A stretch of 64,000 bases of DNA from Hyphomicrobiales bacterium (lineage in GTDB: Bacteria > Pseudomonadota > Alphaproteobacteria > Rhizobiales > Rhizobiaceae): assembly GCA_900469965.1 (NCBI GenBank), contig UBZP01000021.1, forward strand, positions 29,632 to 93,631, given 5' to 3'. The notes beneath the pieces were generated by a model that saw nothing but the letters and a program-made list of their open reading frames with translations, did not search any database and was not told where the DNA came from. Shown here in pieces: positions 1 to 64,000 of the stretch (its first letter is position 1; every line of letters starts with the position of its first letter). A program made the position numbers and the translations under genes.

Positions 1-46
1 CGGCAGGCGGATGAGGGGCCGCTAAGGTCCGGTAGCGGCGACGGTA

Positions 47-691
47 TCAAGCCCGTCCCAGGTGGGGCCGGCCCGCCGGCCCGCGCCGCCACTGGTTGAA
101 GCGCGTTCGAAACAGCCGCCAGACGAGGAGCGCGGTGACGAGCGCGATATAGATCATCTGCTCCGGCCCCACGACCTTCACCGACATCGCAAAATGCAGC
201 GCGCCCGCGGCCGCGATCACATAGACGAGCTTGTGGAGCTTGTTCCACCTCGGCCCGAGCTTGCGGATCGACCAGTTGTTCGAGGTCAGCGCCAGCGGGA
301 TCAGCATGACGAAACCCGCCATGCCGATGGTGATGAAGGGGCGCTTGGCGATGTCGGCGATGATCGTCCGGAAATCCAGATACTTGTCGAGGATCATGTA
401 GGTCGAGAAATGCATGACCACGTACCAGAACGCCAGCAGCCCCAGCGCCCGCCGGTAGCGGATCCAGTTGATGCCGAACAGGTCGCGGATCGGGGTGATG
501 CAGAGCGTGGCGATCAGGAAGCGCAGGGCCCATATGCCGAGCAGGTGCTCGAACTCCTTGATGGCGTTTCCCGGCAGCTGTCCGGTCGCGCCGAGATAGA
601 AGCCGGACGCGGCCGGGATGAGGCCGAGCGCATAGAGCGCCCAGACGGAGGCGCCGTGATACCGGCGGGGCAGGGTGGGGAGCGCGACCAT
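47..691 (-). CDS. msrQ: MsrQ, heme-binding membrane subunit of the periplasmic methionine sulfoxide reductase system
   Basis: 214-aa integral membrane protein of the MsrQ/YedZ ferric-reductase-like family. It passes electrons from the quinone pool or cytoplasmic flavin to MsrP, which repairs oxidised methionines in periplasmic proteins. About six hydrophobic segments are visible, with family histidines in the helices (for example in VVMHFSTY and ALHFAM). The open frame extends further upstream, but the ATG at 691 gives the family start (MVALPTLP) and lies 2 bases after the msrP stop, so the pair is translationally coupled. The length is normal. Function rests on family knowledge plus the adjacent msrP. 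Confidence 0.93.
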   Translation of the reverse strand: MVALPTLPRRYHGASVWALYALGLIPAASGFYLGATGQLPGNAIKEFEHLLGIWALRFLIATLCITPIRDLFGINWIRYRRALGLLAFWYVVMHFSTYMILDKYLDFRTIIADIAKRPFITIGMAGFVMLIPLALTSNNWSIRKLGPRWNKLHKLVYVIAAAGALHFAMSVKVVGPEQMIYIALVTALLVWRLFRTRFNQWRRGPAGRPHLGRA

Positions 692-693
692 GG

Positions 694-1635
694 TCAGAAA
701 TTCGCAGCCAGGTCCATGCCGGCATAGAGGCTTGCGACCTCCTCGCCATAGCCGTTGAAGGGCAGGGTGTCGCGCCTGCTGCCGCCGAAGAAGCCGCCTT
801 CGCCGATCCGGTTCTCCGTCGCCTGGCTCCAGCGCGGATGGTCGACCGCCGGGTTCACATTGGCATAGAAGCCGTACTCGTTCGGCGCGGAAAGGTTCCA
901 GGTGGTGGGCGGCTGCTTGTCGGTCAGCGTGATCTTCACGATCGACTTGATCCCCTTGAAGCCGTATTTCCACGGCACAACGAGACGGACGGGCGCGCCG
1001 TTCTGGTTCGGCAGCGTCTTGCCGTAGAGGCCGACGGCGAGGATCGTCAGCGGATGGCGGGCCTCGTCGAGCCGCAGCCCCTCGACATAGGGCCAGGGCA
1101 ACGGCTGGAAATAGCCCGACTGGCCCGGCATCTGCTCCGGCCGCACCACGGTCTCGAAAGCCACATATTTGGCGCTTCCGAGCGGCTCGACCTTGTCGAG
1201 CAGGCTCGCCAGCGGAAAGCCGATCCAGGGGATGACCATCGACCAGGCCTCGACGCAGCGCATCCGGTAGGTGCGTTCCTCCAGCGGCATCGCCAGCAGG
1301 TCCTCGAGGCCGAATTCCTTCGGCTTGCCGACCATGCCCCCGACCTTGATCGACCAGGGCTGCGGCTTGAAGTCGCCGCCGATCGCGGCCGGGTCGCCCT
1401 TGCCCATCCCGAATTCGTAGAAATTGTTGTAGTTCGTGACGTCCTTTTCCGGCGTCAGCGGCTCGTCGACCTTGAACTGTGATGGCGACGCCGTGAGCCC
1501 GGCCGCAAGCGCGGCTGCCGGTGGTGTCAGGAGCATGCTGCCGGCTGCCGCGGCCAGGAAACCGCGCCTGTTCAGGAACAGGTGCTCCGGCGTGATTTCA
1601 TGCGGCGGGATCTTCGGCGGGTGATAGGCAACCAT
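694..1635 (-). CDS. msrP: MsrP, periplasmic protein-methionine-sulfoxide reductase catalytic subunit
   Basis: 313-aa molybdopterin oxidoreductase of the MsrP/YedY family that reduces methionine sulfoxide in periplasmic proteins. A twin-arginine signal is visible ([15 protein letters not shown], Arg23-Arg24), so the folded enzyme with its Mo cofactor is exported by Tat. The conserved Mo-ligand cysteine is Cys127 in RMRCVEAW. The open frame continues to 1992, but the family N-terminus ([20 protein letters not shown]) begins at the ATG at 1635. It is first of a two-gene operon with msrQ and divergent from a Do-type protease, a plausible periplasmic quality-control neighbourhood. Confidence 0.95.
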
Positions 1636-1837
1636 GGGTGCGTTCCTTTGACGAGTGCGGTCACCATGCATGTACGCAAGGAATGACGCCAAAGTTACAG
1701 GCGCTGCGGGCGCGCAGCCGCGCACAATTTCGTGTGCCGGCCGTGAGCGGCATTTGCACCCCGGAGCATGGGCGCATTTGCCTTTTTTCGCGCGAAATCT
1801 TATCTGAACGTGGCGGCAACGAAAGGGAGAATCTTTG

Positions 1838-3229
1838 ATGAAATTCGGCCACGGCCTCGCTACCGCAACCCTTCTCTTGCTTGCCGTCTCCACGCCTGCC
1901 GTCGGACAGGAAAAGACCGTCCCGCAGACGAACCTGGAAATGCAGCTTTCCTTTGCGCCGCTCGTCAAGCAGACGGCGAACGCCACGGTCAACGTCTATG
2001 CCGAACGGATGGTCGAGCGCCGCTCGGTCTTCAACGATCCGTTCTTCGAGGAATTCTTCGGCCAGCGCATGCCGAACAGAACGCAGAAGCAGTCCTCGCT
2101 CGGCTCGGGCGTCATCGTCGGCAAGGACGGGATCGTCGTCACCAACAACCACGTCATCCAGGGCGCCGACGACATCAAGGTCGCACTCGCCGACGGCCGC
2201 GAATATCCCTGCAAGGTCCTCCTGAAGGACGACCGCGTCGACCTCGCCGTGCTGAAGATCGAGGCGAAGGAGACCTTCGACATTCTGCCGCTCGGCGACA
2301 GCGACGCCGTCGAGGTCGGTGATCTCGTGCTGGCGATCGGCAACCCCTTCGGCGTCGGCCAGACGGTGACGAGCGGCATCGTCTCCGCACTCGCCCGCAA
2401 CCAGGTCAAGGCCGGCGACTTCGGTTTCTTCATCCAGACGGATGCCTCGATCAATCCCGGCAATTCCGGCGGCGGCCTCATCAACATGAAGGGCGAGCTG
2501 ATCGGCATCAACACCGCCATCTTCTCGCGCGGCGGCGGCTCCAACGGCGTCGGCTTCGCCATCCCCGCCAACCTCGTGAAGGTCTTCGTCGCGAGCGCGG
2601 TCGGCGGTAGCACCAATTTCGACCGGCCCTTCGTCGGCGCCACCTTCGATGCGGTGACCTCCGATGTCGCAGAAGCCCTGGGCCTCACCAAGGCCCGCGG
2701 CGCGCTCGTCTCGAAGGTTCTGCCGGGCAGCCCGGCGGAGAAGGCGGGGCTCAAGCCCGGCGATGTCGTCACCGCCGTCAACGGCATCGAGGTCGAGCAT
2801 CCCGATGCGCTCGGCTACCGGCTCGCCACTGTCGGCATCGGCGGCACGGCGAAGCTGAGCGTCAGCGACGGCGGCAAGCAGGAGGAACTGACGATCGCCC
2901 TCGACCGCCCGCCGGAGACCACCCCGCGCGACGAACGGCTGATCGAGGGCCGCAATCCGTTCTCGGGCGCCGTCGTCGCCAACCTCTCGCCGCGCGTCGC
3001 CGACGAGTTGCGCATGCCGGCAGGCACCGAGGGCGTGGTCGTCACCGAGGTCAACCGCGGCTCGCCCGCCGCCCGCATCGGGCTGCAGCCGCGCGACATC
3101 ATCGTCCAGCTGAACGGCACGGACGTCGCATCGACCGAGGTGCTCGAGGAACTGGTGGCCGACGATCCGTCCGTCTGGCGCGTCGAGATCGAGCGCGACG
3201 GCCAGCGCATCCGGCAGTTCTTCCGATGA
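1838..3229 (+). CDS. Do/DegP-family periplasmic serine endoprotease with two PDZ domains
   Basis: 463-aa secreted trypsin-like protease of the HtrA/Do family, which degrades or holds misfolded envelope proteins. It has an N-terminal signal peptide ending near VGQ (residue 24), then the protease domain with catalytic His105 (NNHV), Asp135 (DRVDLAVL) and Ser210 (NPGNSGGG). Two PDZ domains follow, about residues 260-350 and 370-463; each has a GSPA-type loop. The ATG at 1838 follows an AAGGGAGA ribosome-binding site; the in-frame TTG just before it is not needed. The stop overlaps the rarA start (ATGA), so the two are coupled. DegP, DegQ and MucD-type members cannot be told apart here. Confidence 0.95.
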
Positions 3230-4536
3230 ACGACCTCTTCGCCCCCTCCGAGCCGGAAGGCATGGCAGCCAGGCGGCCGCTCGCCGACCGCCTGCGGCCG
3301 CAGGCGCTGGCGGAGGTGGCGGGGCAGGCGCATCTGACCGGTGCGGACGGCGTGCTGACGCGCATGATCGCCTCCGGCTCGCTCGGCTCGATGATCTTCT
3401 GGGGACCGCCGGGGACGGGCAAGACCACCGTCGCCCGGCTGCTCTCGGGCGAGGCGGGCCTGGCCTTCGAGCAGATCTCGGCGATCTTCTCCGGCGTCGC
3501 CGACCTGAAGAAGGTGTTCGACGCGGCCCGGCAGCGGCGGATGGGCGGGCGGCAGACGCTGCTTTTCGTCGACGAGATCCATCGCTTCAACCGGGCCCAG
3601 CAGGACAGCTTCCTGCCGGTGATGGAGGACGGCACGATCGTGCTCGTCGGCGCCACCACCGAGAACCCGTCCTTCGAGCTGAACGCCGCACTCCTGTCGC
3701 GGGCCCGCGTGCTCACCTTCAAGCCGCATGACGAGGAGAGCCTCGGCGAGCTTCTGCGGCGGGCCGAGGCCGCCGAGGACAAGCCGCTCCCCCTCGACGA
3801 CGGCGCCCGCGCGGCGCTCCTGCGCATGGCCGACGGCGACGGCCGGGCGGTGCTGACGCTGGCGGAAGAGGTGTGGCGGGCGGCGCGCCCGGGCGAGATT
3901 TTTGGCCAGGACGACCTGTTCCGCATCGTCCAGCGCCGCGCCCCCGTCTACGACAAGGCCCAGGACGGCCACTACAACCTGATCTCCGCTTTGCACAAGT
4001 CCGTGCGCGGCTCCGATCCGGATGCGGCGCTCTACTATCTCTGCCGGATGCTCGATGCCGGCGAGGATCCGCTGTTTCTCGGCCGGCGGCTGGTGCGCAT
4101 GGCGGTGGAGGATATCGGGCTCGCCGATCCCCAGGCGCTCGTCGTCTGCAACGCGGCGAAGGACGCCTATGATTTCCTCGGCTCGCCGGAGGGCGAGCTG
4201 GCGCTGGCGCAGGCCTGCGTCTATCTCGCCACTGCCCCGAAGTCGAACGCGGTCTATACCGCCTTCAAGGCGGCGACGCGGGCGGCGAAGGAGAACGGAT
4301 CGCTGCTTCCGCCCAAGCACATCCTGAACGCGCCGACCAAGCTGATGAAGAGCGAGGGCTACAACGACGGCTACCGCTACGATCACGACGAGCCGGACGC
4401 GTTTTCCGGCCAGGATTACTTTCCGGAGAAAATGGGCCGGCAGACCTTCTACGACCCGCCGGAGCGCGGCTTCGAGCGCGACATCCGCAAACGGCTGGAG
4501 TGGTGGGCGAAGCTCAGGCGCGAGCGCAACAGCTGA
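3226..4536 (+). CDS. rarA: RarA (MgsA), replication-associated recombination AAA+ ATPase
   Basis: 436-aa AAA+ ATPase of the RarA/MgsA/WRNIP1 family, acting at stalled replication forks. Walker A is at about residues 60-68 (GPPGTGKTT) and Walker B at about 112-120 (LFVDEIHR), followed by the sensor-1 region GATTENPSF. The C-terminal half is the family oligomerisation domain (AVEDIGLADPQA, APKSNAVY, HILNAPTKLMK). The length is typical. The ATG overlaps the last bases of the protease gene by 4, so expression is coupled, an arrangement that links DNA repair with envelope proteolysis for no obvious mechanistic reason. Confidence 0.96.
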   Translation: MNDLFAPSEPEGMAARRPLADRLRPQALAEVAGQAHLTGADGVLTRMIASGSLGSMIFWGPPGTGKTTVARLLSGEAGLAFEQISAIFSGVADLKKVFDAARQRRMGGRQTLLFVDEIHRFNRAQQDSFLPVMEDGTIVLVGATTENPSFELNAALLSRARVLTFKPHDEESLGELLRRAEAAEDKPLPLDDGARAALLRMADGDGRAVLTLAEEVWRAARPGEIFGQDDLFRIVQRRAPVYDKAQDGHYNLISALHKSVRGSDPDAALYYLCRMLDAGEDPLFLGRRLVRMAVEDIGLADPQALVVCNAAKDAYDFLGSPEGELALAQACVYLATAPKSNAVYTAFKAATRAAKENGSLLPPKHILNAPTKLMKSEGYNDGYRYDHDEPDAFSGQDYFPEKMGRQTFYDPPERGFERDIRKRLEWWAKLRRERNS

Positions 4537-4554
4537 GAAGCGTGCGGGTTGTCG

Positions 4555-4893
4555 TCAGCGGTGCGCGGACGGCCGCGAGGGAGGCGTGAAGCGGGGACCG
4601 GCCTTCGTCTTCGGCTTCGGCACGACCCTGATCGACGACTCGACCTTGCCGGCGTGCCCTTCGGTGTCGATGACCACGTGCCAGTGGGCGCTTTTCGGGA
4701 TCGTCAGACGGATCGGCGTCTGCTTGGCGACGCCGCCGAGGAACTTGTGCTGGCGCGCGTTCCGGAACAGATCGAAGTCGGCATGCGTCATCAGCCGGAC
4801 GTTGGCGACGGCCGAGAGCGAGATCTCGATCACCACGCCTTCGCGGATGTCCTGCAGGTCGTAATGAGTATAGGGGATGGAGGTCTGCGCCAT
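4555..4893 (-). CDS. DUF1883 domain protein
   Basis: 112-aa protein matching the DUF1883 pattern: HYDL near the N-terminus, then VEI-type strand, ANVRLMTHADFDLFRNARQH, an FLGGVAKQTPIRLTIP block and HWHVVIDTEGHAGKVESSIRVV. No catalytic motif is known for this family; in other proteins the domain is sometimes joined to a TIR domain, but no TIR is present here. It is the last gene of a minus-strand run of small genes and is convergent with rarA, with only about 18 bases between the stops. The role is unknown. Confidence 0.85.
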   Translation of the reverse strand: MAQTSIPYTHYDLQDIREGVVIEISLSAVANVRLMTHADFDLFRNARQHKFLGGVAKQTPIRLTIPKSAHWHVVIDTEGHAGKVESSIRVVPKPKTKAGPRFTPPSRPSAHR

Positions 4894-4999
4894 TGCCGTC
4901 CTGTCTGCCTTGGTCCGCCGCCATCATGCATGGCAGCGGTTAAGGATCGGTTGGTGCCGCGTGGTGTGAACAGGGGATGGCGCGGGCGGCCGTGGGCGT

Positions 5000-5296
5000 T
5001 CAGATCCGGGGACGATTGCGCGCCGGCGTCCGCCTGATGCCGGCTTGCCGCAGGTGCCGTGTCCGCCTGGCCGGGTTGTCGAGTTCCACTGCAAGGCCCT
5101 CCGGCGCCCGGCAGATGTCGGCCGGATCGCGGTCGCTTTCATCGCGGGCGAAATGCATGGCGGCGTCTTCGCTTGCGAAGAGCCCGCCGACCTTGCCGAG
5201 CCTGTCCTGCACGACCCAGCAGCCATGATGGTCGCGCCCGACCGTGAAGCGGGCGGGGCTGGCTGGTACGTGGATGCGATGCGTCTGACGACCCAT
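5000..5296 (-). CDS. Small conserved hypothetical protein
   Basis: 98-aa soluble protein with no signal peptide or membrane segment. The core FTVGRDHHGCWVVQDRLGK followed by GGLFASEDAAMHFARDE looks like a compact beta-beta-alpha fold seen in short rhizobial proteins of unknown function. The ATG at 5296 has a strong ribosome-binding site (AGAGGAG) at good spacing. The C-terminal tail is arginine-rich and may be disordered. It lies 29 bases downstream of the 64-aa gene on the same strand. No function is proposed. Confidence 0.7.
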   Translation of the reverse strand: MGRQTHRIHVPASPARFTVGRDHHGCWVVQDRLGKVGGLFASEDAAMHFARDESDRDPADICRAPEGLAVELDNPARRTRHLRQAGIRRTPARNRPRI

Positions 5297-5325
5297 GATC
5301 TGGATCTCCTCTGTTGACGATGGTG

Positions 5326-5520
5326 TTAGCCGGCCGACCAGTTGCAGGTCAGCTGAATGGCTGCGGCGATCAGGATGGTGATGCCGAGCCGCAGGCCGAT
5401 GTGGCGGAGCGCGACTAGGGCCGGGCTGCGGGCCGGGACCCGATCCGTCTGATTGGTCGGCGTTGGGGCTCGGCGAAACCGGTTCTGTTCGCTCGCCGGA
5501 TCGATGTCGGTGTGTTCCAT
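5326..5520 (-). CDS. Small single-span membrane protein, unknown
   Basis: 64-aa protein with a polar, charged first half and one hydrophobic segment near the C-terminus (IGLRLGITILIAAAIQLT). Its start is only 4 bases after the stop of the DapA-like gene, which favours real coupled translation although the ribosome-binding site is weak. No family is recognised. It could be a small membrane partner of the upstream gene, but nothing in the sequence proves that. Confidence 0.5.
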   Translation of the reverse strand: MEHTDIDPASEQNRFRRAPTPTNQTDRVPARSPALVALRHIGLRLGITILIAAAIQLTCNWSAG

Positions 5521-5524
5521 GGGC

Positions 5525-6454
5525 CTATGCCGTCCGGCTCATGAGTTCGGCACGCTCCGGCAGGGAAGCGATCGCACGGCGGAGCAGGCGCTGGACGTCG
5601 AGCGAGGGGGGCGTCAGCGGCAGCCGCACTTCGGCCGAAAGCCCGAGAATGAGGGACAGCGCGTCTTTCGCGGCGGCGACGCTGTTTTCCTGTTCCAGCG
5701 CGGTCAGCAGCGGCGTCAGCCGGTCCTGCAGCGCATAGGCCACATCGACATTGCCGGTCCGCAGCGCGTTGTGAAGTGCCGAGGTCAGCCGCGGGGTGAC
5801 ATTGGCCGCAATCGAGAACGCCCCGCCGCCGCCGCAGAGGCTGAAGGGGCAGGCGGCGGGCTCGTGGCCGCAATAGTGCAGCAGGCGTGCGCGCAAATCC
5901 GGCGGGGTCCGGGCAAAGCGCGAAACGTCGCCGGTGCCGTCGACGAGGGCCGCCACCGATCCGATCGTGGCCAGCCGCTCGACCGTGCGCGGGGTGAGAT
6001 CGACGGCGGTGCGCGCCGGCGCGTTGTGGACGACCAGGGGAATGTCGACCGCCGCTGCCACCGCCTCGATGTGGCGGACGATACCCTCCTGCGAAGGCTT
6101 GCTGTAGTAGGGGACGGTCAGCACCGCCGCATCGGCGCCGAGCGCCCTGGCCTGGCTGGTCAGCGCGACGGTCGTCTCGGTCGAATTGGTGCCGCAGCCG
6201 ACGAGGACGGGCACGGCACGGTCGGCGACCTCTACGGCGGTCTGTATGATGGTGCAGCGTTCATCCAGGGTCAGCGTCGGCGCTTCGCCCGCCTCGCCGC
6301 AGACGAGAAGGCCGGAAATTCCGCTCCTGATCTGCCATTCGATCAGCGTCAGCAGGCCGATCCGGTCGAGCGCGTTCCCGCGGAACGGCGTGACGAGATC
6401 GCAGACCGCGCCACGCGGGAGGAAGGAATGGAAGGGCGACATCGTGGACTCCAT
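5525..6454 (-). CDS. DapA/NAL-superfamily lyase-like protein with degenerate active site
   Basis: 309-aa member of the dihydrodipicolinate synthase/N-acetylneuraminate lyase superfamily. Family blocks are clear: VTPF, VPYYSKPSQEGI with the conserved tyrosine, VVHNAPARTAVDLTP, the TGD after strand 6, and KDALSLILGL near the end. Two catalytic positions are changed. The Schiff-base lysine expected in a block like AIKEATGD is valine here (AALVDGTGD), and the usual GTTGE loop reads CGEAGE. It is therefore unlikely to be a normal synthase. The ATG at 6454 follows a TGAGG site; the ATG at 6442 is an alternative with its own GGAG. It sits in a run of small unknown genes. Confidence 0.85.
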   Translation of the reverse strand: MESTMSPFHSFLPRGAVCDLVTPFRGNALDRIGLLTLIEWQIRSGISGLLVCGEAGEAPTLTLDERCTIIQTAVEVADRAVPVLVGCGTNSTETTVALTSQARALGADAAVLTVPYYSKPSQEGIVRHIEAVAAAVDIPLVVHNAPARTAVDLTPRTVERLATIGSVAALVDGTGDVSRFARTPPDLRARLLHYCGHEPAACPFSLCGGGGAFSIAANVTPRLTSALHNALRTGNVDVAYALQDRLTPLLTALEQENSVAAAKDALSLILGLSAEVRLPLTPPSLDVQRLLRRAIASLPERAELMSRTA

Positions 6455-6461
6455 GGAAACC

Positions 6462-6911
6462 TCAGGCCTCCGTGCTGCCGGAGGCGACAAGGGCCGCCAG
6501 CAGGCAGGCCGCGCGGTCCGGATGGTGGGCTGTGTGAATGCGCCGGCGCCGGCCGTGCGGCGCAACTGTCGCCATCCGGCAGCTCCAGATGCCGCCGGCC
6601 TGCGTCAGCTCCAGCAGGTCGCGGGCAGGGGCGGCCATCGCTGCCAGCAGCAGGACCGCGCCGGCGAGATCGTCGCCCTCCATCATCTGCCGGAACCGGG
6701 GAAACGCCGCATGGGCGCGAACGTCCGCGAGCGCCGGCAGGACGCGCAGCGCTTCCCAGACGAGGTGCTCGCGGAGGACGCGGGCCGCCGCGATCCGGCT
6801 GCACAGCGACGCCACGGCGCCGATATCCTCGGACTGGGCTGCCTCGCCATCCTGCGCGCGGCGGTGCGGGCGAGGCAGGAAAGGCAGGGGGGTATGGCTG
6901 TTCAGGGGCAT
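6462..6911 (-). CDS. Hypothetical protein upstream of the DapA-like gene
   Basis: 149-aa open frame ending 7 bases before the DapA-like start, same strand. The N-terminal 30 residues are proline- and arginine-rich and look non-structural. The middle is helical and leucine/alanine-rich (REHLVWEALRVLPAL), and the end carries TAHHPDRAACLLAALVASG, a pattern recalling short rhizobial hypothetical proteins. The ribosome-binding site at 6911 is weak, so the true start may lie further in. The tight spacing is the best argument that it is a real gene. Function unknown. Confidence 0.5.
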   Translation of the reverse strand: MPLNSHTPLPFLPRPHRRAQDGEAAQSEDIGAVASLCSRIAAARVLREHLVWEALRVLPALADVRAHAAFPRFRQMMEGDDLAGAVLLLAAMAAPARDLLELTQAGGIWSCRMATVAPHGRRRRIHTAHHPDRAACLLAALVASGSTEA

Positions 6912-6926
6912 GGTCGCAGCCAGCGT

Positions 6927-7148
6927 TCAGCCGACCAGGATGAGCCAGCCGATGCCGGCGGCGATCAGCGTCAGGGCGACGGCGAAACGGATGCGGGCGG
7001 CCTCGCGGCTGCGATCGCGCCTTCCGCCTGCCTCGGGCGACAGCCGGTGCCTCCTGAGCGCCTGTTTTCCGGCGCGCATGGTGGCTGTGGCAAAGACGGT
7101 CCGCGTGCTGAGCGGGGTAGTGGCGCTCTGATCGTGACGGGTGGCCAT
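6927..7148 (-). CDS. Small C-tail-anchored hypothetical membrane protein
   Basis: 73-aa frame with an arginine-rich N-terminal part and one hydrophobic segment at the extreme C-terminus (FAVALTLIAAGIGWLILVG), as in tail-anchored peptides. It ends 15 bases before the next minus-strand gene and would be the first gene of the run extending to 4555. No clear ribosome-binding site is seen before the ATG. No family is recognised. Confidence 0.45.
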   Translation of the reverse strand: MATRHDQSATTPLSTRTVFATATMRAGKQALRRHRLSPEAGGRRDRSREAARIRFAVALTLIAAGIGWLILVG

Positions 7149-7378
7149 GACATCGTATCCAGTTGACGATGCCGTAAGCCTAGGGCCGCCGCAGGTAGGA
7201 TTTCGATGGGGAAAGCCGGTGCCGGAGGTCAGAAAATCATAAGGGCGGCTTCAGGGACGAGGCGGGCGAGCCGGCCGGAAATGCCTCGAACCCCGCTGAT
7301 ACTGCCGACCGGGGCAACGTCGGCTGCGCATTGCTGCCCTGGTCAGGAAACAGTCCGGGCGGACAGGAAGCCTGTCGC

Positions 7379-7531
7379 TCAGTTCTTGCTGTCGTCGAAT
7401 TTCGGTGGGGCGATCGGGTCGCTCGCCGGAAAGGTCTCTTCCAGCGCCTCGTCGAGATATTCGTCTTCCTTCCGCTTCTCCTTGTCCTTCTGCTTGTCGC
7501 TCTTGGGAGCAGGCTTTTCGGGCTTCGGCAT
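7379..7531 (-). CDS. 50-aa charged protein with an ALEETFPASDP motif
   Basis: A 50-aa gene preceded by a near-perfect AGGAGG site 5 bases before the ATG at 7531. The first half is a lysine/aspartate-rich, probably disordered tail (KSDKQKDKEKRKEDE). The second half has DEALEETFPASDPIAPP, a motif that recurs in very short proteins of rhizobia and other bacteria. Function unknown. It lies between the small-gene run and cbpM on the same strand, 40 bases downstream of cbpM, so it is probably the last gene of the cbpA-cbpM transcript. Confidence 0.8.
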   Translation of the reverse strand: MPKPEKPAPKSDKQKDKEKRKEDEYLDEALEETFPASDPIAPPKFDDSKN

Positions 7532-7571
7532 GGGAACCTCCTGGTGTTGCTGATGGGCGGTGACCGGCGCG

Positions 7572-7886
7572 CTATTCCTCGTCGATCAGGGCGAGGATAC
7601 GTCGCTGGATGTCTTCGTCCTGGCTGCGGATCGCCTGCATCAGCAGGCCCAGTCTACCACGCAGACCGTGGATCTGGTCGAGCAGTTGCATGGCGACGTC
7701 GACGCCATCCTCGTTGACCCCCATCGGACCGATCAGGTCCTGGATGAGGCGGGCGCGGGCGAGGTCGGCATCGTGGAACAGGCGCATGCCGTCCCGCTCT
7801 TCGGGGATCAGCCAGCGATGCTCGACCCATGTGTCGAGCAGGGTGATCTCGATTTCGAGGTAGCGGCAGAGTTCGGTGTCTTTCAT
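7572..7886 (-). CDS. cbpM: CbpM, chaperone modulator of CbpA
   Basis: 104-aa MerR-like-fold chaperone modulator that binds the J-domain of CbpA and inhibits its co-chaperone and DNA-binding activity in E. coli. Recognisable blocks are CRYLEIEITLLDTWVEHRWL near the start and RLIQDLIGPMGVNEDGVDVAMQLLDQI in the middle, given here only as position markers (about residues 6-25 and 46-72). It starts 1 base after the stop of the upstream DnaJ-family gene, the classical cbpA-cbpM order. The rest of the protein is a coiled-coil-like helix. Confidence 0.88.
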   Translation of the reverse strand: MKDTELCRYLEIEITLLDTWVEHRWLIPEERDGMRLFHDADLARARLIQDLIGPMGVNEDGVDVAMQLLDQIHGLRGRLGLLMQAIRSQDEDIQRRILALIDEE

Positions 7887-7887
7887 C

Positions 7888-8796
7888 TCAGCCTCCCATG
7901 TGCCGGCGCGGCGCCTGTGCCTTTCCGGCTTCCCAGCGCTCCGCGAAGGCGGTGAGTTCGTGATCGGGCGTCTGCGGCAGCACCACCTGCAGCGTCACAT
8001 AGGCGTCGCCATGGCCGCCGCCGGGCTTGTGCAGGCCCTTTCCCTTCAGCCGCAGGGTCTTGCCGGTGTTCGAATGCGGCGGGATCGTCACGTTTACCGC
8101 GCCGTCGAGCGTCGGCACGCGGATCTTGCCGCCGAGGACGGCCTCCGTCAGCGAGATCGGGATCTCGTAGCGGACGTCGTCCCCGTCCTGCCGGTAGAAG
8201 GAGTGCGGCCGCACGCGGATCTCGATGCGCGCGTCGCCGGCGGGCGCGCCGCCGTGCCCCGGCTCGCCCTTGCCGCGCAGCCGCAGCGTCTGGCCGTCGC
8301 GCGTGCCGGGCGGGATCGTCAGGTCGATCGGCGGGCCGTCGGGCAGGCTGATCTGCTTCTTCGTGCCGTTGGCCGCCTCGAGGAAGTCGAGCTCCATGGA
8401 GAAATAGGCGTCGCGCCCCTTGCCGCCCTGCTGCCGTCCTCGCTGCGAGAAGAAGCCGGAGAAGATGTCGTCGACGTTGCCGAAATCCGAAAAGCTCTGG
8501 TTGCCCTCATAGCGGCCGCCCGTGGCGCCGGCGGAGGCATAGTCGCGATAGTACTGCCGCGGCGGCGTCTCGGCGCCGGTCTCGTCGATCTCGCCGCGGT
8601 CGTATTTGCCCCGCTTCTCCTCGTCGCCGAGCAGGGCATACGCGGCCGAGACCGCCTTGAACCGTTCCTCGGCGTCCTTGTCGCCGGGATTGAGATCGGG
8701 ATGCAGTTTCTTGGCGAGCTTGCGGTAGGCGCTCTGGATATCCTTCTGCGTCGCGTTCTTGCCGACGCCGAGGACCTCGTAGGGACTGCGGCTCAT
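7888..8796 (-). CDS. cbpA: CbpA-type DnaJ-family co-chaperone
   Basis: 302-aa Hsp40 with an N-terminal J-domain (residues 3-70, HPD at 32-34), a Gly/aromatic linker, and the two C-terminal substrate-binding beta domains ([20 protein letters not shown] and [21 protein letters not shown]). There is no zinc-finger between them, which separates CbpA from true DnaJ. It stimulates DnaK. The ATG at 8796 is chosen because the J-domain begins directly ([10 protein letters not shown]) after an AAGGAA site; the open frame continues upstream without family similarity. It is followed by cbpM at 1-base spacing. Confidence 0.92.
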
Positions 8797-8975
8797 TCTC
8801 TGTTCCTTCGAACCATGATCAACGCGCGGCGGATCGCGGCGGCCCCGCGCGGACGAAGCGTGGCACGTCTCCGCCCTGATCTCAACCATAGGGCACGGCT
8901 TCGAAATGAACAGGGATAGGCGCCGTCGAATCTGTCGCAGGCGCAGACGAACGGGGCGTCTGTGGTGCCCGGAGT

Positions 8976-9482
8976 TCAGTTCCGGTCCAGGCGGATATCG
9001 CTCGTGACCACCGTTTCGCCGTTTGCGGGATTGCGGTCGATGGTCCGCAGCCTCAGGCCGTTGTCGCCGATCTTCTGGATCGTCATCTCGGCCTGCCGGT
9101 CGCCGTTCACCAGCCGGCTCCAGCGCACCGCGAGGCTGATGGTCGACCCCTTTCTCGCGCCGGAGAGCGTCGAATGGCGGCCGGAGGGGCCGATGTAGAC
9201 GCCGCTGTAGCGCGCCCCCCTGGCCTTCAGTTCGGCGGAGATCGGGCGCCGGAACAGCATGAGCGCCTTGCAATTGCCCTGCATGGCCACCGACGCCGCA
9301 CCGGCATTCGAGCGCAGCTTGCAGTCGACGTTGACGGCGGGCCTGCCGATCCGCGTCACCACGGTCCCGCCGCCGGTCCAGTTGCCGGCCAGCGACTTCA
9401 GGAAGGCGCTTTCGTCGGCGCGCGCAGGCACGGCAGCGGACAGCGCGGACAGGAGACAAAGGAGAGGAAAGGCGATGCGCAT
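8976..9482 (-). CDS. Exported hypothetical protein
   Basis: 168-aa protein with a good signal peptide ([22 protein letters not shown], cut before DES). The mature part opens with [15 protein letters not shown] and contains CKL and NCKAL cysteines that could form one disulfide, followed by beta-rich sequence ([16 protein letters not shown]). This resembles short exported lipocalin-like or DUF1579-like rhizobial proteins, but the family is not certain. The open frame continues to 9650; the ATG at 9482 is preferred because the signal peptide starts there. No function can be assigned. Confidence 0.75.
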
Positions 9483-9639
9483 GCGTGACCTGCCTCGCTT
9501 CGGGCTGCATCCACCGCCATCGTGTCCCCAAATCGATGTGAAAGCGAGGCCTTCCCGAACAAATGATCGAAGCGGCCGGGCCCCGTCGCAATTGCAGGCA
9601 GAATAGATAGATAGAGCTATCCCCCTGGTCGAAACTTCG

Positions 9640-9764
9640 TGATAAAGCAATTGCTAATATAAATAGTTCCGACGTCGGACGACCGTCCAGATTTCCGGGC
9701 GGCTGGACGATCCCGCATGCCTGTCAATCGAAATGCTTGAGATTTTCTTCAACGGGAGGGCAAC
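9640..9764 (+). promoter_or_regulatory. AT-rich leader/promoter region of the RTX protein gene
   Basis: The 282-bp gap between the exported protein and the RTX gene becomes clearly AT-rich around 9645-9670 (TTGCTAATATAAATAG), unlike the flanks, and is followed by a short palindrome (CCGACGTCGG) and an inverted pair GTCCAG/CTGGAC. A strong GGGAGGG site lies just before the ATG at 9765. The promoter position is inferred; no clear -35/-10 pair was identified. Confidence 0.35.
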
Positions 9765-11876
9765 ATGGCGGTTCCGACCATCAGCATTACGCGCGTCGAG
9801 GCTCTGGAGGGCGGTTATCTTCGCTTCAAGGTGAGCCTCAGCGCGCCGACCACGGACGAGGTCAGGATCGACTATCGCGCCCTCGAGGGCACCGCCAAGG
9901 ATTCACCGCTCAATTTCCAGGATTATACCGTCCAGAAGGGCAACGGCGGAATCTTCCGGATCGACACGCTCGTCATCCCCGCCGGGCAGACGGAGGGCGA
10001 GATTGTGGTTCGCGCCCGCCCCGACAACCTGGACGAGGTGGACGAGTCCCTCTGGGTGGAACTGTTCAACCCCAAGGGCGCGGCCTTCGTCGGCAATCCC
10101 GCTACCGTCCGCGTGCTGGGCGTCGTGCAGGACAACAACGGCACCGGCTCCGACCTTGCCATGTTCGTGTCGAGCCCGACCGTCGTCGAAGGCGACGGCG
10201 GCACCCGGCGGGCCGTGTTCGAGGTGCATCTGTCCGAGGCGCTCGCGACCGACCTGACGTTGAGCTACCGCACGGTCGACGGATCGGCCCGGGCCGGATC
10301 CGACTATTCCGCCAAGACCGGCACGGTCAAAATCTCGGCCGGCGAGACCACGGCGACGGTCGCAGTCGATCTGCTCGGGGACAATGCGGTCGAGCTCAAT
10401 GAGTATTTCTCGCTCGTCGTCACGCCGCCGGGCGTCGTCAAGAACGGTCGCGAGGGCAGCGCCGGCACCGCCACCATTCTCGATGACGACACCGGCAACG
10501 GCGCGATCCCGATCATCTCCGTGGAACGGGCGACCCAGACGGAAGGCGGAACGATGCGGTTCCGGGTCGTCCTGTCCAAGGCCACGGACGACGAGGTGCG
10601 CATCGACTACCGCACCGTGCTCGGCTCCGCCACGGACGCGCCGCTCAACAACCGTGACTACCCGCCGCAGACGGGGACGCTCCTGATCGAGGCGGGCGAC
10701 CGGGTGGGCTTCGTCGAGATCCGCGCCAATCCGGACAATCTCGACGAGGTCGACGAGTCGCTCTGGCTGGAGTTCTCCAGCCCCGACAACGCGCGATTTG
10801 CCGGATACCAGAAGATCGAGCGCGTGCTCGGCATCGTCAACGACGACGACGGGACCGGCAGCAACCGCTCCGTCTTCGTGTCGAGCCCGACCATCATCGA
10901 AGGTGACGCAGGCGCGCGCCAGGCGGTGTTCGAGATCCATCTTTCCGAGGCTTATGAGAAAAACCTCACATTCAAGTTCAAGACATCGGACGGCACGGCC
11001 AAGAGCGGCGCCGACTATGCCGGGCGGTCCGGCTCGGTGACGCTGCTGGCCGGCCAGACGGTGACGGCGGTCACGATCGACCTGGTCGAGGACGAACGGC
11101 TCGAGGGCGACGAGAGCTTCTCGCTGGCCCTCACGCCGCCCGCGGGCGGCATCGTGAAGAACGTGATTTCGGCCGGCCGGGCGACGATCGCCAACGACGA
11201 CGACATTCACGAGGTCATCCGGGGCAACGACAGCGCCAATCGCCTCTATGGCGGCACCGGCGATGACAGCATTTTCGGCAACGGCGGCAACGACACGCTC
11301 AGTGGCGGTTCCGGCAAGGACCGGATCGACGGCGGCACGGGCAACGACGTTCAGGATGGAGGGAGCGGAAACGACAAGCTCTGGGGCAGGGAGGGCAACG
11401 ACAGACTGACTGGGGGAACGGGAAACGATGGGCTTGAGGGCAATTCGGGCAAGGACACGCTGAAAGGCGGCGACGGCCACGACAGAATGAAGGGGGACAG
11501 CGGCGTCGACACGCTGGAGGGCGGCAAGGGCGCCGACCGGCTCCTGGGCGGCGACCAGGCCGACACCTTCGTCTTCCGCGCGCGCAGCGATTCCACCGTC
11601 GATTCCGCCGGTCGCGATAAGATCGGCGACTTCAGCCGCAGCGAGGGTGACAAGCTCGGCCTGTCCGGAATCGACGCCAAGACCGCCGCCAAGGGCAACA
11701 ACGCGTTTTCCTTCATCGGCGACGACGCCTTCGACAAGCATGCGGGCGAGCTGCGCTATGCGCACAAGAACGGCAATACCCTGGTCCAGGGCGACGTCAA
11801 CGGCGACGGCAAGGCGGACTTTGCGTTCGTGCTGGAGGGCACGATCGGCTTGAAAGCGTCCGACTTCATTCTGTGA
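9765..11876 (+). CDS. Secreted Calx-beta / RTX calcium-binding repeat protein
   Basis: 703-aa protein with no Sec signal, as expected for a type I secretion substrate. It has four Calx-beta domains arranged as A-B-A'-B' (about residues 1-122, 123-243, 245-365, 366-485): modules A and A' share DEVRIDYR and NLDEVDESLW, modules B and B' share VFVSSPT. About a dozen RTX nonapeptides follow (GGTGDDSIFGNGGNDTLSGG style, residues 485-600), then a serralysin-type C-terminal region (ADTFVFRA to the end) bearing the secretion signal. It probably binds calcium and acts in adhesion or matrix. No type I transporter genes are adjacent, and no catalytic domain is visible. Confidence 0.88.
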   Translation: MAVPTISITRVEALEGGYLRFKVSLSAPTTDEVRIDYRALEGTAKDSPLNFQDYTVQKGNGGIFRIDTLVIPAGQTEGEIVVRARPDNLDEVDESLWVELFNPKGAAFVGNPATVRVLGVVQDNNGTGSDLAMFVSSPTVVEGDGGTRRAVFEVHLSEALATDLTLSYRTVDGSARAGSDYSAKTGTVKISAGETTATVAVDLLGDNAVELNEYFSLVVTPPGVVKNGREGSAGTATILDDDTGNGAIPIISVERATQTEGGTMRFRVVLSKATDDEVRIDYRTVLGSATDAPLNNRDYPPQTGTLLIEAGDRVGFVEIRANPDNLDEVDESLWLEFSSPDNARFAGYQKIERVLGIVNDDDGTGSNRSVFVSSPTIIEGDAGARQAVFEIHLSEAYEKNLTFKFKTSDGTAKSGADYAGRSGSVTLLAGQTVTAVTIDLVEDERLEGDESFSLALTPPAGGIVKNVISAGRATIANDDDIHEVIRGNDSANRLYGGTGDDSIFGNGGNDTLSGGSGKDRIDGGTGNDVQDGGSGNDKLWGREGNDRLTGGTGNDGLEGNSGKDTLKGGDGHDRMKGDSGVDTLEGGKGADRLLGGDQADTFVFRARSDSTVDSAGRDKIGDFSRSEGDKLGLSGIDAKTAAKGNNAFSFIGDDAFDKHAGELRYAHKNGNTLVQGDVNGDGKADFAFVLEGTIGLKASDFIL

Positions 11877-11926
11877 GGACGACTGTGCCAGTGCCGCGGA
11901 CGGAGGCAGCGCGGCCCGACCTGCGC

Positions 11927-12973
11927 TCAGCTCGACTGGCCGGCGACCCAGTTGTGCCAGTCGGCCTCGCTGCCGCGGAAGACGTTGAGGTCGATCTTGC
12001 CGTCGACGCCCTGGGACAAGCCGGAGCCCGAATACTGCCAGAACACCCATTTGCGGTTGGGGTAGCGCTTCGACGGGTGGGCTGCGACCGAGCGCAGCCA
12101 GAACGGATGGTTCGGGAATTCGCCGGAGAGATTGTCGGCATAGAAGTCCGGCGCGGTGTAGATGATCGGACGCTGGCCGTAGTGGCGTTCGAGCTTGTCC
12201 ATGAACACCTGCATCTTCTCCAGCACCTTCGCCCGCGACAGCCGGCGCTTGCAGCTCGATTCGGCGTTGTACTCGACGTCGATCACCGGCGGCAGCGCGC
12301 CGGCCTCGCGCGGCACGTTGCGGATGAACCAGTCCGCCTGTTCTCCGGCCGTGCGGCACCAGTAGAAGAAGTGGTAGGCGCCGCGTTTGATCCCGGCTTC
12401 CTTGGCCCGGCGCCAGTTCTTCTGGAACATCGGGTCGAGATGGTCGCCGCCGTCGGTCGCCTTGATGAAGGCGAAGTTCGCCCCTTGCGTCCTCAACGTT
12501 TGCCAGTCGATCTCGCCCTGCCAGCGCGAGACGTCGACGCCGTGGACGGCGTGGTGACGCGGGCTGACCTTGCCGAAGTTGATCGGCTTGGCGTCGCGAA
12601 AGCGCTGGCTGTAGATGCGCGGGCCCTTGCTGGCCCTGGGGGTTGCGGCCGGCGCTTCCGGCGCGATCGTCTCGAGCGGACGCTGCGAGGGCACGGCCAT
12701 GCCGGCATCGCGCGTCACCGCGTCGAACTGCTGTTGGTCGGGCACCGGCCCGGCCCAGGCGAGCTCGTGCGGTGCAGAGCCGTCTTCGCCCGCCTCGGCG
12801 GCGGCCACATCGCCGACCTCCGCCGTCGGCACCGGCGAGGCCGGCCGCACGATCGAATTCGTGGTCTCGCGGGACGTCAGCCCCGCCTTGAGTGCCTCCG
12901 GCCCGGAACTGGACGAGCAGCCCGAAAGGACAAGGCCGAGGAGGATGAGGGCAGGGGCGGCCGAAAGATGCAT
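11927..12973 (-). CDS. GH25 lysozyme-like lipoprotein
   Basis: 348-aa lipoprotein: lipobox LSGC with Cys19, then a long Ala/Pro/Glu-rich linker to about residue 115, then a glycoside hydrolase family 25 domain (residues 140-345). GH25 catalytic-site acids are visible: Asp147 in HGVDVSRWQG and the Asp232/Glu234 pair in VIDVEY. Such enzymes cleave peptidoglycan between MurNAc and GlcNAc. Outer-membrane or periplasmic anchoring suggests a housekeeping wall-remodelling role rather than defence; that is inference. The gene is convergent with the RTX gene. Confidence 0.9.
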   Translation of the reverse strand: MHLSAAPALILLGLVLSGCSSSSGPEALKAGLTSRETTNSIVRPASPVPTAEVGDVAAAEAGEDGSAPHELAWAGPVPDQQQFDAVTRDAGMAVPSQRPLETIAPEAPAATPRASKGPRIYSQRFRDAKPINFGKVSPRHHAVHGVDVSRWQGEIDWQTLRTQGANFAFIKATDGGDHLDPMFQKNWRRAKEAGIKRGAYHFFYWCRTAGEQADWFIRNVPREAGALPPVIDVEYNAESSCKRRLSRAKVLEKMQVFMDKLERHYGQRPIIYTAPDFYADNLSGEFPNHPFWLRSVAAHPSKRYPNRKWVFWQYSGSGLSQGVDGKIDLNVFRGSEADWHNWVAGQSS

Positions 12974-13120
12974 GGGAACCCGTTACGCAAGACCAAGGAC
13001 GACGGCTCGGGGCGAGCCGCCAGGAACCACAAAGGACAAGGCTAACGGGGAATTACCAAGAAAGACTGAATCCAATCTTTACGGCGCGACATCGCCTCGC
13101 GCCGCTTGTCGTCGTGCAAC

Positions 13121-13146
13121 GGCAGCGGTCGCAAAGGACCGCTGCC
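13121..13146 (-). terminator. Stem-loop downstream of phoX
   Basis: A perfect 10-bp stem (GGCAGCGGTC paired with GACCGCTGCC, 6-base loop) begins 15 bases past the phoX stop on the minus strand. No long U-tract follows, so it may be a 3'-end stabilising hairpin or a weak intrinsic terminator. Confidence 0.6.
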
Positions 13147-13161
13147 GCAGGACCGGGTGGA

Positions 13162-15153
13162 TCAGACGGCGATCTTGCCGCCGCCGATCTTGGTGATCGC
13201 GACCACGGAGGGGCGCACCGGCATGTCGTCCTTGAAGTCCGGCCAGCGGGTGGAGAGGTCCTCGTAGTAGGACGGGCGGCCGTGACCGTCCCAGTCCTCG
13301 CCGCCGTCGCCCGGATGCTGGACGGCGACGAAGGCCGTCTCGTCGTCCGGGGTGAACAGCGGACCGCACATTTCCGCGCCGACCGGAACGCGGAAGAACA
13401 GCTTGGAGGTGGCGCGGGCGTCGCCCTCGGTGTCGACCGCCCAGAGGCCGTCGGTGCGCCCGGTGGCCTTGTTGGAGTTGCCGTCGGTCGAGACCCACAG
13501 GCGCCCGGCGGCGTCGACCGCACAGTTGTCCGGCATGCCGAACCAGCCGTTCTTCGTCGTCTCCGTCGAGAAGGTGGCGCCGACGTCGGCCACCGACGGG
13601 TCGCCGCACTTCAGCAGCACTTCCCACTTGCCCGAGGTCGCGGTGAAGTCGCCGCCGTCTTCCTCGATCTCGATGATGTGGCCGAAGGCGTTCTCCGCAC
13701 GCGGGTTGGCGGCGTCGACCTGCTCGGCCTTGCGCTTGGTGTTGTTGGTCAGCATGACATAGACCTTGCCGTTGACGCCGTTCGGCTGCACGTCCTCGGG
13801 GCGGTCCATCTTGGTGGCGCCGAGAAGGTCGGCGGCGCGGCGGGTCTCGATCAGCACGTCCGCCTGGCTGGCAAAGCCGTTCTCGGCGGTCAGCGGGCCC
13901 TGGCCATGCACGACCGGCAGCCAGGTCATGGTGCCGTCCTCGTTGAACTTTGCGACATAGAGCGTGCCGGCGTCCAGCAGGTCCATGTTGGCGGCGCGGT
14001 CGGTAGCGTTGTAGGTGCCGTCGGTGACGAACTTGTAGACGTAGTCGAAGCGCTCGTCATCGCCGAGGTAGAAGACGACCTTGCCGTTCTTGGCGACGAT
14101 CGATTCCGCGCCCTCGTGCTTGGTGCGGCCGAGTGCTGTGCGCTTCTTCGGCACCGAGGTGGGGTCCATCACGTCGACCTCGACGATCCAGCCGAAGCGG
14201 TTCGGCTCGTTCGGCTCCTTGGAAAGGTCGAAGCGGTCGTAGAAGTTGGCCCACTCGTAGGCGCCTTCCGGCACGCCGTAGCGCTTGTAGTTCTCGGCCT
14301 CGGCATGACCGGCCGGCAGTTCGCCGGAGAAGTAGCCGTGGAAGTTCTCTTCCGCCATGATGTAGGTGCCCCACGGGGTCACCCCGCCGGCACAGTTGTT
14401 GAACGTGCCCATGACCTTCCGGCCGGTCGCATCGGCATGGGTCTTGACGCGGTCGTGGCCGGCGACCGGGCCGGAGAGCTGCATCTCGGTGTTGACGGTG
14501 ACGCGGCGGTTGAGCTTGCCTTCCGGCACCACCTGCCACTTGCCGTCGACCTTGCGGATCTCGACGATCGTGCCGCCGTGGGCGGCCATCTCGACGTCGA
14601 CCTGTTCCTTCGACAGCGGACCCTGCTCGACCTTGCCCTCGACGATCTTGACGAGGCCGGGGAACATCAGGTGCGGGTTGGTGTATTCGTGGTTCACGAC
14701 GAGAAGGCCGTGCTCGGAGGAGCCCTCCAGCGGGATGAAGCCGACATAGTCGTTGTTGTAGCCGAACTGCCGCTCCTGTGCCGCCGCCGTCTGCCTGGTC
14801 GGGTCGAAGGCGGGCGAATCGGGGAACAGGGCATCGCCCCAGCGCAGCAGGACGTCGGCATCATAGCCCTCGGCGACGTGGTGGTTGGCGTCGACGCCGG
14901 CCTCGACCTCGGCAAACGAGAAGGCCGAACCGCCGCCCGCACGGGCGGCATTGGGTGCGCTCAGGAGCGCGGCGGGACAGACGGTCGCGGCGATCGCCGA
15001 GACGGCAAGCGACCCCTGCAGGAAGCCGCGGCGCGAGAAGCGCTTGCCGATGATCTCGCCCATCGTGGGGTTCGCGCTCTGGTTATGCCCGTCGCCATCG
15101 GCGTCTTCGAGCTGCGTCGTCGGGAAAATTCTTTGAGAGAATTGTTCGGTCAT
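13162..15153 (-). CDS. phoX: PhoX-family alkaline phosphatase (DUF839), Tat-exported
   Basis: 663-aa PhoX-type phosphatase that releases phosphate from organic esters in the periplasm using a calcium/iron centre. A Tat signal is visible (KRFSRRGFLQGSLAVSA, Arg41-Arg42). Family blocks include NNDYVGFIPLEG, VVNHEYTNPHLMFPG, NNCAGGVTPWGTYIMAEENF and KHEGAESI near residue 370, plus the DRPEDVQPN block. The ATG at 15153 follows GGAG at suitable spacing; a GTG seven codons upstream is less likely. No obvious Pho box was found upstream. Monocistronic. Confidence 0.92.
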   Translation of the reverse strand: MTEQFSQRIFPTTQLEDADGDGHNQSANPTMGEIIGKRFSRRGFLQGSLAVSAIAATVCPAALLSAPNAARAGGGSAFSFAEVEAGVDANHHVAEGYDADVLLRWGDALFPDSPAFDPTRQTAAAQERQFGYNNDYVGFIPLEGSSEHGLLVVNHEYTNPHLMFPGLVKIVEGKVEQGPLSKEQVDVEMAAHGGTIVEIRKVDGKWQVVPEGKLNRRVTVNTEMQLSGPVAGHDRVKTHADATGRKVMGTFNNCAGGVTPWGTYIMAEENFHGYFSGELPAGHAEAENYKRYGVPEGAYEWANFYDRFDLSKEPNEPNRFGWIVEVDVMDPTSVPKKRTALGRTKHEGAESIVAKNGKVVFYLGDDERFDYVYKFVTDGTYNATDRAANMDLLDAGTLYVAKFNEDGTMTWLPVVHGQGPLTAENGFASQADVLIETRRAADLLGATKMDRPEDVQPNGVNGKVYVMLTNNTKRKAEQVDAANPRAENAFGHIIEIEEDGGDFTATSGKWEVLLKCGDPSVADVGATFSTETTKNGWFGMPDNCAVDAAGRLWVSTDGNSNKATGRTDGLWAVDTEGDARATSKLFFRVPVGAEMCGPLFTPDDETAFVAVQHPGDGGEDWDGHGRPSYYEDLSTRWPDFKDDMPVRPSVVAITKIGGGKIAV

Positions 15154-15277
15154 GAGGCTGTCTCCGAATTGCACTGGGACTCCCGATCTAGAGTCGTTCT
15201 AGCCCATAGAGACGGCATGTTTCGGTTTTGCGACAGGGAGCTGTGCCCCGTCGCTTGCTGTTCGCCTTTGCCCATCA

Positions 15278-16183
15278 TCAGCCGTTGCGCTGCACCTTTC
15301 GCCAGGCGATCGCGTGATCGATGAAGGCGCGCAGACCCGCCGACGGCAGACGCCGGCTCGGGTAGTAGAGGCAGATCCCGGGATAGGGCGGCGTCCATTC
15401 GGCAAGAAGCTGCACGAGCGTCCCTTTCGCGAGATCCTCTTCCACCGACCGCAAGGACGCATAGGCGATCCCGCCATGCCGACGGGCGGCGAGCACGCTG
15501 AGCTCGGTGCTGCCGGCGATCAGGCGCCCCCTGACGTCGACCGTGATCGTTTCGCCGTTCCGCTCCAGTTCCCAGGCGACGAGGCTTCCGCTCGGGAGCC
15601 GGGCGCGGATGCACTCGTGACCGAGCAGGTCGCCGGGTGTGGCCGGGCGCGGCTTGTCCTGCAGGTAGGACGGCGAGGCGACGAGGACGAAGGATTCGCT
15701 TTGGCCGAGCGGCACGCGGATCATGTCCTTCGGAACGACCTCCTCCAGGCGCAGCCCGGCGTCGAAGCCCTCCGCGACGATGTCCACCAGGCGCCCCTCG
15801 GTGACGAGATCGACCTTCATCTCCGGATAGGCGGCCAGGAAATCCAGCACCAGCGGCAGGACGCGCTGCGCGCCGCCCTCTGAGGTATTGAGGCGCAGGA
15901 GGCCGGCCGGCGTGCTGCGCAGGCGGTCGACGGCGAGAAGCGCCATGTCGATCTCGTCGAGCGCCGGGCGGACCCGAAGCAGCAGCGCCTCGCCGGCCTC
16001 GGTGAGCGAGACGCTGCGGGTCGTCCGGTTGAAGAGGCGGATGCCGAGGCGCTTTTCGACGTTGGCGACCTGGTGGCTGAGGGAGGACACGGCAATCCCC
16101 ATCTCCTTCGCCGCACCCCGGAAGCTGCCGCAGGTGGCGACGCTCGATATCGCCCTCAGGTCCGCAAGCGTCATTCCCGACAT
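15278..16183 (-). CDS. LysR-family transcriptional regulator
   Basis: 301-aa LysR regulator: winged-helix domain at residues 3-62 ([25 protein letters not shown] helix region) and a substrate-binding co-inducer domain from about residue 90, ending with the [12 protein letters not shown] block typical of the AphB/CrgA-like branch. It is divergent from an SDR oxidoreductase with about 90 bases between the starts, so the SDR gene is the probable target. A second LysR with the same LYYPSRR end occurs at 23364-24254. Confidence 0.93.
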
Positions 16184-16264
16184 TGTCCGAATTCCTTCAA
16201 TGATCTGTCCGGCATTGTCCGGCTAATACCACGGCCGTGCCGCCATTACATCGGTGTCCGGACA
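16184..16264. promoter_or_regulatory. Repeated TGTCCGG motifs between lysR and SDR genes
   Basis: The lysR-SDR intergenic region contains TGTCCG at 16184-16189, TGTCCGG at 16206-16212 and 16216-16222, and the perfect 10-bp palindrome TGTCCGGACA at 16255-16264, directly before the SDR ribosome-binding site. Two copies are spaced 10 bp, one helical turn. This looks like an operator array for the divergent LysR protein, but binding is inferred. Confidence 0.5.
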
Positions 16265-16274
16265 AAAGGAGACC

Positions 16275-17114
16275 ATGATGAAAAAGACGATATTGATCAC
16301 GGGCTGCTCCTCCGGTTTCGGAGCGGTAGCCGCAAGGCTCTTCGCGGCGGAGGGCTGGAATGTGGTGGCGACGATGCGGCGCCCCGACGACGGGGCGGGC
16401 CTGCAAGACCTGCCCGACGTTCTCGTCACCCGGCTGGACGTCCAGGATCGCGAGAGCATCGACAGGGCGGTCGGTGCGGCGATCGAAAGGTTCGGCCGCA
16501 TCGACGTGGTGGTGAACAATGCGGGCTACGGGCTGTTCGGTGTGTTCGAGGGAACCGCGCGCGAAAAGGTCGCCGACCAGTTCGAGGTCAACGTCTTCGG
16601 CGTGATGGACGTGATCCGGGCGACGCTGCCGCATTTCCGGGAAAACCGCTCCGGCCTCTACATCAACGTCAGCTCCGGCGCCGGTGTCTTCGGCCTTCCG
16701 ATGATCTCCCTCTACAACGCCTCCAAGTTCGCCCTCGAAGGCTTCTCGGAATCGCTGTCCTACGAGCTGGCCGCGCTTGGCATCGGCGTGAAGATCGTCG
16801 AGCCGGGCGGGGTGCTGGAAACGAAGTTCGGCGAGCGCAGCGGGCAGGAGTTCTCCGCGACGACCACGCCATCCGACTATGACGGTTTCATCGCCGGTGC
16901 CGGCGAGGTCTTCGAAGGCTTGCGCCGGTCACGCGGCCTGGCAACGAGCGACGCGGTGGCGAAGGTCATTTTCGAGGCCGCGACCGACGGGACCGACCAA
17001 CTCCGCTACGTCGCGACCGACGACATCAGGCCGCTGATCGACAAGCGCCGGGGCAGCTCCGAAGCCGAATACATGGCCTTCATGCGCGAGCGCATGACGC
17101 CGAAGATGCGGTGA
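16275..17114 (+). CDS. Short-chain dehydrogenase/reductase (classical SDR)
   Basis: 279-aa NAD(P)-dependent oxidoreductase. The Rossmann glycine motif is TGCSSGFG near the N-terminus, NNAG follows strand 4, the catalytic Ser is in NVSSGAG, and the Tyr/Lys pair is in YNASK. The substrate is not deducible. AGGAG at 16267-16271 serves adjacent ATGs at 16275 and 16278; the second has the better 6-base spacing. It is divergent from a LysR gene that probably controls it. Confidence 0.93.
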   Translation: MMKKTILITGCSSGFGAVAARLFAAEGWNVVATMRRPDDGAGLQDLPDVLVTRLDVQDRESIDRAVGAAIERFGRIDVVVNNAGYGLFGVFEGTAREKVADQFEVNVFGVMDVIRATLPHFRENRSGLYINVSSGAGVFGLPMISLYNASKFALEGFSESLSYELAALGIGVKIVEPGGVLETKFGERSGQEFSATTTPSDYDGFIAGAGEVFEGLRRSRGLATSDAVAKVIFEAATDGTDQLRYVATDDIRPLIDKRRGSSEAEYMAFMRERMTPKMR

Positions 17115-17131
17115 ATCTCGCCGACGAAGTC

Positions 17132-17159
17132 CCCCGCGGCGAGATCAGTCGCCGCGGGG
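17132..17159. terminator. Bidirectional hairpin between convergent genes
   Basis: A perfect 11-bp stem (CCCCGCGGCGA with TCGCCGCGGGG, 6-base loop) sits 17 bases after the SDR stop and 44 bases before the end of the converging membrane-protein gene. There is no U-tract on either strand. Confidence 0.5.
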
Positions 17160-17203
17160 ATCAGGGCAGGGCGGTTCCGCCTGGCGGACGGCGAACAGAA
17201 GCG

Positions 17204-17920
17204 CTATCGGCGGAAAGGGGCGGGCGCCGACGATCCGCTTCGACCGTTCCCCTGGCGCCGTCGCTCGATCGCCATCAGTCCGTAATGCGTCGCCGTGGCA
17301 AACAGACCGACGATCGATCCGTAGTTCACGAAGAATGCCAAAGTCGCGTCGTTGAAATCCCACATGTCGAGGGCGTAGGTGAGCATCAGCTTCGCTTCGA
17401 ACCCCATCTCGACGATGGACTGCGCACCCCAGAAGAAAATGGCAGCCGCCGCAAGACGCAACGCCACCGTCCGCACCGGGCTGTGCCCCTCGATCCCGAA
17501 CGCGGCCCTGAACACATGCATGACCACGGCCCAGCGCGTGCCGAGATGGATGGCGATCACCAGCAGCACCCAATAGGCTGCGAACATGTGGATCTCGCGG
17601 ATGGCGAAGCTGCCGTCCAGCGCCAGGAAGGCGAACGCGTCTCGCGAGATCAGCAGGCTGGTGACGAGCATGATCAGCATCCCGACGGCGAGGCAGGCGA
17701 TCGTCGCGACGTTGAACAGCCGGACGAAACCATGGCGCTTCCTGCCGGCCGTTCCGTACCAGCGGCGGTTGAAGACGTTGTGAGCGATCACCAATACAAG
17801 GAGAGCCGTCCCGAAGAGTTCATGCCACAGGTTGCCGAGCCACCAGTAGGCCAGGCATGCGATGACCAGCCCGACGGCGCCGAAATCGAGGAACAGGCGG
17901 AGGCGAAAGATGCCGCTCAT
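17204..17920 (-). CDS. DUF4405-type membrane protein (cytochrome b561-like)
   Basis: 238-aa membrane protein with about six hydrophobic segments. Histidines sit within or at the ends of helices (NLWHELFGT, VIAHNVFNRRWY, REIHMFAAYW, AIHLGTRW, THYGLM), the pattern of DUF4405/b561-like proteins that bind heme in the membrane. Its start overlaps the stop of the c-type cytochrome gene by 4 bases (ATGA), so the two are co-translated. A transmembrane electron path between quinone and the periplasmic cytochrome is a reasonable inference. Confidence 0.82.
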   Translation of the reverse strand: MSGIFRLRLFLDFGAVGLVIACLAYWWLGNLWHELFGTALLVLVIAHNVFNRRWYGTAGRKRHGFVRLFNVATIACLAVGMLIMLVTSLLISRDAFAFLALDGSFAIREIHMFAAYWVLLVIAIHLGTRWAVVMHVFRAAFGIEGHSPVRTVALRLAAAAIFFWGAQSIVEMGFEAKLMLTYALDMWDFNDATLAFFVNYGSIVGLFATATHYGLMAIERRRQGNGRSGSSAPAPFRR

Positions 17921-18381
17921 TCGAATTCAAAGCGCCGCATGTCGTTGAACGTATAGAGAAACTCCCTGTCGGCCCGCGACGTGTGGCAGCGTTGGCAGCG
18001 GGCGGTGTTCTCATCCATGTTGATCGTGCCGTCGGGCTTGAACCATTGGAACTGCCAGTCGGCCGTGCGCCGGTCCTCGCCGTAGTCCTGGCCCCACCTT
18101 TCGCCCTTCTCCATGATGAAGTAGCGGAAGACCTTACCGTCGCGGTAGTCGACCAGGGCGACATGGGTGCCGTTCGGGATCGGCTCGCCGCGTTTGACCG
18201 CCTCGATTGCCGCGCGGGTGGTCATGATGTGCTCGGTGACCTCGCCGCGCTCCACCGTCGTGTAGTGGACGAGCTTGGCGATGTCCGGCATCGTCGCCCG
18301 GGTCGGCTCGGCCTGGACCTGCATTCCGACGAAGAACAGGGCGCCCGATACCAGGCCCGCCGTTGCGAAGGCGCGAACCAT
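17917..18381 (-). CDS. Cytochrome P460-like c-type heme protein
   Basis: 154-aa exported protein. A signal peptide covers residues 1-24 (MVRAFATAGLVSG to QVQA), and one CxxCH heme-attachment motif (CQRCH) lies near the C-terminus, with the upstream EHIMTTRAAIEAVKRGEPIPNG-type region found in cytochrome P460 family proteins. Known P460 proteins oxidise hydroxylamine or detoxify NO; whether this one does is unknown. The ATG at 18381 lies 1 base after the upstream stop; the ATG at 18402 (overlapping by 20) is an alternative. It overlaps the DUF4405 gene. Confidence 0.78.
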   Translation of the reverse strand: MVRAFATAGLVSGALFFVGMQVQAEPTRATMPDIAKLVHYTTVERGEVTEHIMTTRAAIEAVKRGEPIPNGTHVALVDYRDGKVFRYFIMEKGERWGQDYGEDRRTADWQFQWFKPDGTINMDENTARCQRCHTSRADREFLYTFNDMRRFEFE

Positions 18382-18382
18382 C

Positions 18383-19606
18383 CTATTCACCGGCACCTCC
18401 ATCGGTTTCGCCGTAGTCCTCGTCGGAGACCTTTTCCATCCAGGTCACGACGCTGCCGTTCTCGGCCTCGGCGACGGCGAAATGCGACATCGCTTCGTCG
18501 GCGGAGGCGCCGTGCCAGTGCTTGACCATCGGCGGGATCCAGACGACGTCGCCCGGTCCGACGGTGAGGACCGGCCCGCCTTCCTTCTGGACCCGGCCCT
18601 TGCCGGAGATGATGAAGAGCGTCTGGCCGAGCGGATGGGTATGCCATGCCGTGCGGGCGCCGGGACTGAAGGAGACGGTTGCGCCGCTGATCCGGGCGGG
18701 ATCGGTGCCCCTGTAGCGTCCGGAGACGCGCACCGCGCCGGTGAAGGTGTCCGCCGGGCCGGGGACCGGGTCTTCGTCGGCGCGCGTGACCTGCAGGTCC
18801 ATGGATGCCCCGTCAGATCGTGCTTGTGCAGACCGTGTCTGAGCGGCGCCGCTGCGGCTGTCGAAGACGGCCTTCAGCACCGGCACGGCGGACATGGCGC
18901 GCGGCCAGCCCGCATAGAAGGCGACATGGGTGACGGCTTCGGCGGCCTCGGCCGCGGTCAGGCCGTTGTCCATCGCCCGGTTGGCATGGAAGGGCAGTTG
19001 TTCCGGCTGGCCGATCGCAACCAGCGCCGTCATCGTCACCAGGCTGCGGTCGCGGGCGGAAAGATCCGGCCGCTGCCAGAGATCGCCGAACAGGACGCGA
19101 TTGGTGAGGTCGGCAAGCGCTGCGGCCGTCGGTGCCACCGCGGCGTTGACCGTTGCCGCGCGCCGGGCCTCGGCCACGGCCTCGAGCGCGATCCGCGCCG
19201 CCGCGCTGTTCGCCACCGGGCCGATGCTGCGCTCGTCGAAGACGGTCTTGACCTCGCTGACGGCCGAGATGGCGTTCGGCCAGCCGGAATAGAAGGCGAG
19301 CTGGGTGATGAGTTCGCCGATTTCGGCCGGGGTCACGCCATTGTCGAGCGCGCGGCGCACGTGTCCGCCGATCTGCGCCGTCCTGCCCGTGGCGACCAGG
19401 GCCGCGACGGTGACGAGGCTGCGGTCGCGCGGCCTGAGCTCGGCCCTTTCCCAGACTTCGCCGAAGAGAACGCTGTCGGTGAAATGGCCGAGCCCCGGCG
19501 CCACATCGTAGACGGCGGGCGGGGCGACGCGCCGCCGTTCCTCCTGGGCTTCGGCCCCGGTCACGGCGAGGGTCGATAGCGCGATGCTGGCGGCGATGGT
19601 CTTCAT
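18383..19606 (-). CDS. Exported CMD-CMD-cupin fusion protein
   Basis: 407-aa protein with a signal peptide ([20 protein letters not shown]). Two carboxymuconolactone-decarboxylase-like (AhpD-fold) domains follow, at about residues 27-120 and 155-250; both contain VLFG-(E/D)-(V/L)-W, RDRSLVT and FY(S/A)GWP. A C-terminal cupin (about 300-390) has metal-site histidines in [10 protein letters not shown] and HWHG. The usual AhpD CxxC is absent. Each part normally occurs as a separate protein, so this is a triple-domain form. It starts a tightly packed set with the P460-like and DUF4405 genes. The substrate is unknown. Confidence 0.85.
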
Positions 19607-19778
19607 CCGGATATTCCTCTTGTGTTCGGGCCAGGGCGCCCCGCATGGTGCGGGGAGCCCGATTGCTGAGATGGGCGCGAAAGCCGCCGGGATTAGACGG
19701 CCGGATCCGATTGGGCCTATACGCGTCGTTCATGAATGGGCACGCTGCCGGGAGCGGCAGCCGCGCCCTCGAGGCGCG

Positions 19779-20795
19779 TCAGAAGCGCAGCAGCGTCTTG
19801 ATCGCCCGGCGCTCGTCCATGGCCCTGTAGCCCTCGGCCACGTCGGCGATCGGCAGTTCGAGGTCGAACACACGGCCCGGGTCGATCGTGCGATCGATCA
19901 CCAGGTCCATCAGGTACGGCAGGAAACGGCGCACCGGTGCCGGCCCGCCGAGCAGGCTCTTCTGCTGGAAGAACAGATTCTGTCCATCGAACGTCACGCC
20001 GTGCGGTACGCCGACGAAGCCGATCTTGCCGCCCGGGCGGGCGCAGTCGATCGCCTGCGACATCGATTCCTGCGTGCCGACGCATTCCAGGACCGAGGCC
20101 GCACCGACGCCGTCGGTCAGTTCCTTCACGCGGGCGACGCCGGCGTCGCCGCGCTCGGAGACGATGTCGGTCGCGCCGAATTCCAGCGCCAGGTCCTGGC
20201 GGGTCTTGTGGCGGCTCATGGCGATGATGCGTTCCGCCCCCATCTGTCTGGCGGCGAGCACGCCCATCAGGCCGACGGCGCCGTCACCGACGACGACGGC
20301 GGTGGAGCCTTCCTGCACGCCGGCCGCATCGGCGGCATACCAGCCGGTGCCGAGCACGTCGGAGGTTGCGAGCAGGCCGGGGATCAGGTCGTCGGACGGC
20401 ATCTCGGCGGTGGCGACGAGCGTTCCGTCGGCGAGCGGCACGCGGGCATAGGGCGCCTGCGCCCCGGTCATGAATTCCCGCTGCTCGCACGACGACTGGA
20501 AGCCGAAACGGCAATGCGGGCAGGTGTTGTCGGAAAGGCAGAAGGAGCCGACGACGAACTGGCCGGGCCTGACCGTCTTCACGGCACTGCCGACCTCGAC
20601 GACGACGCCGCAATATTCGTGGCCCATGGCCATCGGTGCCGTCACCGCATTGGCGCCGCGGTAGGGCCAGAGGTCGGATCCGCAGATGCAGGAGGCCGAG
20701 AGGCGGATGATCGCATCCGTAGGCTTGAGGATCTTGGGCTCGGAAACCTCCTCGCAGCGGACGTCTCCCGGTCCGTGAAGCATTGTTGCCAGCAT
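19779..20795 (-). CDS. Zinc-dependent alcohol dehydrogenase family protein
   Basis: 338-aa medium-chain dehydrogenase. The catalytic zinc ligands are in CICGSD and GHEYCG; structural-type cysteines are in NTCPHCRFGFQSSC. The NAD(P)-binding glycine motif is GDGAVGLMGV near residue 170. The order of domains and length are normal. It follows an MFS exporter by 82 bases on the same strand and probably belongs to the transcript starting at the aldo-keto reductase. The substrate is unknown; the context suggests reactive aldehydes or quinones. Confidence 0.92.
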   Translation of the reverse strand: MLATMLHGPGDVRCEEVSEPKILKPTDAIIRLSASCICGSDLWPYRGANAVTAPMAMGHEYCGVVVEVGSAVKTVRPGQFVVGSFCLSDNTCPHCRFGFQSSCEQREFMTGAQAPYARVPLADGTLVATAEMPSDDLIPGLLATSDVLGTGWYAADAAGVQEGSTAVVVGDGAVGLMGVLAARQMGAERIIAMSRHKTRQDLALEFGATDIVSERGDAGVARVKELTDGVGAASVLECVGTQESMSQAIDCARPGGKIGFVGVPHGVTFDGQNLFFQQKSLLGGPAPVRRFLPYLMDLVIDRTIDPGRVFDLELPIADVAEGYRAMDERRAIKTLLRF

Positions 20796-20877
20796 GATGT
20801 GTTCCTTTCGATCATGTGTTGGTGGGCGTTGGCAGGCGTTGTTCCGGCAGCGGACCGCTGCCGACGGGCGGGGCCTC

Positions 20878-22122
20878 CTAGCGCGGGCCCGGACCGGTGG
20901 AGGTCACGACCCGGGCACAGGCGGCCGAGCCGATCCCCATGAGCGCGATCACCCAGCCCATCGGCCATGGCGTGCCGTCGGCGAAGAGGCCGACGAGGCC
21001 GGAGCCGGCGATGCCGCTGCCATATTGGATGGCGCCGACAAGGGCCGAGACCGAGCCTGCCTGCCCGGGCTCGTCGGCCATCGCCCCGGCGATCGAATTG
21101 GCGACGATGAACCCCGTGGCCGAAACGAAGATCAAGAGCGGCGCGAAGAGGCCCCACAATCCGCCGAGATCCGCATAGGCACTGACCGCAACGGCGATGC
21201 CGGCGATCATGGCGACGAGCGTGCCGGCGGAAAGGATGCGGCCGATGCCGAAGCGGTGGACGAGCCGGGCGTTGATCAGGTTGGTGATGACGATGCCGAT
21301 GATGCCGGCGCCGAACAGCAGGCCGTAATATTCGGCGGGAACGCGATGATGGGTGATGAAGGCGGAGGGCGTTCCGGCGATGTAGGCGTATATGCCGGAA
21401 TAGAAGAATGCGCCGGCACATGCATGGCCGAGGATCTTCCGCTGCTTGAGCAGGTCGGCATAGCGGCGGAATGCGCCGGTCAGCGGATCGGTCCGCCGCC
21501 GCTCCGCCGGCAACGTCTCCGGCAGCGTGAACAGGCCGGCAAGCGCCAGGAGCCCGAGGATCACCAGAGCCCAGAAGATCGCCCGCCAGCCCGCGACCGC
21601 CGCGATCTGGCTGCCGAGGATCGGTCCGAGAAGCGGCGCGATCGCCATCACGGCGATCAGCGTCGAGAGCATTTGTGCCGCGCGCGGCCCCTGGTAGAGA
21701 TCGCGCACCATGGCGCGCGACAGGACGACGCCGGCGCAGGCGCCGAACGCCTGCAGGACCCGCCACAGGATGATCGCCTCGACGCTGAGGGATATGGCGC
21801 AGCCGATCGATCCGATGACGAACAGCACGAGCCCGATGGCGACCGGCAGCCTGCGGCCGTACTTGTCGCTGACGGCGCCCCAGAGGAGCTGTCCGAGGCT
21901 GAAGCCGATCAGGAAGCCGGAGATCGTATACGCGACGCTGCCCTCGTCCGCGCCGAGTTCGGCCGCCATTGCGGGCATCGCGGGTAGATAGAAATCCGTC
22001 GAGATCGACGCGAAGCCCATCAGCGCGCTCAGGATGGCGAGCACGTGCCAGCGCCCGGCATGCGATGCCGACGGATCGTCGGCGACGGCCGTGGCTGGGC
22101 CGAGCTGTGCTTGCAATGTCAT
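20878..22122 (-). CDS. Bcr/CflA-family MFS drug efflux transporter
   Basis: 414-aa transporter with 12 predicted membrane helices. The DHA1 Bcr/CflA hallmarks are STDFYLPAMPAMAAELGA in the first helix, the loop 2-3 motif WGAVSDKYGRRLPV and motif C-like GAILGP-type residues in helix 5 (APLLGPILGS). It exports small hydrophobic compounds by proton antiport. It sits between an aldo-keto reductase and an alcohol dehydrogenase, all on the minus strand, in a probable detoxification operon. Confidence 0.93.
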   Translation of the reverse strand: MTLQAQLGPATAVADDPSASHAGRWHVLAILSALMGFASISTDFYLPAMPAMAAELGADEGSVAYTISGFLIGFSLGQLLWGAVSDKYGRRLPVAIGLVLFVIGSIGCAISLSVEAIILWRVLQAFGACAGVVLSRAMVRDLYQGPRAAQMLSTLIAVMAIAPLLGPILGSQIAAVAGWRAIFWALVILGLLALAGLFTLPETLPAERRRTDPLTGAFRRYADLLKQRKILGHACAGAFFYSGIYAYIAGTPSAFITHHRVPAEYYGLLFGAGIIGIVITNLINARLVHRFGIGRILSAGTLVAMIAGIAVAVSAYADLGGLWGLFAPLLIFVSATGFIVANSIAGAMADEPGQAGSVSALVGAIQYGSGIAGSGLVGLFADGTPWPMGWVIALMGIGSAACARVVTSTGPGPR

Positions 22123-22213
22123 GGCCGTAGGGGTTTCCCGTTGTCAAAAAATGTGCGGTCGCCAGGCAGCACCGGTGCCGCTCCCGCCTGGCGTCGAATG
22201 CGGGCAGGGGACC

Positions 22214-23363
<1,150 letters not shown>

Positions 23364-24254
23364 ATGAAACGCGATGAACTCGGCGACCTCGTCGCCTTCC
23401 TGACCGTCGCCGAAGAACGCAGCTTCACCCGGGCCGCGGCGCAGATGGGCACGTCGCAATCGTCGCTCAGCCACACCGTGCGGCGGCTCGAGGAGCGGAT
23501 GGGCGTCCGGCTGCTGACGCGGACGACGCGCAACGTCGTTCCGACCGAGGCCGGCGAGAAGCTCATGAAGACGCTGCGGCCGGCGATCGACGAGATCAGC
23601 GGCCAGATCGACGCGTTGACGGCGATGCGGCAGCGCCCCGGCGGCAACATCCGGATCACCTCGAGCCGTCATGCGGCCGAGACGATCCTCATGCCGGCCG
23701 TCAAGCGGCTCATGGCCGACCATCCGGATGTCAATGTCGAGATCTCCGTCGACCAGCGCTTCGTCGACCTGGTGGCCGAACGCTTCGACGCCGGCGTGCG
23801 GCTCGGCGAGAGCATCGAGAAGGACATGATCGCCGTCCGCATCGGCCCGGAACTGCGGATGGTCGTTGCCGGCTCGCCGGACTATTTCGCGCGCCATCCG
23901 AAGCCCGAGACGCCGCACGATCTGACCCAGCACAGATGCATCAACCTGCGCCTGCCGACGCTCGGCGGTCTCTATATCTGGGAATTCGAGCGCAACGGCC
24001 GCCCGCTCAACGTCCGGGTCGACGGTCAGTTCGTCTGCAACGACGTGCCGATGATCATCGACGCCGCCCTCGACGGCCTGGGCCTGACCTGCCTTCCCGA
24101 CGATCATCTCGGGCCCCTCGTCCGGGAAGGGCGGCTGATTCCGGTGCTGGAGGACTGGTGTGAACCCTTCCCCGGCTATCACCTCTATTATCCGAGCCGA
24201 AGGCTCGCATCCCCCGCCTTCGCCCTGCTCGTCGAGGCGCTGCGGTATCGTTGA
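23364..24254 (+). CDS. LysR-family transcriptional regulator
   Basis: 296-aa LysR protein. The helix-turn-helix is at about residues 18-45 (SFTRAAAQMGTSQSSLSHTVR region), then the linker helix, and a co-inducer domain from residue 90 with the closing FPGYHLYYPSRR block. It belongs to the same branch as the regulator at 15278-16183. It is divergent from the aldo-keto reductase operon, which it most likely controls, and convergent with the cyclase gene. Confidence 0.94.
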   Translation: MKRDELGDLVAFLTVAEERSFTRAAAQMGTSQSSLSHTVRRLEERMGVRLLTRTTRNVVPTEAGEKLMKTLRPAIDEISGQIDALTAMRQRPGGNIRITSSRHAAETILMPAVKRLMADHPDVNVEISVDQRFVDLVAERFDAGVRLGESIEKDMIAVRIGPELRMVVAGSPDYFARHPKPETPHDLTQHRCINLRLPTLGGLYIWEFERNGRPLNVRVDGQFVCNDVPMIIDAALDGLGLTCLPDDHLGPLVREGRLIPVLEDWCEPFPGYHLYYPSRRLASPAFALLVEALRYR

Positions 24255-24286
24255 CAAATGGGGGGAGGGGCTGCAGGCCGCAGCAG

Positions 24287-26017
24287 TCACTTCTGCAGGC
24301 CGGCCATCCGCAGCCCCTCCCGGAACAGTTCCAACTGCTCCGGGCGTTCGAGCAGAAGACCGCGCTGGATGAAGTCTTCGATCGAGAAATCCGGGCTCAA
24401 CGCCAGAAGCGACGCCCTGGCCCTTTCGGTCGCCGCGGCATCGCCGGCCTTTGCGTAACAGGCGACGAGGCGCGCGCAAGTGAAGGGTCCTGGGTTCGGC
24501 AGTTCCTCCAGCGCCGCGGCGGCCTCCTCGTATCGACCGAGAAGATAGAGCGCGTTGCCGAGCGTGGCGCTGTACCAGGGCGGAGGGAAGGGGTTTAGCC
24601 GGAACCCCTCGTCGATCCACTCCATCGCCTCCTCGAGCTTGCCGCGGCGTGCGAGGAGCCCGCCCATCTGCACCAGCGTGTTCGCATCGTTGGGGTTGAT
24701 CCGGTAGGCACGGCGATAGTGCCGCTCTCCGAGTTCGAATTCGCGTCGGTTGACATGGATGAGGGCGAGCATTCGTTGGCATCCGCTGTCGCCCTCGTCG
24801 AGGGTGACAGCCTTGCGCGCCAGCGACAGTGCCTCATCCAGAACCGGCTGGGGCGAATTGGCGTATCCGTTCACGGCAATCTTCGCCAGCGCCAGATGCG
24901 CATGGGCCGGGCCGAACTGCGGATCCTTCTCGACCGCCGCCTCGAACATCGCAAGAGCCTGCTGGTTGTCGTCCTTGCCATAGCCGCGAATATGTACCAG
25001 TCCGCGCAGGTAACATTCATAGGCGGCAAGGCTCGCCGGCGGCTTGCGCAGCGCCTGGCGGACATCGGCGCTTTCGATCTGCCCCACGAGCGTCGAGACG
25101 ATCATCCGTGTCACCTCGTCCTGCACGGCAAAGATGTCCTCGACCTCGCGGTCATAGTGTTCCGACCAGAGGCGTGCCCCGCTTGCCGCTTCGACGAGCT
25201 GCGCTGCGATCCTGACCCGCTGGCCGGCGCGGCGAAGGCTGCCAACGACGAGATAGGTCACGCCCAGCTTCGTGCCGATGGCCTTCAGGTCGGGATGCCG
25301 GTCGTGGAAGCGGAAGGACGAACCGGCATCGATGACGGTGAGCAAACGAAACCGCGCCAGACCGGCGATGATGTCCTCGGCGATGCCGTCGCTGAACAGG
25401 TCTCGTTCAGACGATCCGCCGAGGTTCTCGAACGGCAGGACCGCCACGGACGTCGGCCTGGCGAGCGAGCCCGCCGATGGTCGCGCCGGCGCGTCCTTCC
25501 AGTGCCAGACGTGTACGGGACGGGCGATGTTCTTCAGCGCGATCTCGCCGCCATCGGCAAAGGCCGAACGTTTGCTTGCGTCAAGCTGCTGGAACACCTG
25601 ATCCGAGATGCAGATGCCGCCGGCCGCCGCCGTGCCTTCCAGCCGGGCAGCGACATTCACGCCATCTCCGAGCAGGTCTTCTCCGTCGATCACCGCATCG
25701 GCCAGGTTGACCCCGATCCTCAGGGTGAGGGGAGCTTCGGACCGCCGCCCGCGGCGTTGGGACTGGAGCTTCAGCTGGATTGCGATCGCACACGCGACCG
25801 CATCGACAGCCGAATCGAAGGCGACGAGCGCACCGTCGCCGAGAAGTTTGATGATGCGCCCCCCATGGGAGGCGACGCTCGGAGAAAGGATGGAGGACTG
25901 AAACCGCCTGATCGTCGCGATCGTGGCCGTCTCGTCGGCTTCCATCAGACGCGAATAGCCAACGACGTCGCTCGCCAGGATGGCCGCCAGTCGCCGTTCG
26001 ACGCGTCGCTTCGCCAT
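24287..26017 (-). CDS. Class III adenylate/guanylate cyclase with TolB-like and TPR domains
   Basis: 576-aa protein. The N-terminal class III cyclase domain (residues 5-170) carries the metal-binding aspartates Asp17 (ASDVVGYS) and Asp61 (LLGDGALVAF). A TolB-like segment follows (about 195-320, VAVLPFENLGG and SDGIAEDI), then TPR-type helical repeats (about 340-540). This is an expanded rhizobial architecture; ligands and partners are unknown. The ATG at 26017 is preferred because it has GGAGG 5 bases upstream and the conserved start MAKRRVERRLAAIL; the open frame runs on without similarity. No membrane segment is present. Confidence 0.92.
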   Translation of the reverse strand: MAKRRVERRLAAILASDVVGYSRLMEADETATIATIRRFQSSILSPSVASHGGRIIKLLGDGALVAFDSAVDAVACAIAIQLKLQSQRRGRRSEAPLTLRIGVNLADAVIDGEDLLGDGVNVAARLEGTAAAGGICISDQVFQQLDASKRSAFADGGEIALKNIARPVHVWHWKDAPARPSAGSLARPTSVAVLPFENLGGSSERDLFSDGIAEDIIAGLARFRLLTVIDAGSSFRFHDRHPDLKAIGTKLGVTYLVVGSLRRAGQRVRIAAQLVEAASGARLWSEHYDREVEDIFAVQDEVTRMIVSTLVGQIESADVRQALRKPPASLAAYECYLRGLVHIRGYGKDDNQQALAMFEAAVEKDPQFGPAHAHLALAKIAVNGYANSPQPVLDEALSLARKAVTLDEGDSGCQRMLALIHVNRREFELGERHYRRAYRINPNDANTLVQMGGLLARRGKLEEAMEWIDEGFRLNPFPPPWYSATLGNALYLLGRYEEAAAALEELPNPGPFTCARLVACYAKAGDAAATERARASLLALSPDFSIEDFIQRGLLLERPEQLELFREGLRMAGLQK

Positions 26018-26120
26018 CGCGTCCTCCGCAGGAAATACGGAGAATACTAGCGTGGGCGCCGATAGCGGGGAAGTGGGCGAGCGAGATCCCCCACGAGACC
26101 GATGGAAAGGCGAAGACGGC

Positions 26121-26149
26121 AAAGGCCCGGGGAGTGGATCCCCGGGCCT
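26121..26149 (-). terminator. Terminator of nrdJ
   Basis: An 11-bp perfect stem (AGGCCCGGGGA with TCCCCGGGCCT, 5-base loop) lies about 55 bases after the nrdJ stop and on the minus strand ends in TTT. It also separates nrdJ from the cyclase gene. Confidence 0.7.
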
Positions 26150-26203
26150 CGGATAGCTGCTGATGGACTGCTCAGGTCGAACGCCCGCTCAGTCGGGCGC
26201 GCC

Positions 26204-29200
26204 TCAGCTGCACCCGCTCGTCGCCCCGCAGGTGTCGCACTTCTCGCAGGTGCCGTTGCGCACCATCGTGAAGTTCTGGCACTCCGAGCACATGTTGCCG
26301 GTATAGCCCTGCGCGATCGAGCGCATGCGGCGTTCGTTCTCCACCTTCTTGGCCTCCGCCTTGGCGGATGCCGCCTCGGCTGCGGCCTTGTCGGAGAACA
26401 GCGCCGTGACGGACTGCTGGCTCTCGGTGGCGACCTCCTCGGAGGTCTCCTCGGCGATCTCCTCGGCCAGTTCCGCTGCGCGCTCCTCGTAGTCGCGCTT
26501 GAAGGCGACGATTTCCGAGGTCGAGATCGCGGTCGCAGCCTCGAGCTTGCGGGCGGCGCTGCCGGCAAAGGCGGTCACGTTGCCCGACGAGGCGGCCTTG
26601 GCGGGAGCGGCGGTCGCCGCCCCCTTCGGCTCGCCCACCTGCCGCTCGCTGCCGGTGCCGGCGACGAGGGTCGGCTTGTAGCCGCGGGTCCAGCCGGTCG
26701 AGACGAGGTTGGTCTTGCCTTCCTGGATGCCCTTGCCGAGCGCGGTGTTGCCGAAGTCGGAGGTGTCGACATGGGCGAGGTCGTGGCGGCCGAGATAGGA
26801 GACCGCCAGTTCGCGGAACACGTAGTCGAGGATCGAGGTGGCGTTCTTGATCGCGTCGTTGCCCTGGACCATGCCGGCCGGCTCGAACTTGGTGAAGGTG
26901 AAGGCCTCCACATATTCCTCCAGCGGCACGCCGTATTGCAGGCCGAGCGAGATCGCGATCGCGAAGTTGTTCATCATCGCGCGGAAGGCGGCGCCTTCCT
27001 TGTGCATGTCGATGAAGATCTCGCCGAGGCGGCCGTCGCCGAATTCGCCGGTGCGCAGATAGACCTTGTGCCCGCCGACGACGGCCTTCTGGGTGTAGCC
27101 CTGGCGGCGGTTCGGCAGCTTCTCGCGCTCGCGGGTGACGCGCTCGATGATCCGCTCGACGATCTTCTCGGTGACGGCGACGGCCTGGGCCGCGGCCGGT
27201 GCGGCGACCAGCTCCTCGACGGCCTCCTCGTCGTCCTCGTCCTCGATCAGCGAGGCATTCAGCGGCTGCGACAGCTTCGAGCCGTCGCGGTAGAGCGCGT
27301 TGGCCTTCAGCGCCAGCTTCCAGGACAGCATGTAGGCGGAGCCGCAATCCTCGACGGTCGCCTCGTTCGGCATGTTGATCGTCTTGGAGATCGCCCCCGA
27401 GATGAACGGCTGGGCGGCCGCCATCATGCGGATGTGGCTTTCCACCGAGAGGTAGCGCTTGCCGATCTTGCCGCAGGGGTTGGCGCAATCGAAGACGGCG
27501 AGGTGCTCGCTCTTCAGGAACGGTGCGCCTTCCAGCGTCATCGCGCCGCAGACGTGGATGTTGGCGGCCTCGATGTCCTTCTTCGAGAAGCCGATGTGCT
27601 CGAGCAGGTTGAAGCTCATGTCGGACAGCTGCTCGTCCGTGACCTTCAGCGTCTCCTTCAGGAAGTCGGCGCCGAGCGTCCACTGGTTGAACACGAACTT
27701 GATGTCGAAGGCGCTCTTCAGCGCGCCGTTGACGGCGGCAACCTTCTCGTCCGTGAAGCCCTTGGCCTTCAGCGAGCCGGGGTTGATGCCGGGCGCCTGG
27801 TTCAGGTTGCCGTGGCCGACCGCATAGGCCTCGATCTCGGCGATCTGGGCTTCCGAGTAGCCGAGCGTGCGCAGCGCCTCCGGAACGGCGCGGTTGATGA
27901 TCTTGAAATAGCCGCCGCCGGCGAGCTTCTTGAACTTCACCAGCGCGAAGTCGGGCTCGATGCCGGTGGTGTCGCAGTCCATCACCAGGCCGATCGTGCC
28001 GGTCGGCGCGATCACCGTCGTCTGGGCATTGCGGTAGCCGTTCTTCTCGCCGAGCGCCACGGCCTGGTCCCAGGCCGCCATGGCATGGACGATCAGGTCC
28101 TGGTCGGGGCAATCGTCGTGGACGAGGGCGACCGGGTCGACCGACAGCTTCTCGTAGCCGCTGCGCTCGCCATAGGCGGCGCGGCGGTGGTTGCGCATCA
28201 CCCGCAGCATGTTGTCGCGGTTCGGCGCAAAGCCCGGGAAGGTGCCGAGCTCGCCCGCCATCTCGGCGGAGGTCGCATAGGCGACGCCGGTCATGATCGC
28301 GGTGAGCGCACCGGCGATCGCGCGGCCCTCGGCCGAATCATAGGGGATGCCGGAGGACATCAGAAGGCCGCCGATATTGGCGTAGCCGAGGCCGAGCGTG
28401 CGGTATTCGTAGGAGAGTTCGGCGATCTGGCGCGAGGGGAACTGCGCCATCATCACCGAGATTTCCAGCACGATCGTCCACAGGCGGACGGCATGCTCGT
28501 AGTCGGCGATGTTGATGTTCTTCGTCGCCGCGTCCTTGAACTGCAGCAGGTTCAGCGAGGCGAGGTTGCAGGCCGTGTCGTCGAGGAACATGTATTCCGA
28601 GCACGGGTTGGACGCGCGGATAGGGCCGGCGGCCGGGCAGGTGTGCCAGTCGTTCATCGTCGTGTTGAAGTGCAGGCCCGGATCGGCCGATGCCCAGGCG
28701 GCGTAGGAGATCTGCTCCCACAGGTCGCGCGCCTTCAGCGTCTTCATCACCCGGCCGTCCTTGCGGGCGGTCAGGTTCCAGTCGCCGTCGGCCTCGACGG
28801 CCCGCAGGAAGTCGTCCTTGAGCGAGACCGAGTTGTTCGAGTTCTGGCCGGAAACGGTGAGGTAGGCTTCCGAGTCCCAGTCCGTGTCGTAGGTCTTGAA
28901 CTCGATGTCCTTGTAGCCCTGCCTGGCGAACTGGATGACCCGCTTGATGTAGTTTTCCGGCACCTGGCTCTTCTTGGCGGCGCGGATCTCGCGCTTCAGG
29001 GCCGGGTTCTCGTTGGGATCGAAGCAGGCATCGTTGTCGGCGGTGCAATTGATGCAGGCCTTCATGATCGCCTTCAGGTGCGCGGCGACGATCTTGGAGC
29101 CGGTGACGAGGGCCGCCACCTTCTGTTCTTCCTTGACCTTCCAGTTGATGTAGGCCTCGATGTCGGGATGGTCGATGTCGACCACGACCATCTTGGCCGC

Positions 29201-30028
29201 GCGGCGCGTCGTGCCGCCCGACTTGATCGCGCCGGCAGCGCGGTCGCCGATCTTCAAAAAGCTCATCAGGCCGGAGGAGCGGCCGCCGCCGGACAGCTTC
29301 TCCCCCTCGCCGCGCAGGTGCGAGAAGTTCGAGCCGGTGCCGGAGCCGTACTTGAACAGGCGCGCCTCGCGCACCCACAGATCCATGATGCCGTTCTCGT
29401 TGACGAGATCGTCCTCGACCGACTGGATGAAGCAGGCGTGCGGCTGCGGGTGCTCGTAGGCCGACTTGGACTTCGTCAGCTTGCCGGTGAAGGGGTCGAC
29501 ATAGAAGTGGCCCTGGCCGGGGCCGTCGATGCCGTAGGCCCAGTGCAGGCCGGTGTTGAACCACTGCGGCGAGTTCGGGGCGACGCGCTGGGTGGCGAGC
29601 ATGTAGGCGAGCTCGTCCTTGAAGGCGGAGGCGTCTTCTTCGGAAGCGAAGTAGCCGCCCTTCCAGCCCCAGTAGGTCCAGGTGCCGGCGAGACGGTCGA
29701 ACACCTGGCGGGCGTCGGTCTCCGAGCCGTAGCGCTCACCCTCGGGAAGCGCCTTCAGGGCCTCGGTGTCGGCGACGGAGCGCCACAGGAAGGAGGGGAC
29801 GTCGTTCTCCTCGACCTTCTTCAGCTTCGCCGGCACGCCTGCCTTGCGGAAATACTTCTGCGCCAGGATGTCGGCTGCGACCTGGCTGAACTGGGCGGGA
29901 ACGTCGATGTCGGCGAGCCGGAAGACGATCGAGCCGTCCGGGTTCTTGATCTCGCTGGTGGCCTTGCGGAATTCGATCTCTGCATAGGCCGATTGGCCCT
30001 GCTTGGTGAAACGACGTTCTATGCGCAT
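26204..30028 (-). CDS. nrdJ: Adenosylcobalamin-dependent (class II) ribonucleoside-diphosphate reductase
   Basis: 1274-aa B12-dependent ribonucleotide reductase of the large NrdJ type found in rhizobia. It makes deoxyribonucleotides regardless of oxygen. Visible blocks are [12 protein letters not shown] and the FYVDPFTG region, [15 protein letters not shown], the [16 protein letters not shown] active-site segment and [19 protein letters not shown]. The C-terminal redox tail has the CSEC, CEKC and DTCG cysteines plus a final Cys. The ATG at 30028 gives the family N-terminus ([11 protein letters not shown]) with AAGGGA upstream. Two NrdR boxes lie 130-180 bases upstream. No second RNR gene is in the window. 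Confidence 0.97.
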
Positions 30029-30157
30029 GGTCCCTTGTCCCTTTGGTTTCGCGCGCCCGCTGTGGCCAGCTTCAAGGCGCAATTGTCCACGACCGGCCGC
30101 GACCTTGCGCAGCCAGCTCAAATCTTCCAGTCTCTGCGGGAAACCCGTTGTTGCGGC

Positions 30158-30204
30158 ACCCTGTATCTTGTGCTGAGCATGGCTGCAAACACTAAATATA
30201 GTGT
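30158..30204 (-). promoter_or_regulatory. Tandem NrdR boxes upstream of nrdJ
   Basis: ACACTAAATATAGTGT at 30189-30204 is a near-perfect 16-bp NrdR-type palindrome. A weaker copy, ACCCTGTATCTTGTGC, lies at 30158-30173. Their start-to-start distance is exactly 31 bp, the three-turn spacing typical of paired NrdR sites. NrdR is the ATP/dATP-sensing repressor of ribonucleotide reductase genes, so nrdJ is very probably repressed from here; the AT-rich upstream box also overlaps a likely promoter. Confidence 0.85.
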
Positions 30205-30796
30205 TAACAACTTCTTTATGCCAGTCCTTTCGCGGCCCCGACCGCGACAAAAATGTGCGCAAAAACCTCCCCTGCGGCCGGCGGTTCATCCACCTTGACG
30301 CATGGTCATCGTTCGCTTTTGTTGATTGTCGGAACCGGACTTTAAACCCGTCGGTCCAGCCGCAGTTGCAGCGTGGAAACCATTAACGCCAAGGCACCCG
30401 ATTCCGTCAAGAGGTGGTTTATGACGGATTTGTGGACGCTAGATCTTGTGTGTGTTGCCTGTGGAAATTGGGGACATGGCACAAACACTGGAAAATCAGA
30501 CGGTTCAGGCGAAGCGCTCGCCGCCGGCGCACATCAGCTGTGGAGAACCCAATAAATAATGGGGCAGAAATGAGGGTGGATTGCGGCGTCTTTGCCACAG
30601 ACGGAGACCACGCCGTCCCGGCATGGTTGCGGCACGTGGCGGACACGGCGAGGCGGCCGGAGAGCCGGTCCGGCGTCCGTTGAGAGAATACCCTGCAAGG
30701 GGGGCAGCCCGGGTCGCGCGCACAAGGCATCGGCCGGCGTCGGCCGGCGCCGCGGCTCCGGGCTGTGGGTATGGGCGAGGGGGCCTCGAGCGCGTT
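30205..30796. other. Gene-free spacer upstream of nrdJ and downstream of gpt
   Basis: About 590 bases with lower GC than the flanks. Short open frames occur on both strands but have no ribosome-binding sites, no protein-like composition and no family similarity. Three TGTGGA elements occur at about 30432, 30461 and 30538, each one or two mismatches from a DnaA box; this is too weak to call. An unrecognised small RNA is possible but no clear stem-loop with a U-tract was found. Confidence 0.4.
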
Positions 30797-31294
30797 CTAG
30801 CCGCGCGGACCCTTGGCGATCGGCTCCTGATAGGTGAAGCCCATGTCCCAGGGGAAATAGATCCAGGTGTCCTGGCTGACCTCGGTGACGAAGGTGTCGA
30901 CCTGCGGGCGGCCCTTGGGCTTGGCGTAGACGGCGGCGAAATGCGCCTTGGGCAGCATCGCGCGCACCTGCGCCGCGGTCTTGCCGGTATCGGTCAGGTC
31001 GTCGACGATGAGGATGCCTTCGCCGCCGTTCTGCTGGAGGTCCGGCGCGATCCCCTTGAGCACGTGCATTTCGCCCTGCGAGAGATAGTCGTGGTAGGAG
31101 GCCACGCAGACGGTCTCGATCAGGCGGATGTTCAGTTCGCGCGAGATGATCGCCGCCGGCACGAGGCCGCCGCGGGTGATGCAGACGATCGCCTTCCACT
31201 CGCGGTCGCCGTCGGCAAGGCGCCAGGCGAGCGCGCGGGCGTCGCGGTGGAACTGGTCCCAGGAAACGGGAAAGGCTTTGTCGGGAAGCGACAT
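30797..31294 (-). CDS. gpt: Xanthine(-guanine) phosphoribosyltransferase
   Basis: 165-aa purine salvage enzyme converting xanthine and guanine with PRPP to XMP and GMP. The PRPP-binding motif is [13 protein letters not shown], and the N-terminal [10 protein letters not shown] loop and the C-terminal [10 protein letters not shown] base-binding segment match Gpt. The length is close to the E. coli enzyme. The gene is single, on the minus strand, downstream of the universal stress protein. Confidence 0.94.
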
Positions 31295-31404
31295 GGCGGG
31301 CTCCTCTTGGCCGGCCCCGTCATCGCCACGGGGTCGGCGGAAATTACTTGATCCCGCTCCTTCTAGGGCATTCGCGCGCCCAAGGGAATCAGTCTCGCCG
31401 GGCC

Positions 31405-31439
31405 GCGGCGGGCCGATCCACAGGCAGGAGGCCCGCCGC
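31405..31439 (-). terminator. Hairpin downstream of the universal stress gene
   Basis: A perfect 10-bp GC-rich stem (GCGGCGGGCC with GGCCCGCCGC, 15-base loop) begins 4 bases after the universal stress protein stop on the minus strand. No U-tract follows it. Confidence 0.45.
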
Positions 31440-31443
31440 TTGC

Positions 31444-32286
31444 TCAGCGCGACATGATCGCCGGCACGCGCAGGTCCTTCATCATCGCGCTGGTGACGCC
31501 GCCGAACAGGCGGTGGCGCAGCCAGGAATGGCTGAAGGCGCCCATGACGAGCAGGTTCGCGCCGGTCTCGGTGACGCGGCGGTTGATGACGTGGGCCACG
31601 GTGTCGCCGCCGGACTTGACCGCCTTGAGGCTGACGGTCAGCCCGTGCCGCGTCAGGGCGCCGGCGATCTCGCTGCCGGCGAGGAGGGCGCTCTGCGTGG
31701 CGTCCTCCGGCGGGTCGACCGAAAAGATCTCGATCGATTTCGCCTCCTTCAGCAGCGGCAGCGCGTCGAAGACGGCGCGGGCCGATTCGCGCGTGCCGTT
31801 CCAGGCGACGAGCACCCGGTCGGGCACCTCGGGCCCGGCCACCGCATCGGAGATCAGGCAGAGCGGCCGGCCGCTCTCATAGAGAAGGTCCTCGATGTCG
31901 GCCCGCGACGGGCCGTCGCCGTGCGGATCGAGCTGCACGGCGACGACGAGGTCGCTGCCGCGGGCGCTGTCGATCACGCCGCTGGCGCTGTAGCCGGCGC
32001 TGCCGGTGAAGAGGCGCCACTCATGGGAGATGCCCGAGCGCTGCGCCAGCGTGCGGAACGTCCGCTCGATCGACTGCGACACCTCGCGGGCCTGCGCCTG
32101 CTGTTCCATGATGGCGTTCGGATCGGGGAACTCCATCGGGGCGGCGATCGTCACGACGATCGGCGTTTCCGCGTGCACGCCGACGAGATGCGCGCCGTGC
32201 CGTTCGGCCAGTGCGATTGCATGCCGGGTGACCTTTTCCGCGTCCTCTGCGGTGCTGAGTACGGCTGTGATGGTCCTGTATGCCAT
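31444..32286 (-). CDS. Tandem-domain universal stress protein
   Basis: 280-aa protein with two Usp domains (about residues 1-140 and 150-280). The second keeps the nucleotide-loop pattern [22 protein letters not shown] followed by TSAMM, described here as G-x2-G-like near residues 245-270, and the [13 protein letters not shown] strand-helix; the first is divergent and probably does not bind ATP. These proteins aid survival under stress by unknown mechanisms. It is transcribed alone. Confidence 0.9.
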
Positions 32287-32498
32287 GGCGCTCTCCGTTG
32301 CGTTCGGGGCAACTGCGCAGCGATCCGCCCCCTTTCGGCGCGGAGCGATAACGCGTTGAAATCCCGATTGATCCTTCCCCTAATTCGCCCGCAGTTCAAG
32401 GGGGTTGCGACGTGTCATCGCAGGCGCGCGGAATGCGGGCGGTCTGTCGGTGACGCTTCACCATGGGGCGGCGCGCGGGGTGACGTCCTTGACGTCGA

Positions 32499-33254
32499 TC
32501 AATCCGCGGCCTTGGCCGCCGCGATCTCGGCGATCATGGCGAGGATCGCCTTCTCGGCCGCCTCGGCCGGCGCCGCGTCCCGGCTGCGGATGACGATCTC
32601 GGTGGAGAAGCGGTTCCCGTCGAAGCGCGGGTAGGAGCCGATCGAGGTCTCCGGATGCGCCTTCTGGATCGCGGTCAGTTGCGTGCCGATGTCGCCCTCG
32701 CCGAAGGGCGAGACGACGCTGCGTGAAAGCACGGGCGCGCCGGTCTCCAGGCTCGGCAGCAGCGCCTCCAGCATGGCGATGAACACCTGCGGCACGCCGG
32801 CCATGACGTGGACGTTGCCGATGCTGAAGCCCGGCGCCGTGGAGACGCTGTTGGGAATGTGCTTCGAGCCGACCGGCATGCGCGCCATCCGCTGCCGCGC
32901 CTCGTTGAACTCCATGCCGCGGCGCGCATACATCGCCCCCATCAGTTCCATGGCGGCGGGATCGTGGGTGCAGGCGACGCCGAAGGCCTTTGCCACCGCA
33001 TCGGCGGTGATGTCGTCATGCGTCGGCCCGATGCCGCCGGAGGTGAAGACGTAGTCGTAGCGGCCGCGCAGCGCGTTCAGCGCCTCGACGATCATCTCTT
33101 CCTCGTCGCCGACAATGCGCACCTCCTTCAGGTCGATGCCGGCGAGATGGAGCATGTCGGCGAGGTGGCCGATGTTCTTGTCCTTGGTGCGGCCGGAGAG
33201 GAGTTCGTCGCCGATCGCGAGCATGCCGGCGGTGATGATCTTGGCGGAATCCAT
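32499..33254 (-). CDS. CinA-like molybdopterin-binding domain protein
   Basis: 251-aa protein with the MoCF-binding (CinA N-terminal) fold: [13 protein letters not shown] near the start, [16 protein letters not shown] in the middle and PGF plus [12 protein letters not shown] later. It lacks the C-terminal nicotinamide-nucleotide amidase domain of full CinA, so it is the short form found in many alphaproteobacteria. The cofactor and substrate are unproven. The ATG at 33254 follows AGGAGA and starts the fold ([15 protein letters not shown]); the open frame extends to 33434 with no similarity. Confidence 0.9.
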
Positions 33255-33427
33255 GCGGCTCTCCTGATGTCGTCGCCGATCGTTCACAGTCAGAGCGTCA
33301 CTGTCAATCGATGGTGAACAGTCTGTTGCCCGGCCCGGTTCTGGCGTTGCGGTCTGCTCTGCTACATCTTCGCCCCGGCCGCAATCAAGCGGAAAGACTT
33401 GTGTTTCAGACACGACAGGAGAAACGA

Positions 33428-34027
33428 ATGGCAAGGGTTCTGGTCCTCTACTACTCGGCCTACGGGCATATCGAGGCCATGGCGAATGCGGTGGCCGAGG
33501 GTGCGAAGTCCGCAGGCGCCGAAGTGGTGGTCAAGCGCGTACCGGAGCTCGTTCCGGAAGAGGTCGCCAAGGCGTCGCATTTCAAGCTCGACCAGGCAGC
33601 CCCGGTCGCAACCGTCGACGAACTCGAGGAATACGACGCCATCGTCGTCGGCGCCGGCACCCGCTTCGGCACCGTCGCCTCGCAGATGCGCAATTTCTGG
33701 GACCAGACCGGCGGTCTGTGGTTCAACGGCAAGCTCGTCGGCAAGGTCGGCTCCGTCTTCACCTCCTCGGCCACCCAGCATGGCGGCCAGGAATCGACGA
33801 TCCTCGGCTTCATCCCGACGCTCTTGCACCACGGCATGGTCGTGGCCGGTTTGCCCTACGCCTTCCAGGGCCAGATGGGTGTCGACGAGATCAAGGGCGG
33901 TTCGCCCTACGGCGCCTCCACCATCACCGACGGCGACGGCTCCCGCCAGCCCTCCAAGGTCGAGCTCGACGCCGCCCGCTTCCAGGGCGCCCATGTGGCG
34001 AAGCTGGCCGCCAAGCTCGCCGGCTGA
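33428..34027 (+). CDS. wrbA: NAD(P)H:quinone oxidoreductase WrbA
   Basis: 199-aa flavodoxin-like FMN protein of the WrbA family, a two-electron quinone reductase that limits semiquinone formation. The FMN-binding blocks are [28 protein letters not shown] and [10 protein letters not shown]. The length is typical. The ATG at 33428 follows AGGAGA; the open frame upstream has no similarity. It is divergent from the CinA-like gene and is followed by a strong terminator. Confidence 0.96.
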
Positions 34028-34055
34028 CGGCAGTTTCGGCCTTTTGAAACCGGGG

Positions 34056-34086
34056 AAGGGCGCGGCGTTTGCCGCGCCCTTTTCTT
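34056..34086 (+). terminator. Intrinsic terminator of wrbA
   Basis: An 11-bp perfect stem (AAGGGCGCGGC with GCCGCGCCCTT, 4-base loop GTTT) is followed by TTCTTT, 28 bases after the wrbA stop. Confidence 0.85.
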
Positions 34087-34311
34087 TGCGCAGAACAGGC
34101 TGCTTTCGGCAGGCGGAGCGCCGCGCAGCGCCCGTCGAAAGACCTTCGCGCCGCTGTCGGGAGGGCCGGAAACAGGATCGCGGACTGCCGGAAAGGGGGG
34201 TGGCGTAAATCTGCAACGGCCGCCGCCGGCCCTGTGTGGAACGGCACCAGGTTTCTTCGAAGCCGCCCCATTATGCCCGCATTGTCGCGTTGGGACGGTC
34301 ATGGAGGAGGA

Positions 34312-34632
34312 ATGCGTATGCGGTTTCACCCATGCAGATCGGACGCCCGCCGCTGGCCGCGCTCCCGCGAGGCGGCGAAGATCGCGCTCGCCGCGGTCAC
34401 CGCGGCCGGCCTCACCTATGTCAGCGCCGGCGACCTCATCGCCTCCGCCACCGCCCGCGCCCGCGGCTGCACCATCAAGGGCAACATCAGCGCCCAGACC
34501 GGCGAGCAGATCTACAGCGTCCCCGGCCAGGACGACTACGACGTGATCCGGATCAGCCCCGAATACGGCGAACGCTGGTTCTGCAGCGAGAGCGCGGCTG
34601 TGGCCGCCGGCTGGCGCAAGGCGACGCGGTAA
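34312..34632 (+). CDS. Small exported/membrane-anchored protein with an IKGNIS...GERWFC motif
   Basis: 106-aa protein. The N-terminus is basic with a short hydrophobic segment (AKIALAAVTAAGLTYVSAGDL), then a C-terminal domain with CTIKGNIS, GEQIYSVPGQ, and GERWFCSESAAVAAGWRKA. This ending is common in rhizobial proteins sometimes annotated as succinoglycan-related or next to nuclease domains; its function is not established. The two cysteines may pair in the periplasm. GGAGGAGG precedes in-frame ATGs at 34312 and 34318; the second has better spacing. Confidence 0.72.
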   Translation: MRMRFHPCRSDARRWPRSREAAKIALAAVTAAGLTYVSAGDLIASATARARGCTIKGNISAQTGEQIYSVPGQDDYDVIRISPEYGERWFCSESAAVAAGWRKATR

Positions 34633-34737
34633 GGCGAGGGGACCAACGTGTCCAGGCGTCAAAGGGACAAACGTGAAGCACAGCCAACGCGTGGCTGAGG
34701 CCTTCTTCAATGATCTCGGATACGGACACGGGGAAAA

Positions 34738-34813
34738 TGGTGGGCGATGAGAGACTCGAACTCCCGACATCCTCGGTGTAAACGAGGCGCTCTACCAACT
34801 GAGCTAATCGCCC
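34738..34813 (-). tRNA. tRNA-Val (anticodon TAC)
   Basis: 76 bases including an encoded CCA. A complete cloverleaf can be drawn: acceptor GGGCGAT/ATCGCCC, D-arm GCTC/GAGC, anticodon stem CCTCG/CGAGG with loop TTTACAC (anticodon TAC), and T-arm GGGAG/CTCTC with TTCGAGT. A T4 run follows the CCA. Confidence 0.97.
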
Positions 34814-35407
34814 GCCGCGTTGGTGGCCGTGATCTATGCGGAACCGGATGAAACCGCAAGAGCCCTTGTCATCTTTTTCGCAAAATTTTCCGTTCGGCCT
34901 GTCGGCGCCCGGTTCGGGGCGCCCCGCGATCGCATCCGCCGGTTCGTTCGCTCGCCAGATCGCGGGCGTGGCTCCAGTTGCGGAAAATGGGAGGGAGGGC
35001 GCTGCCACCCGCGCGCGGTTGCCGCCACACCCGTATTCGGGTCTTCCCCCTCTGCTCTATAGTAAAGCACTCTCTTTCTGTGCCGCTCGATGGCCGGGCA
35101 CCGTGACCGCTATCGACGGTCCGGCGGGGGAATCGGGGCGGATGTGGATAAGTGGCCGGCACGGCGTGGCGGGGCACGAATCCGCTGCTGCCGCGGCGCA
35201 ACGGCTGGCGCCGCGGCCCTCGCCAAACCGTGAAACCGGGCGGGCAGGGACGGTTTGGCGAGGCTGTTTTCAACATTTCGCGCCGCGTCACCGTTTTGTC
35301 TTCAATCCTGCTTGACACCCATAAGCGAACCCCTTAGTTAGCCGCTCATCGAACGGCCCCGGCCGCTTCGAGAGGATGCCCGCGGGCATCCGGACTTGGT
35401 CTGAAAT
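34814..35407. other. Gene-free spacer between tRNA-Val and tRNA-Asp
   Basis: About 590 bases. A 159-codon open frame on the plus strand lacks a ribosome-binding site and has a composition typical of a GC-rich non-coding frame. A single perfect DnaA-box match (TGTGGATAA, 35143-35151) is within chance expectation. The promoter for the tRNA-Asp genes should lie near the right end (TTGACACCCATAAGCG at about 35311 is a possible -35 region). Confidence 0.4.
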
Positions 35408-35484
35408 GCGGGTGTAGCTCAGTCGGTTAGAGTGCCGGCCTGTCACGCCGGAGGTCGCGGGTTCGAGCCCCGTCACTCGCGCCA
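35408..35484 (+). tRNA. tRNA-Asp (anticodon GTC), copy 1
   Basis: 77 bases with encoded CCA. Acceptor GCGGGTG/CACTCGC, anticodon stem CCGGC/GCCGG with loop CTGTCAC (anticodon GTC), and T-arm GCGGG/CCCGT with TTCGAGC. Confidence 0.97.
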
Positions 35485-35531
35485 TTCCAGGGTCCGGATC
35501 AGGGCGGCGTCACGGTCGGATGACCAAATGC

Positions 35532-35608
35532 GCGGGTGTAGCTCAGTCGGTTAGAGTGCCGGCCTGTCACGCCGGAGGTCGCGGGTTCGAGCCCCGTCAC
35601 TCGCGCCA
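35532..35608 (+). tRNA. tRNA-Asp (anticodon GTC), copy 2
   Basis: Identical over all 77 bases to the first copy, which ends 47 bases upstream; the bases between the copies and after the second copy differ from the flanks of the first. The two are probably co-transcribed. Confidence 0.97.
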
Positions 35609-35699
35609 CTTTCCTTCTCTTTATATAGGCTGCCTCGAAGCGCATGGCTTCGGTTCGCCGGCCGCAGGCGGTGCCGCGACAATTCGTCCCGGTGGCGCC

Positions 35700-35831
35700 T
35701 CAGTTGGCGGTCAGAAGGTGTGGCGGCGAACCTGGCGCCTGCATCCTGTGCGGCACCAGCGGGATGGCGCAGATCGCGGCGACCAGGCCGGCGACGAGCA
35801 CGACGCCCAGGTTCAGTCTCTTCGTTTTCAT
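35700..35831 (-). CDS. Possible 43-aa membrane peptide
   Basis: A 43-aa frame starting MKTKRLNLGVVLVAGLVAAI: a positively charged start, one hydrophobic segment, then a proline-rich tail ending LLTAN. The composition is protein-like, but the ribosome-binding site is weak and no family is recognised. It is convergent with the tRNA-Asp genes. Confidence 0.35.
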   Translation of the reverse strand: MKTKRLNLGVVLVAGLVAAICAIPLVPHRMQAPGSPPHLLTAN

Positions 35832-36209
35832 CGCAATGCCCGTCTACTCACTGGAAATCCCGTCGATTCGCGAATCCCGCCAGTCTGGTGCGCGAAGCTG
35901 ACGGGATGCTGAATGCGGCCGCTGTACCGCAGGGCGGGGGACGTTTTCCCGCAAGGTCGCCTCGGCCTGTGGCCACCGTCCGAATCGCGGCGTGTCCGCC
36001 GGTCGGCGCCTTGCGGCCGGTTACCCTTTTGTCACTGCCGCCCGGGGCGAGGAAATGTGCGCACTGATTGGGCGAATGCCCGACCAAAGCCTTGCGCGGG
36101 GCCGCTCACTGCGCTAACGACGTGGGCGTTGCAACATACTTTCTCGGCTTGCAGGTCGATCGACCCGGCGGCGTTTCTCCGACGCCCGAAGCAGGCAGGA
36201 CGGACGAAA
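35832..36209 (+). other. Leader region upstream of nuoA
   Basis: About 380 bases with no convincing gene. The nuo promoter must lie here. Around 36092-36118 TTGCGC and GCTAAC are spaced 15 bases, an imperfect match to an alphaproteobacterial housekeeping promoter; it is only a candidate. The 95 bases before nuoA form an untranslated leader. Confidence 0.35.
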
Positions 36210-36575
36210 ATGACTGAACTTCTCGGATCCTATATTCCGATCGCCATCTTCATCGGCATCGCGCTCGTGATCGGCATCGCGCTTCTGGTCGCGCCCTTCG
36301 CCGTCGCCTACAAGGCGCCCGATTCGGAAAAGCTCTCTGCCTATGAATGCGGCTTCAATGCGTTCGACGATGCGCGCATGAAGTTCGACATCCGCTTCTA
36401 TCTGGTGTCGATCCTCTTCATCATCTTCGACCTCGAAGTGGCGTTCCTGTTTCCCTGGGCGGTCTCGTTCCACGCTCTCGGCTGGTTCGGTTTCTGGTCG
36501 ATGATGGCGTTCCTCTTCGTGCTCACCATCGGCTTCATCTATGAATGGAAGAAGGGAGCGCTGGAATGGAACTGA
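36210..36575 (+). CDS. nuoA: NADH-quinone oxidoreductase subunit A
   Basis: 121-aa membrane subunit of complex I with three hydrophobic segments and the conserved loop [21 protein letters not shown], noted here by its key Cys47-Asp-rich positions. It lies at the junction of the peripheral and membrane arms. The ATG at 36210 begins the family start [10 protein letters not shown]. It is the first gene of the 14-subunit nuo operon; the stop overlaps nuoB by 10 bases. Confidence 0.97.
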
Positions 36576-37144
36576 CCACCGGCAGCACGCTCGTGGCCCC
36601 GCGGGCCAAGGGGATCATCGATCCCGCGACCGGCAAGCCGGTCGGCAGTGACGACGCCTTTTTCGGCGAGATCAACAATGAGCTGGCCGACAAGGGCTTC
36701 CTCGTCACCTCCACCGACGAACTGATCACCTGGGCGCGCACCGGCTCGCTGATGTGGATGACCTTCGGTCTCGCCTGTTGTGCGGTCGAGATGATGCAGC
36801 TCTCCATGCCGCGCTACGACGTCGAGCGCTTCGGCTTCGCCCCGCGCGCCTCGCCGCGCCAGTCCGACGTCATGATCGTCGCCGGCACGCTGACCAACAA
36901 GATGGCGCCGGCTCTGCGCAAGGTCTACGACCAGATGCCCGAGCCGCGCTACGTCATCTCGATGGGCTCCTGCGCCAATGGCGGCGGCTACTATCACTAT
37001 TCCTATTCGGTGGTGCGCGGCTGCGACCGCGTCGTGCCGGTCGACATCTATGTGCCGGGCTGTCCTCCCACGGCAGAAGCGCTGCTCTACGGCGTGCTCC
37101 TGCTGCAGAAGAAGATCCGCCGCACCGGCACGATCGAGCGCTAA
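36566..37144 (+). CDS. nuoB: NADH-quinone oxidoreductase subunit B
   Basis: 192-aa subunit carrying the N2 [4Fe-4S] cluster, the last electron donor to quinone. The ligand cysteines are the adjacent pair Cys71-Cys72 (GLACCAVE), one in GSCANGG and one in [10 protein letters not shown]. The ATG at 36566 overlaps nuoA; an in-frame ATG seven codons earlier is inside nuoA and less likely. Confidence 0.97.
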
Positions 37145-37162
37145 GGGCAGGGGACTGACATC

Positions 37163-37765
37163 ATGAGCGAGGCTCTTCAGGAGCTTGCCTCCTATCTCGG
37201 CGAGGTGCGCGGAAACCTGATTTCCGAGACCAAGCTTGCCTATGGCGAGCTGACGCTTTCGACCACCGGCGAAAATCTGATCGCACTGCTGACCTTCCTG
37301 CGCGACGACGTGCAGTGCCGGTTCGTCAACCTGATCGACGTCTGCGGCGTCGACTGGCCGGCCCGCGAGGCGCGCTTCGACGTGGTCTACCATCTGCTGT
37401 CGCCGCAGCAGAACGTCCGCGTCCGCGTCAAGGTCGAAACCTCGGAATTCGAACCGGTGCCCTCCGCCTTCGGCGTCTTTCCGGGCGCCGACTGGTTCGA
37501 GCGCGAGGCCTACGACATGTACGGCATCCTGTTCACCGGCCATCCGGACCTGCGCCGCATCCTGACGGACTACGGCTTCGAGGGCCATCCGCTGCGCAAG
37601 GACTTCCCGACCACCGGCTTCGTCGAGGTGCGCTACGACGACGAGGTCAAGCGCGTCGTCTATGAGCCGGTGCAGCTCAGGCAGGAATTCCGCAACTTCG
37701 ACTTCCTCTCGCCCTGGGAAGGCACGGACTACGTGCTGCCGGGGGATGAGAAGGCGAAGCAGTAG
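37163..37765 (+). CDS. nuoC: NADH-quinone oxidoreductase subunit C
   Basis: 200-aa 30-kDa-type subunit of the peripheral arm, separate from NuoD (not the fused NuoCD of enterics). Family blocks are [17 protein letters not shown] and [25 protein letters not shown], the latter around residues 110-137, and the closing [10 protein letters not shown]. It is followed 3 bases later by the left inverted repeat of the inserted cassette, so the usual direct junction to nuoD is interrupted. Confidence 0.97.
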
Positions 37766-37768
37766 AAC

Positions 37769-37798
37769 AGGCAGTCGCCAATAGGCAGTAGGCAGTAG
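37769..37798 (+). repeat. Left 30-bp inverted repeat of the cassette
   Basis: Built of four heptanucleotide units (AGGCAGT, CGCCAAT, AGGCAGT, AGGCAGT) plus AG. It matches the reverse complement of 38205-38234 at 27 of 30 positions; the three differences form one block (CGC against AGG). It starts 3 bases after the nuoC stop codon. Confidence 0.95.
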
Positions 37799-37860
37799 AA
37801 ACAAGGAGGGCGGCAACGGCGATTAACTCGTACCAGGACCTATCGGTATGGCAGCGTGCC

Positions 37861-38196
37861 ATGGATCTTGCGGTCGAATGTTACAGTTTGACCAAGGGAT
37901 TTCCGAGAGAGGAAGTCTACGGTCTTGTATCCCAAATTCGGCGAGCGTCGTCATCGGTGGCGGCAAACATCGCGGAAGGGTATGGGCGGGACGGTACCGG
38001 GTCCTACGTACAGCATCTGAAAATTGCGCAGGGATCTCTGAAGGAGCTTGAAACGCACCTTCTGCTATCGTCGCGGGTCGGCCTTCTCCCGATTGAAGGG
38101 ATCGGCGCTGCGATGGCATTGAGCGAAGAGACTGGCAAGATGCTGAGATCGCTGATCCGACGTTTGCAGGACACACGGAATGAGAACGACGATTAA
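37861..38196 (+). CDS. Four-helix-bundle protein (23S rRNA intervening-sequence protein family)
   Basis: 111 aa from the first ATG. The family pattern is strong: YSLTKGFPREEVYGLVSQIRRA, SVAANIAEGYGR and HLKIAQGSLKELETHL-type helices (TIGR02436/PF05635). Related proteins are encoded in 23S rRNA intervening sequences, and Avd of diversity-generating retroelements shares the fold. The conserved N-terminal piece INSYQDLSVWQRA is also encoded in frame from 37822, but no ATG, GTG or TTG opens it. An ACG at 37816, 6 bases after a perfect AGGAGG, stands where the ATG should be. Either ACG/ATT initiation gives 124-126 aa or the protein is N-truncated. GC is lower than in the neighbours. Confidence 0.85.
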   Translation: MDLAVECYSLTKGFPREEVYGLVSQIRRASSSVAANIAEGYGRDGTGSYVQHLKIAQGSLKELETHLLLSSRVGLLPIEGIGAAMALSEETGKMLRSLIRRLQDTRNENDD

Positions 38197-38204
38197 AGAC
38201 TTGG

Positions 38205-38234
38205 CTACTGCCTACTGCCTATTGCCTACTGCCT
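38205..38234 (-). repeat. Right 30-bp inverted repeat of the cassette
   Basis: Four heptamers on the plus strand (CTACTGC, CTACTGC, CTATTGC, CTACTGC) plus CT, beginning 8 bases after the four-helix-bundle stop and ending 22 bases before nuoD. It can pair with 37769-37798 in the nuo transcript to form a long stem closing a loop of about 406 bases. Confidence 0.95.
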
Positions 38235-38256
38235 CTCAGCGCGGAGCGCGCCACCC

Positions 38257-39447
38257 ATGACCGAACACAACGTCCGCAACTTTAACATCAACTTCGGCCC
38301 GCAACATCCGGCAGCGCACGGTGTTTTGCGCCTCGTGCTGGAGCTGGACGGCGAGATCGTCGAGCGGGTCGATCCGCATATCGGCCTGTTGCATCGCGGC
38401 ACCGAGAAGCTGATCGAGACGAAGACCTACCTGCAGGCCGTGCCCTATTTCGACCGCCTCGACTACGTGGCGCCGATGAACCAGGAGCATGCCTATGCGC
38501 TCGCCGTCGAGAAGCTGCTCGGCGTCGAGGTGCCGATCCGCGGCCAGCTGATCCGCGTGCTCTATTCGGAGATCGGCCGCATCCTGTCGCACCTCCTCAA
38601 CGTCACCACGCAGGCCATGGACGTCGGCGCGCTGACGCCGCCGCTCTGGGGCTTCGAGGAGCGCGAGAAGCTGATGGTGTTCTACGAGCGCGCCTGCGGC
38701 TCGCGCATGCACGCCGCCTACATCCGTCCCGGCGGCGTCCACCAGGACCTGCCCGACCAGCTGGTCGAGGACATCGGCAAGTGGATCGACCCCTTCCTCA
38801 AGACGGTCGACGACATCGACGAACTGCTGACCGGCAATCGCATCTTCAAGCAGCGCAACGTCGACATCGGCGTCGTCAAGCTGGAGGATGCCTGGGCCTG
38901 GGGCTTCTCGGGCGTGATGGTGCGCGGCTCGGGTGCCGCCTGGGACCTGCGCCGCTCGCAGCCCTACGAGTGCTATTCCGACCTGGAATTCGACATCCCG
39001 ATCGGCAAGAACGGCGACTGCTACGACCGCTACCTGATCCGCATGATCGAGATGCGTCAGTCGGCGAAGATCATGCGCCAGTGCGTCGACCGGCTGCTGG
39101 GCGATGCCCGGGTCGGCCCGGTCTCCTCGCTCGACGGCAAGATCGTGCCGCCGAAGCGCGGCCAGATGAAGCGCTCGATGGAGGCGCTGATCCATCACTT
39201 CAAGCTCTATACCGAGGGCTATCACGTGCCGGCCGGCGAGGTCTACGCCGCGGTGGAGGCGCCCAAGGGCGAGTTCGGCGTCTATCTCGTCGCCGACGGC
39301 TCCAACAAGCCCTACCGCTGCAAGATCCGCGCCCCGGGCTATGCCCACCTGCAGGCGATGGATTTCCTGTGTCGCGGGCATCAGCTTGCCGACGTGTCCG
39401 CCGTACTGGGCTCGCTCGACATCGTTTTCGGTGAGGTGGACCGCTGA
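38257..39447 (+). CDS. nuoD: NADH-quinone oxidoreductase subunit D
   Basis: 396-aa 49-kDa-type subunit forming the quinone pocket with NuoB. Family blocks are [21 protein letters not shown] at residues 11-31 (His and quinone-site loop), [26 protein letters not shown] and the C-terminal DPVMGEVDR-like FGEVDR end. The length is normal. Its ribosome-binding region lies just outside the right cassette repeat. The stop overlaps the next start by one base (TGATG). Confidence 0.97.
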
Positions 39448-39701
39448 TGCTTCGACTGAGCTTCGCCCTTGCAGTCCTCGCCGCCTCGGCCGCGGCAGCC
39501 CAGGCCCAGGAGACCGACGCGTCGCCCCAGGCGGGCACGACGCAGTCGACGATGGCAAGGCTGCTTGCCGACGGCTACGAGATCAAGGGCACGGCTCAGG
39601 CCAGCAGCCGCTACATCGTGTTCATGCAGAAAGAGAAGACGGCCTATGCCTGTCAGTTCGTCACCGTGACGACGACGCGCTGCGGGCTGATCACTGAATA
39701 A
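39447..39701 (+). CDS. Small exported protein inside the nuo operon
   Basis: 84-aa protein with a clear signal peptide ([20 protein letters not shown]) and a short mature part: [33 protein letters not shown] and RCGLITE, with two cysteines that could form a disulfide. Start and nuoD stop share one base, so translation is coupled. It is not a standard complex I subunit. The periplasmic location next to a membrane complex suggests an accessory or assembly role, which is inference. Confidence 0.82.
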
Positions 39702-39712
39702 GGCGCCAAAGA

Positions 39713-40813
39713 ATGTCCGTTCGTCGATTGGCCGATGAGGCCGTGCAGCCCGCAAGCTTCGCCTTCTCCAAGGAGAATGCGGACTGGGCGTTGGCAACGA
39801 TCAACAAGTACCCGAAGGGCCGCGAGCAGTCGGCCGTCATCCCGCTTCTGATGCGGGCGCAGGAACAGGACGGCTGGGTCACCAAGGCCGCGATCGAGAA
39901 GGTCGCCGAGATGCTCGGCATGGCCTATATCCGCGTTCTCGAAGTGGCGACCTTCTACACCCAGTTCCAGCTGAAGCCGGTCGGAACGCGCGCCCACGTC
40001 CAGGTCTGCGGCACCACGCCCTGCATGCTGCGCGGCGCCGAGGACCTGATCAAGGTCTGCAAGAGCAAGATCAACGCCGAGCCCTTCGAGCTGAATGCCG
40101 ACGGCACGCTGTCGTGGGAAGAGGTCGAGTGCCAGGGCGCCTGCGTCAACGCGCCGATGGTGATGATCTTCAAGGACAGCTTCGAGGACCTGACCCCGGC
40201 CCAGCTCGAGGAGATCATCGATCGCTTCGAGGCGGGCGAGGGCGCAAGCGTCAAGCCCGGCCCGCAGGTCGACCGCATCTACTCCGCCCCGATCGGCGGC
40301 CTGACGTCGCTGACCGATCCGGATCCGGCGCCGGCGAAGCCGGCCGCCAAGCGCAGCGAGAAGGCTGCCGAGGCAGCCGTCAGCACGCCGCCGTCGAACG
40401 CCGGCCGTGCCAAGACCGCAGCCGAGGAGACCAACCCGGCCCTGAAGACGCCGGCGACCGCCAAGGCGGAAGCCGCGGCGAACGCCAAGGTCAAGGGCGA
40501 CACGCGCGCCGAGGGCGGCAAGCCGTCGCTGGAGGACAAGAACCGTCCGGCCGGCATCGAGCGCCCCGCCGCTCCCGACGACCTCAAGCTGATCTCCGGC
40601 GTCGGCCCGAAGATCGAGGGCACGCTGCACGAGCTCGGCATCTTCACCTATGCGCAGGTCGCCGCCTGGAAGAAGGCGGAGCGCGAATGGGTGGACGGAT
40701 ACCTCAATTTCAAGGGCCGCATCGAGCGGGACGACTGGGTCAAGCAGGCCAAGGCGCTCGCCAAGGGCGGCGAAGCGGAATACATCCGCGTCTTCGGCAA
40801 GAAGCCGCGCTGA
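39713..40813 (+). CDS. nuoE: NADH-quinone oxidoreductase subunit E with a C-terminal helix-hairpin-helix extension
   Basis: 366-aa protein. Residues 1-195 are the normal thioredoxin-like NuoE with the [2Fe-2S] N1a cysteines Cys99, Cys104, Cys140 and Cys144. An Ala/Lys/Pro-rich linker (about 200-285) leads to a roughly 80-residue domain beginning [20 protein letters not shown], a helix-hairpin-helix-like motif. Normal NuoE is about 160-220 aa, so the extension nearly doubles it. Long NuoE forms are known in rhizobia. The same domain ends the protein at 42133-42870. Confidence 0.95.
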
Positions 40814-40823
40814 AAGGTGAAAC

Positions 40824-42128
<1,305 letters not shown>

Positions 42129-42132
42129 GGCG

Positions 42133-42870
42133 ATGACGAAGCCGGCAGGACAGGAAGCTCAGGCAACCGTGGTCCCGCCGGCGACAGCCGCGAGCGACGA
42201 TCCGTTTGGATTGGCGCCCTGGCTGAAGGAAATGCCGCACGTGGCGATCCCGCCGCTGATGGCGCATCCGGTGGCCGCGATGGCTGCGGCGACCGCGATC
42301 GGTTTCGGCTTCACCAGCCAGCTGGCCGGCGCCGTCATCGGGGCGATGCAGGGCAGCGCCGAGCGGATGAAGGCGGTGCTCGACGAGGCCGCAAGGGGCG
42401 AGGGGCGGATGCCGCGGCAACCCGGTCCGGCCGCTCCGGAAAGCGCCCAGGCAGGGGCAGGCGCCGGCGGCGTTGCCACAAGGCCCGCTCCGAAGCCGGA
42501 GGGGCCGCCGGCGGGGAGCGGTGCGGTTCCGGCTGCGGCGCGCGCGGGCAGGGTGCGGGCGGCGACGGAAGGGAAGAAGGCGGCCGGCACGGAACTTCGT
42601 CCGCCGGTTGCGAAATCGGAAAGACCGGCAACGGTTCGGAAAGGTTCCGGGCCTAAGGCCGGCAAGGCCGACGACCTGAAGGCGATTTCGGGCGTCGGGC
42701 CGAAGCTGGAGCAGGCGCTGAACGGCAAGGGGATTTTCCGCTTTGCCGAAATCGCCCGTTGGACCGGCGCGGACGTGGAGAAGATCGAAGCCGAGCTCGG
42801 CCTCGACGGGCGGATCGCCCGCGACGGCTGGGTGGAGCAGGCAAGGGCGCTGGCGAAGGCGAAGGGCTGA
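42133..42870 (+). CDS. Complex I-associated protein with a NuoE-like C-terminal domain
   Basis: 245-aa protein starting 4 bases after nuoF. The N-terminal part has PFGLAPWLKEMPHVAIPPLM and a hydrophobic AMAAATAIGFGFTSQLAGAVIGAM stretch (about residues 48-71, possible membrane or amphipathic helix). A disordered Ala/Pro/Gly-rich linker follows, then from about residue 178 DDLKAISGVGPKLEQALNGK to WVEQARALAKAKG, clearly similar to the NuoE extension. It is not a core subunit. Similar genes in rhizobia are annotated as NADH-ubiquinone dehydrogenase proteins. An accessory or supernumerary role is plausible. Confidence 0.82.
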   Translation: MTKPAGQEAQATVVPPATAASDDPFGLAPWLKEMPHVAIPPLMAHPVAAMAAATAIGFGFTSQLAGAVIGAMQGSAERMKAVLDEAARGEGRMPRQPGPAAPESAQAGAGAGGVATRPAPKPEGPPAGSGAVPAAARAGRVRAATEGKKAAGTELRPPVAKSERPATVRKGSGPKAGKADDLKAISGVGPKLEQALNGKGIFRFAEIARWTGADVEKIEAELGLDGRIARDGWVEQARALAKAKG

Positions 42871-42992
42871 AGGCCCGGCCGGAGGCGGCAGACAGGAACT
42901 GAAGCAGGCGGCAGGCGCGAAGGGCGCGACCGCCGGCAAGGGACAGGGCGCTGGCACGGCGCAAGCCGTGCATCGAAAGCGGGAAGACGGAT

Positions 42993-45071
42993 ATGGCAAA
43001 ACTGAAAGTCGACGGAAAAGAGATCGAGGTTCCGGATCATTTCACGCTGTTGCAGGCGTGCGAGGAGGCCGGCGCCGAGGTTCCGCGCTTCTGTTTCCAC
43101 GAGCGGCTGTCGGTCGCCGGCAACTGCCGCATGTGCCTCGTCGAGGTGAAGGGCGGCCCGCCGAAGCCGGCGGCCTCCTGCGCCATGGGCGTGCGCGACC
43201 TGCGCCCCGGCCCGAACGGCGAGCCGCCGGAAGTCTTCACCACCACGCCGATGGTCAAGAAGGCCCGCGAAGGCGTGATGGAGTTCCTGCTGATCAACCA
43301 TCCGCTCGACTGCCCGATCTGCGACCAGGGCGGCGAATGCGACCTGCAGGACCAGGCGATGGCCTTCGGCATCGACAGTTCGCGCTATCAGGAAAACAAG
43401 CGCGCGGTCGAGGACAAGTACATCGGCCCGCTCGTCAAGACGATCATGAACCGCTGCATCCACTGCACGCGCTGCGTCCGTTTCACCACGGAAGTCGCCG
43501 GCATCAGCGAGCTCGGCCTGATCGGCCGCGGCGAGGATGCGGAGATCACCACCTATCTCGAGCAGGCGATGACCTCGGAGCTGCAGGGCAACGTCGTCGA
43601 CCTCTGCCCGGTCGGCGCGCTGACCTCCAAGCCCTTCGCCTTCACCGCGCGTCCGTGGGAGCTGAACAAGACCGAATCGATCGACGTCATGGACGCCGTC
43701 GGCTCGGCGATCCGCGTCGACACCCGCGGCCGCGAAGTGATGCGCGTCCTGCCGCGCGTCAACGAGGACATCAACGAGGAGTGGATCTCCGACAAGACGC
43801 GCTACATCTGGGACGGCCTGAAGACCCAGCGCCTCGACCGCCCCTACGTCCGCAAGGACGGCCGCCTGCAGCCGGCGAGCTGGGCCGAAGCCTTCGCCGC
43901 CGTCAAGGCTGCCGTCTCCGGCAAGGCGGGCGAGCGGATCGGCGCGATCGCCGGCGACCTCGCCTCGGTGGAGGAAATGTATGCGCTGCGCGAGCTGATG
44001 GCCTCGCTCGGCTCGAAGAACATCGACTGCCGCCAGGACGGCACGGTGCTGCACCCGGCGTTCGGCCGCGCCAGCTACCTGTTCAACCCGACGATCGCCG
44101 GCATCGAGCAGGCGGACGCGCTCCTCATCGTCGGCGCCAATCCGCGCATCGAGGCTGCGGTGCTGAACGCCCGCATCCGCAAGCGCTGGCGCATGGATGG
44201 CTTCCCGATCGCGGTCATCGGCGAACAGGCCGAACTGCGCTACGGCTATGAATATCTCGGCGCAGGCCCCGATACGCTCGCCGATCTCGTCGCCGGTAAC
44301 GGCGCCTTCCTCGAGACGCTGAAGAACGCGAAGAACCCGATGATCATCGTCGGCCAGGGCGCGCTGTCGCGCACCGACGGCCAGGCGGTGCTCGCCAACG
44401 TCCTGAAGCTCGCCGACGCCGTCGGCGCGATCACCGCCGACTGGAACGGCCTCGGCATCCTGCACACCGCGGCCGCCCGCGTCGGCGGCCTCGACCTCGG
44501 CTTCGTGCCGGGCGAGGGCGGCAAGGCGGCAGCCGAGATGCTGACCGACACCGACGTGCTCTTCCTGCTCGGCGCCGACGAGATGGATTTTGCGAAGAAG
44601 ACCGCCTTCACCGTCTATATCGGCTCGCACGGCGACAACGCGGCTCATGTCGCAGACGTCATCCTGCCGGGTGCTGCCTACACCGAGAAGTCCGGCACCT
44701 GGGTCAACACCGAGGGCCGCGTCCAGATGGGCAACCGCGCCGGCTTCGCGCCGGGCGAGGCCCGCGAGGACTGGGCGATCCTGCGCGCGCTCTCCGACGT
44801 GCTCGGCAAGAAGCTGCCCTTCGATTCGCTGGCGCAGCTGCGCGCCAGGCTCTATGCCGCCCATCCGCATTTCGCCGGCGTCGACGCGATTGCCGTGGGC
44901 GACAGTGGCCAACTTGCGGCGCTTGCGAAAAAAGGCGGGAAGATGACGAAATCCGGGTTTGCGTCTCCCGTCAAAGACTTCTATTTGACGAACCCGATAG
45001 CGCGCGCCTCCGCGGTCATGGCCGAATGCTCGGCACTGGCCCGCAACAACTTCAAAGCCGCGGCGGAATAA
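42993..45071 (+). CDS. nuoG: NADH-quinone oxidoreductase subunit G
   Basis: 692-aa 75-kDa-type subunit. The N-terminal ferredoxin domain binds N1b ([19 protein letters not shown]), then N5 with its histidine and [14 protein letters not shown], then N4 ([10 protein letters not shown]). The rest is the molybdopterin-like domain, shorter than in E. coli as is usual for alphaproteobacteria and mitochondria. 122 non-coding bases separate it from the preceding gene. Confidence 0.97.
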
Positions 45072-45090
45072 GCGCGAGGGAATAGGCACT

Positions 45091-46134
45091 ATGGACGCTT
45101 TCATTACGAGCTATGTTTGGCCCGCGGTCATCATGATCGCCCAGTCGCTGCTGCTGCTGGTCGCGCTGCTGCTCTTCATCGCCTATATCCTCCTGGCCGA
45201 CCGCAAGATCTGGGCCGCCGTCCAGCTGCGCCGCGGCCCGAACGTCGTCGGTCCCTGGGGGCTGTTCCAGTCGTTCGCCGACCTTCTGAAGTTCGTCTTC
45301 AAGGAGCCGGTGATCCCGGCGACCGCGAACAAGACGATCTTCCTGCTGGCGCCGCTCGTCTCCGTGACGCTGGCGCTCGCCACCTGGGCGGTGATCCCGC
45401 TGAATGCGAACTGGGTGATCGCCAACATCAACGTCGGCATCCTCTACGTCTTCGCGATCTCCTCGCTCGAGGTCTACGGCATCATCATGGGCGGCTGGGC
45501 TTCGAACTCGAAGTACCCGTTCCTCGGCGCCCTGCGCTCGGCTGCGCAGATGGTCTCCTACGAGGTCTCGATCGGCTTCGTCATCGTCACCGTGCTTCTG
45601 TGCGTCGGCTCGCTGAACCTGACCGACATCGTCGATGCGCAGCGCAACGGCATCGGCACGATGATCGGCCTGCCGGGCTCGTTCCTCGACTGGCACTGGC
45701 TGGCGCTGTTCCCGATGTTCGTGATCTTCTTCATCTCGGCGCTGGCCGAGACGAACCGCCCGCCCTTCGACCTGCCGGAAGCCGAATCCGAGCTCGTCGC
45801 CGGCTTCATGGTCGAATACGGCTCGACGCCGTACATGATGTTCATGCTCGGCGAGTATGCCGCCATCTGCCTGATGTGCGCGCTGACGACGATCCTGTTC
45901 CTCGGCGGCTGGCTGCCCCCGGTCGACGTCTGGTTCCTCAACTGGGTTCCCGGCATCATCTGGTTCGTGCTGAAGGCCGGTTTCGTCTTCTTCATGTTCG
46001 CGATGGTGAAGGCCTTCGTGCCGCGCTACCGCTACGACCAGCTGATGCGGCTGGGCTGGAAGGTCTTCCTGCCGCTGTCGCTCGCCATGGTCGTGATCGT
46101 TGCATTCGTGCTGAAGCTCACCGGGGCCGCCTGA
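45091..46134 (+). CDS. nuoH: NADH-quinone oxidoreductase subunit H
   Basis: 347-aa membrane subunit with about eight helices next to the quinone chamber. The signatures are [21 protein letters not shown] near residue 30-50, and [21 protein letters not shown], the acidic quinone-site loop, near residue 215-235. Standard length. Confidence 0.97.
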
Positions 46135-46171
46135 TGGTGCCCCCACGTTTCAGCAGCATTGGAGCTCTGTA

Positions 46172-46663
46172 ATGGCCAGTCTGTCGCAAGCCGTCAATTC
46201 GCTGTTCCTGAAGGAATTCGTCGGCGCCTTTTTCCTGTCGATGCGTTATTTCTTCCGGCCGAAGGCGACGCTGAACTATCCCTTCGAGAAGGGCCCGGTA
46301 TCGCCGCGCTTCCGCGGCGAGCACGCGCTGCGCCGCTATCCGAACGGCGAGGAACGCTGCATCGCCTGCAAGCTGTGCGAGGCGATCTGTCCGGCGCAGG
46401 CCATCACCATCGAGGCCGGCCCGCGCCGCAACGACGGCACGCGCCGCACGGTGCGTTACGACATCGACATGGTGAAGTGCATCTATTGCGGTTTCTGCCA
46501 GGAGGCCTGCCCGGTCGACGCCATCGTCGAGGGGCCGAACTTCGAGTTCGCCACCGAGACCCGCGAGGAACTCTACTACGACAAGCAGCGGCTGCTGGAT
46601 AACGGCGACCGCTGGGAGCGGGAGATCGCCCGCAACATCGCAATGGATTCGCCCTACCGCTGA
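46172..46663 (+). CDS. nuoI: NADH-quinone oxidoreductase subunit I
   Basis: 163-aa ferredoxin-like subunit with two [4Fe-4S] clusters N6a and N6b: [12 protein letters not shown] and [12 protein letters not shown]. The short amphipathic N-terminal helix anchors it to the membrane arm. A 141-bp gene-free gap precedes nuoJ, with only a modest inverted repeat just after the stop. Confidence 0.97.
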
Positions 46664-46804
46664 GCGGTCGGGCAGGGAACTGCCGCCCGAAGGGGGCGAC
46701 GGACATCGAACGCTTGAAATCTGCCCGGTGGCGCGCCCGCCGGGCTTCGACGGAAGGGACAGGCGCAGCGCCGGTCTCTCCCGGGGAAGAAAAAAGGCAC
46801 CAAC

Positions 46805-47419
46805 ATGGGTCTGCAGGCTCTCTTTTTCTATCTGTTCGCCTTCGTGGCGGTGGCGTCCGCCTTCATGGTGATCGCGGCGAAGAACCCGGTTTATTCCGTG
46901 CTGTTCCTCATCGTCACATTCTTCAATTCGGCGGGCCTGTTCCTCCTGACCGGCGCCGAGTTCCTGGCGATGATCCTGCTGGTCGTCTATGTCGGCGCGG
47001 TCGCGGTGCTCTTCCTCTTCGTCGTGATGATGCTGGACATCGACTTCGCGGCGCTCCGCTCGGGCATCATCGAGCATGCCCCGGTCGGCGCGCTGGTCGG
47101 CCTGGTGCTGGCGGTCGAGCTGATCATCGTCATCGGCGGCTCCACGCTGTCGCCGGAGATCGCCAGCCACGCGGCGCATCCGATCCCGCCGGTGGCCGAG
47201 CGGACCAACACCGCAGCCCTCGGCGACGTGCTCTACACGAACTACGTCTACTTCTTCCAGATCGCCGGCCTGGTGCTTCTGGTGGCCATGATCGGTGCGA
47301 TCGTGCTGACGCTGCGCCACCGCGAGAACATCAAGCGGCAGAACATCTCGGTGCAGGTCGCCCGCACCCCGGCGACCGCGGTCGAGGTCATCAAGGTCAA
47401 ACCGGGGCAGGGGCTCTGA
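46805..47419 (+). CDS. nuoJ: NADH-quinone oxidoreductase subunit J
   Basis: 204-aa membrane subunit with five hydrophobic segments and the family block SVLFLIVTFFNSAGLFLLTGAE (about residues 32-53). The helix with the pi-bulge used for coupling should be around VYVGAVAVLFLFVVMML. The C-terminal tail after the last helix is polar (RHRENIKRQNISVQV). Standard length. Confidence 0.96.
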   Translation: MGLQALFFYLFAFVAVASAFMVIAAKNPVYSVLFLIVTFFNSAGLFLLTGAEFLAMILLVVYVGAVAVLFLFVVMMLDIDFAALRSGIIEHAPVGALVGLVLAVELIIVIGGSTLSPEIASHAAHPIPPVAERTNTAALGDVLYTNYVYFFQIAGLVLLVAMIGAIVLTLRHRENIKRQNISVQVARTPATAVEVIKVKPGQGL

Positions 47420-47447
47420 GGCGCGCTGGACTTAAGGAATTCGCATC

Positions 47448-47756
47448 ATGGAAATCGGTATTTCCCACTATCTGACGGTCAGCGCCATCCTCTTCACGCT
47501 CGGCGTCTTCGGCATCTTCATCAACAGGAAGAACGTCATCATCATCCTGATGTCGATCGAACTGATCCTGCTTGCCGTCAACATCAACATGGTGGCCTTC
47601 TCGGCCTTCCTGAACGACATCGTCGGCCAGGTGTTCGCGCTGTTCATCCTGACGGTCGCCGCCGCTGAAGCCGCGATCGGTCTTGCAATACTCGTCGTCT
47701 TCTACCGCAACCGCGGCTCGATCGCCGTGGAAGACGTCAACGTGATGAAGGGTTGA
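47448..47756 (+). CDS. nuoK: NADH-quinone oxidoreductase subunit K
   Basis: 102-aa three-helix membrane subunit. Conserved glutamates for proton translocation are in [11 protein letters not shown] and [12 protein letters not shown]. It starts with AAGGA upstream. Standard length, 6 bases before nuoL. Confidence 0.97.
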
Positions 47757-47762
47757 TCGGTC

Positions 47763-49760
47763 ATGGATACCATCATCAAGGCTATCGTCTTCCTGCCGCT
47801 GATCGGCTTTCTGATCGCCGGCCTCGGCGGCAACACGATCGGCGCCAAGGCGTCCGAATTCGTCACCACCGGCTTCATGATCATCGCCTGCGCGCTGTCC
47901 TGGCTCGTCTTCTTCCAGGTGGCGCTCGGCCATGAGGAGATGTTCAAGGTGTCGGTGATGCGCTGGATCCAGTCCGGCAGCTTCGACGCCGAATGGGCCT
48001 TCCGCGTCGACACGCTGACGGCGGTGATGTTCGTCGTCGTCAACACGGTGTCGATGCTCGTGCATGCCTATTCGATCGGCTACATGCACCACGATCCGCA
48101 TCGGCCGCGCTTCTTCGCCTATCTGTCGCTGTTCACCTTCGCGATGCTGATGCTGATCACGTCGGACAATCTCCTGCAGATGTTCTTCGGCTGGGAAGGC
48201 GTGGGTCTGGCGTCCTACCTGCTGATCGGCTTCTGGTTCAAGAAGCCGTCGGCGAATGCCGCCGCCATGAAGGCGTTCATCGTCAACCGCGTCGGCGACT
48301 TCGGCTTCGCGCTCGGCATCTTCACGGTGTTCTACCTGTTCGGCTCCGTCAGCTTCGAGACGATCTTCGCCACGGCTGCGAGCTACCTGCCGGCGGAAGG
48401 GGCTGCAGATGCGGCCGAACCCGTCATCACCCTGTTCGGCATGCATCTCGACAAGGCGAACGCCCTGACCGCCGCCTGCCTGCTGCTCTTCATGGGCGCG
48501 ATGGGCAAGTCGGCGCAGTTCCTGCTGCACACCTGGCTTCCGGACGCGATGGAAGGCCCGACCCCGGTCTCGGCGCTCATCCATGCCGCGACCATGGTCA
48601 CCGCCGGCGTCTTCCTCGTCGCGCGCATGTCGCCGCTGTTCGAACTGTCGCCGGATGCGCTCACCGTCGTCACCGTCATCGGCGCGATCACCGCCTTCTT
48701 CGCCGCCACCGTCGGCCTGGTGCAGAACGACATCAAGCGCGTGATCGCCTACTCGACCTGCTCGCAGCTCGGCTACATGTTCGTGGCGCTGGGCGTCGGC
48801 GCCTATGGCGCGGCGATCTTCCACCTGTTCACGCACGCCTTCTTCAAGGCGCTGCTGTTCCTTGGCGCCGGCTCGGTGATCCACGCCGTCGACGGCGAGC
48901 AGGACATGCGCTACATGGGCGGACTTCGCACCCATATCCCGATCACCTTCTGGATGATGACGATCGGCACGCTGGCGCTGACAGGCGTCGGCATTCCGGG
49001 CACGATCATCGGCTTCGCCGGCTTCTTCTCCAAGGACGCGATCATCGAGAGCGCCTTCGCCTCGCACAGCACGGTTTCGGGCTTTGCCTTCACCCTTCTG
49101 GTGATCGCGGCCCTGTTCACCAGCTTCTATTCCTGGCGCCTGGCCTTCATGACTTTCTTCGGCAAGCCGCGCGCTTCGTCCGACGTCATGCACCATGTGC
49201 ATGAATCGCCGGCGATCATGCTGGTGCCGCTGTACCTCCTCGCCGTCGGCGCGATCTTTGCCGGCGTGATGTTCCACGACTTCTTCTTCGGCCACCATTA
49301 CGTCGAGTTCTGGAAGGGCGCGCTGTTCACCGGTCCGGAGAACGAGCTGCTCGAGGAATATCACCACGTGCCGCTGTGGGTGAAGTGGAGCCCGTTCGCG
49401 GCCATGGCGCTCGGCCTGTTCACCGCCTGGTTCATGTACATCCGTCGCCCGGACCTGCCGAAGTACCTGGCGGACCAGCATCGCGGCCTGTACCAGTTCC
49501 TCCTGAACAAGTGGTACTTCGACGAGCTGTACGACTTCCTGTTCGTGCGTCCGGCGCTCTGGATCGGCCGCCTGTTCTGGAAGGGCGGTGACGGCGCCGT
49601 CATCGACGGCCTCGGCCCGAACGGGGTCGCAGCGCGCGTCCTCGACGTGACCGACCGCGTGGTCCGCCTGCAGACCGGTTACCTTTATCACTATGCCTTT
49701 GCGATGCTGCTCGGAATTGCGGCGCTCGTAACCTGGATGATGCTCGGGAGTTCCTTCTGA
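47763..49760 (+). CDS. nuoL: NADH-quinone oxidoreductase subunit L
   Basis: 665-aa antiporter-like distal membrane subunit. Blocks include [20 protein letters not shown] (proton-channel glutamate), [33 protein letters not shown] and the discontinuous helix region. The C-terminal long lateral helix covers about the last 100 residues ([25 protein letters not shown] region). The stop shares one base with nuoM. Confidence 0.97.
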
Positions 49761-51271
49761 TGACCGATTGGCCGATTCTTTCCGCGGTCACCTTTCTTCC
49801 GCTGGTCGGCGTGGCGCTGCTGCTCCTGACCCGCGAGGACAGCCCCTATGGGCGGCGGAACATCCTGAACGTGTCGCTGCTGACGACGGTCTTCACCTTC
49901 ATCCTGTCGCTCTTCGTCTGGATCGGCTTCGACTATTCGAACCCGGGCTTCCAGATGATCGAGCAGCATGAATGGCTCGGCACCGGCATCGCCTACTATC
50001 TCGGCGTCGACGGCATCTCCATGCTGTTCGTCATCCTGACGACCTTCCTGATGCCGTTCTGCGTGCTCGCGAGCTGGAACTCGATCGAAAAGCGCCTGAA
50101 GGAATACATGATCGCCTTCCTCATCCTGGAAGTGTTCATGGTCGGCGTCTTCGTCTCGCTCGACATCGTGCTGTTCTACGTCTTCTTCGAGGCGGGCCTC
50201 ATCCCGATGTTCATCATCATCGGCGTCTGGGGCGGCAAGGACCGCGTCTATGCGAGCTACAAGTTCTTCCTCTATACGCTGCTCGGCTCGGTGCTGATGC
50301 TGCTCGCCATCATGGCGATGTACTGGCAGGCCGGCACCACCAGCATTCCCGAACTGCTCGCCTACAACTTCCCGCGCCAGATGCAGACCTGGCTGTGGCT
50401 CGCCTTCTTCGCCTCGTTCGCGGTGAAGATGCCGATGTGGCCGGTCCACACCTGGCTGCCCGACGCGCACGTGCAGGCGCCGACGGCCGGTTCGGTCATC
50501 CTGGCGGGCATCCTCTTGAAGCTCGGCGGCTACGGCTTCCTGCGCTTCTCGCTGCCGATGTTCCCGCTGGCCTCGGACTATTTCGCGCCCTTCGTCTTCA
50601 CGCTCTCCGTCGTCGCCATCATCTACACCTCGCTGGTGGCGCTCGTGCAGGAAGACATCAAGAAGCTGATCGCCTATTCGTCGGTGGCGCACATGGGCTA
50701 CGTCACCATGGGCATCTTCGCCGCCAACGAGCAGGGCGTGCAGGGCGCCTTGTTCCAGATGCTCTCGCACGGCATCGTCTCCGGCGCGCTCTTCCTCTGC
50801 GTCGGCGTCGTCTATGACCGCCTGCACACCCGCGAGATCGCAGCCTATGGCGGGCTCGCCAACAACATGCCGAAATACGCGGTGGCCTTCATGATCTTCA
50901 CGATGGCGAACGTCGGCCTTCCAGGCACGTCGGGCTTCATCGGCGAAATCACCACGCTGCTCGGCGGCTTCCAGGCCAACACCTGGGTCGCGTTCTTCGC
51001 CACCACCGGCGTCGTGCTGTCGGCCGCCTATGCGCTGTGGCTCTATCGTCGGGTGATCTTCGGCCCGCTGGAGAAGGAAAGCCTCAAGGCGCTGCTCGAC
51101 CTTTCGGGCCGCGAGAAGGCGATCCTCTATCCGCTGGTGATCCTGACGATCTTCTTCGGCATCTATCCGGCGCCCGTCTTCGACGCCACGGCGGCCTCGG
51201 TCGACGCGCTCCTCAACAACTACACCGCGGCCCTCGAAGCGGCGCAATCCGTTGCGCTCTCGGCGAACTGA
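49760..51271 (+). CDS. nuoM: NADH-quinone oxidoreductase subunit M
   Basis: 503-aa antiporter-like subunit with about 14 helices. Key blocks are [21 protein letters not shown] (conserved glutamate near residue 144), [22 protein letters not shown] and the [11 protein letters not shown] helix. Standard length. Confidence 0.97.
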
Positions 51272-51288
51272 CGACGGGATCATCCGAC

Positions 51289-52731
51289 ATGACTGCTGAA
51301 ATCCTCCTTTCCAGCCTTCAGCTCTCGACGCCCGAGGTCATTCTGGCGCTGGGTGCGATGGCGCTGCTGATGATCGGCGTGTTCTCCGGCGAGCGGTCGT
51401 CCACGACCGTCACCGGCCTGGCCGTGGCGCTGCTCATCATCGCCGGCCTCTGGCTGGTGCTGCGGGGCGGCGAGGGCGTCGGCTATGGCGGCGCATTCGT
51501 TTCCGACCCGTTTGCCCGGTTCATGAAGATCCTGACCCTGATCGGCTCGATCACCGCCATGGTGATGACGGTCGGCCATGCCCGCTCGCAGCAGCTCGAC
51601 CGGTTCGAGTTCCCGGTTCTTTTGGTGCTCGCGACGCTCGGCATGATGCTGATGATCTCGGCCAACGACCTTCTGTCGCTCTACCTGTCGCTGGAACTGC
51701 AGTCGCTGGCGCTCTACGTCGTCGCCGCGATCAACCGCGACAGCGTGCGCTCCACCGAGGCGGGCCTGAAGTACTTCGTGCTCGGCGCGCTGTCGTCGGG
51801 CATGCTGCTCTACGGCATGTCGCTGGTCTACGGCTTCACCGGACACACCGGCTTCCAGGAGATCGCATCGGCGCTGACGGCCGACGGCCGTTCGCTCGGC
51901 CTCGTCTTCGGCCTGGTGTTCGTTCTCGCCGGCCTGGCCTTCAAGATCTCGGCTGTGCCGTTCCACATGTGGACGCCGGACGTCTATGAGGGCGCGCCGA
52001 CGCCGGTGACGGCCTTCTTCGCCGCCGCCCCGAAGGTTGCCGCCATGGCCATGCTGGTGCGCATCGTCATCGACGCCTTCGAGCCGGTGGTCGCCGACTG
52101 GCAGCAGATCATCGTCTTCATCTCGATCGCCTCGATGCTGCTCGGCTCGTTCGCCGCGATCGGCCAGAAGAACATCAAGCGCCTGATGGCCTATTCCTCG
52201 ATCGGCCACATGGGCTATGCCCTCGTCGGTCTCTCGGCGGGCTCGATGGCCGGCGTGCGCGGCGTGGCGCTCTACATGCTGATCTACATGGTCATGACGC
52301 TCGGCACCTTCGCCTGCATCCTGGCGATGCGCCGCCGCGAGGGGGGCAATGTCGAGGCGGTCGACGATCTCGCCGGCCTGTCGACGACCAATCCGTTCAT
52401 GGCGAGCGTGCTGACGGTGATGATGTTCTCGCTGGCAGGCATTCCGCCGCTGGCCGGCTTCTTCGCCAAGTACTTCGTCTTCATGGCCGCGATCGAGGCG
52501 CATCTCTATGCGCTGGCGATCATCGGCGTGCTGTCGTCCGTCGTCGGTGCCTACTATTACCTGCGCATCGTCAAGGTGATGTGGTTCGACGCCGCGACCG
52601 ACGAGTTCGCCCGCACGCCGGGTGAACTGAAGCTCGTCTTCGGCGTCGCGGGCCTGTTCGTGGCCGGCTACGTGCTGATCGGCGGGCCGATCGGCGATGC
52701 GGCGGAAGCCGCCGCGCGGACCTTCTTTTGA
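51289..52731 (+). CDS. nuoN: NADH-quinone oxidoreductase subunit N
   Basis: 480-aa antiporter-like subunit closing the operon. Visible are [40 protein letters not shown] and [15 protein letters not shown]. The open frame extends to 51037, but the ATG at 51289 gives the family start and lies 17 bases after nuoM. The end overlaps birA by 4 bases. Confidence 0.97.
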
Positions 52732-53495
52732 CCGGCCGGTCGGGCACCGGCCAGCTCTCGCTGGATGATTTCCGGCACGAGGCGCTGGTCGAGACCACCT
52801 CCACCAACTCGGAGTGTTTCGAGCGCGCCCGCAAGGGCGCGCTTTCCGGTCTATGGGTGACGGCGGCGCGCCAGACCGGCGGCCGCGGCCGCCGCGGCCG
52901 GCCCTGGACGTCCGAGCCCGGAAACCTCTACGCCTCGCTGCTCCTGATCGATCCCGCCCCGGTGGAGCGGCTGGCGTCGCTTCCGCTCGCCGTGGCCGTC
53001 GCCGTCCAGGCGTCGATCGCATCCGCCATGCCGATCGGCGCCCCGCCGGTCGCGATCAAATGGCCGAACGACATCCTCATCGAGAAGAAGAAGATCTGCG
53101 GCATCCTGGTCGAGGCGGAGACCCTTGCGGACGGCCGACAGGCGATCGTCATCGGCTGCGGCATCAATGTCGCCGTCGCCCCCGAGGCGGGGCTCTATCC
53201 CGTGGCCAGCCTCGCCGACTACGGCTGCGCGGTCGCGCCGGCCGAACTCTTCGCCCATCTCTTCCGCGAGATGGCGGACATTCTCCGGCTCTGGGACAGC
53301 GCCAACGGCATCGGCGAGATCATGGCGCGCTGGCGCAAGGTCGCCGGCGGCATCGGCGAGCGGATCACGGTCAATCTGCCGACCCAATCAATTTCCGGGC
53401 GCTTTGCCGGAATTGATGATAGTGGTCTGCTCAAGCTTCAGACCGACGACGGCGGCGTGCGCTTGATCGCAGCCGGCGATGTTTTCTTCGAATAA
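52728..53495 (+). CDS. birA: Biotin--[acetyl-CoA-carboxylase] ligase
   Basis: 255-aa biotin protein ligase without the N-terminal DNA-binding domain (group I), so it does not itself repress biotin genes. The biotinyl-AMP loop [16 protein letters not shown] and KICGILVE blocks are present, and the C-terminal SH3-like cap ends GDVFF. The only start that keeps the full fold is TTG at 52728, overlapping the nuoN stop (TTGA). Translation therefore depends on ribosomes leaving nuoN. Confidence 0.94.
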
Positions 53496-53512
53496 TCGGA
53501 ATCTTTCAGAAT

Positions 53513-55180
53513 ATGGCAAACCAAGAAGACCTGGTGTTCCTGCCGCTCGGCGGGGTCGGCGAGATCGGTATGAATCTCGCGCTCTACGGCTATGGCACAC
53601 CCGGTAACCGCAAATGGATCATGGTCGATTGCGGCGTGACCTTTCCCGGCCCCGAACTGCCGGGCGTCGACCTCGTCCTGCCCGACATCCGCTTCCTGGC
53701 GGAGGAGCGCAAGAACCTCAAGGCCGTCATCATCACCCATGCCCACGAGGACCACTACGGCGCGCTGAACGATCTGTGGCCGGGGCTGAACGTGCCGGTC
53801 TATGCCTCGCCGTTCACCGCCGGCATGCTCGAGGCGAAGCGCGACTACGAGCGCAGCCGCACCGAGATCCCGGTGACGATCTTCAAGGAGCGCGACCGCA
53901 TCAATGTCGGCCCCTTCGAGATCGAGGGCATCGGCGTCAACCATTCGATCCCCGAGCCGATGTCGCTGGCGATCAGGACGCCGCTCGGCACCGTCATCCA
54001 CACCGGCGACTGGAAGATCGACCTCAAGCCCTCGCTCGGGCCGCTGACCGACGAGGCGCGCTTCCGCAAGCTCGGCGACGAGGGCGTGCTGGCGCTGATC
54101 TGCGACAGCACCAATGCGCTGCGCGACGGCGTCTCGCCCTCGGAGGAAGAGGTGTCCGAGAGCCTCGCCAAGATCATCGAGAGCGCCGAGGGCCGCGTCG
54201 GCATCACCACCTTCTCCTCCAATGTCGGCCGCATCCGCTCGGTCGCCAAGGCCGCCGAGGCGGCCGGCCGCGAGGTGCTTCTGCTCGGCAGCTCGATGAA
54301 GCGGGTGACGCAGGTCGCGCGCGACATCGGCCTGATGGAAGGCATCAAGCCCTTCATCGACGAGGACGAGTTCGGCTATATCCCGCGCGACAAGGTCGTC
54401 GTCATCCTGACCGGCAGCCAGGGCGAGCCGCGGGCGGCGCTGGCCAAGATTGCCCGCGACGAGATGCGCAACGTCGCTTTTACCGCCGGCGACACCATCA
54501 TCTTCTCCTCGCGCGCCATTCCCGGCAACGAAAAGGCGATCAACGACATCAAGAACGGTCTCGTCGACCAGGGCATCCATGTCATCACCGACAGCGAGGC
54601 GCTGGTGCATGTCTCCGGCCATCCCCGCCGCAGCGAGTTGCAGCAGATGTATGCCTGGACGCGGCCGCAGATGGTGGTGCCGGTGCATGGCGAGGCCGCG
54701 CACCTGGTGGCCCATGCCGAGCTTGCCGAACAGTCCGGCATCCCGGTGGTGCCGCGCGTGCGCGACGGCAAGATGCTGCGGCTGGCGCCGGGTGTTCCCG
54801 AGATCATCGACGAGGTGCATTACGGCCGCATCTTCAAGGACGGCAACCTGATCGGCGATTTCGACGAGATGGGGATCGGCGATCGCCGTAAGCTCTCCTT
54901 CGTCGGCCACGTCTCGGTCAACATCGTGCTCGACGCGCGCTACGACTTCCGTGAGGACCCGGACGTGGTACCCTTCGGCCTGCCGCAGTTCGACGACGAG
55001 GGCGAGGACATGGGCGACACGCTCTATGACGCGGTCCTCGGCGCGGTGGAGAGCATTCCGCGGGCACGGCGCAAGGATCTGGGCGTCGTCCGCGAGGCGG
55101 TGCGCCGGGCCGTGCGCTCCATGGCCAACGAGGTCTGGGGCAAGAAGCCGGTCGTGACCGTCTTCGTCACGAAGGTGTGA
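53513..55180 (+). CDS. rnj: Ribonuclease J
   Basis: 555-aa metallo-beta-lactamase/beta-CASP ribonuclease with 5'-3' exo- and endonuclease activity in RNA maturation and decay. The zinc motif HAHEDH is at residues 76-81, the second-zinc region is in HTGDWKID, and the beta-CASP blocks include STNALRDGVSPSEEEV, TFSSNVGRI and VHVSGHPRRSEL. The C-terminal domain is complete. It starts 17 bases after birA and continues the nuo transcription direction. Confidence 0.95.
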   Translation: MANQEDLVFLPLGGVGEIGMNLALYGYGTPGNRKWIMVDCGVTFPGPELPGVDLVLPDIRFLAEERKNLKAVIITHAHEDHYGALNDLWPGLNVPVYASPFTAGMLEAKRDYERSRTEIPVTIFKERDRINVGPFEIEGIGVNHSIPEPMSLAIRTPLGTVIHTGDWKIDLKPSLGPLTDEARFRKLGDEGVLALICDSTNALRDGVSPSEEEVSESLAKIIESAEGRVGITTFSSNVGRIRSVAKAAEAAGREVLLLGSSMKRVTQVARDIGLMEGIKPFIDEDEFGYIPRDKVVVILTGSQGEPRAALAKIARDEMRNVAFTAGDTIIFSSRAIPGNEKAINDIKNGLVDQGIHVITDSEALVHVSGHPRRSELQQMYAWTRPQMVVPVHGEAAHLVAHAELAEQSGIPVVPRVRDGKMLRLAPGVPEIIDEVHYGRIFKDGNLIGDFDEMGIGDRRKLSFVGHVSVNIVLDARYDFREDPDVVPFGLPQFDDEGEDMGDTLYDAVLGAVESIPRARRKDLGVVREAVRRAVRSMANEVWGKKPVVTVFVTKV

Positions 55181-55263
55181 TCGCGGTCGGCGGCAGTGGA
55201 TAGGATACCGGCTCGCGCGATCGCGTCGGGCGGCCGGGCAGGGACGTGAGGGAGGAGACGGAC

Positions 55264-55668
55264 GTGCTTGGACGAGTCAATCACATTGCGATCGCCGTAC
55301 CGGACCTTGCGGCCGCGGCGGCCTCCTACCGCGACGTTCTCGGCGCCCGCGTCAGCGCGGCGCAGTCCCTGCCGGAGCATGGCGTCACCGTCGTCTTCGT
55401 CGAATTGCCCAACACCAAGGTCGAGCTGCTGGAGCCGCTCGGTGAGGCCTCGCCGATCGCGGCCTTCCTGGAGAAATCGCCTTCCGGCGGCATGCACCAC
55501 ATCTGCTACGAGGTGGACGACATCCTGGCCGCCCGCGACCGGCTCGTCGCCGGCGGCGCCCGCGTGCTCGGCGACGGCACGCCGAAGACCGGGGCGCATG
55601 GCAAGCCGGTGCTGTTCCTGCATCCGAAGGATTTCTTCGGCACGCTGATCGAGCTGGAGGAAGTGTGA
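55264..55668 (+). CDS. mce: Methylmalonyl-CoA epimerase
   Basis: 134-aa VOC-fold enzyme interconverting (2R)- and (2S)-methylmalonyl-CoA in propionate metabolism. The metal ligands are expected in NHIAIAVPDL (His near residue 7), MHHICYEVDDI and the final LIELEEV glutamate. The GTG at 55264 lies 6 bases after GGAGGAG and gives MLGRVNHIAIAV; the GTG at 55246 would overlap that site. The reaction feeds B12-dependent methylmalonyl-CoA mutase, not present in the window. Confidence 0.93.
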   Translation: MLGRVNHIAIAVPDLAAAAASYRDVLGARVSAAQSLPEHGVTVVFVELPNTKVELLEPLGEASPIAAFLEKSPSGGMHHICYEVDDILAARDRLVAGGARVLGDGTPKTGAHGKPVLFLHPKDFFGTLIELEEV

Positions 55669-55815
55669 CCGCAGGTCACGGCCGCGGGATTTGAATTGCC
55701 GCGGCCATGGGGGTAAGAAGCCTCCGTGGCGGCCGCGCCGCAACGGCCGCGACCGGGACGGCCACAGGACATTGACTGCGTGACGGCCGCCGCCGCGCGC
55801 CATCGGGTATCGGAC

Positions 55816-56085
55816 ATGCCGCTGTTTTCGCTCTTCGCCGTCTATTTCATCATCTGGTGGATCACGCTCTTTGCGGTGCTGCCGTTCGGCCTGCGCACCC
55901 AGGCGGAGGAGAACGACGTCGTTCCCGGCAGCGTCGAGAGCGCGCCGGCGCGCTTCAGGGCAGGGCGCATCCTTCTCGTCACGACGCTCTTCGCCGCCGC
56001 CATCCATGCCGCCTGGTATGTGCTGTCTGTGAAATTCGGCTACGGCTTCGACGCCATTCCGCAGTTCTACCCCGACTTCGACTGA
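55816..56085 (+). CDS. DUF1467 family membrane protein
   Basis: 89-aa protein with two hydrophobic segments (FSLFAVYFIIWWITLFAVLP and LLVTTLFAAAIHAAWYVL) joined by a polar loop containing LRTQAEENDVVPGS. This is the usual small membrane protein between mce and proS in Rhizobiales. Function unknown. The ATG at 55816 starts the fold (MPLFSLFAVYF); the frame extends upstream without similarity. Confidence 0.88.
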   Translation: MPLFSLFAVYFIIWWITLFAVLPFGLRTQAEENDVVPGSVESAPARFRAGRILLVTTLFAAAIHAAWYVLSVKFGYGFDAIPQFYPDFD

Positions 56086-56243
56086 ACCTTGCGTCTTCGC
56101 GAGGGATCCGTTATGAACGGTAACGTTCACTAAGTTCCGGGCCGACGAGGCCCGGCGGAGGTGGGCGGGTTTGTCGCATTCCGTCTGTCATTGATTTGTC
56201 ATACAAAATCTGTATGGGAAGGCTGGCGGTTCGGAAGGCAAAA

Positions 56244-56270
56244 AAAAACAAGGCTGAAAGCCTTGTTTTT
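56244..56270. terminator. Bidirectional intrinsic terminator
   Basis: A perfect AACAAGGCT/AGCCTTGTT stem with GAA loop, flanked by an A9 run on the left and TTTTT on the right, so it works in both directions. It lies about 160 bases after DUF1467 and ends the nuo-to-DUF1467 block. Confidence 0.92.
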
Positions 56271-56668
56271 AAAGTATCGCGTGATCTTTACCCGTTTCCG
56301 GTGGCTGCGGCCATGCGCGCCAAGATCTGATCCTCCCAAGACTTGACCGCGAAATTGGCAAGAATTTGTACTTCCTGCCTGTTTTGTGGCCTGAAACTAG
56401 CTCAAAGGTTGGGCGTTGTCATCTGCTTTTTTGCATATTTGTTACACTTGCAGAAAATTTTTCCGTTGACTCTAGACGGGTAATTGTCGCTATTGAGCGC
56501 CCCCGTTTGCAGTCTGCAGGCGACACGTGCCCGTGGCGCCGATTTCGATGGACCGGTGGTCCGCGGCGGGTTCACTTCCGGCTGTGAAGCGTCTATGAAC
56601 GCTTCGAAATCAACGTCTTTTCGCCTGAATCCCCGGCTAGGCGAAAACCTGTCTATTTGGAACCCGCC
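56271..56668 (+). other. AT-richer leader region of proS
   Basis: About 400 bases of visibly lower GC between the terminator and proS. Open frames on both strands lack ribosome-binding sites and coding-like composition. It holds a probable promoter at 56466-56494 and a leader of roughly 170 bases with inverted pieces (TTCACTTCCGGCTGTGAAG around 56570, and GCGTCTATGAACGC at about 56587). No known riboswitch was recognised. Confidence 0.4.
56466..56494 (+). promoter_or_regulatory. Candidate sigma-70-type promoter of proS
   Basis: TTGACT (56466-56471) and GCTATT (56489-56494) are spaced 17 bases, close to the alphaproteobacterial housekeeping consensus, in an AT-rich stretch about 175 bases before the proS start. 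Confidence 0.5.
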
Positions 56669-57997
56669 ATGCGTCTTTCCCGCTTCTTTATGCCCATCCT
56701 CAAGGAAAATCCCAAGGAGGCGGAAATCGTCTCGCATCGTCTGATGCTTCGGGCGGGGATGATCAAGCAGCAGTCCGCCGGCATCTATACCTGGCTACCG
56801 CTCGGCAAACGCGTGCTGGACAAGGTCAACGCCATCATCCGCGAGGAACAGAACCGTTCCGGCGCAGTCGAGCTGCTGATGCCGACCCTGCAGTCGGCCG
56901 AGCTGTGGCAGGAGAGCGGCCGCTACGACGCCTACGGCAAGGAGATGCTGCGCATCAAGGACCGGCAGGACCGCCCCATGCTCTACGGTCCGACCAACGA
57001 GGAGATGATCACCGACGTCTTCCGCTCCTACGTCAAGTCCTACAAGGACCTGCCGCTGAACCTCTACCATATCCAGCTGAAGTTCCGCGACGAGATCCGC
57101 CCGCGCTTCGGCACCATGCGCTCGCGCGAGTTCCTGATGAAGGATGCCTATTCCTTCGACCTGAACCGGGAAGGCGCCGAGCACGCCTATAACCGCATGT
57201 TCGCCGCCTACCTGCGCACGTTCACGCGGCTGGGCCTGCGGGCGATCCCGATGCGCGCCGACACCGGCCCGATCGGCGGCAACCTCAGCCACGAGTTCAT
57301 CATCCTCGCCGATACCGGCGAATCCGAAGTCTTCTGCCACAAGGATTTCCTCGGCTTCGACATTCCCGGCGCGGACACGAACTTCGACGACGTCGCCGGC
57401 CTGAAGGCGATCTTCGACAAGTGGACGTCGCGCTATGCGGCGACATCCGAAATGCACGACGAAGCCGCCTTCGCCGCCATTCCCGAGGGCGAGCGCCTGT
57501 CCGCCCGCGGCATCGAGGTCGGCCACATCTTCTACTTCGGCACCAAGTATTCGGAGGCGATGGGCGCCAAGGTGCAGGGACCGGACGGCAAGGAGCATAC
57601 CGTCCACATGGGCTCCTACGGCATCGGCCCGACCCGGCTCGTGCCGGCGATCATCGAGGCCTCCCATGACGAGAACGGCATCATCTGGCCGCGGTCGGTG
57701 GCGCCGTTCGAGGTCGTCGTCATCAACATGAAGGCGGGCGATGCGGCCTGCGACGCCGCGAGCGAGACCCTCTACGGCGCGCTCACCAGGGCGGGCGTGG
57801 ATGTGCTGCTCGACGACAAGGACGAGCGCGCCGGCACCAAGTTCGCCACCGCCGACCTGATCGGCGCGCCGCTCCAGGTCATCGTCGGGCCGCGCTCGGT
57901 CGCTGCCGGCGAGGTCGAGGTGAAGGACCGCAAGACCGGCGAGCGCGAGACGCTGACGATCGACGCCGCCATCGCGCGCCTGACGACCGCCGGTTGA
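56669..57997 (+). CDS. proS: Prolyl-tRNA synthetase, short editing-less type
   Basis: 442-aa class II synthetase charging tRNA-Pro. Motif 2 ([28 protein letters not shown], about residues 137-164) and motif 3 ([22 protein letters not shown], about 315-336) are clear; the anticodon-binding domain ends the protein. The insertion editing domain of the E. coli enzyme is missing, as is normal in Rhizobiales, so Ala-tRNA-Pro is cleared by another factor. The ATG at 56669 begins the family start [10 protein letters not shown]. Confidence 0.96.
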
Positions 57998-58032
57998 GCG
58001 CGGGCCTCCGGGAGCCGGAAAGAGGGGCACAG

Positions 58033-58055
58033 TGCCGGAACAGGGTGTTCCGGCA
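58033..58055 (+). terminator. Stem-loop downstream of proS
   Basis: A perfect 10-bp stem (TGCCGGAACA with TGTTCCGGCA, loop GGG), 36 bases after the proS stop. The downstream bases are not a clean U-tract; AT-rich sequence begins about 8 bases later. Confidence 0.55.
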
Positions 58056-58204
58056 TCGTATAACGCCTTAATTTTCTTGCATAATTTTACCCGCAAATCG
58101 ATTCCGGTTTCGGCGATTATGCAGTAGCATCGTGCGCAGATTCGAGATGCTGCCGAATCGTGTCCGCAGGCGCGGGCTTCGGCGGCGACAGGACCGGAGG
58201 TATC

Positions 58205-59512
58205 ATGGCGGAAGCGACGGGCGAGGGCACCGTGGTCGTGGCGAAAGCGGCGCCCGCAAGCCGTCCTTTTTCCGGTTTCGAGCGCATGGTCGCCTGGCGC
58301 TACCTCCGCTCGCGCCGCAAGGAGGCGTTCATCTCGGTCATCGCCGGCTTCTCCTTCATCGGCATCATGCTGGGCGTGGCGACGCTGATCATCGTCATGG
58401 CGGTGATGAACGGTTTTCGCACCGAGCTGATCTCGCGCATCCTTGGCATCAACGGCCACATGATCGTCCAGCCGATCGACGGGCCGCTCAACAACTATGC
58501 CGATCTCGCCGAGCGGTTCTCTAAGGTGCCGGGCGTCAAGCTGGCGATCCCGCTGGTGGAAGGCCAGACGCTGGCCTCCGGCGCGGGCGGTGCCGGGACC
58601 GGGGCGCTCGTGCGCGGCATCCGCGCCGACGACTTCACCAAGCTGAAGACCGTCTCCGACCACATCACCGCCGGCGACCTGGTCGGCTTCGCCGCCGGCA
58701 ACGGCCTTGCGATCGGGGCGCGGATGGCCGAGCAGCTCGGCATTTCCGCCGGCGACCAGATCACGCTGGTGGCGCCGGAGGGCGACGTCACCCCGCTCGG
58801 CGTCAATCCGCGCGTCAAGAGCTACACCGTCTCCGCGGTCTTCGAGATCGGCATGTCGGAATACGACGCCTCGATCATCTTCATGCCGCTGGAGGAGGCC
58901 CAGCTCTATTTCAACGCCGAGGGCCTGGTGCAGTCGATCGAGCTCTTCGTCGATAACCCCGATGCCGTCGACGCGCTGCGCCAGCCGGTCGAGGCGGCCG
59001 CCGAACGGCAGGTCTACATCACCGACTGGCGCCAGCGGAACCGTACTTTCTTCTCCGCGCTTGAGGTCGAGCGCAACGTCATGTTCATGATCCTGACGCT
59101 GATCGTCCTGGTCGCGGCGCTGAACATCATCTCCGGCCTGATCATGCTGGTGAAGGACAAGGGCAGCGACATCGCGATCCTGCGCACGATGGGCGCCACC
59201 TCGGGCTCGATCATGCGCATCTTCTTCATGACGGGGGCGGCGATCGGCACGGTCGGCACCATCGCCGGCGTCCTGCTCGGCGTCGTCGTCTGCCTCAACG
59301 TCGAATCGATCCGCCAGTTCTTCTCCTGGCTGTCCGGGCAGACGCTGTTCGATCCCGAGCTCTATTTCCTCAGCCAGCTGCCGGCCGACATGAACCTCGG
59401 CGAGACGCTGTCGATCGTCGTCATGGCGCTGGCGCTGTCTTTCCTGGCCACGATCTTCCCCGCATGGCGCGCCTCCAAGCTCGATCCCGTGCAGGCCCTG
59501 CGGTATGAATAG
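58205..59512 (+). CDS. lolC: LolC/E-type lipoprotein-releasing permease subunit
   Basis: 435-aa inner-membrane component that, with LolD, extracts lipoproteins for the outer membrane. It has one helix near the N-terminus (after YLRSRRKEAFISVIAGFSF), a large periplasmic domain and three helices at the C-terminus, the FtsX/MacB topology. The ending PAWRASKLDPVQALRYE is diagnostic. Only one permease gene is present, as in alphaproteobacteria where LolF-like subunits may form homodimers. The ATG at 58205 follows GGAGG. Confidence 0.93.
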   Translation: MAEATGEGTVVVAKAAPASRPFSGFERMVAWRYLRSRRKEAFISVIAGFSFIGIMLGVATLIIVMAVMNGFRTELISRILGINGHMIVQPIDGPLNNYADLAERFSKVPGVKLAIPLVEGQTLASGAGGAGTGALVRGIRADDFTKLKTVSDHITAGDLVGFAAGNGLAIGARMAEQLGISAGDQITLVAPEGDVTPLGVNPRVKSYTVSAVFEIGMSEYDASIIFMPLEEAQLYFNAEGLVQSIELFVDNPDAVDALRQPVEAAAERQVYITDWRQRNRTFFSALEVERNVMFMILTLIVLVAALNIISGLIMLVKDKGSDIAILRTMGATSGSIMRIFFMTGAAIGTVGTIAGVLLGVVVCLNVESIRQFFSWLSGQTLFDPELYFLSQLPADMNLGETLSIVVMALALSFLATIFPAWRASKLDPVQALRYE

Positions 59513-59521
59513 GACGTCCCG

Positions 59522-60208
59522 ATGAATGCGCGCGTGGCACTGAAGTTGACCGGCGTCGATCGCCACTACGGCCAGGGCGAGACGGTGCTGTCGATCCTGA
59601 AGGGGGCGGATTTCACCCTGCGCAGCGGCGAGATCGCAGCACTGGTGGCCCCGTCCGGCACCGGAAAGTCGACGCTGCTGCACGTCGCGGGCCTGCTGGA
59701 GCGGCCGGACGCCGGCGATGTCGTTGTCAACGGCCATTCCTGCGCCACGCTCGGCGACGAGGAGCGCACGGCGATCCGCCGCAACGAGATCGGCTTCGTC
59801 TACCAGTTCCACCATCTCCTGCCGGAGTTCTCGGCGCTGGAGAACATCATGATGCCGCAGCTGATCGCCGGGCTTCCCAAAGCGGAGGCCCGCGAGCGAG
59901 CGAAGCAGCTGCTCGACTACATGCGCATCGGCCATCGCGGCGACCACCGCCCGTCGGAGCTTTCCGGCGGCGAGCAGCAGCGGGTCGCGATCGCGCGCGC
60001 CGTTGCCAATGCGCCGCTCCTGCTTCTCGCCGACGAGCCGACCGGCAACCTCGACCCCGAGACGGCCGGCTACGTGTTCGAGGCGCTGCAGGCGCTGGTG
60101 CGCCAGTCGGGCCTGGCGGCGCTGATTGCCACCCACAATCACGAGATCGCCGCCCTGATGGACCGCCGTGTCACCATCGAGGACGGCAAGGTCCGCGAAA
60201 TGCACTGA
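59522..60208 (+). CDS. lolD: LolD, lipoprotein-releasing system ATPase
   Basis: 228-aa ABC ATPase. Walker A at residues 43-51 reads APSGTGKST (Ala instead of the first Gly), Q-loop is in [12 protein letters not shown], the signature is [14 protein letters not shown] and Walker B is [13 protein letters not shown], followed by the H-loop. It starts 9 bases after lolC. The position-43 Ala is conservative and does not imply inactivity. Confidence 0.95.
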
Positions 60209-60222
60209 GCCGCGGGCGTTGG

Positions 60223-60246
60223 CGCCGGCCGCGTCGCGGGCCGGCG
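60223..60246. terminator. Hairpin between convergent lolD and exported-protein genes
   Basis: CGCCGGCC pairs perfectly with GGCCGGCG around an 8-base loop, 14 bases after the lolD stop and 13 bases before the end of the converging gene. It is GC-only with no U-tract. Confidence 0.4.
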
Positions 60247-60259
60247 GGCGAGGGCGGGC

Positions 60260-60838
60260 CTATTGCTGCTCCAGTCCGCAGGCCTTCTGCCCGATATCGT
60301 CGTTCCAGGCTTCCAGGCTGACCTGCTCGCCCTTGGTCGCGATCGGCCTGCCGTTCGCCGTTCCCTTGCCGGTGAGCACGTTCAGGTCGCAGCTTTCGGT
60401 GTGGTTCGGGTCGAGGGTGTCGTAGGCGGAATAGGTGTAGCCGGCGACGACGAACCTGGAATTGCGGTAGGCGACCGTCAGGCTCTGCTCCCAGCGGTCG
60501 CGTCCGATCGCGCTGTTCTGCGATGTGATCGAGATCGAACCGTTCGAGAGTGCCGTGACGCCGGCCTCCTGCCCGAAGACGGTGGTGCTGCCCCAGACCT
60601 TGTTCGGGGCCGCGACCTTCAGCGACAGCCGCGGCTCGCCGTCGTCGGCGAGATAGATATAGACGCCGTTGTCGTCGTCGCTGCCCTCGGCCGGCCTGAC
60701 GATCAGCACCAGGTCCTGCCGGCCATCCCTGTCCCAGTCGCCGGTCGCAGCCGCCGTGATCCTGTCGGCGGGAAACGTCTCGGTGATCGCGCCCGCCGGA
60801 GAAAGAAGGACAAGGGCGAGCGGCAGTGCGGTCTTCAT
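60260..60838 (-). CDS. Exported hypothetical protein with an FG-GAP/VCBS-like segment
   Basis: 192-aa protein with a signal peptide (MKTALPLALVLLSPAGA). The mature part begins ADRITAAATGDWDRDGRQDLVLIV, with a DxDxDGxxD calcium-loop motif as in FG-GAP repeats (noted at about residues 32-42). It then has beta-rich sequence and two cysteines (ESCDLNV, KACGLE). One repeat alone is too short for a propeller. Function unknown. The ATG at 60838 is chosen because the signal peptide starts there; the frame extends upstream. Confidence 0.75.
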   Translation of the reverse strand: MKTALPLALVLLSPAGAITETFPADRITAAATGDWDRDGRQDLVLIVRPAEGSDDDNGVYIYLADDGEPRLSLKVAAPNKVWGSTTVFGQEAGVTALSNGSISITSQNSAIGRDRWEQSLTVAYRNSRFVVAGYTYSAYDTLDPNHTESCDLNVLTGKGTANGRPIATKGEQVSLEAWNDDIGQKACGLEQQ

Positions 60839-60949
60839 CGTGCAAACATCCCTGACTGACGGCCGACCATAGGAAAACCCGGCCGGACAGTCCAGCGGTC
60901 CGCCGCGCCGCGCCCTGCAACGGCCGTCGAATCTGCAGGGTTGACGTAA

Positions 60950-60964
60950 GAACAAAAATAGAAC
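60950..60964. promoter_or_regulatory. LexA-like GAAC-N7-GAAC box
   Basis: GAACAAAAATAGAAC exactly fits the alphaproteobacterial SOS-box form GAAC-N7-GAAC. It starts 4 bases after a possible -35 element (TTGACG, 60941-60946) and 34 bases before the 28-aa gene. Eight fixed bases can match by chance in 64 kb, so the position rather than the match is the argument. Confidence 0.5.
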
Positions 60965-60997
60965 AGACTAGAAACATAAACAGATTGGAGACGTCAA

Positions 60998-61084
60998 ATG
61001 ACCGATTTCATGCGTGAACTCGCCGCCTTTACCTCCATTGCCATGTTCGTCGCGAGCCTGTCCGTCCTCGCGCTCGGGCTGTAA
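60998..61084 (+). CDS. 28-aa hydrophobic peptide
   Basis: A 28-aa frame, MTDFMRELAAFTSIAMFVAS followed by LSVLALGL, with a TTGGAG ribosome-binding site 7 bases before the ATG. It has an acidic/basic N-terminus and one membrane helix. Similar very short membrane peptides occur in rhizobial genomes. It lies 132 bases before dnaE and behind the LexA-like box. Function unknown. Confidence 0.65.
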   Translation: MTDFMRELAAFTSIAMFVASLSVLALGL

Positions 61085-61216
61085 CCGAGCCGTTGCTGCG
61101 GCCATCCGCCCCCAGCCCCCGCTTGCGGGGCGGGGATAAGGGCCGCGTCCCGAATGTTTGACTGGACTTCCGCTGCGCGAATCCGCTTATCCTTGCCTCC
61201 CTGAAACGGAGTGGCA

Positions 61217-64000
<2,784 letters not shown>

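Follow-up and report, generated by a model that had tools for sequence, protein, structure and literature searches.

An IVP gene between inverted heptamer arrays separates nuoC from nuoD and recurs at other gene junctions

Background

The window analysed here, a 64,000-nt stretch of DNA, contains a 466-bp unit that separates nuoC from nuoD. Inside it, one gene matching PF05635, the family of 23S rRNA intervening-sequence proteins (IVP), lies within 30-bp inverted arms composed of heptamers. What is this unit, and how does it come to sit inside a complex I operon? Structures of IVP-family members have been solved, to our knowledge no function is known for them, and the unusual abundance of heptamer repeats in bacterial genomes has been remarked upon with no cause given. 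The initial annotation, made from the sequence of the window, had described inverted arms around one IVP-family gene between nuoC and nuoD, and the coordinates and the PF05635 match reported below agree with that description.

Architecture of the element in the nuo operon

The unit and its surroundings consist of the following features:

37163..37765, + strand: nuoC, the upstream host gene (ORF list and profile match)
37763..37765, + strand: nuoC stop codon TAG, within GCAGTAG, a near-unit of the array
37769..37798, + strand: left inverted arm, heptamer array AGGCAGT-CGCCAAT-AGGCAGT-AGGCAGT-AG
37803..37809, + strand: Shine-Dalgarno-like AAGGAGG (sequence reading)
37816..38196, + strand: IVP gene (PF05635 / TIGR02436 / NF008911), likely start
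38205..38234, + strand: right inverted arm, reverse-complement heptamer array
38257..39447, + strand: nuoD, the downstream host gene (ORF list and profile match)

The left arm starts 3 bases past nuoC and nuoD starts 22 bases past the right arm, the same spacings as annotated before, with the nuoC stop ending at 37765 and the nuoD start at 38257. The products of the two host genes correspond to Complex1_30kDa (nuoC) and Complex1_49kDa (nuoD) in Pfam. As inverted repeats the arms are matched at 28 of 30 positions. The inverted repeat of the initial annotation therefore stands while its figure of 27 does not, and its four heptamers per arm apply to the left arm only loosely, the second unit there being degenerate (CGCCAAT). 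The coding strand of the left arm is the G/A-rich strand.

The lower GC content that had been ascribed to the unit relative to its neighbours was found: 55.2 % for the element and 54.7 % for the ORF compared to 64.0 % for nuoC, 65.2 % for nuoD and 65.9 % for the window as a whole. Only 5 of 509 windows of 375 nt have a GC content as low as that of the ORF. When the 64-kb window was scanned with a 19-nt array pattern at up to three mismatches, all six matches fell inside the two arms, compared to a mean of 0.01 matches in 100 shuffles. The arms are paired in the predicted RNA fold (z -5.28; 0 of 100 shuffles fold equally well). A search of positions 37100-38700 against Rfam at E values up to 1 found no match. 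While nuoC of the congeners ends in ..KAKTN followed by TGA, nuoC of the window ends in TAG, and in many of the nuo copies found among relatives the nuoC stop lies inside the first array unit.

The IVP gene and its product

The gene matches PF05635 (E 9.5e-35, 119.5 bits compared to a cut-off of 33.8), TIGR02436 (116.9 bits compared to a cut-off of 24) and NCBIfam NF008911 (E 2.2e-50). The conserved domain begins at 37822 with no in-frame ATG, GTG or TTG 5' of it; the mechanical ORF start, an ATG at 37861, lies within the conserved domain. An ACG at 37816-37818 stands six bases past AAGGAGG and, on this positional reading, is likely the IVP start codon.

A survey of 58 IVP genes of the family Rhizobiaceae found 13 with no in-frame ATG, GTG or TTG in the roughly 20 codons 5' of the conserved domain. 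Eight of these 13, read by eye, show an ACG in frame at one to three codons 5' of the domain, after a Shine-Dalgarno-like stretch (window positions 37803-37824 and loci L014, L015, L020, L027, L028, L051 and L068). This pattern suggests ACG initiation in these IVP genes.

The AF2 model of the product (pLDDT 97) is all-helical with four helices, the fold of the solved PF05635 members. It aligns with 2gsc, the solved IVP structure of XCC0516 from X. campestris, at a TM of 0.83-0.88 and with 2rld at 0.73-0.79. In its four-helix fold and in a weak profile match the protein also resembles Avd of diversity-generating retroelements (TM 0.78 to 4dwl, E 0.018 or worse). It differs from Avd in that the Avd profiles remain below their cut-offs (NF033474 at 27 bits compared to 80, PF22296 at 26.3 compared to 40) and in its immediate neighbours, nuoC and nuoD, with no adjoining reverse transcriptase gene. 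The Pfam search of the element gene found no transposase, just PF05635 and a sub-cut-off match to bAvd at E 0.001. Thirteen residues are invariant across 36 diverse IVP proteins. The polar residues among them line one face, with Q38, R41, S45, N49 and E52 in helix 2, R56 at its end, and S72, E75 and T78 in helix 3 (helix bounds taken from the model).

Selection was estimated on 18 IVP genes that share a junction next to an acyl-CoA dehydrogenase gene. The median dN/dS is 0.07 over 143 of 153 gene pairs, ten having been dropped with dS undefined or at least 1.5, and this purifying selection refers to the acyl-CoA dehydrogenase junction, not to the nuo copies. Judging from these substitution patterns, the IVP protein is maintained at that junction, and because selection is strong where it was measured, the protein itself probably does something and has a role of its own. 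The IVP protein of Xanthomonas has been described as a homopentamer (PMC4990558).

Presence, absence and sites among relatives

Is the unit an old part of the operon? Within the genus of the window, nuoC is present in seven of seven genomes and an NF008911 gene in one. The nuoC-nuoD junction of the six congeners holds in all six cases a short unrelated spacer with no gene and no array. Across the family, 47 of 151 genomes have an NF008911 match, 42 of them over the cut-off, and a scripted scan gave an IVP match at 58 of 59 family loci (L074, with no match, was dropped). Assigned by motif tags, these sites comprise 27 between nuoC and nuoD (three of them tagged on one side only), 13 between glutamine synthetase and an FAD-dependent oxidoreductase (gln), 13 between a circularly permuted ATP-grasp protein and alpha-E (atp) and five others; the flanking families were checked with Pfam on one example apiece. 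At nuo, gln and atp the IVP gene reads in the same direction as its operon. Elsewhere a mechanical count of co-orientation is noisy, with antisense ORFs in GC-rich genomes.

The initial annotation had proposed a non-autonomous mobile element that targets essential operons or is tolerated in them and would depend on functions from elsewhere for its movement, to be checked at the same junction in close relatives and through further copies of the repeat-gene pair. The empty junctions of the congeners, the recurrence of the pair at other sites and in other genomes, and the gene-less pairs described below all speak for mobility and for tolerance in operons: the unit is not ancestral everywhere, and other repeat-gene copies exist.

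On a tree of 53 proteins (L037, L064, L073, L075 and L076 are off the tree) the site label changes 7 times compared to 24.8 times in shuffles. By this measure copies at one junction are mostly kin, and so few changes imply that jumps are occasional. The gln clade contains four copies at other sites, in genomes with further copies. These four look like jumps on the tree; L050, at the base of the clade, may be read in either direction. The 3' spacer of the window's element, CAGCGCGGAGCGCGCC, is common to the element of G017 (L020, from another genus) and is not found in the congeners. Since this spacer, a short stretch, is nearer to that of L020 than to those of the congeners, the window's copy may have come by junction exchange from another lineage.

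The junction between an acyl-CoA dehydrogenase and an NAD-binding dehydrogenase offers a second view within one genus. There, 18 of 61 genomes match a filled query over its full length. From the 43 unmatched genomes 12 sites were fetched, and 11 are clean empty sites while the twelfth (L298) holds a pair lacking the gene, whose unit is a different one and whose arms match imperfectly. In a tree built from the flanks, which covers 30 of the 61 genomes, the other 31 having no locus fetched, at least four changes are forced by well-supported branches. Among the 18 filled copies there are at least six, read by eye, where the array provides the stop codon of the upstream gene.

We looked for a target-site duplication by comparing filled and empty sites at nuo, at two gene-less sites of the window's own genome, at the L048 site and at the acyl-CoA dehydrogenase site. 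None was readable; the spacers do not align base by base. In these comparisons presence and absence are plain and the exact boundaries are blurred.

Two further observations concern the sites themselves. The empty nuoC-nuoD spacers of congeners (L039, L041-L044) contain, by eye, a GC-rich inverted repeat, for example GGGTGCGCATC..GATGCAGCGCCC in L044, and a hairpin may exist here whether the element is present or not. At the L048 site (G147; L217-L226) another gene occupies in congeners the junction of the IVP element. We take this occupant to be an EamA-like transporter gene and, in G056, a ParD-like gene. The site looks like a small insertion hotspot.

Matching, breadth and polarity of the arrays

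Units observed in the family include GGCAGTA, GCGAATA, GTGAATA, GTGAGTA and GGCAGTC as well as the 8-mers GGGGAGTA and GGGCAGTA. With eight unit types set from the data themselves, a type could be assigned to both arms of 49 of the 54 family elements (L037, L073, L075 and L076 were dropped from the arm tests). The two arms agree in 45 of these 49. Shuffling the right arms within sites gives a mean agreement of 15.7 and a maximum of 26 in 5,000 shuffles. The possibility of one unit per genome was ruled out by G147, where four elements have four different units; the unit is thus a property of the element and not of the genome.

Three sets of loci were compared. Besides the family, we used 38 of 49 loci from other Pseudomonadota (ten own-family loci and one short of flank were dropped) and a multi-phylum set consisting of the best 80 of 589 confirmed loci, found by one conserved peptide pattern. 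The titles in the latter include Bacteroidota, Verrucomicrobia, Planctomycetes, Omnitrophica, Clostridia, Gemmatimonadetes and Thermodesulfobacteriota. The left arm finds its best match in its own right flank at 12 of 54 family loci, 17 of 38 other Pseudomonadota loci and 45 of 77 loci from the best 80 of 589 (three lacked flank). The own flank ranks first at so few family loci because units are shared between family elements. As a control, windows were displaced by 750-1100 nt within each locus. The inverted-repeat score exceeds that of more than 99 % of the displaced windows at 50 of 54 family loci, 20 of 38 other Pseudomonadota loci and 54 of 72 multi-phylum loci, the last again from the best 80 of 589 with eight lacking flank. 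The control is not beaten at 18 of 38 other Pseudomonadota loci, at 18 of 72 multi-phylum loci and at 12 of 30 loci from the family of G304, a genome discussed below.

Autocorrelation peaks at a period of 7 in all three sets (0.41-0.43 compared to 0.25-0.26). The arrays are also polar. On the coding strand of the multi-phylum loci, periodic left arrays are AG-only in 24 cases and CT-only in 1 (n = 43), and right arrays are CT-only in 21 and AG-only in 4 (n = 45). In the other two sets, which lean likewise, the ratios of AG to CT are 11 to 3 and 30 to 0 for left arrays, and 3 to 9 and 0 to 36 for right arrays. A G-tract is absent from many units, such as those of AAGTT- or AGCTT-type, and in some elements the arrays are made of 8-mers instead of 7-mers.

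Arrays score high in 85 of 152 IVP flanks compared to 13 of 56 other intergenic gaps of those loci, and the latter fraction indicates that arrays alone are not specific. Among eight of those 13 gaps read by eye, L143, L135 and L183 have a unit similar to that of the local IVP element and L131, L142 and L149 do not. An LSU rRNA match was found at none of 20 scanned loci of the multi-phylum 80. As far as these alignments reach, IVP genes between inverted 7-mer (sometimes 8-mer) arrays are a general arrangement, often seen and in distant phyla.

Gene-less miniature pairs

The L048 element with its flanks, used as a query, gives 115 matches in its own genome G147 compared to 2-17 in five congeners. 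From these matches 20 further G147 loci were picked by hand, and 19 of them are inverted pairs, mostly with three to six 8-mers per side and a short inside. The right inner end of the gene element, or its mirror, is borne by 18 of the 20 loci in an uncontrolled motif count. The left inner end is present at one of the 20 miniature loci (L236), which also has the right end. L236, the one locus on which this claim rests, looks like an internal-deletion derivative, and the other G147 miniatures look like copies built on one end of the element.

The window's own genome contains further gene-less pairs. At one site in its genus a gene-less pair has AGGCAGT/AGGCAAT units in G000, AGGCAAT units in G005 and degenerate AGCGAAT/AGGGAAT-like units in G001. 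Both arms change in step, by eye, and the pair is absent in four other genomes. The congener G005 has arrays and no NF008911 gene.

Two loci of G000 were of interest in their own right. On contig C28 (L257:680-1740) a nest of heptamer arrays of AGCGAGT and AGGCAGT types surrounds a 37-nt stretch present in duplicate, which looks like the insertion of pairs into other pairs. On contig C12 (L005:1476-1640) an intergenic pair without a gene surrounds a GC-rich stretch that resembles a hairpin, and miniatures of this kind might act as terminators or replace them.

A prediction for GGGAATC arrays

Rehm et al. (2015, PMC4692102) describe GGGAATC arrays in Xanthomonas that most often have four units. 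In two species the inverted pairs number 70 and 75, and they are located mostly between co-oriented genes. The arrays are called G4-forming and generally not tied to mobile elements (PMC4692102). If such arrays are the ends of IVP elements, a genome that has them should have an IVP gene between them.

The GGGAATC pattern was found in one of 369 genomes (G304) of the class of G340, probably Gammaproteobacteria, and a reversed control pattern likewise in one of the 369 (G651). The sole PF05635 match of G304 sits between inverted GGGAATC arrays, and its neighbours encode a biotin-lipoyl protein (accB) and a biotin carboxylase (accC). The match spans profile positions 1-64 only, and the gene may be broken. 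G304 has four array places in total. Two are gene-less inverted pairs, one of which has the inner sequence GGGAATCGTTCAAGC in common with the gene element.

In the family of G304, 69 of 197 genomes have a PF05635 match. Thirty of these loci were read: 18 beat the displaced control and eight precede accC, and five of the eight have matched arms of GGGATTC-, GGGAATA-, GGGAATG- or GGGAATC-type above control. G304 and its family stand in here for Xanthomonas, being one genome plus family and not Xanthomonas by name. The prediction of an IVP gene between GGGAATC arrays held in the sequence of G304. At least some of the scattered heptamer repeats hitherto without explanation seem to derive from this arrangement.

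Relation to known systems

The intervening sequence (IVS) in helix 45 of Coxiella burnetii is described as about 440 nt long with a 28-bp terminal inverted-repeat stem, one S23p ORF that is decaying, tandem heptamers GACAGAT before the ORF and a GC content lower than that of the host (PMC4990558). The nuo element resembles rRNA IVS in size, terminal stem, single family ORF, heptamers and lower GC, and its terminal inverted repeats likewise form a stem around the ORF in the predicted fold. It differs from an rRNA IVS in lying in a protein operon between nuoC and nuoD instead of in 23S rRNA, and from the Coxiella IVS in having dispersed gene-less kin and a protein that is conserved where measured. 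The element is thus a member of the IVP family with an IVS-like build, and by its location it is not an rRNA IVS.

REPIN/RAYT systems consist of short inverted pairs of a small repeat that lie scattered in intergenic regions and are akin to the ends of an element with a gene. The same holds for the dispersed small inverted pairs that are related to the ends of the gene-bearing IVP element. Unlike REPIN/RAYT, no RAYT (HUH tyrosine) transposase is found, the IVP protein being all-helical with only the PF05635 and sub-cut-off bAvd matches, and the ends consist of 7- or 8-mers in tandem, whose unit changes. On these comparisons the element behaves like a REPIN system without RAYT.

The Xanthomonas GGGAATC and Nostoc GGGGA(C/T)T repeats are likewise heptamers, the former usually in four units and many of them inverted, the latter with few inverted pairs (PMC4692102). 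Both are described as G4-forming simple repeats, and the terms '23S' and 'helix bundle' are absent from the text of that article (PMC4692102). Intergenic heptamer arrays described as of unknown cause also include the TAACTGA repeats of Beggiatoaceae and the heptanucleotide repeats of Geobacter (PMC4679880, PMC2700814). A class of Geobacter repeats is depicted as pairs of five heptamers that switch strand, while the TAACTGA sets are almost wholly direct repeats, unlike the inverted IVP arrays (PMC4679880, PMC2700814). Within the open-access literature, subscription papers being outside the scope, we found no paper tying PF05635 genes to dispersed heptamer arrays.

Explanations and a possible mechanism

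Comparison across genomes establishes the anatomy of the element, its patchy presence, its copies at new sites, its miniature kin and the maintenance of its protein at one site. From these we consider it probable that the unit is a mobile element of the IVS kind in a protein operon, made of an IVP gene and inverted arrays and accompanied by gene-less miniature kin. Alternatively, the gene could be an ancestral accessory of the operon that descended vertically with many losses, its arrays forming a regulatory hairpin and not transposon ends. The clustering of the IVP gene tree by site (7 changes compared to 24.8 shuffled), the purifying selection where measured and the co-orientation at nuo, gln and atp speak for it. 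We nevertheless find this improbable: an NF008911 match is limited to one genome among seven in the genus and to 47 of 151 across the family, four other-site copies lie within the gln clade in genomes with further copies, gene-less pairs bear one end of the element, and an equal architecture is seen in many other genomes. We give nearly even credence to the idea that filled and empty sites are chiefly the product of homologous recombination between species at the junction, with transposition very rare. The gene lineages are site-specific, gain or loss is repeated on the flank tree, and the window's element has its 3' spacer in common with that of G017 (L020) and not with the congeners; new-site copies and dispersed miniatures, however, demand more than in-place exchange. 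Such recombination is compatible with a mobile element as the route by which the window's own copy arrived.

The arrays themselves might be slippage-prone or G-quadruplex simple repeats whose nearness to PF05635 genes is incidental, which is the G4-forming view, generally unlinked to mobile elements, of Rehm et al. (PMC4692102). Arrays are indeed also found away from IVP genes. Inverted unit-matched ends, however, flank the gene in several sets, the G-tract is missing from many units (AAGTT- and AGCTT-types), and the sole GGGAATC genome of 369 has its IVP gene between such arrays, so that we hold this explanation to be very unlikely. A different question is how the arms evolve, whether or not the element moves. 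Their ends may stay matched through selection against broken RNA pairing in a processing stem instead of through copying. This is a serious possibility to which we lean somewhat less than to its opposite: a stem is predicted in the RNA, and at one gene-less site the unit, read by eye, differs among species while the two arms change together, but whole-array changes of the unit resemble copying or slippage more than pair-by-pair compensation.

Returning to a mobile IVS-like element, the IVP gene would presumably be co-transcribed with the nuo operon, and the inverted arrays would form a stem in the predicted transcript. Lying past the stop codon of one gene and before the ribosome-binding site of the next, the unit leaves the operon readable, and the array can provide the stop codon of the upstream gene. 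The hairpin is a putative substrate of RNase III, which is described as cutting the stem of rRNA IVS (PMC4990558); by analogy with IVS biology, such cleavage would separate the nuoC and nuoD messages and mask the insertion. Judged by comparison of genomes, the element moves now and then to new operon junctions, with repeated gain and loss.

As the preferred mechanism, we hypothesize that an IVP pentamer recognises the arrays as single strands, either RNA or DNA, with one unit per subunit. Reading one unit per subunit would keep the 7-nt period and the AG core fixed while the remaining unit drifts. The TRAP ring provides an analogous reading of trinucleotides. The move would be completed by an enzyme of the host. 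This may be a reverse transcriptase in view of the Avd-like fold; Avd is a partner of such an enzyme, which makes an RNA route to new sites thinkable. It is conceivable, though as a whole doubtful, that IVP elements form a pan-bacterial mobile class in which the only protein, a pentameric ring of helices, reads 7-nt units on single strands, one for each subunit, and the ends change in concert, the Xanthomonas, Nostoc and Geobacter repeats being ends and miniatures and the rRNA IVS just one landing site.

Conclusions

Linking the IVP family with heptamer repeats gives both a testable role, with the arrays as ends and the protein as their likely reader. If true, very small selfish elements can live in essential operons such as nuo and accBC, and they would do so by means of their own stop codon, hairpin and ribosome-binding site.
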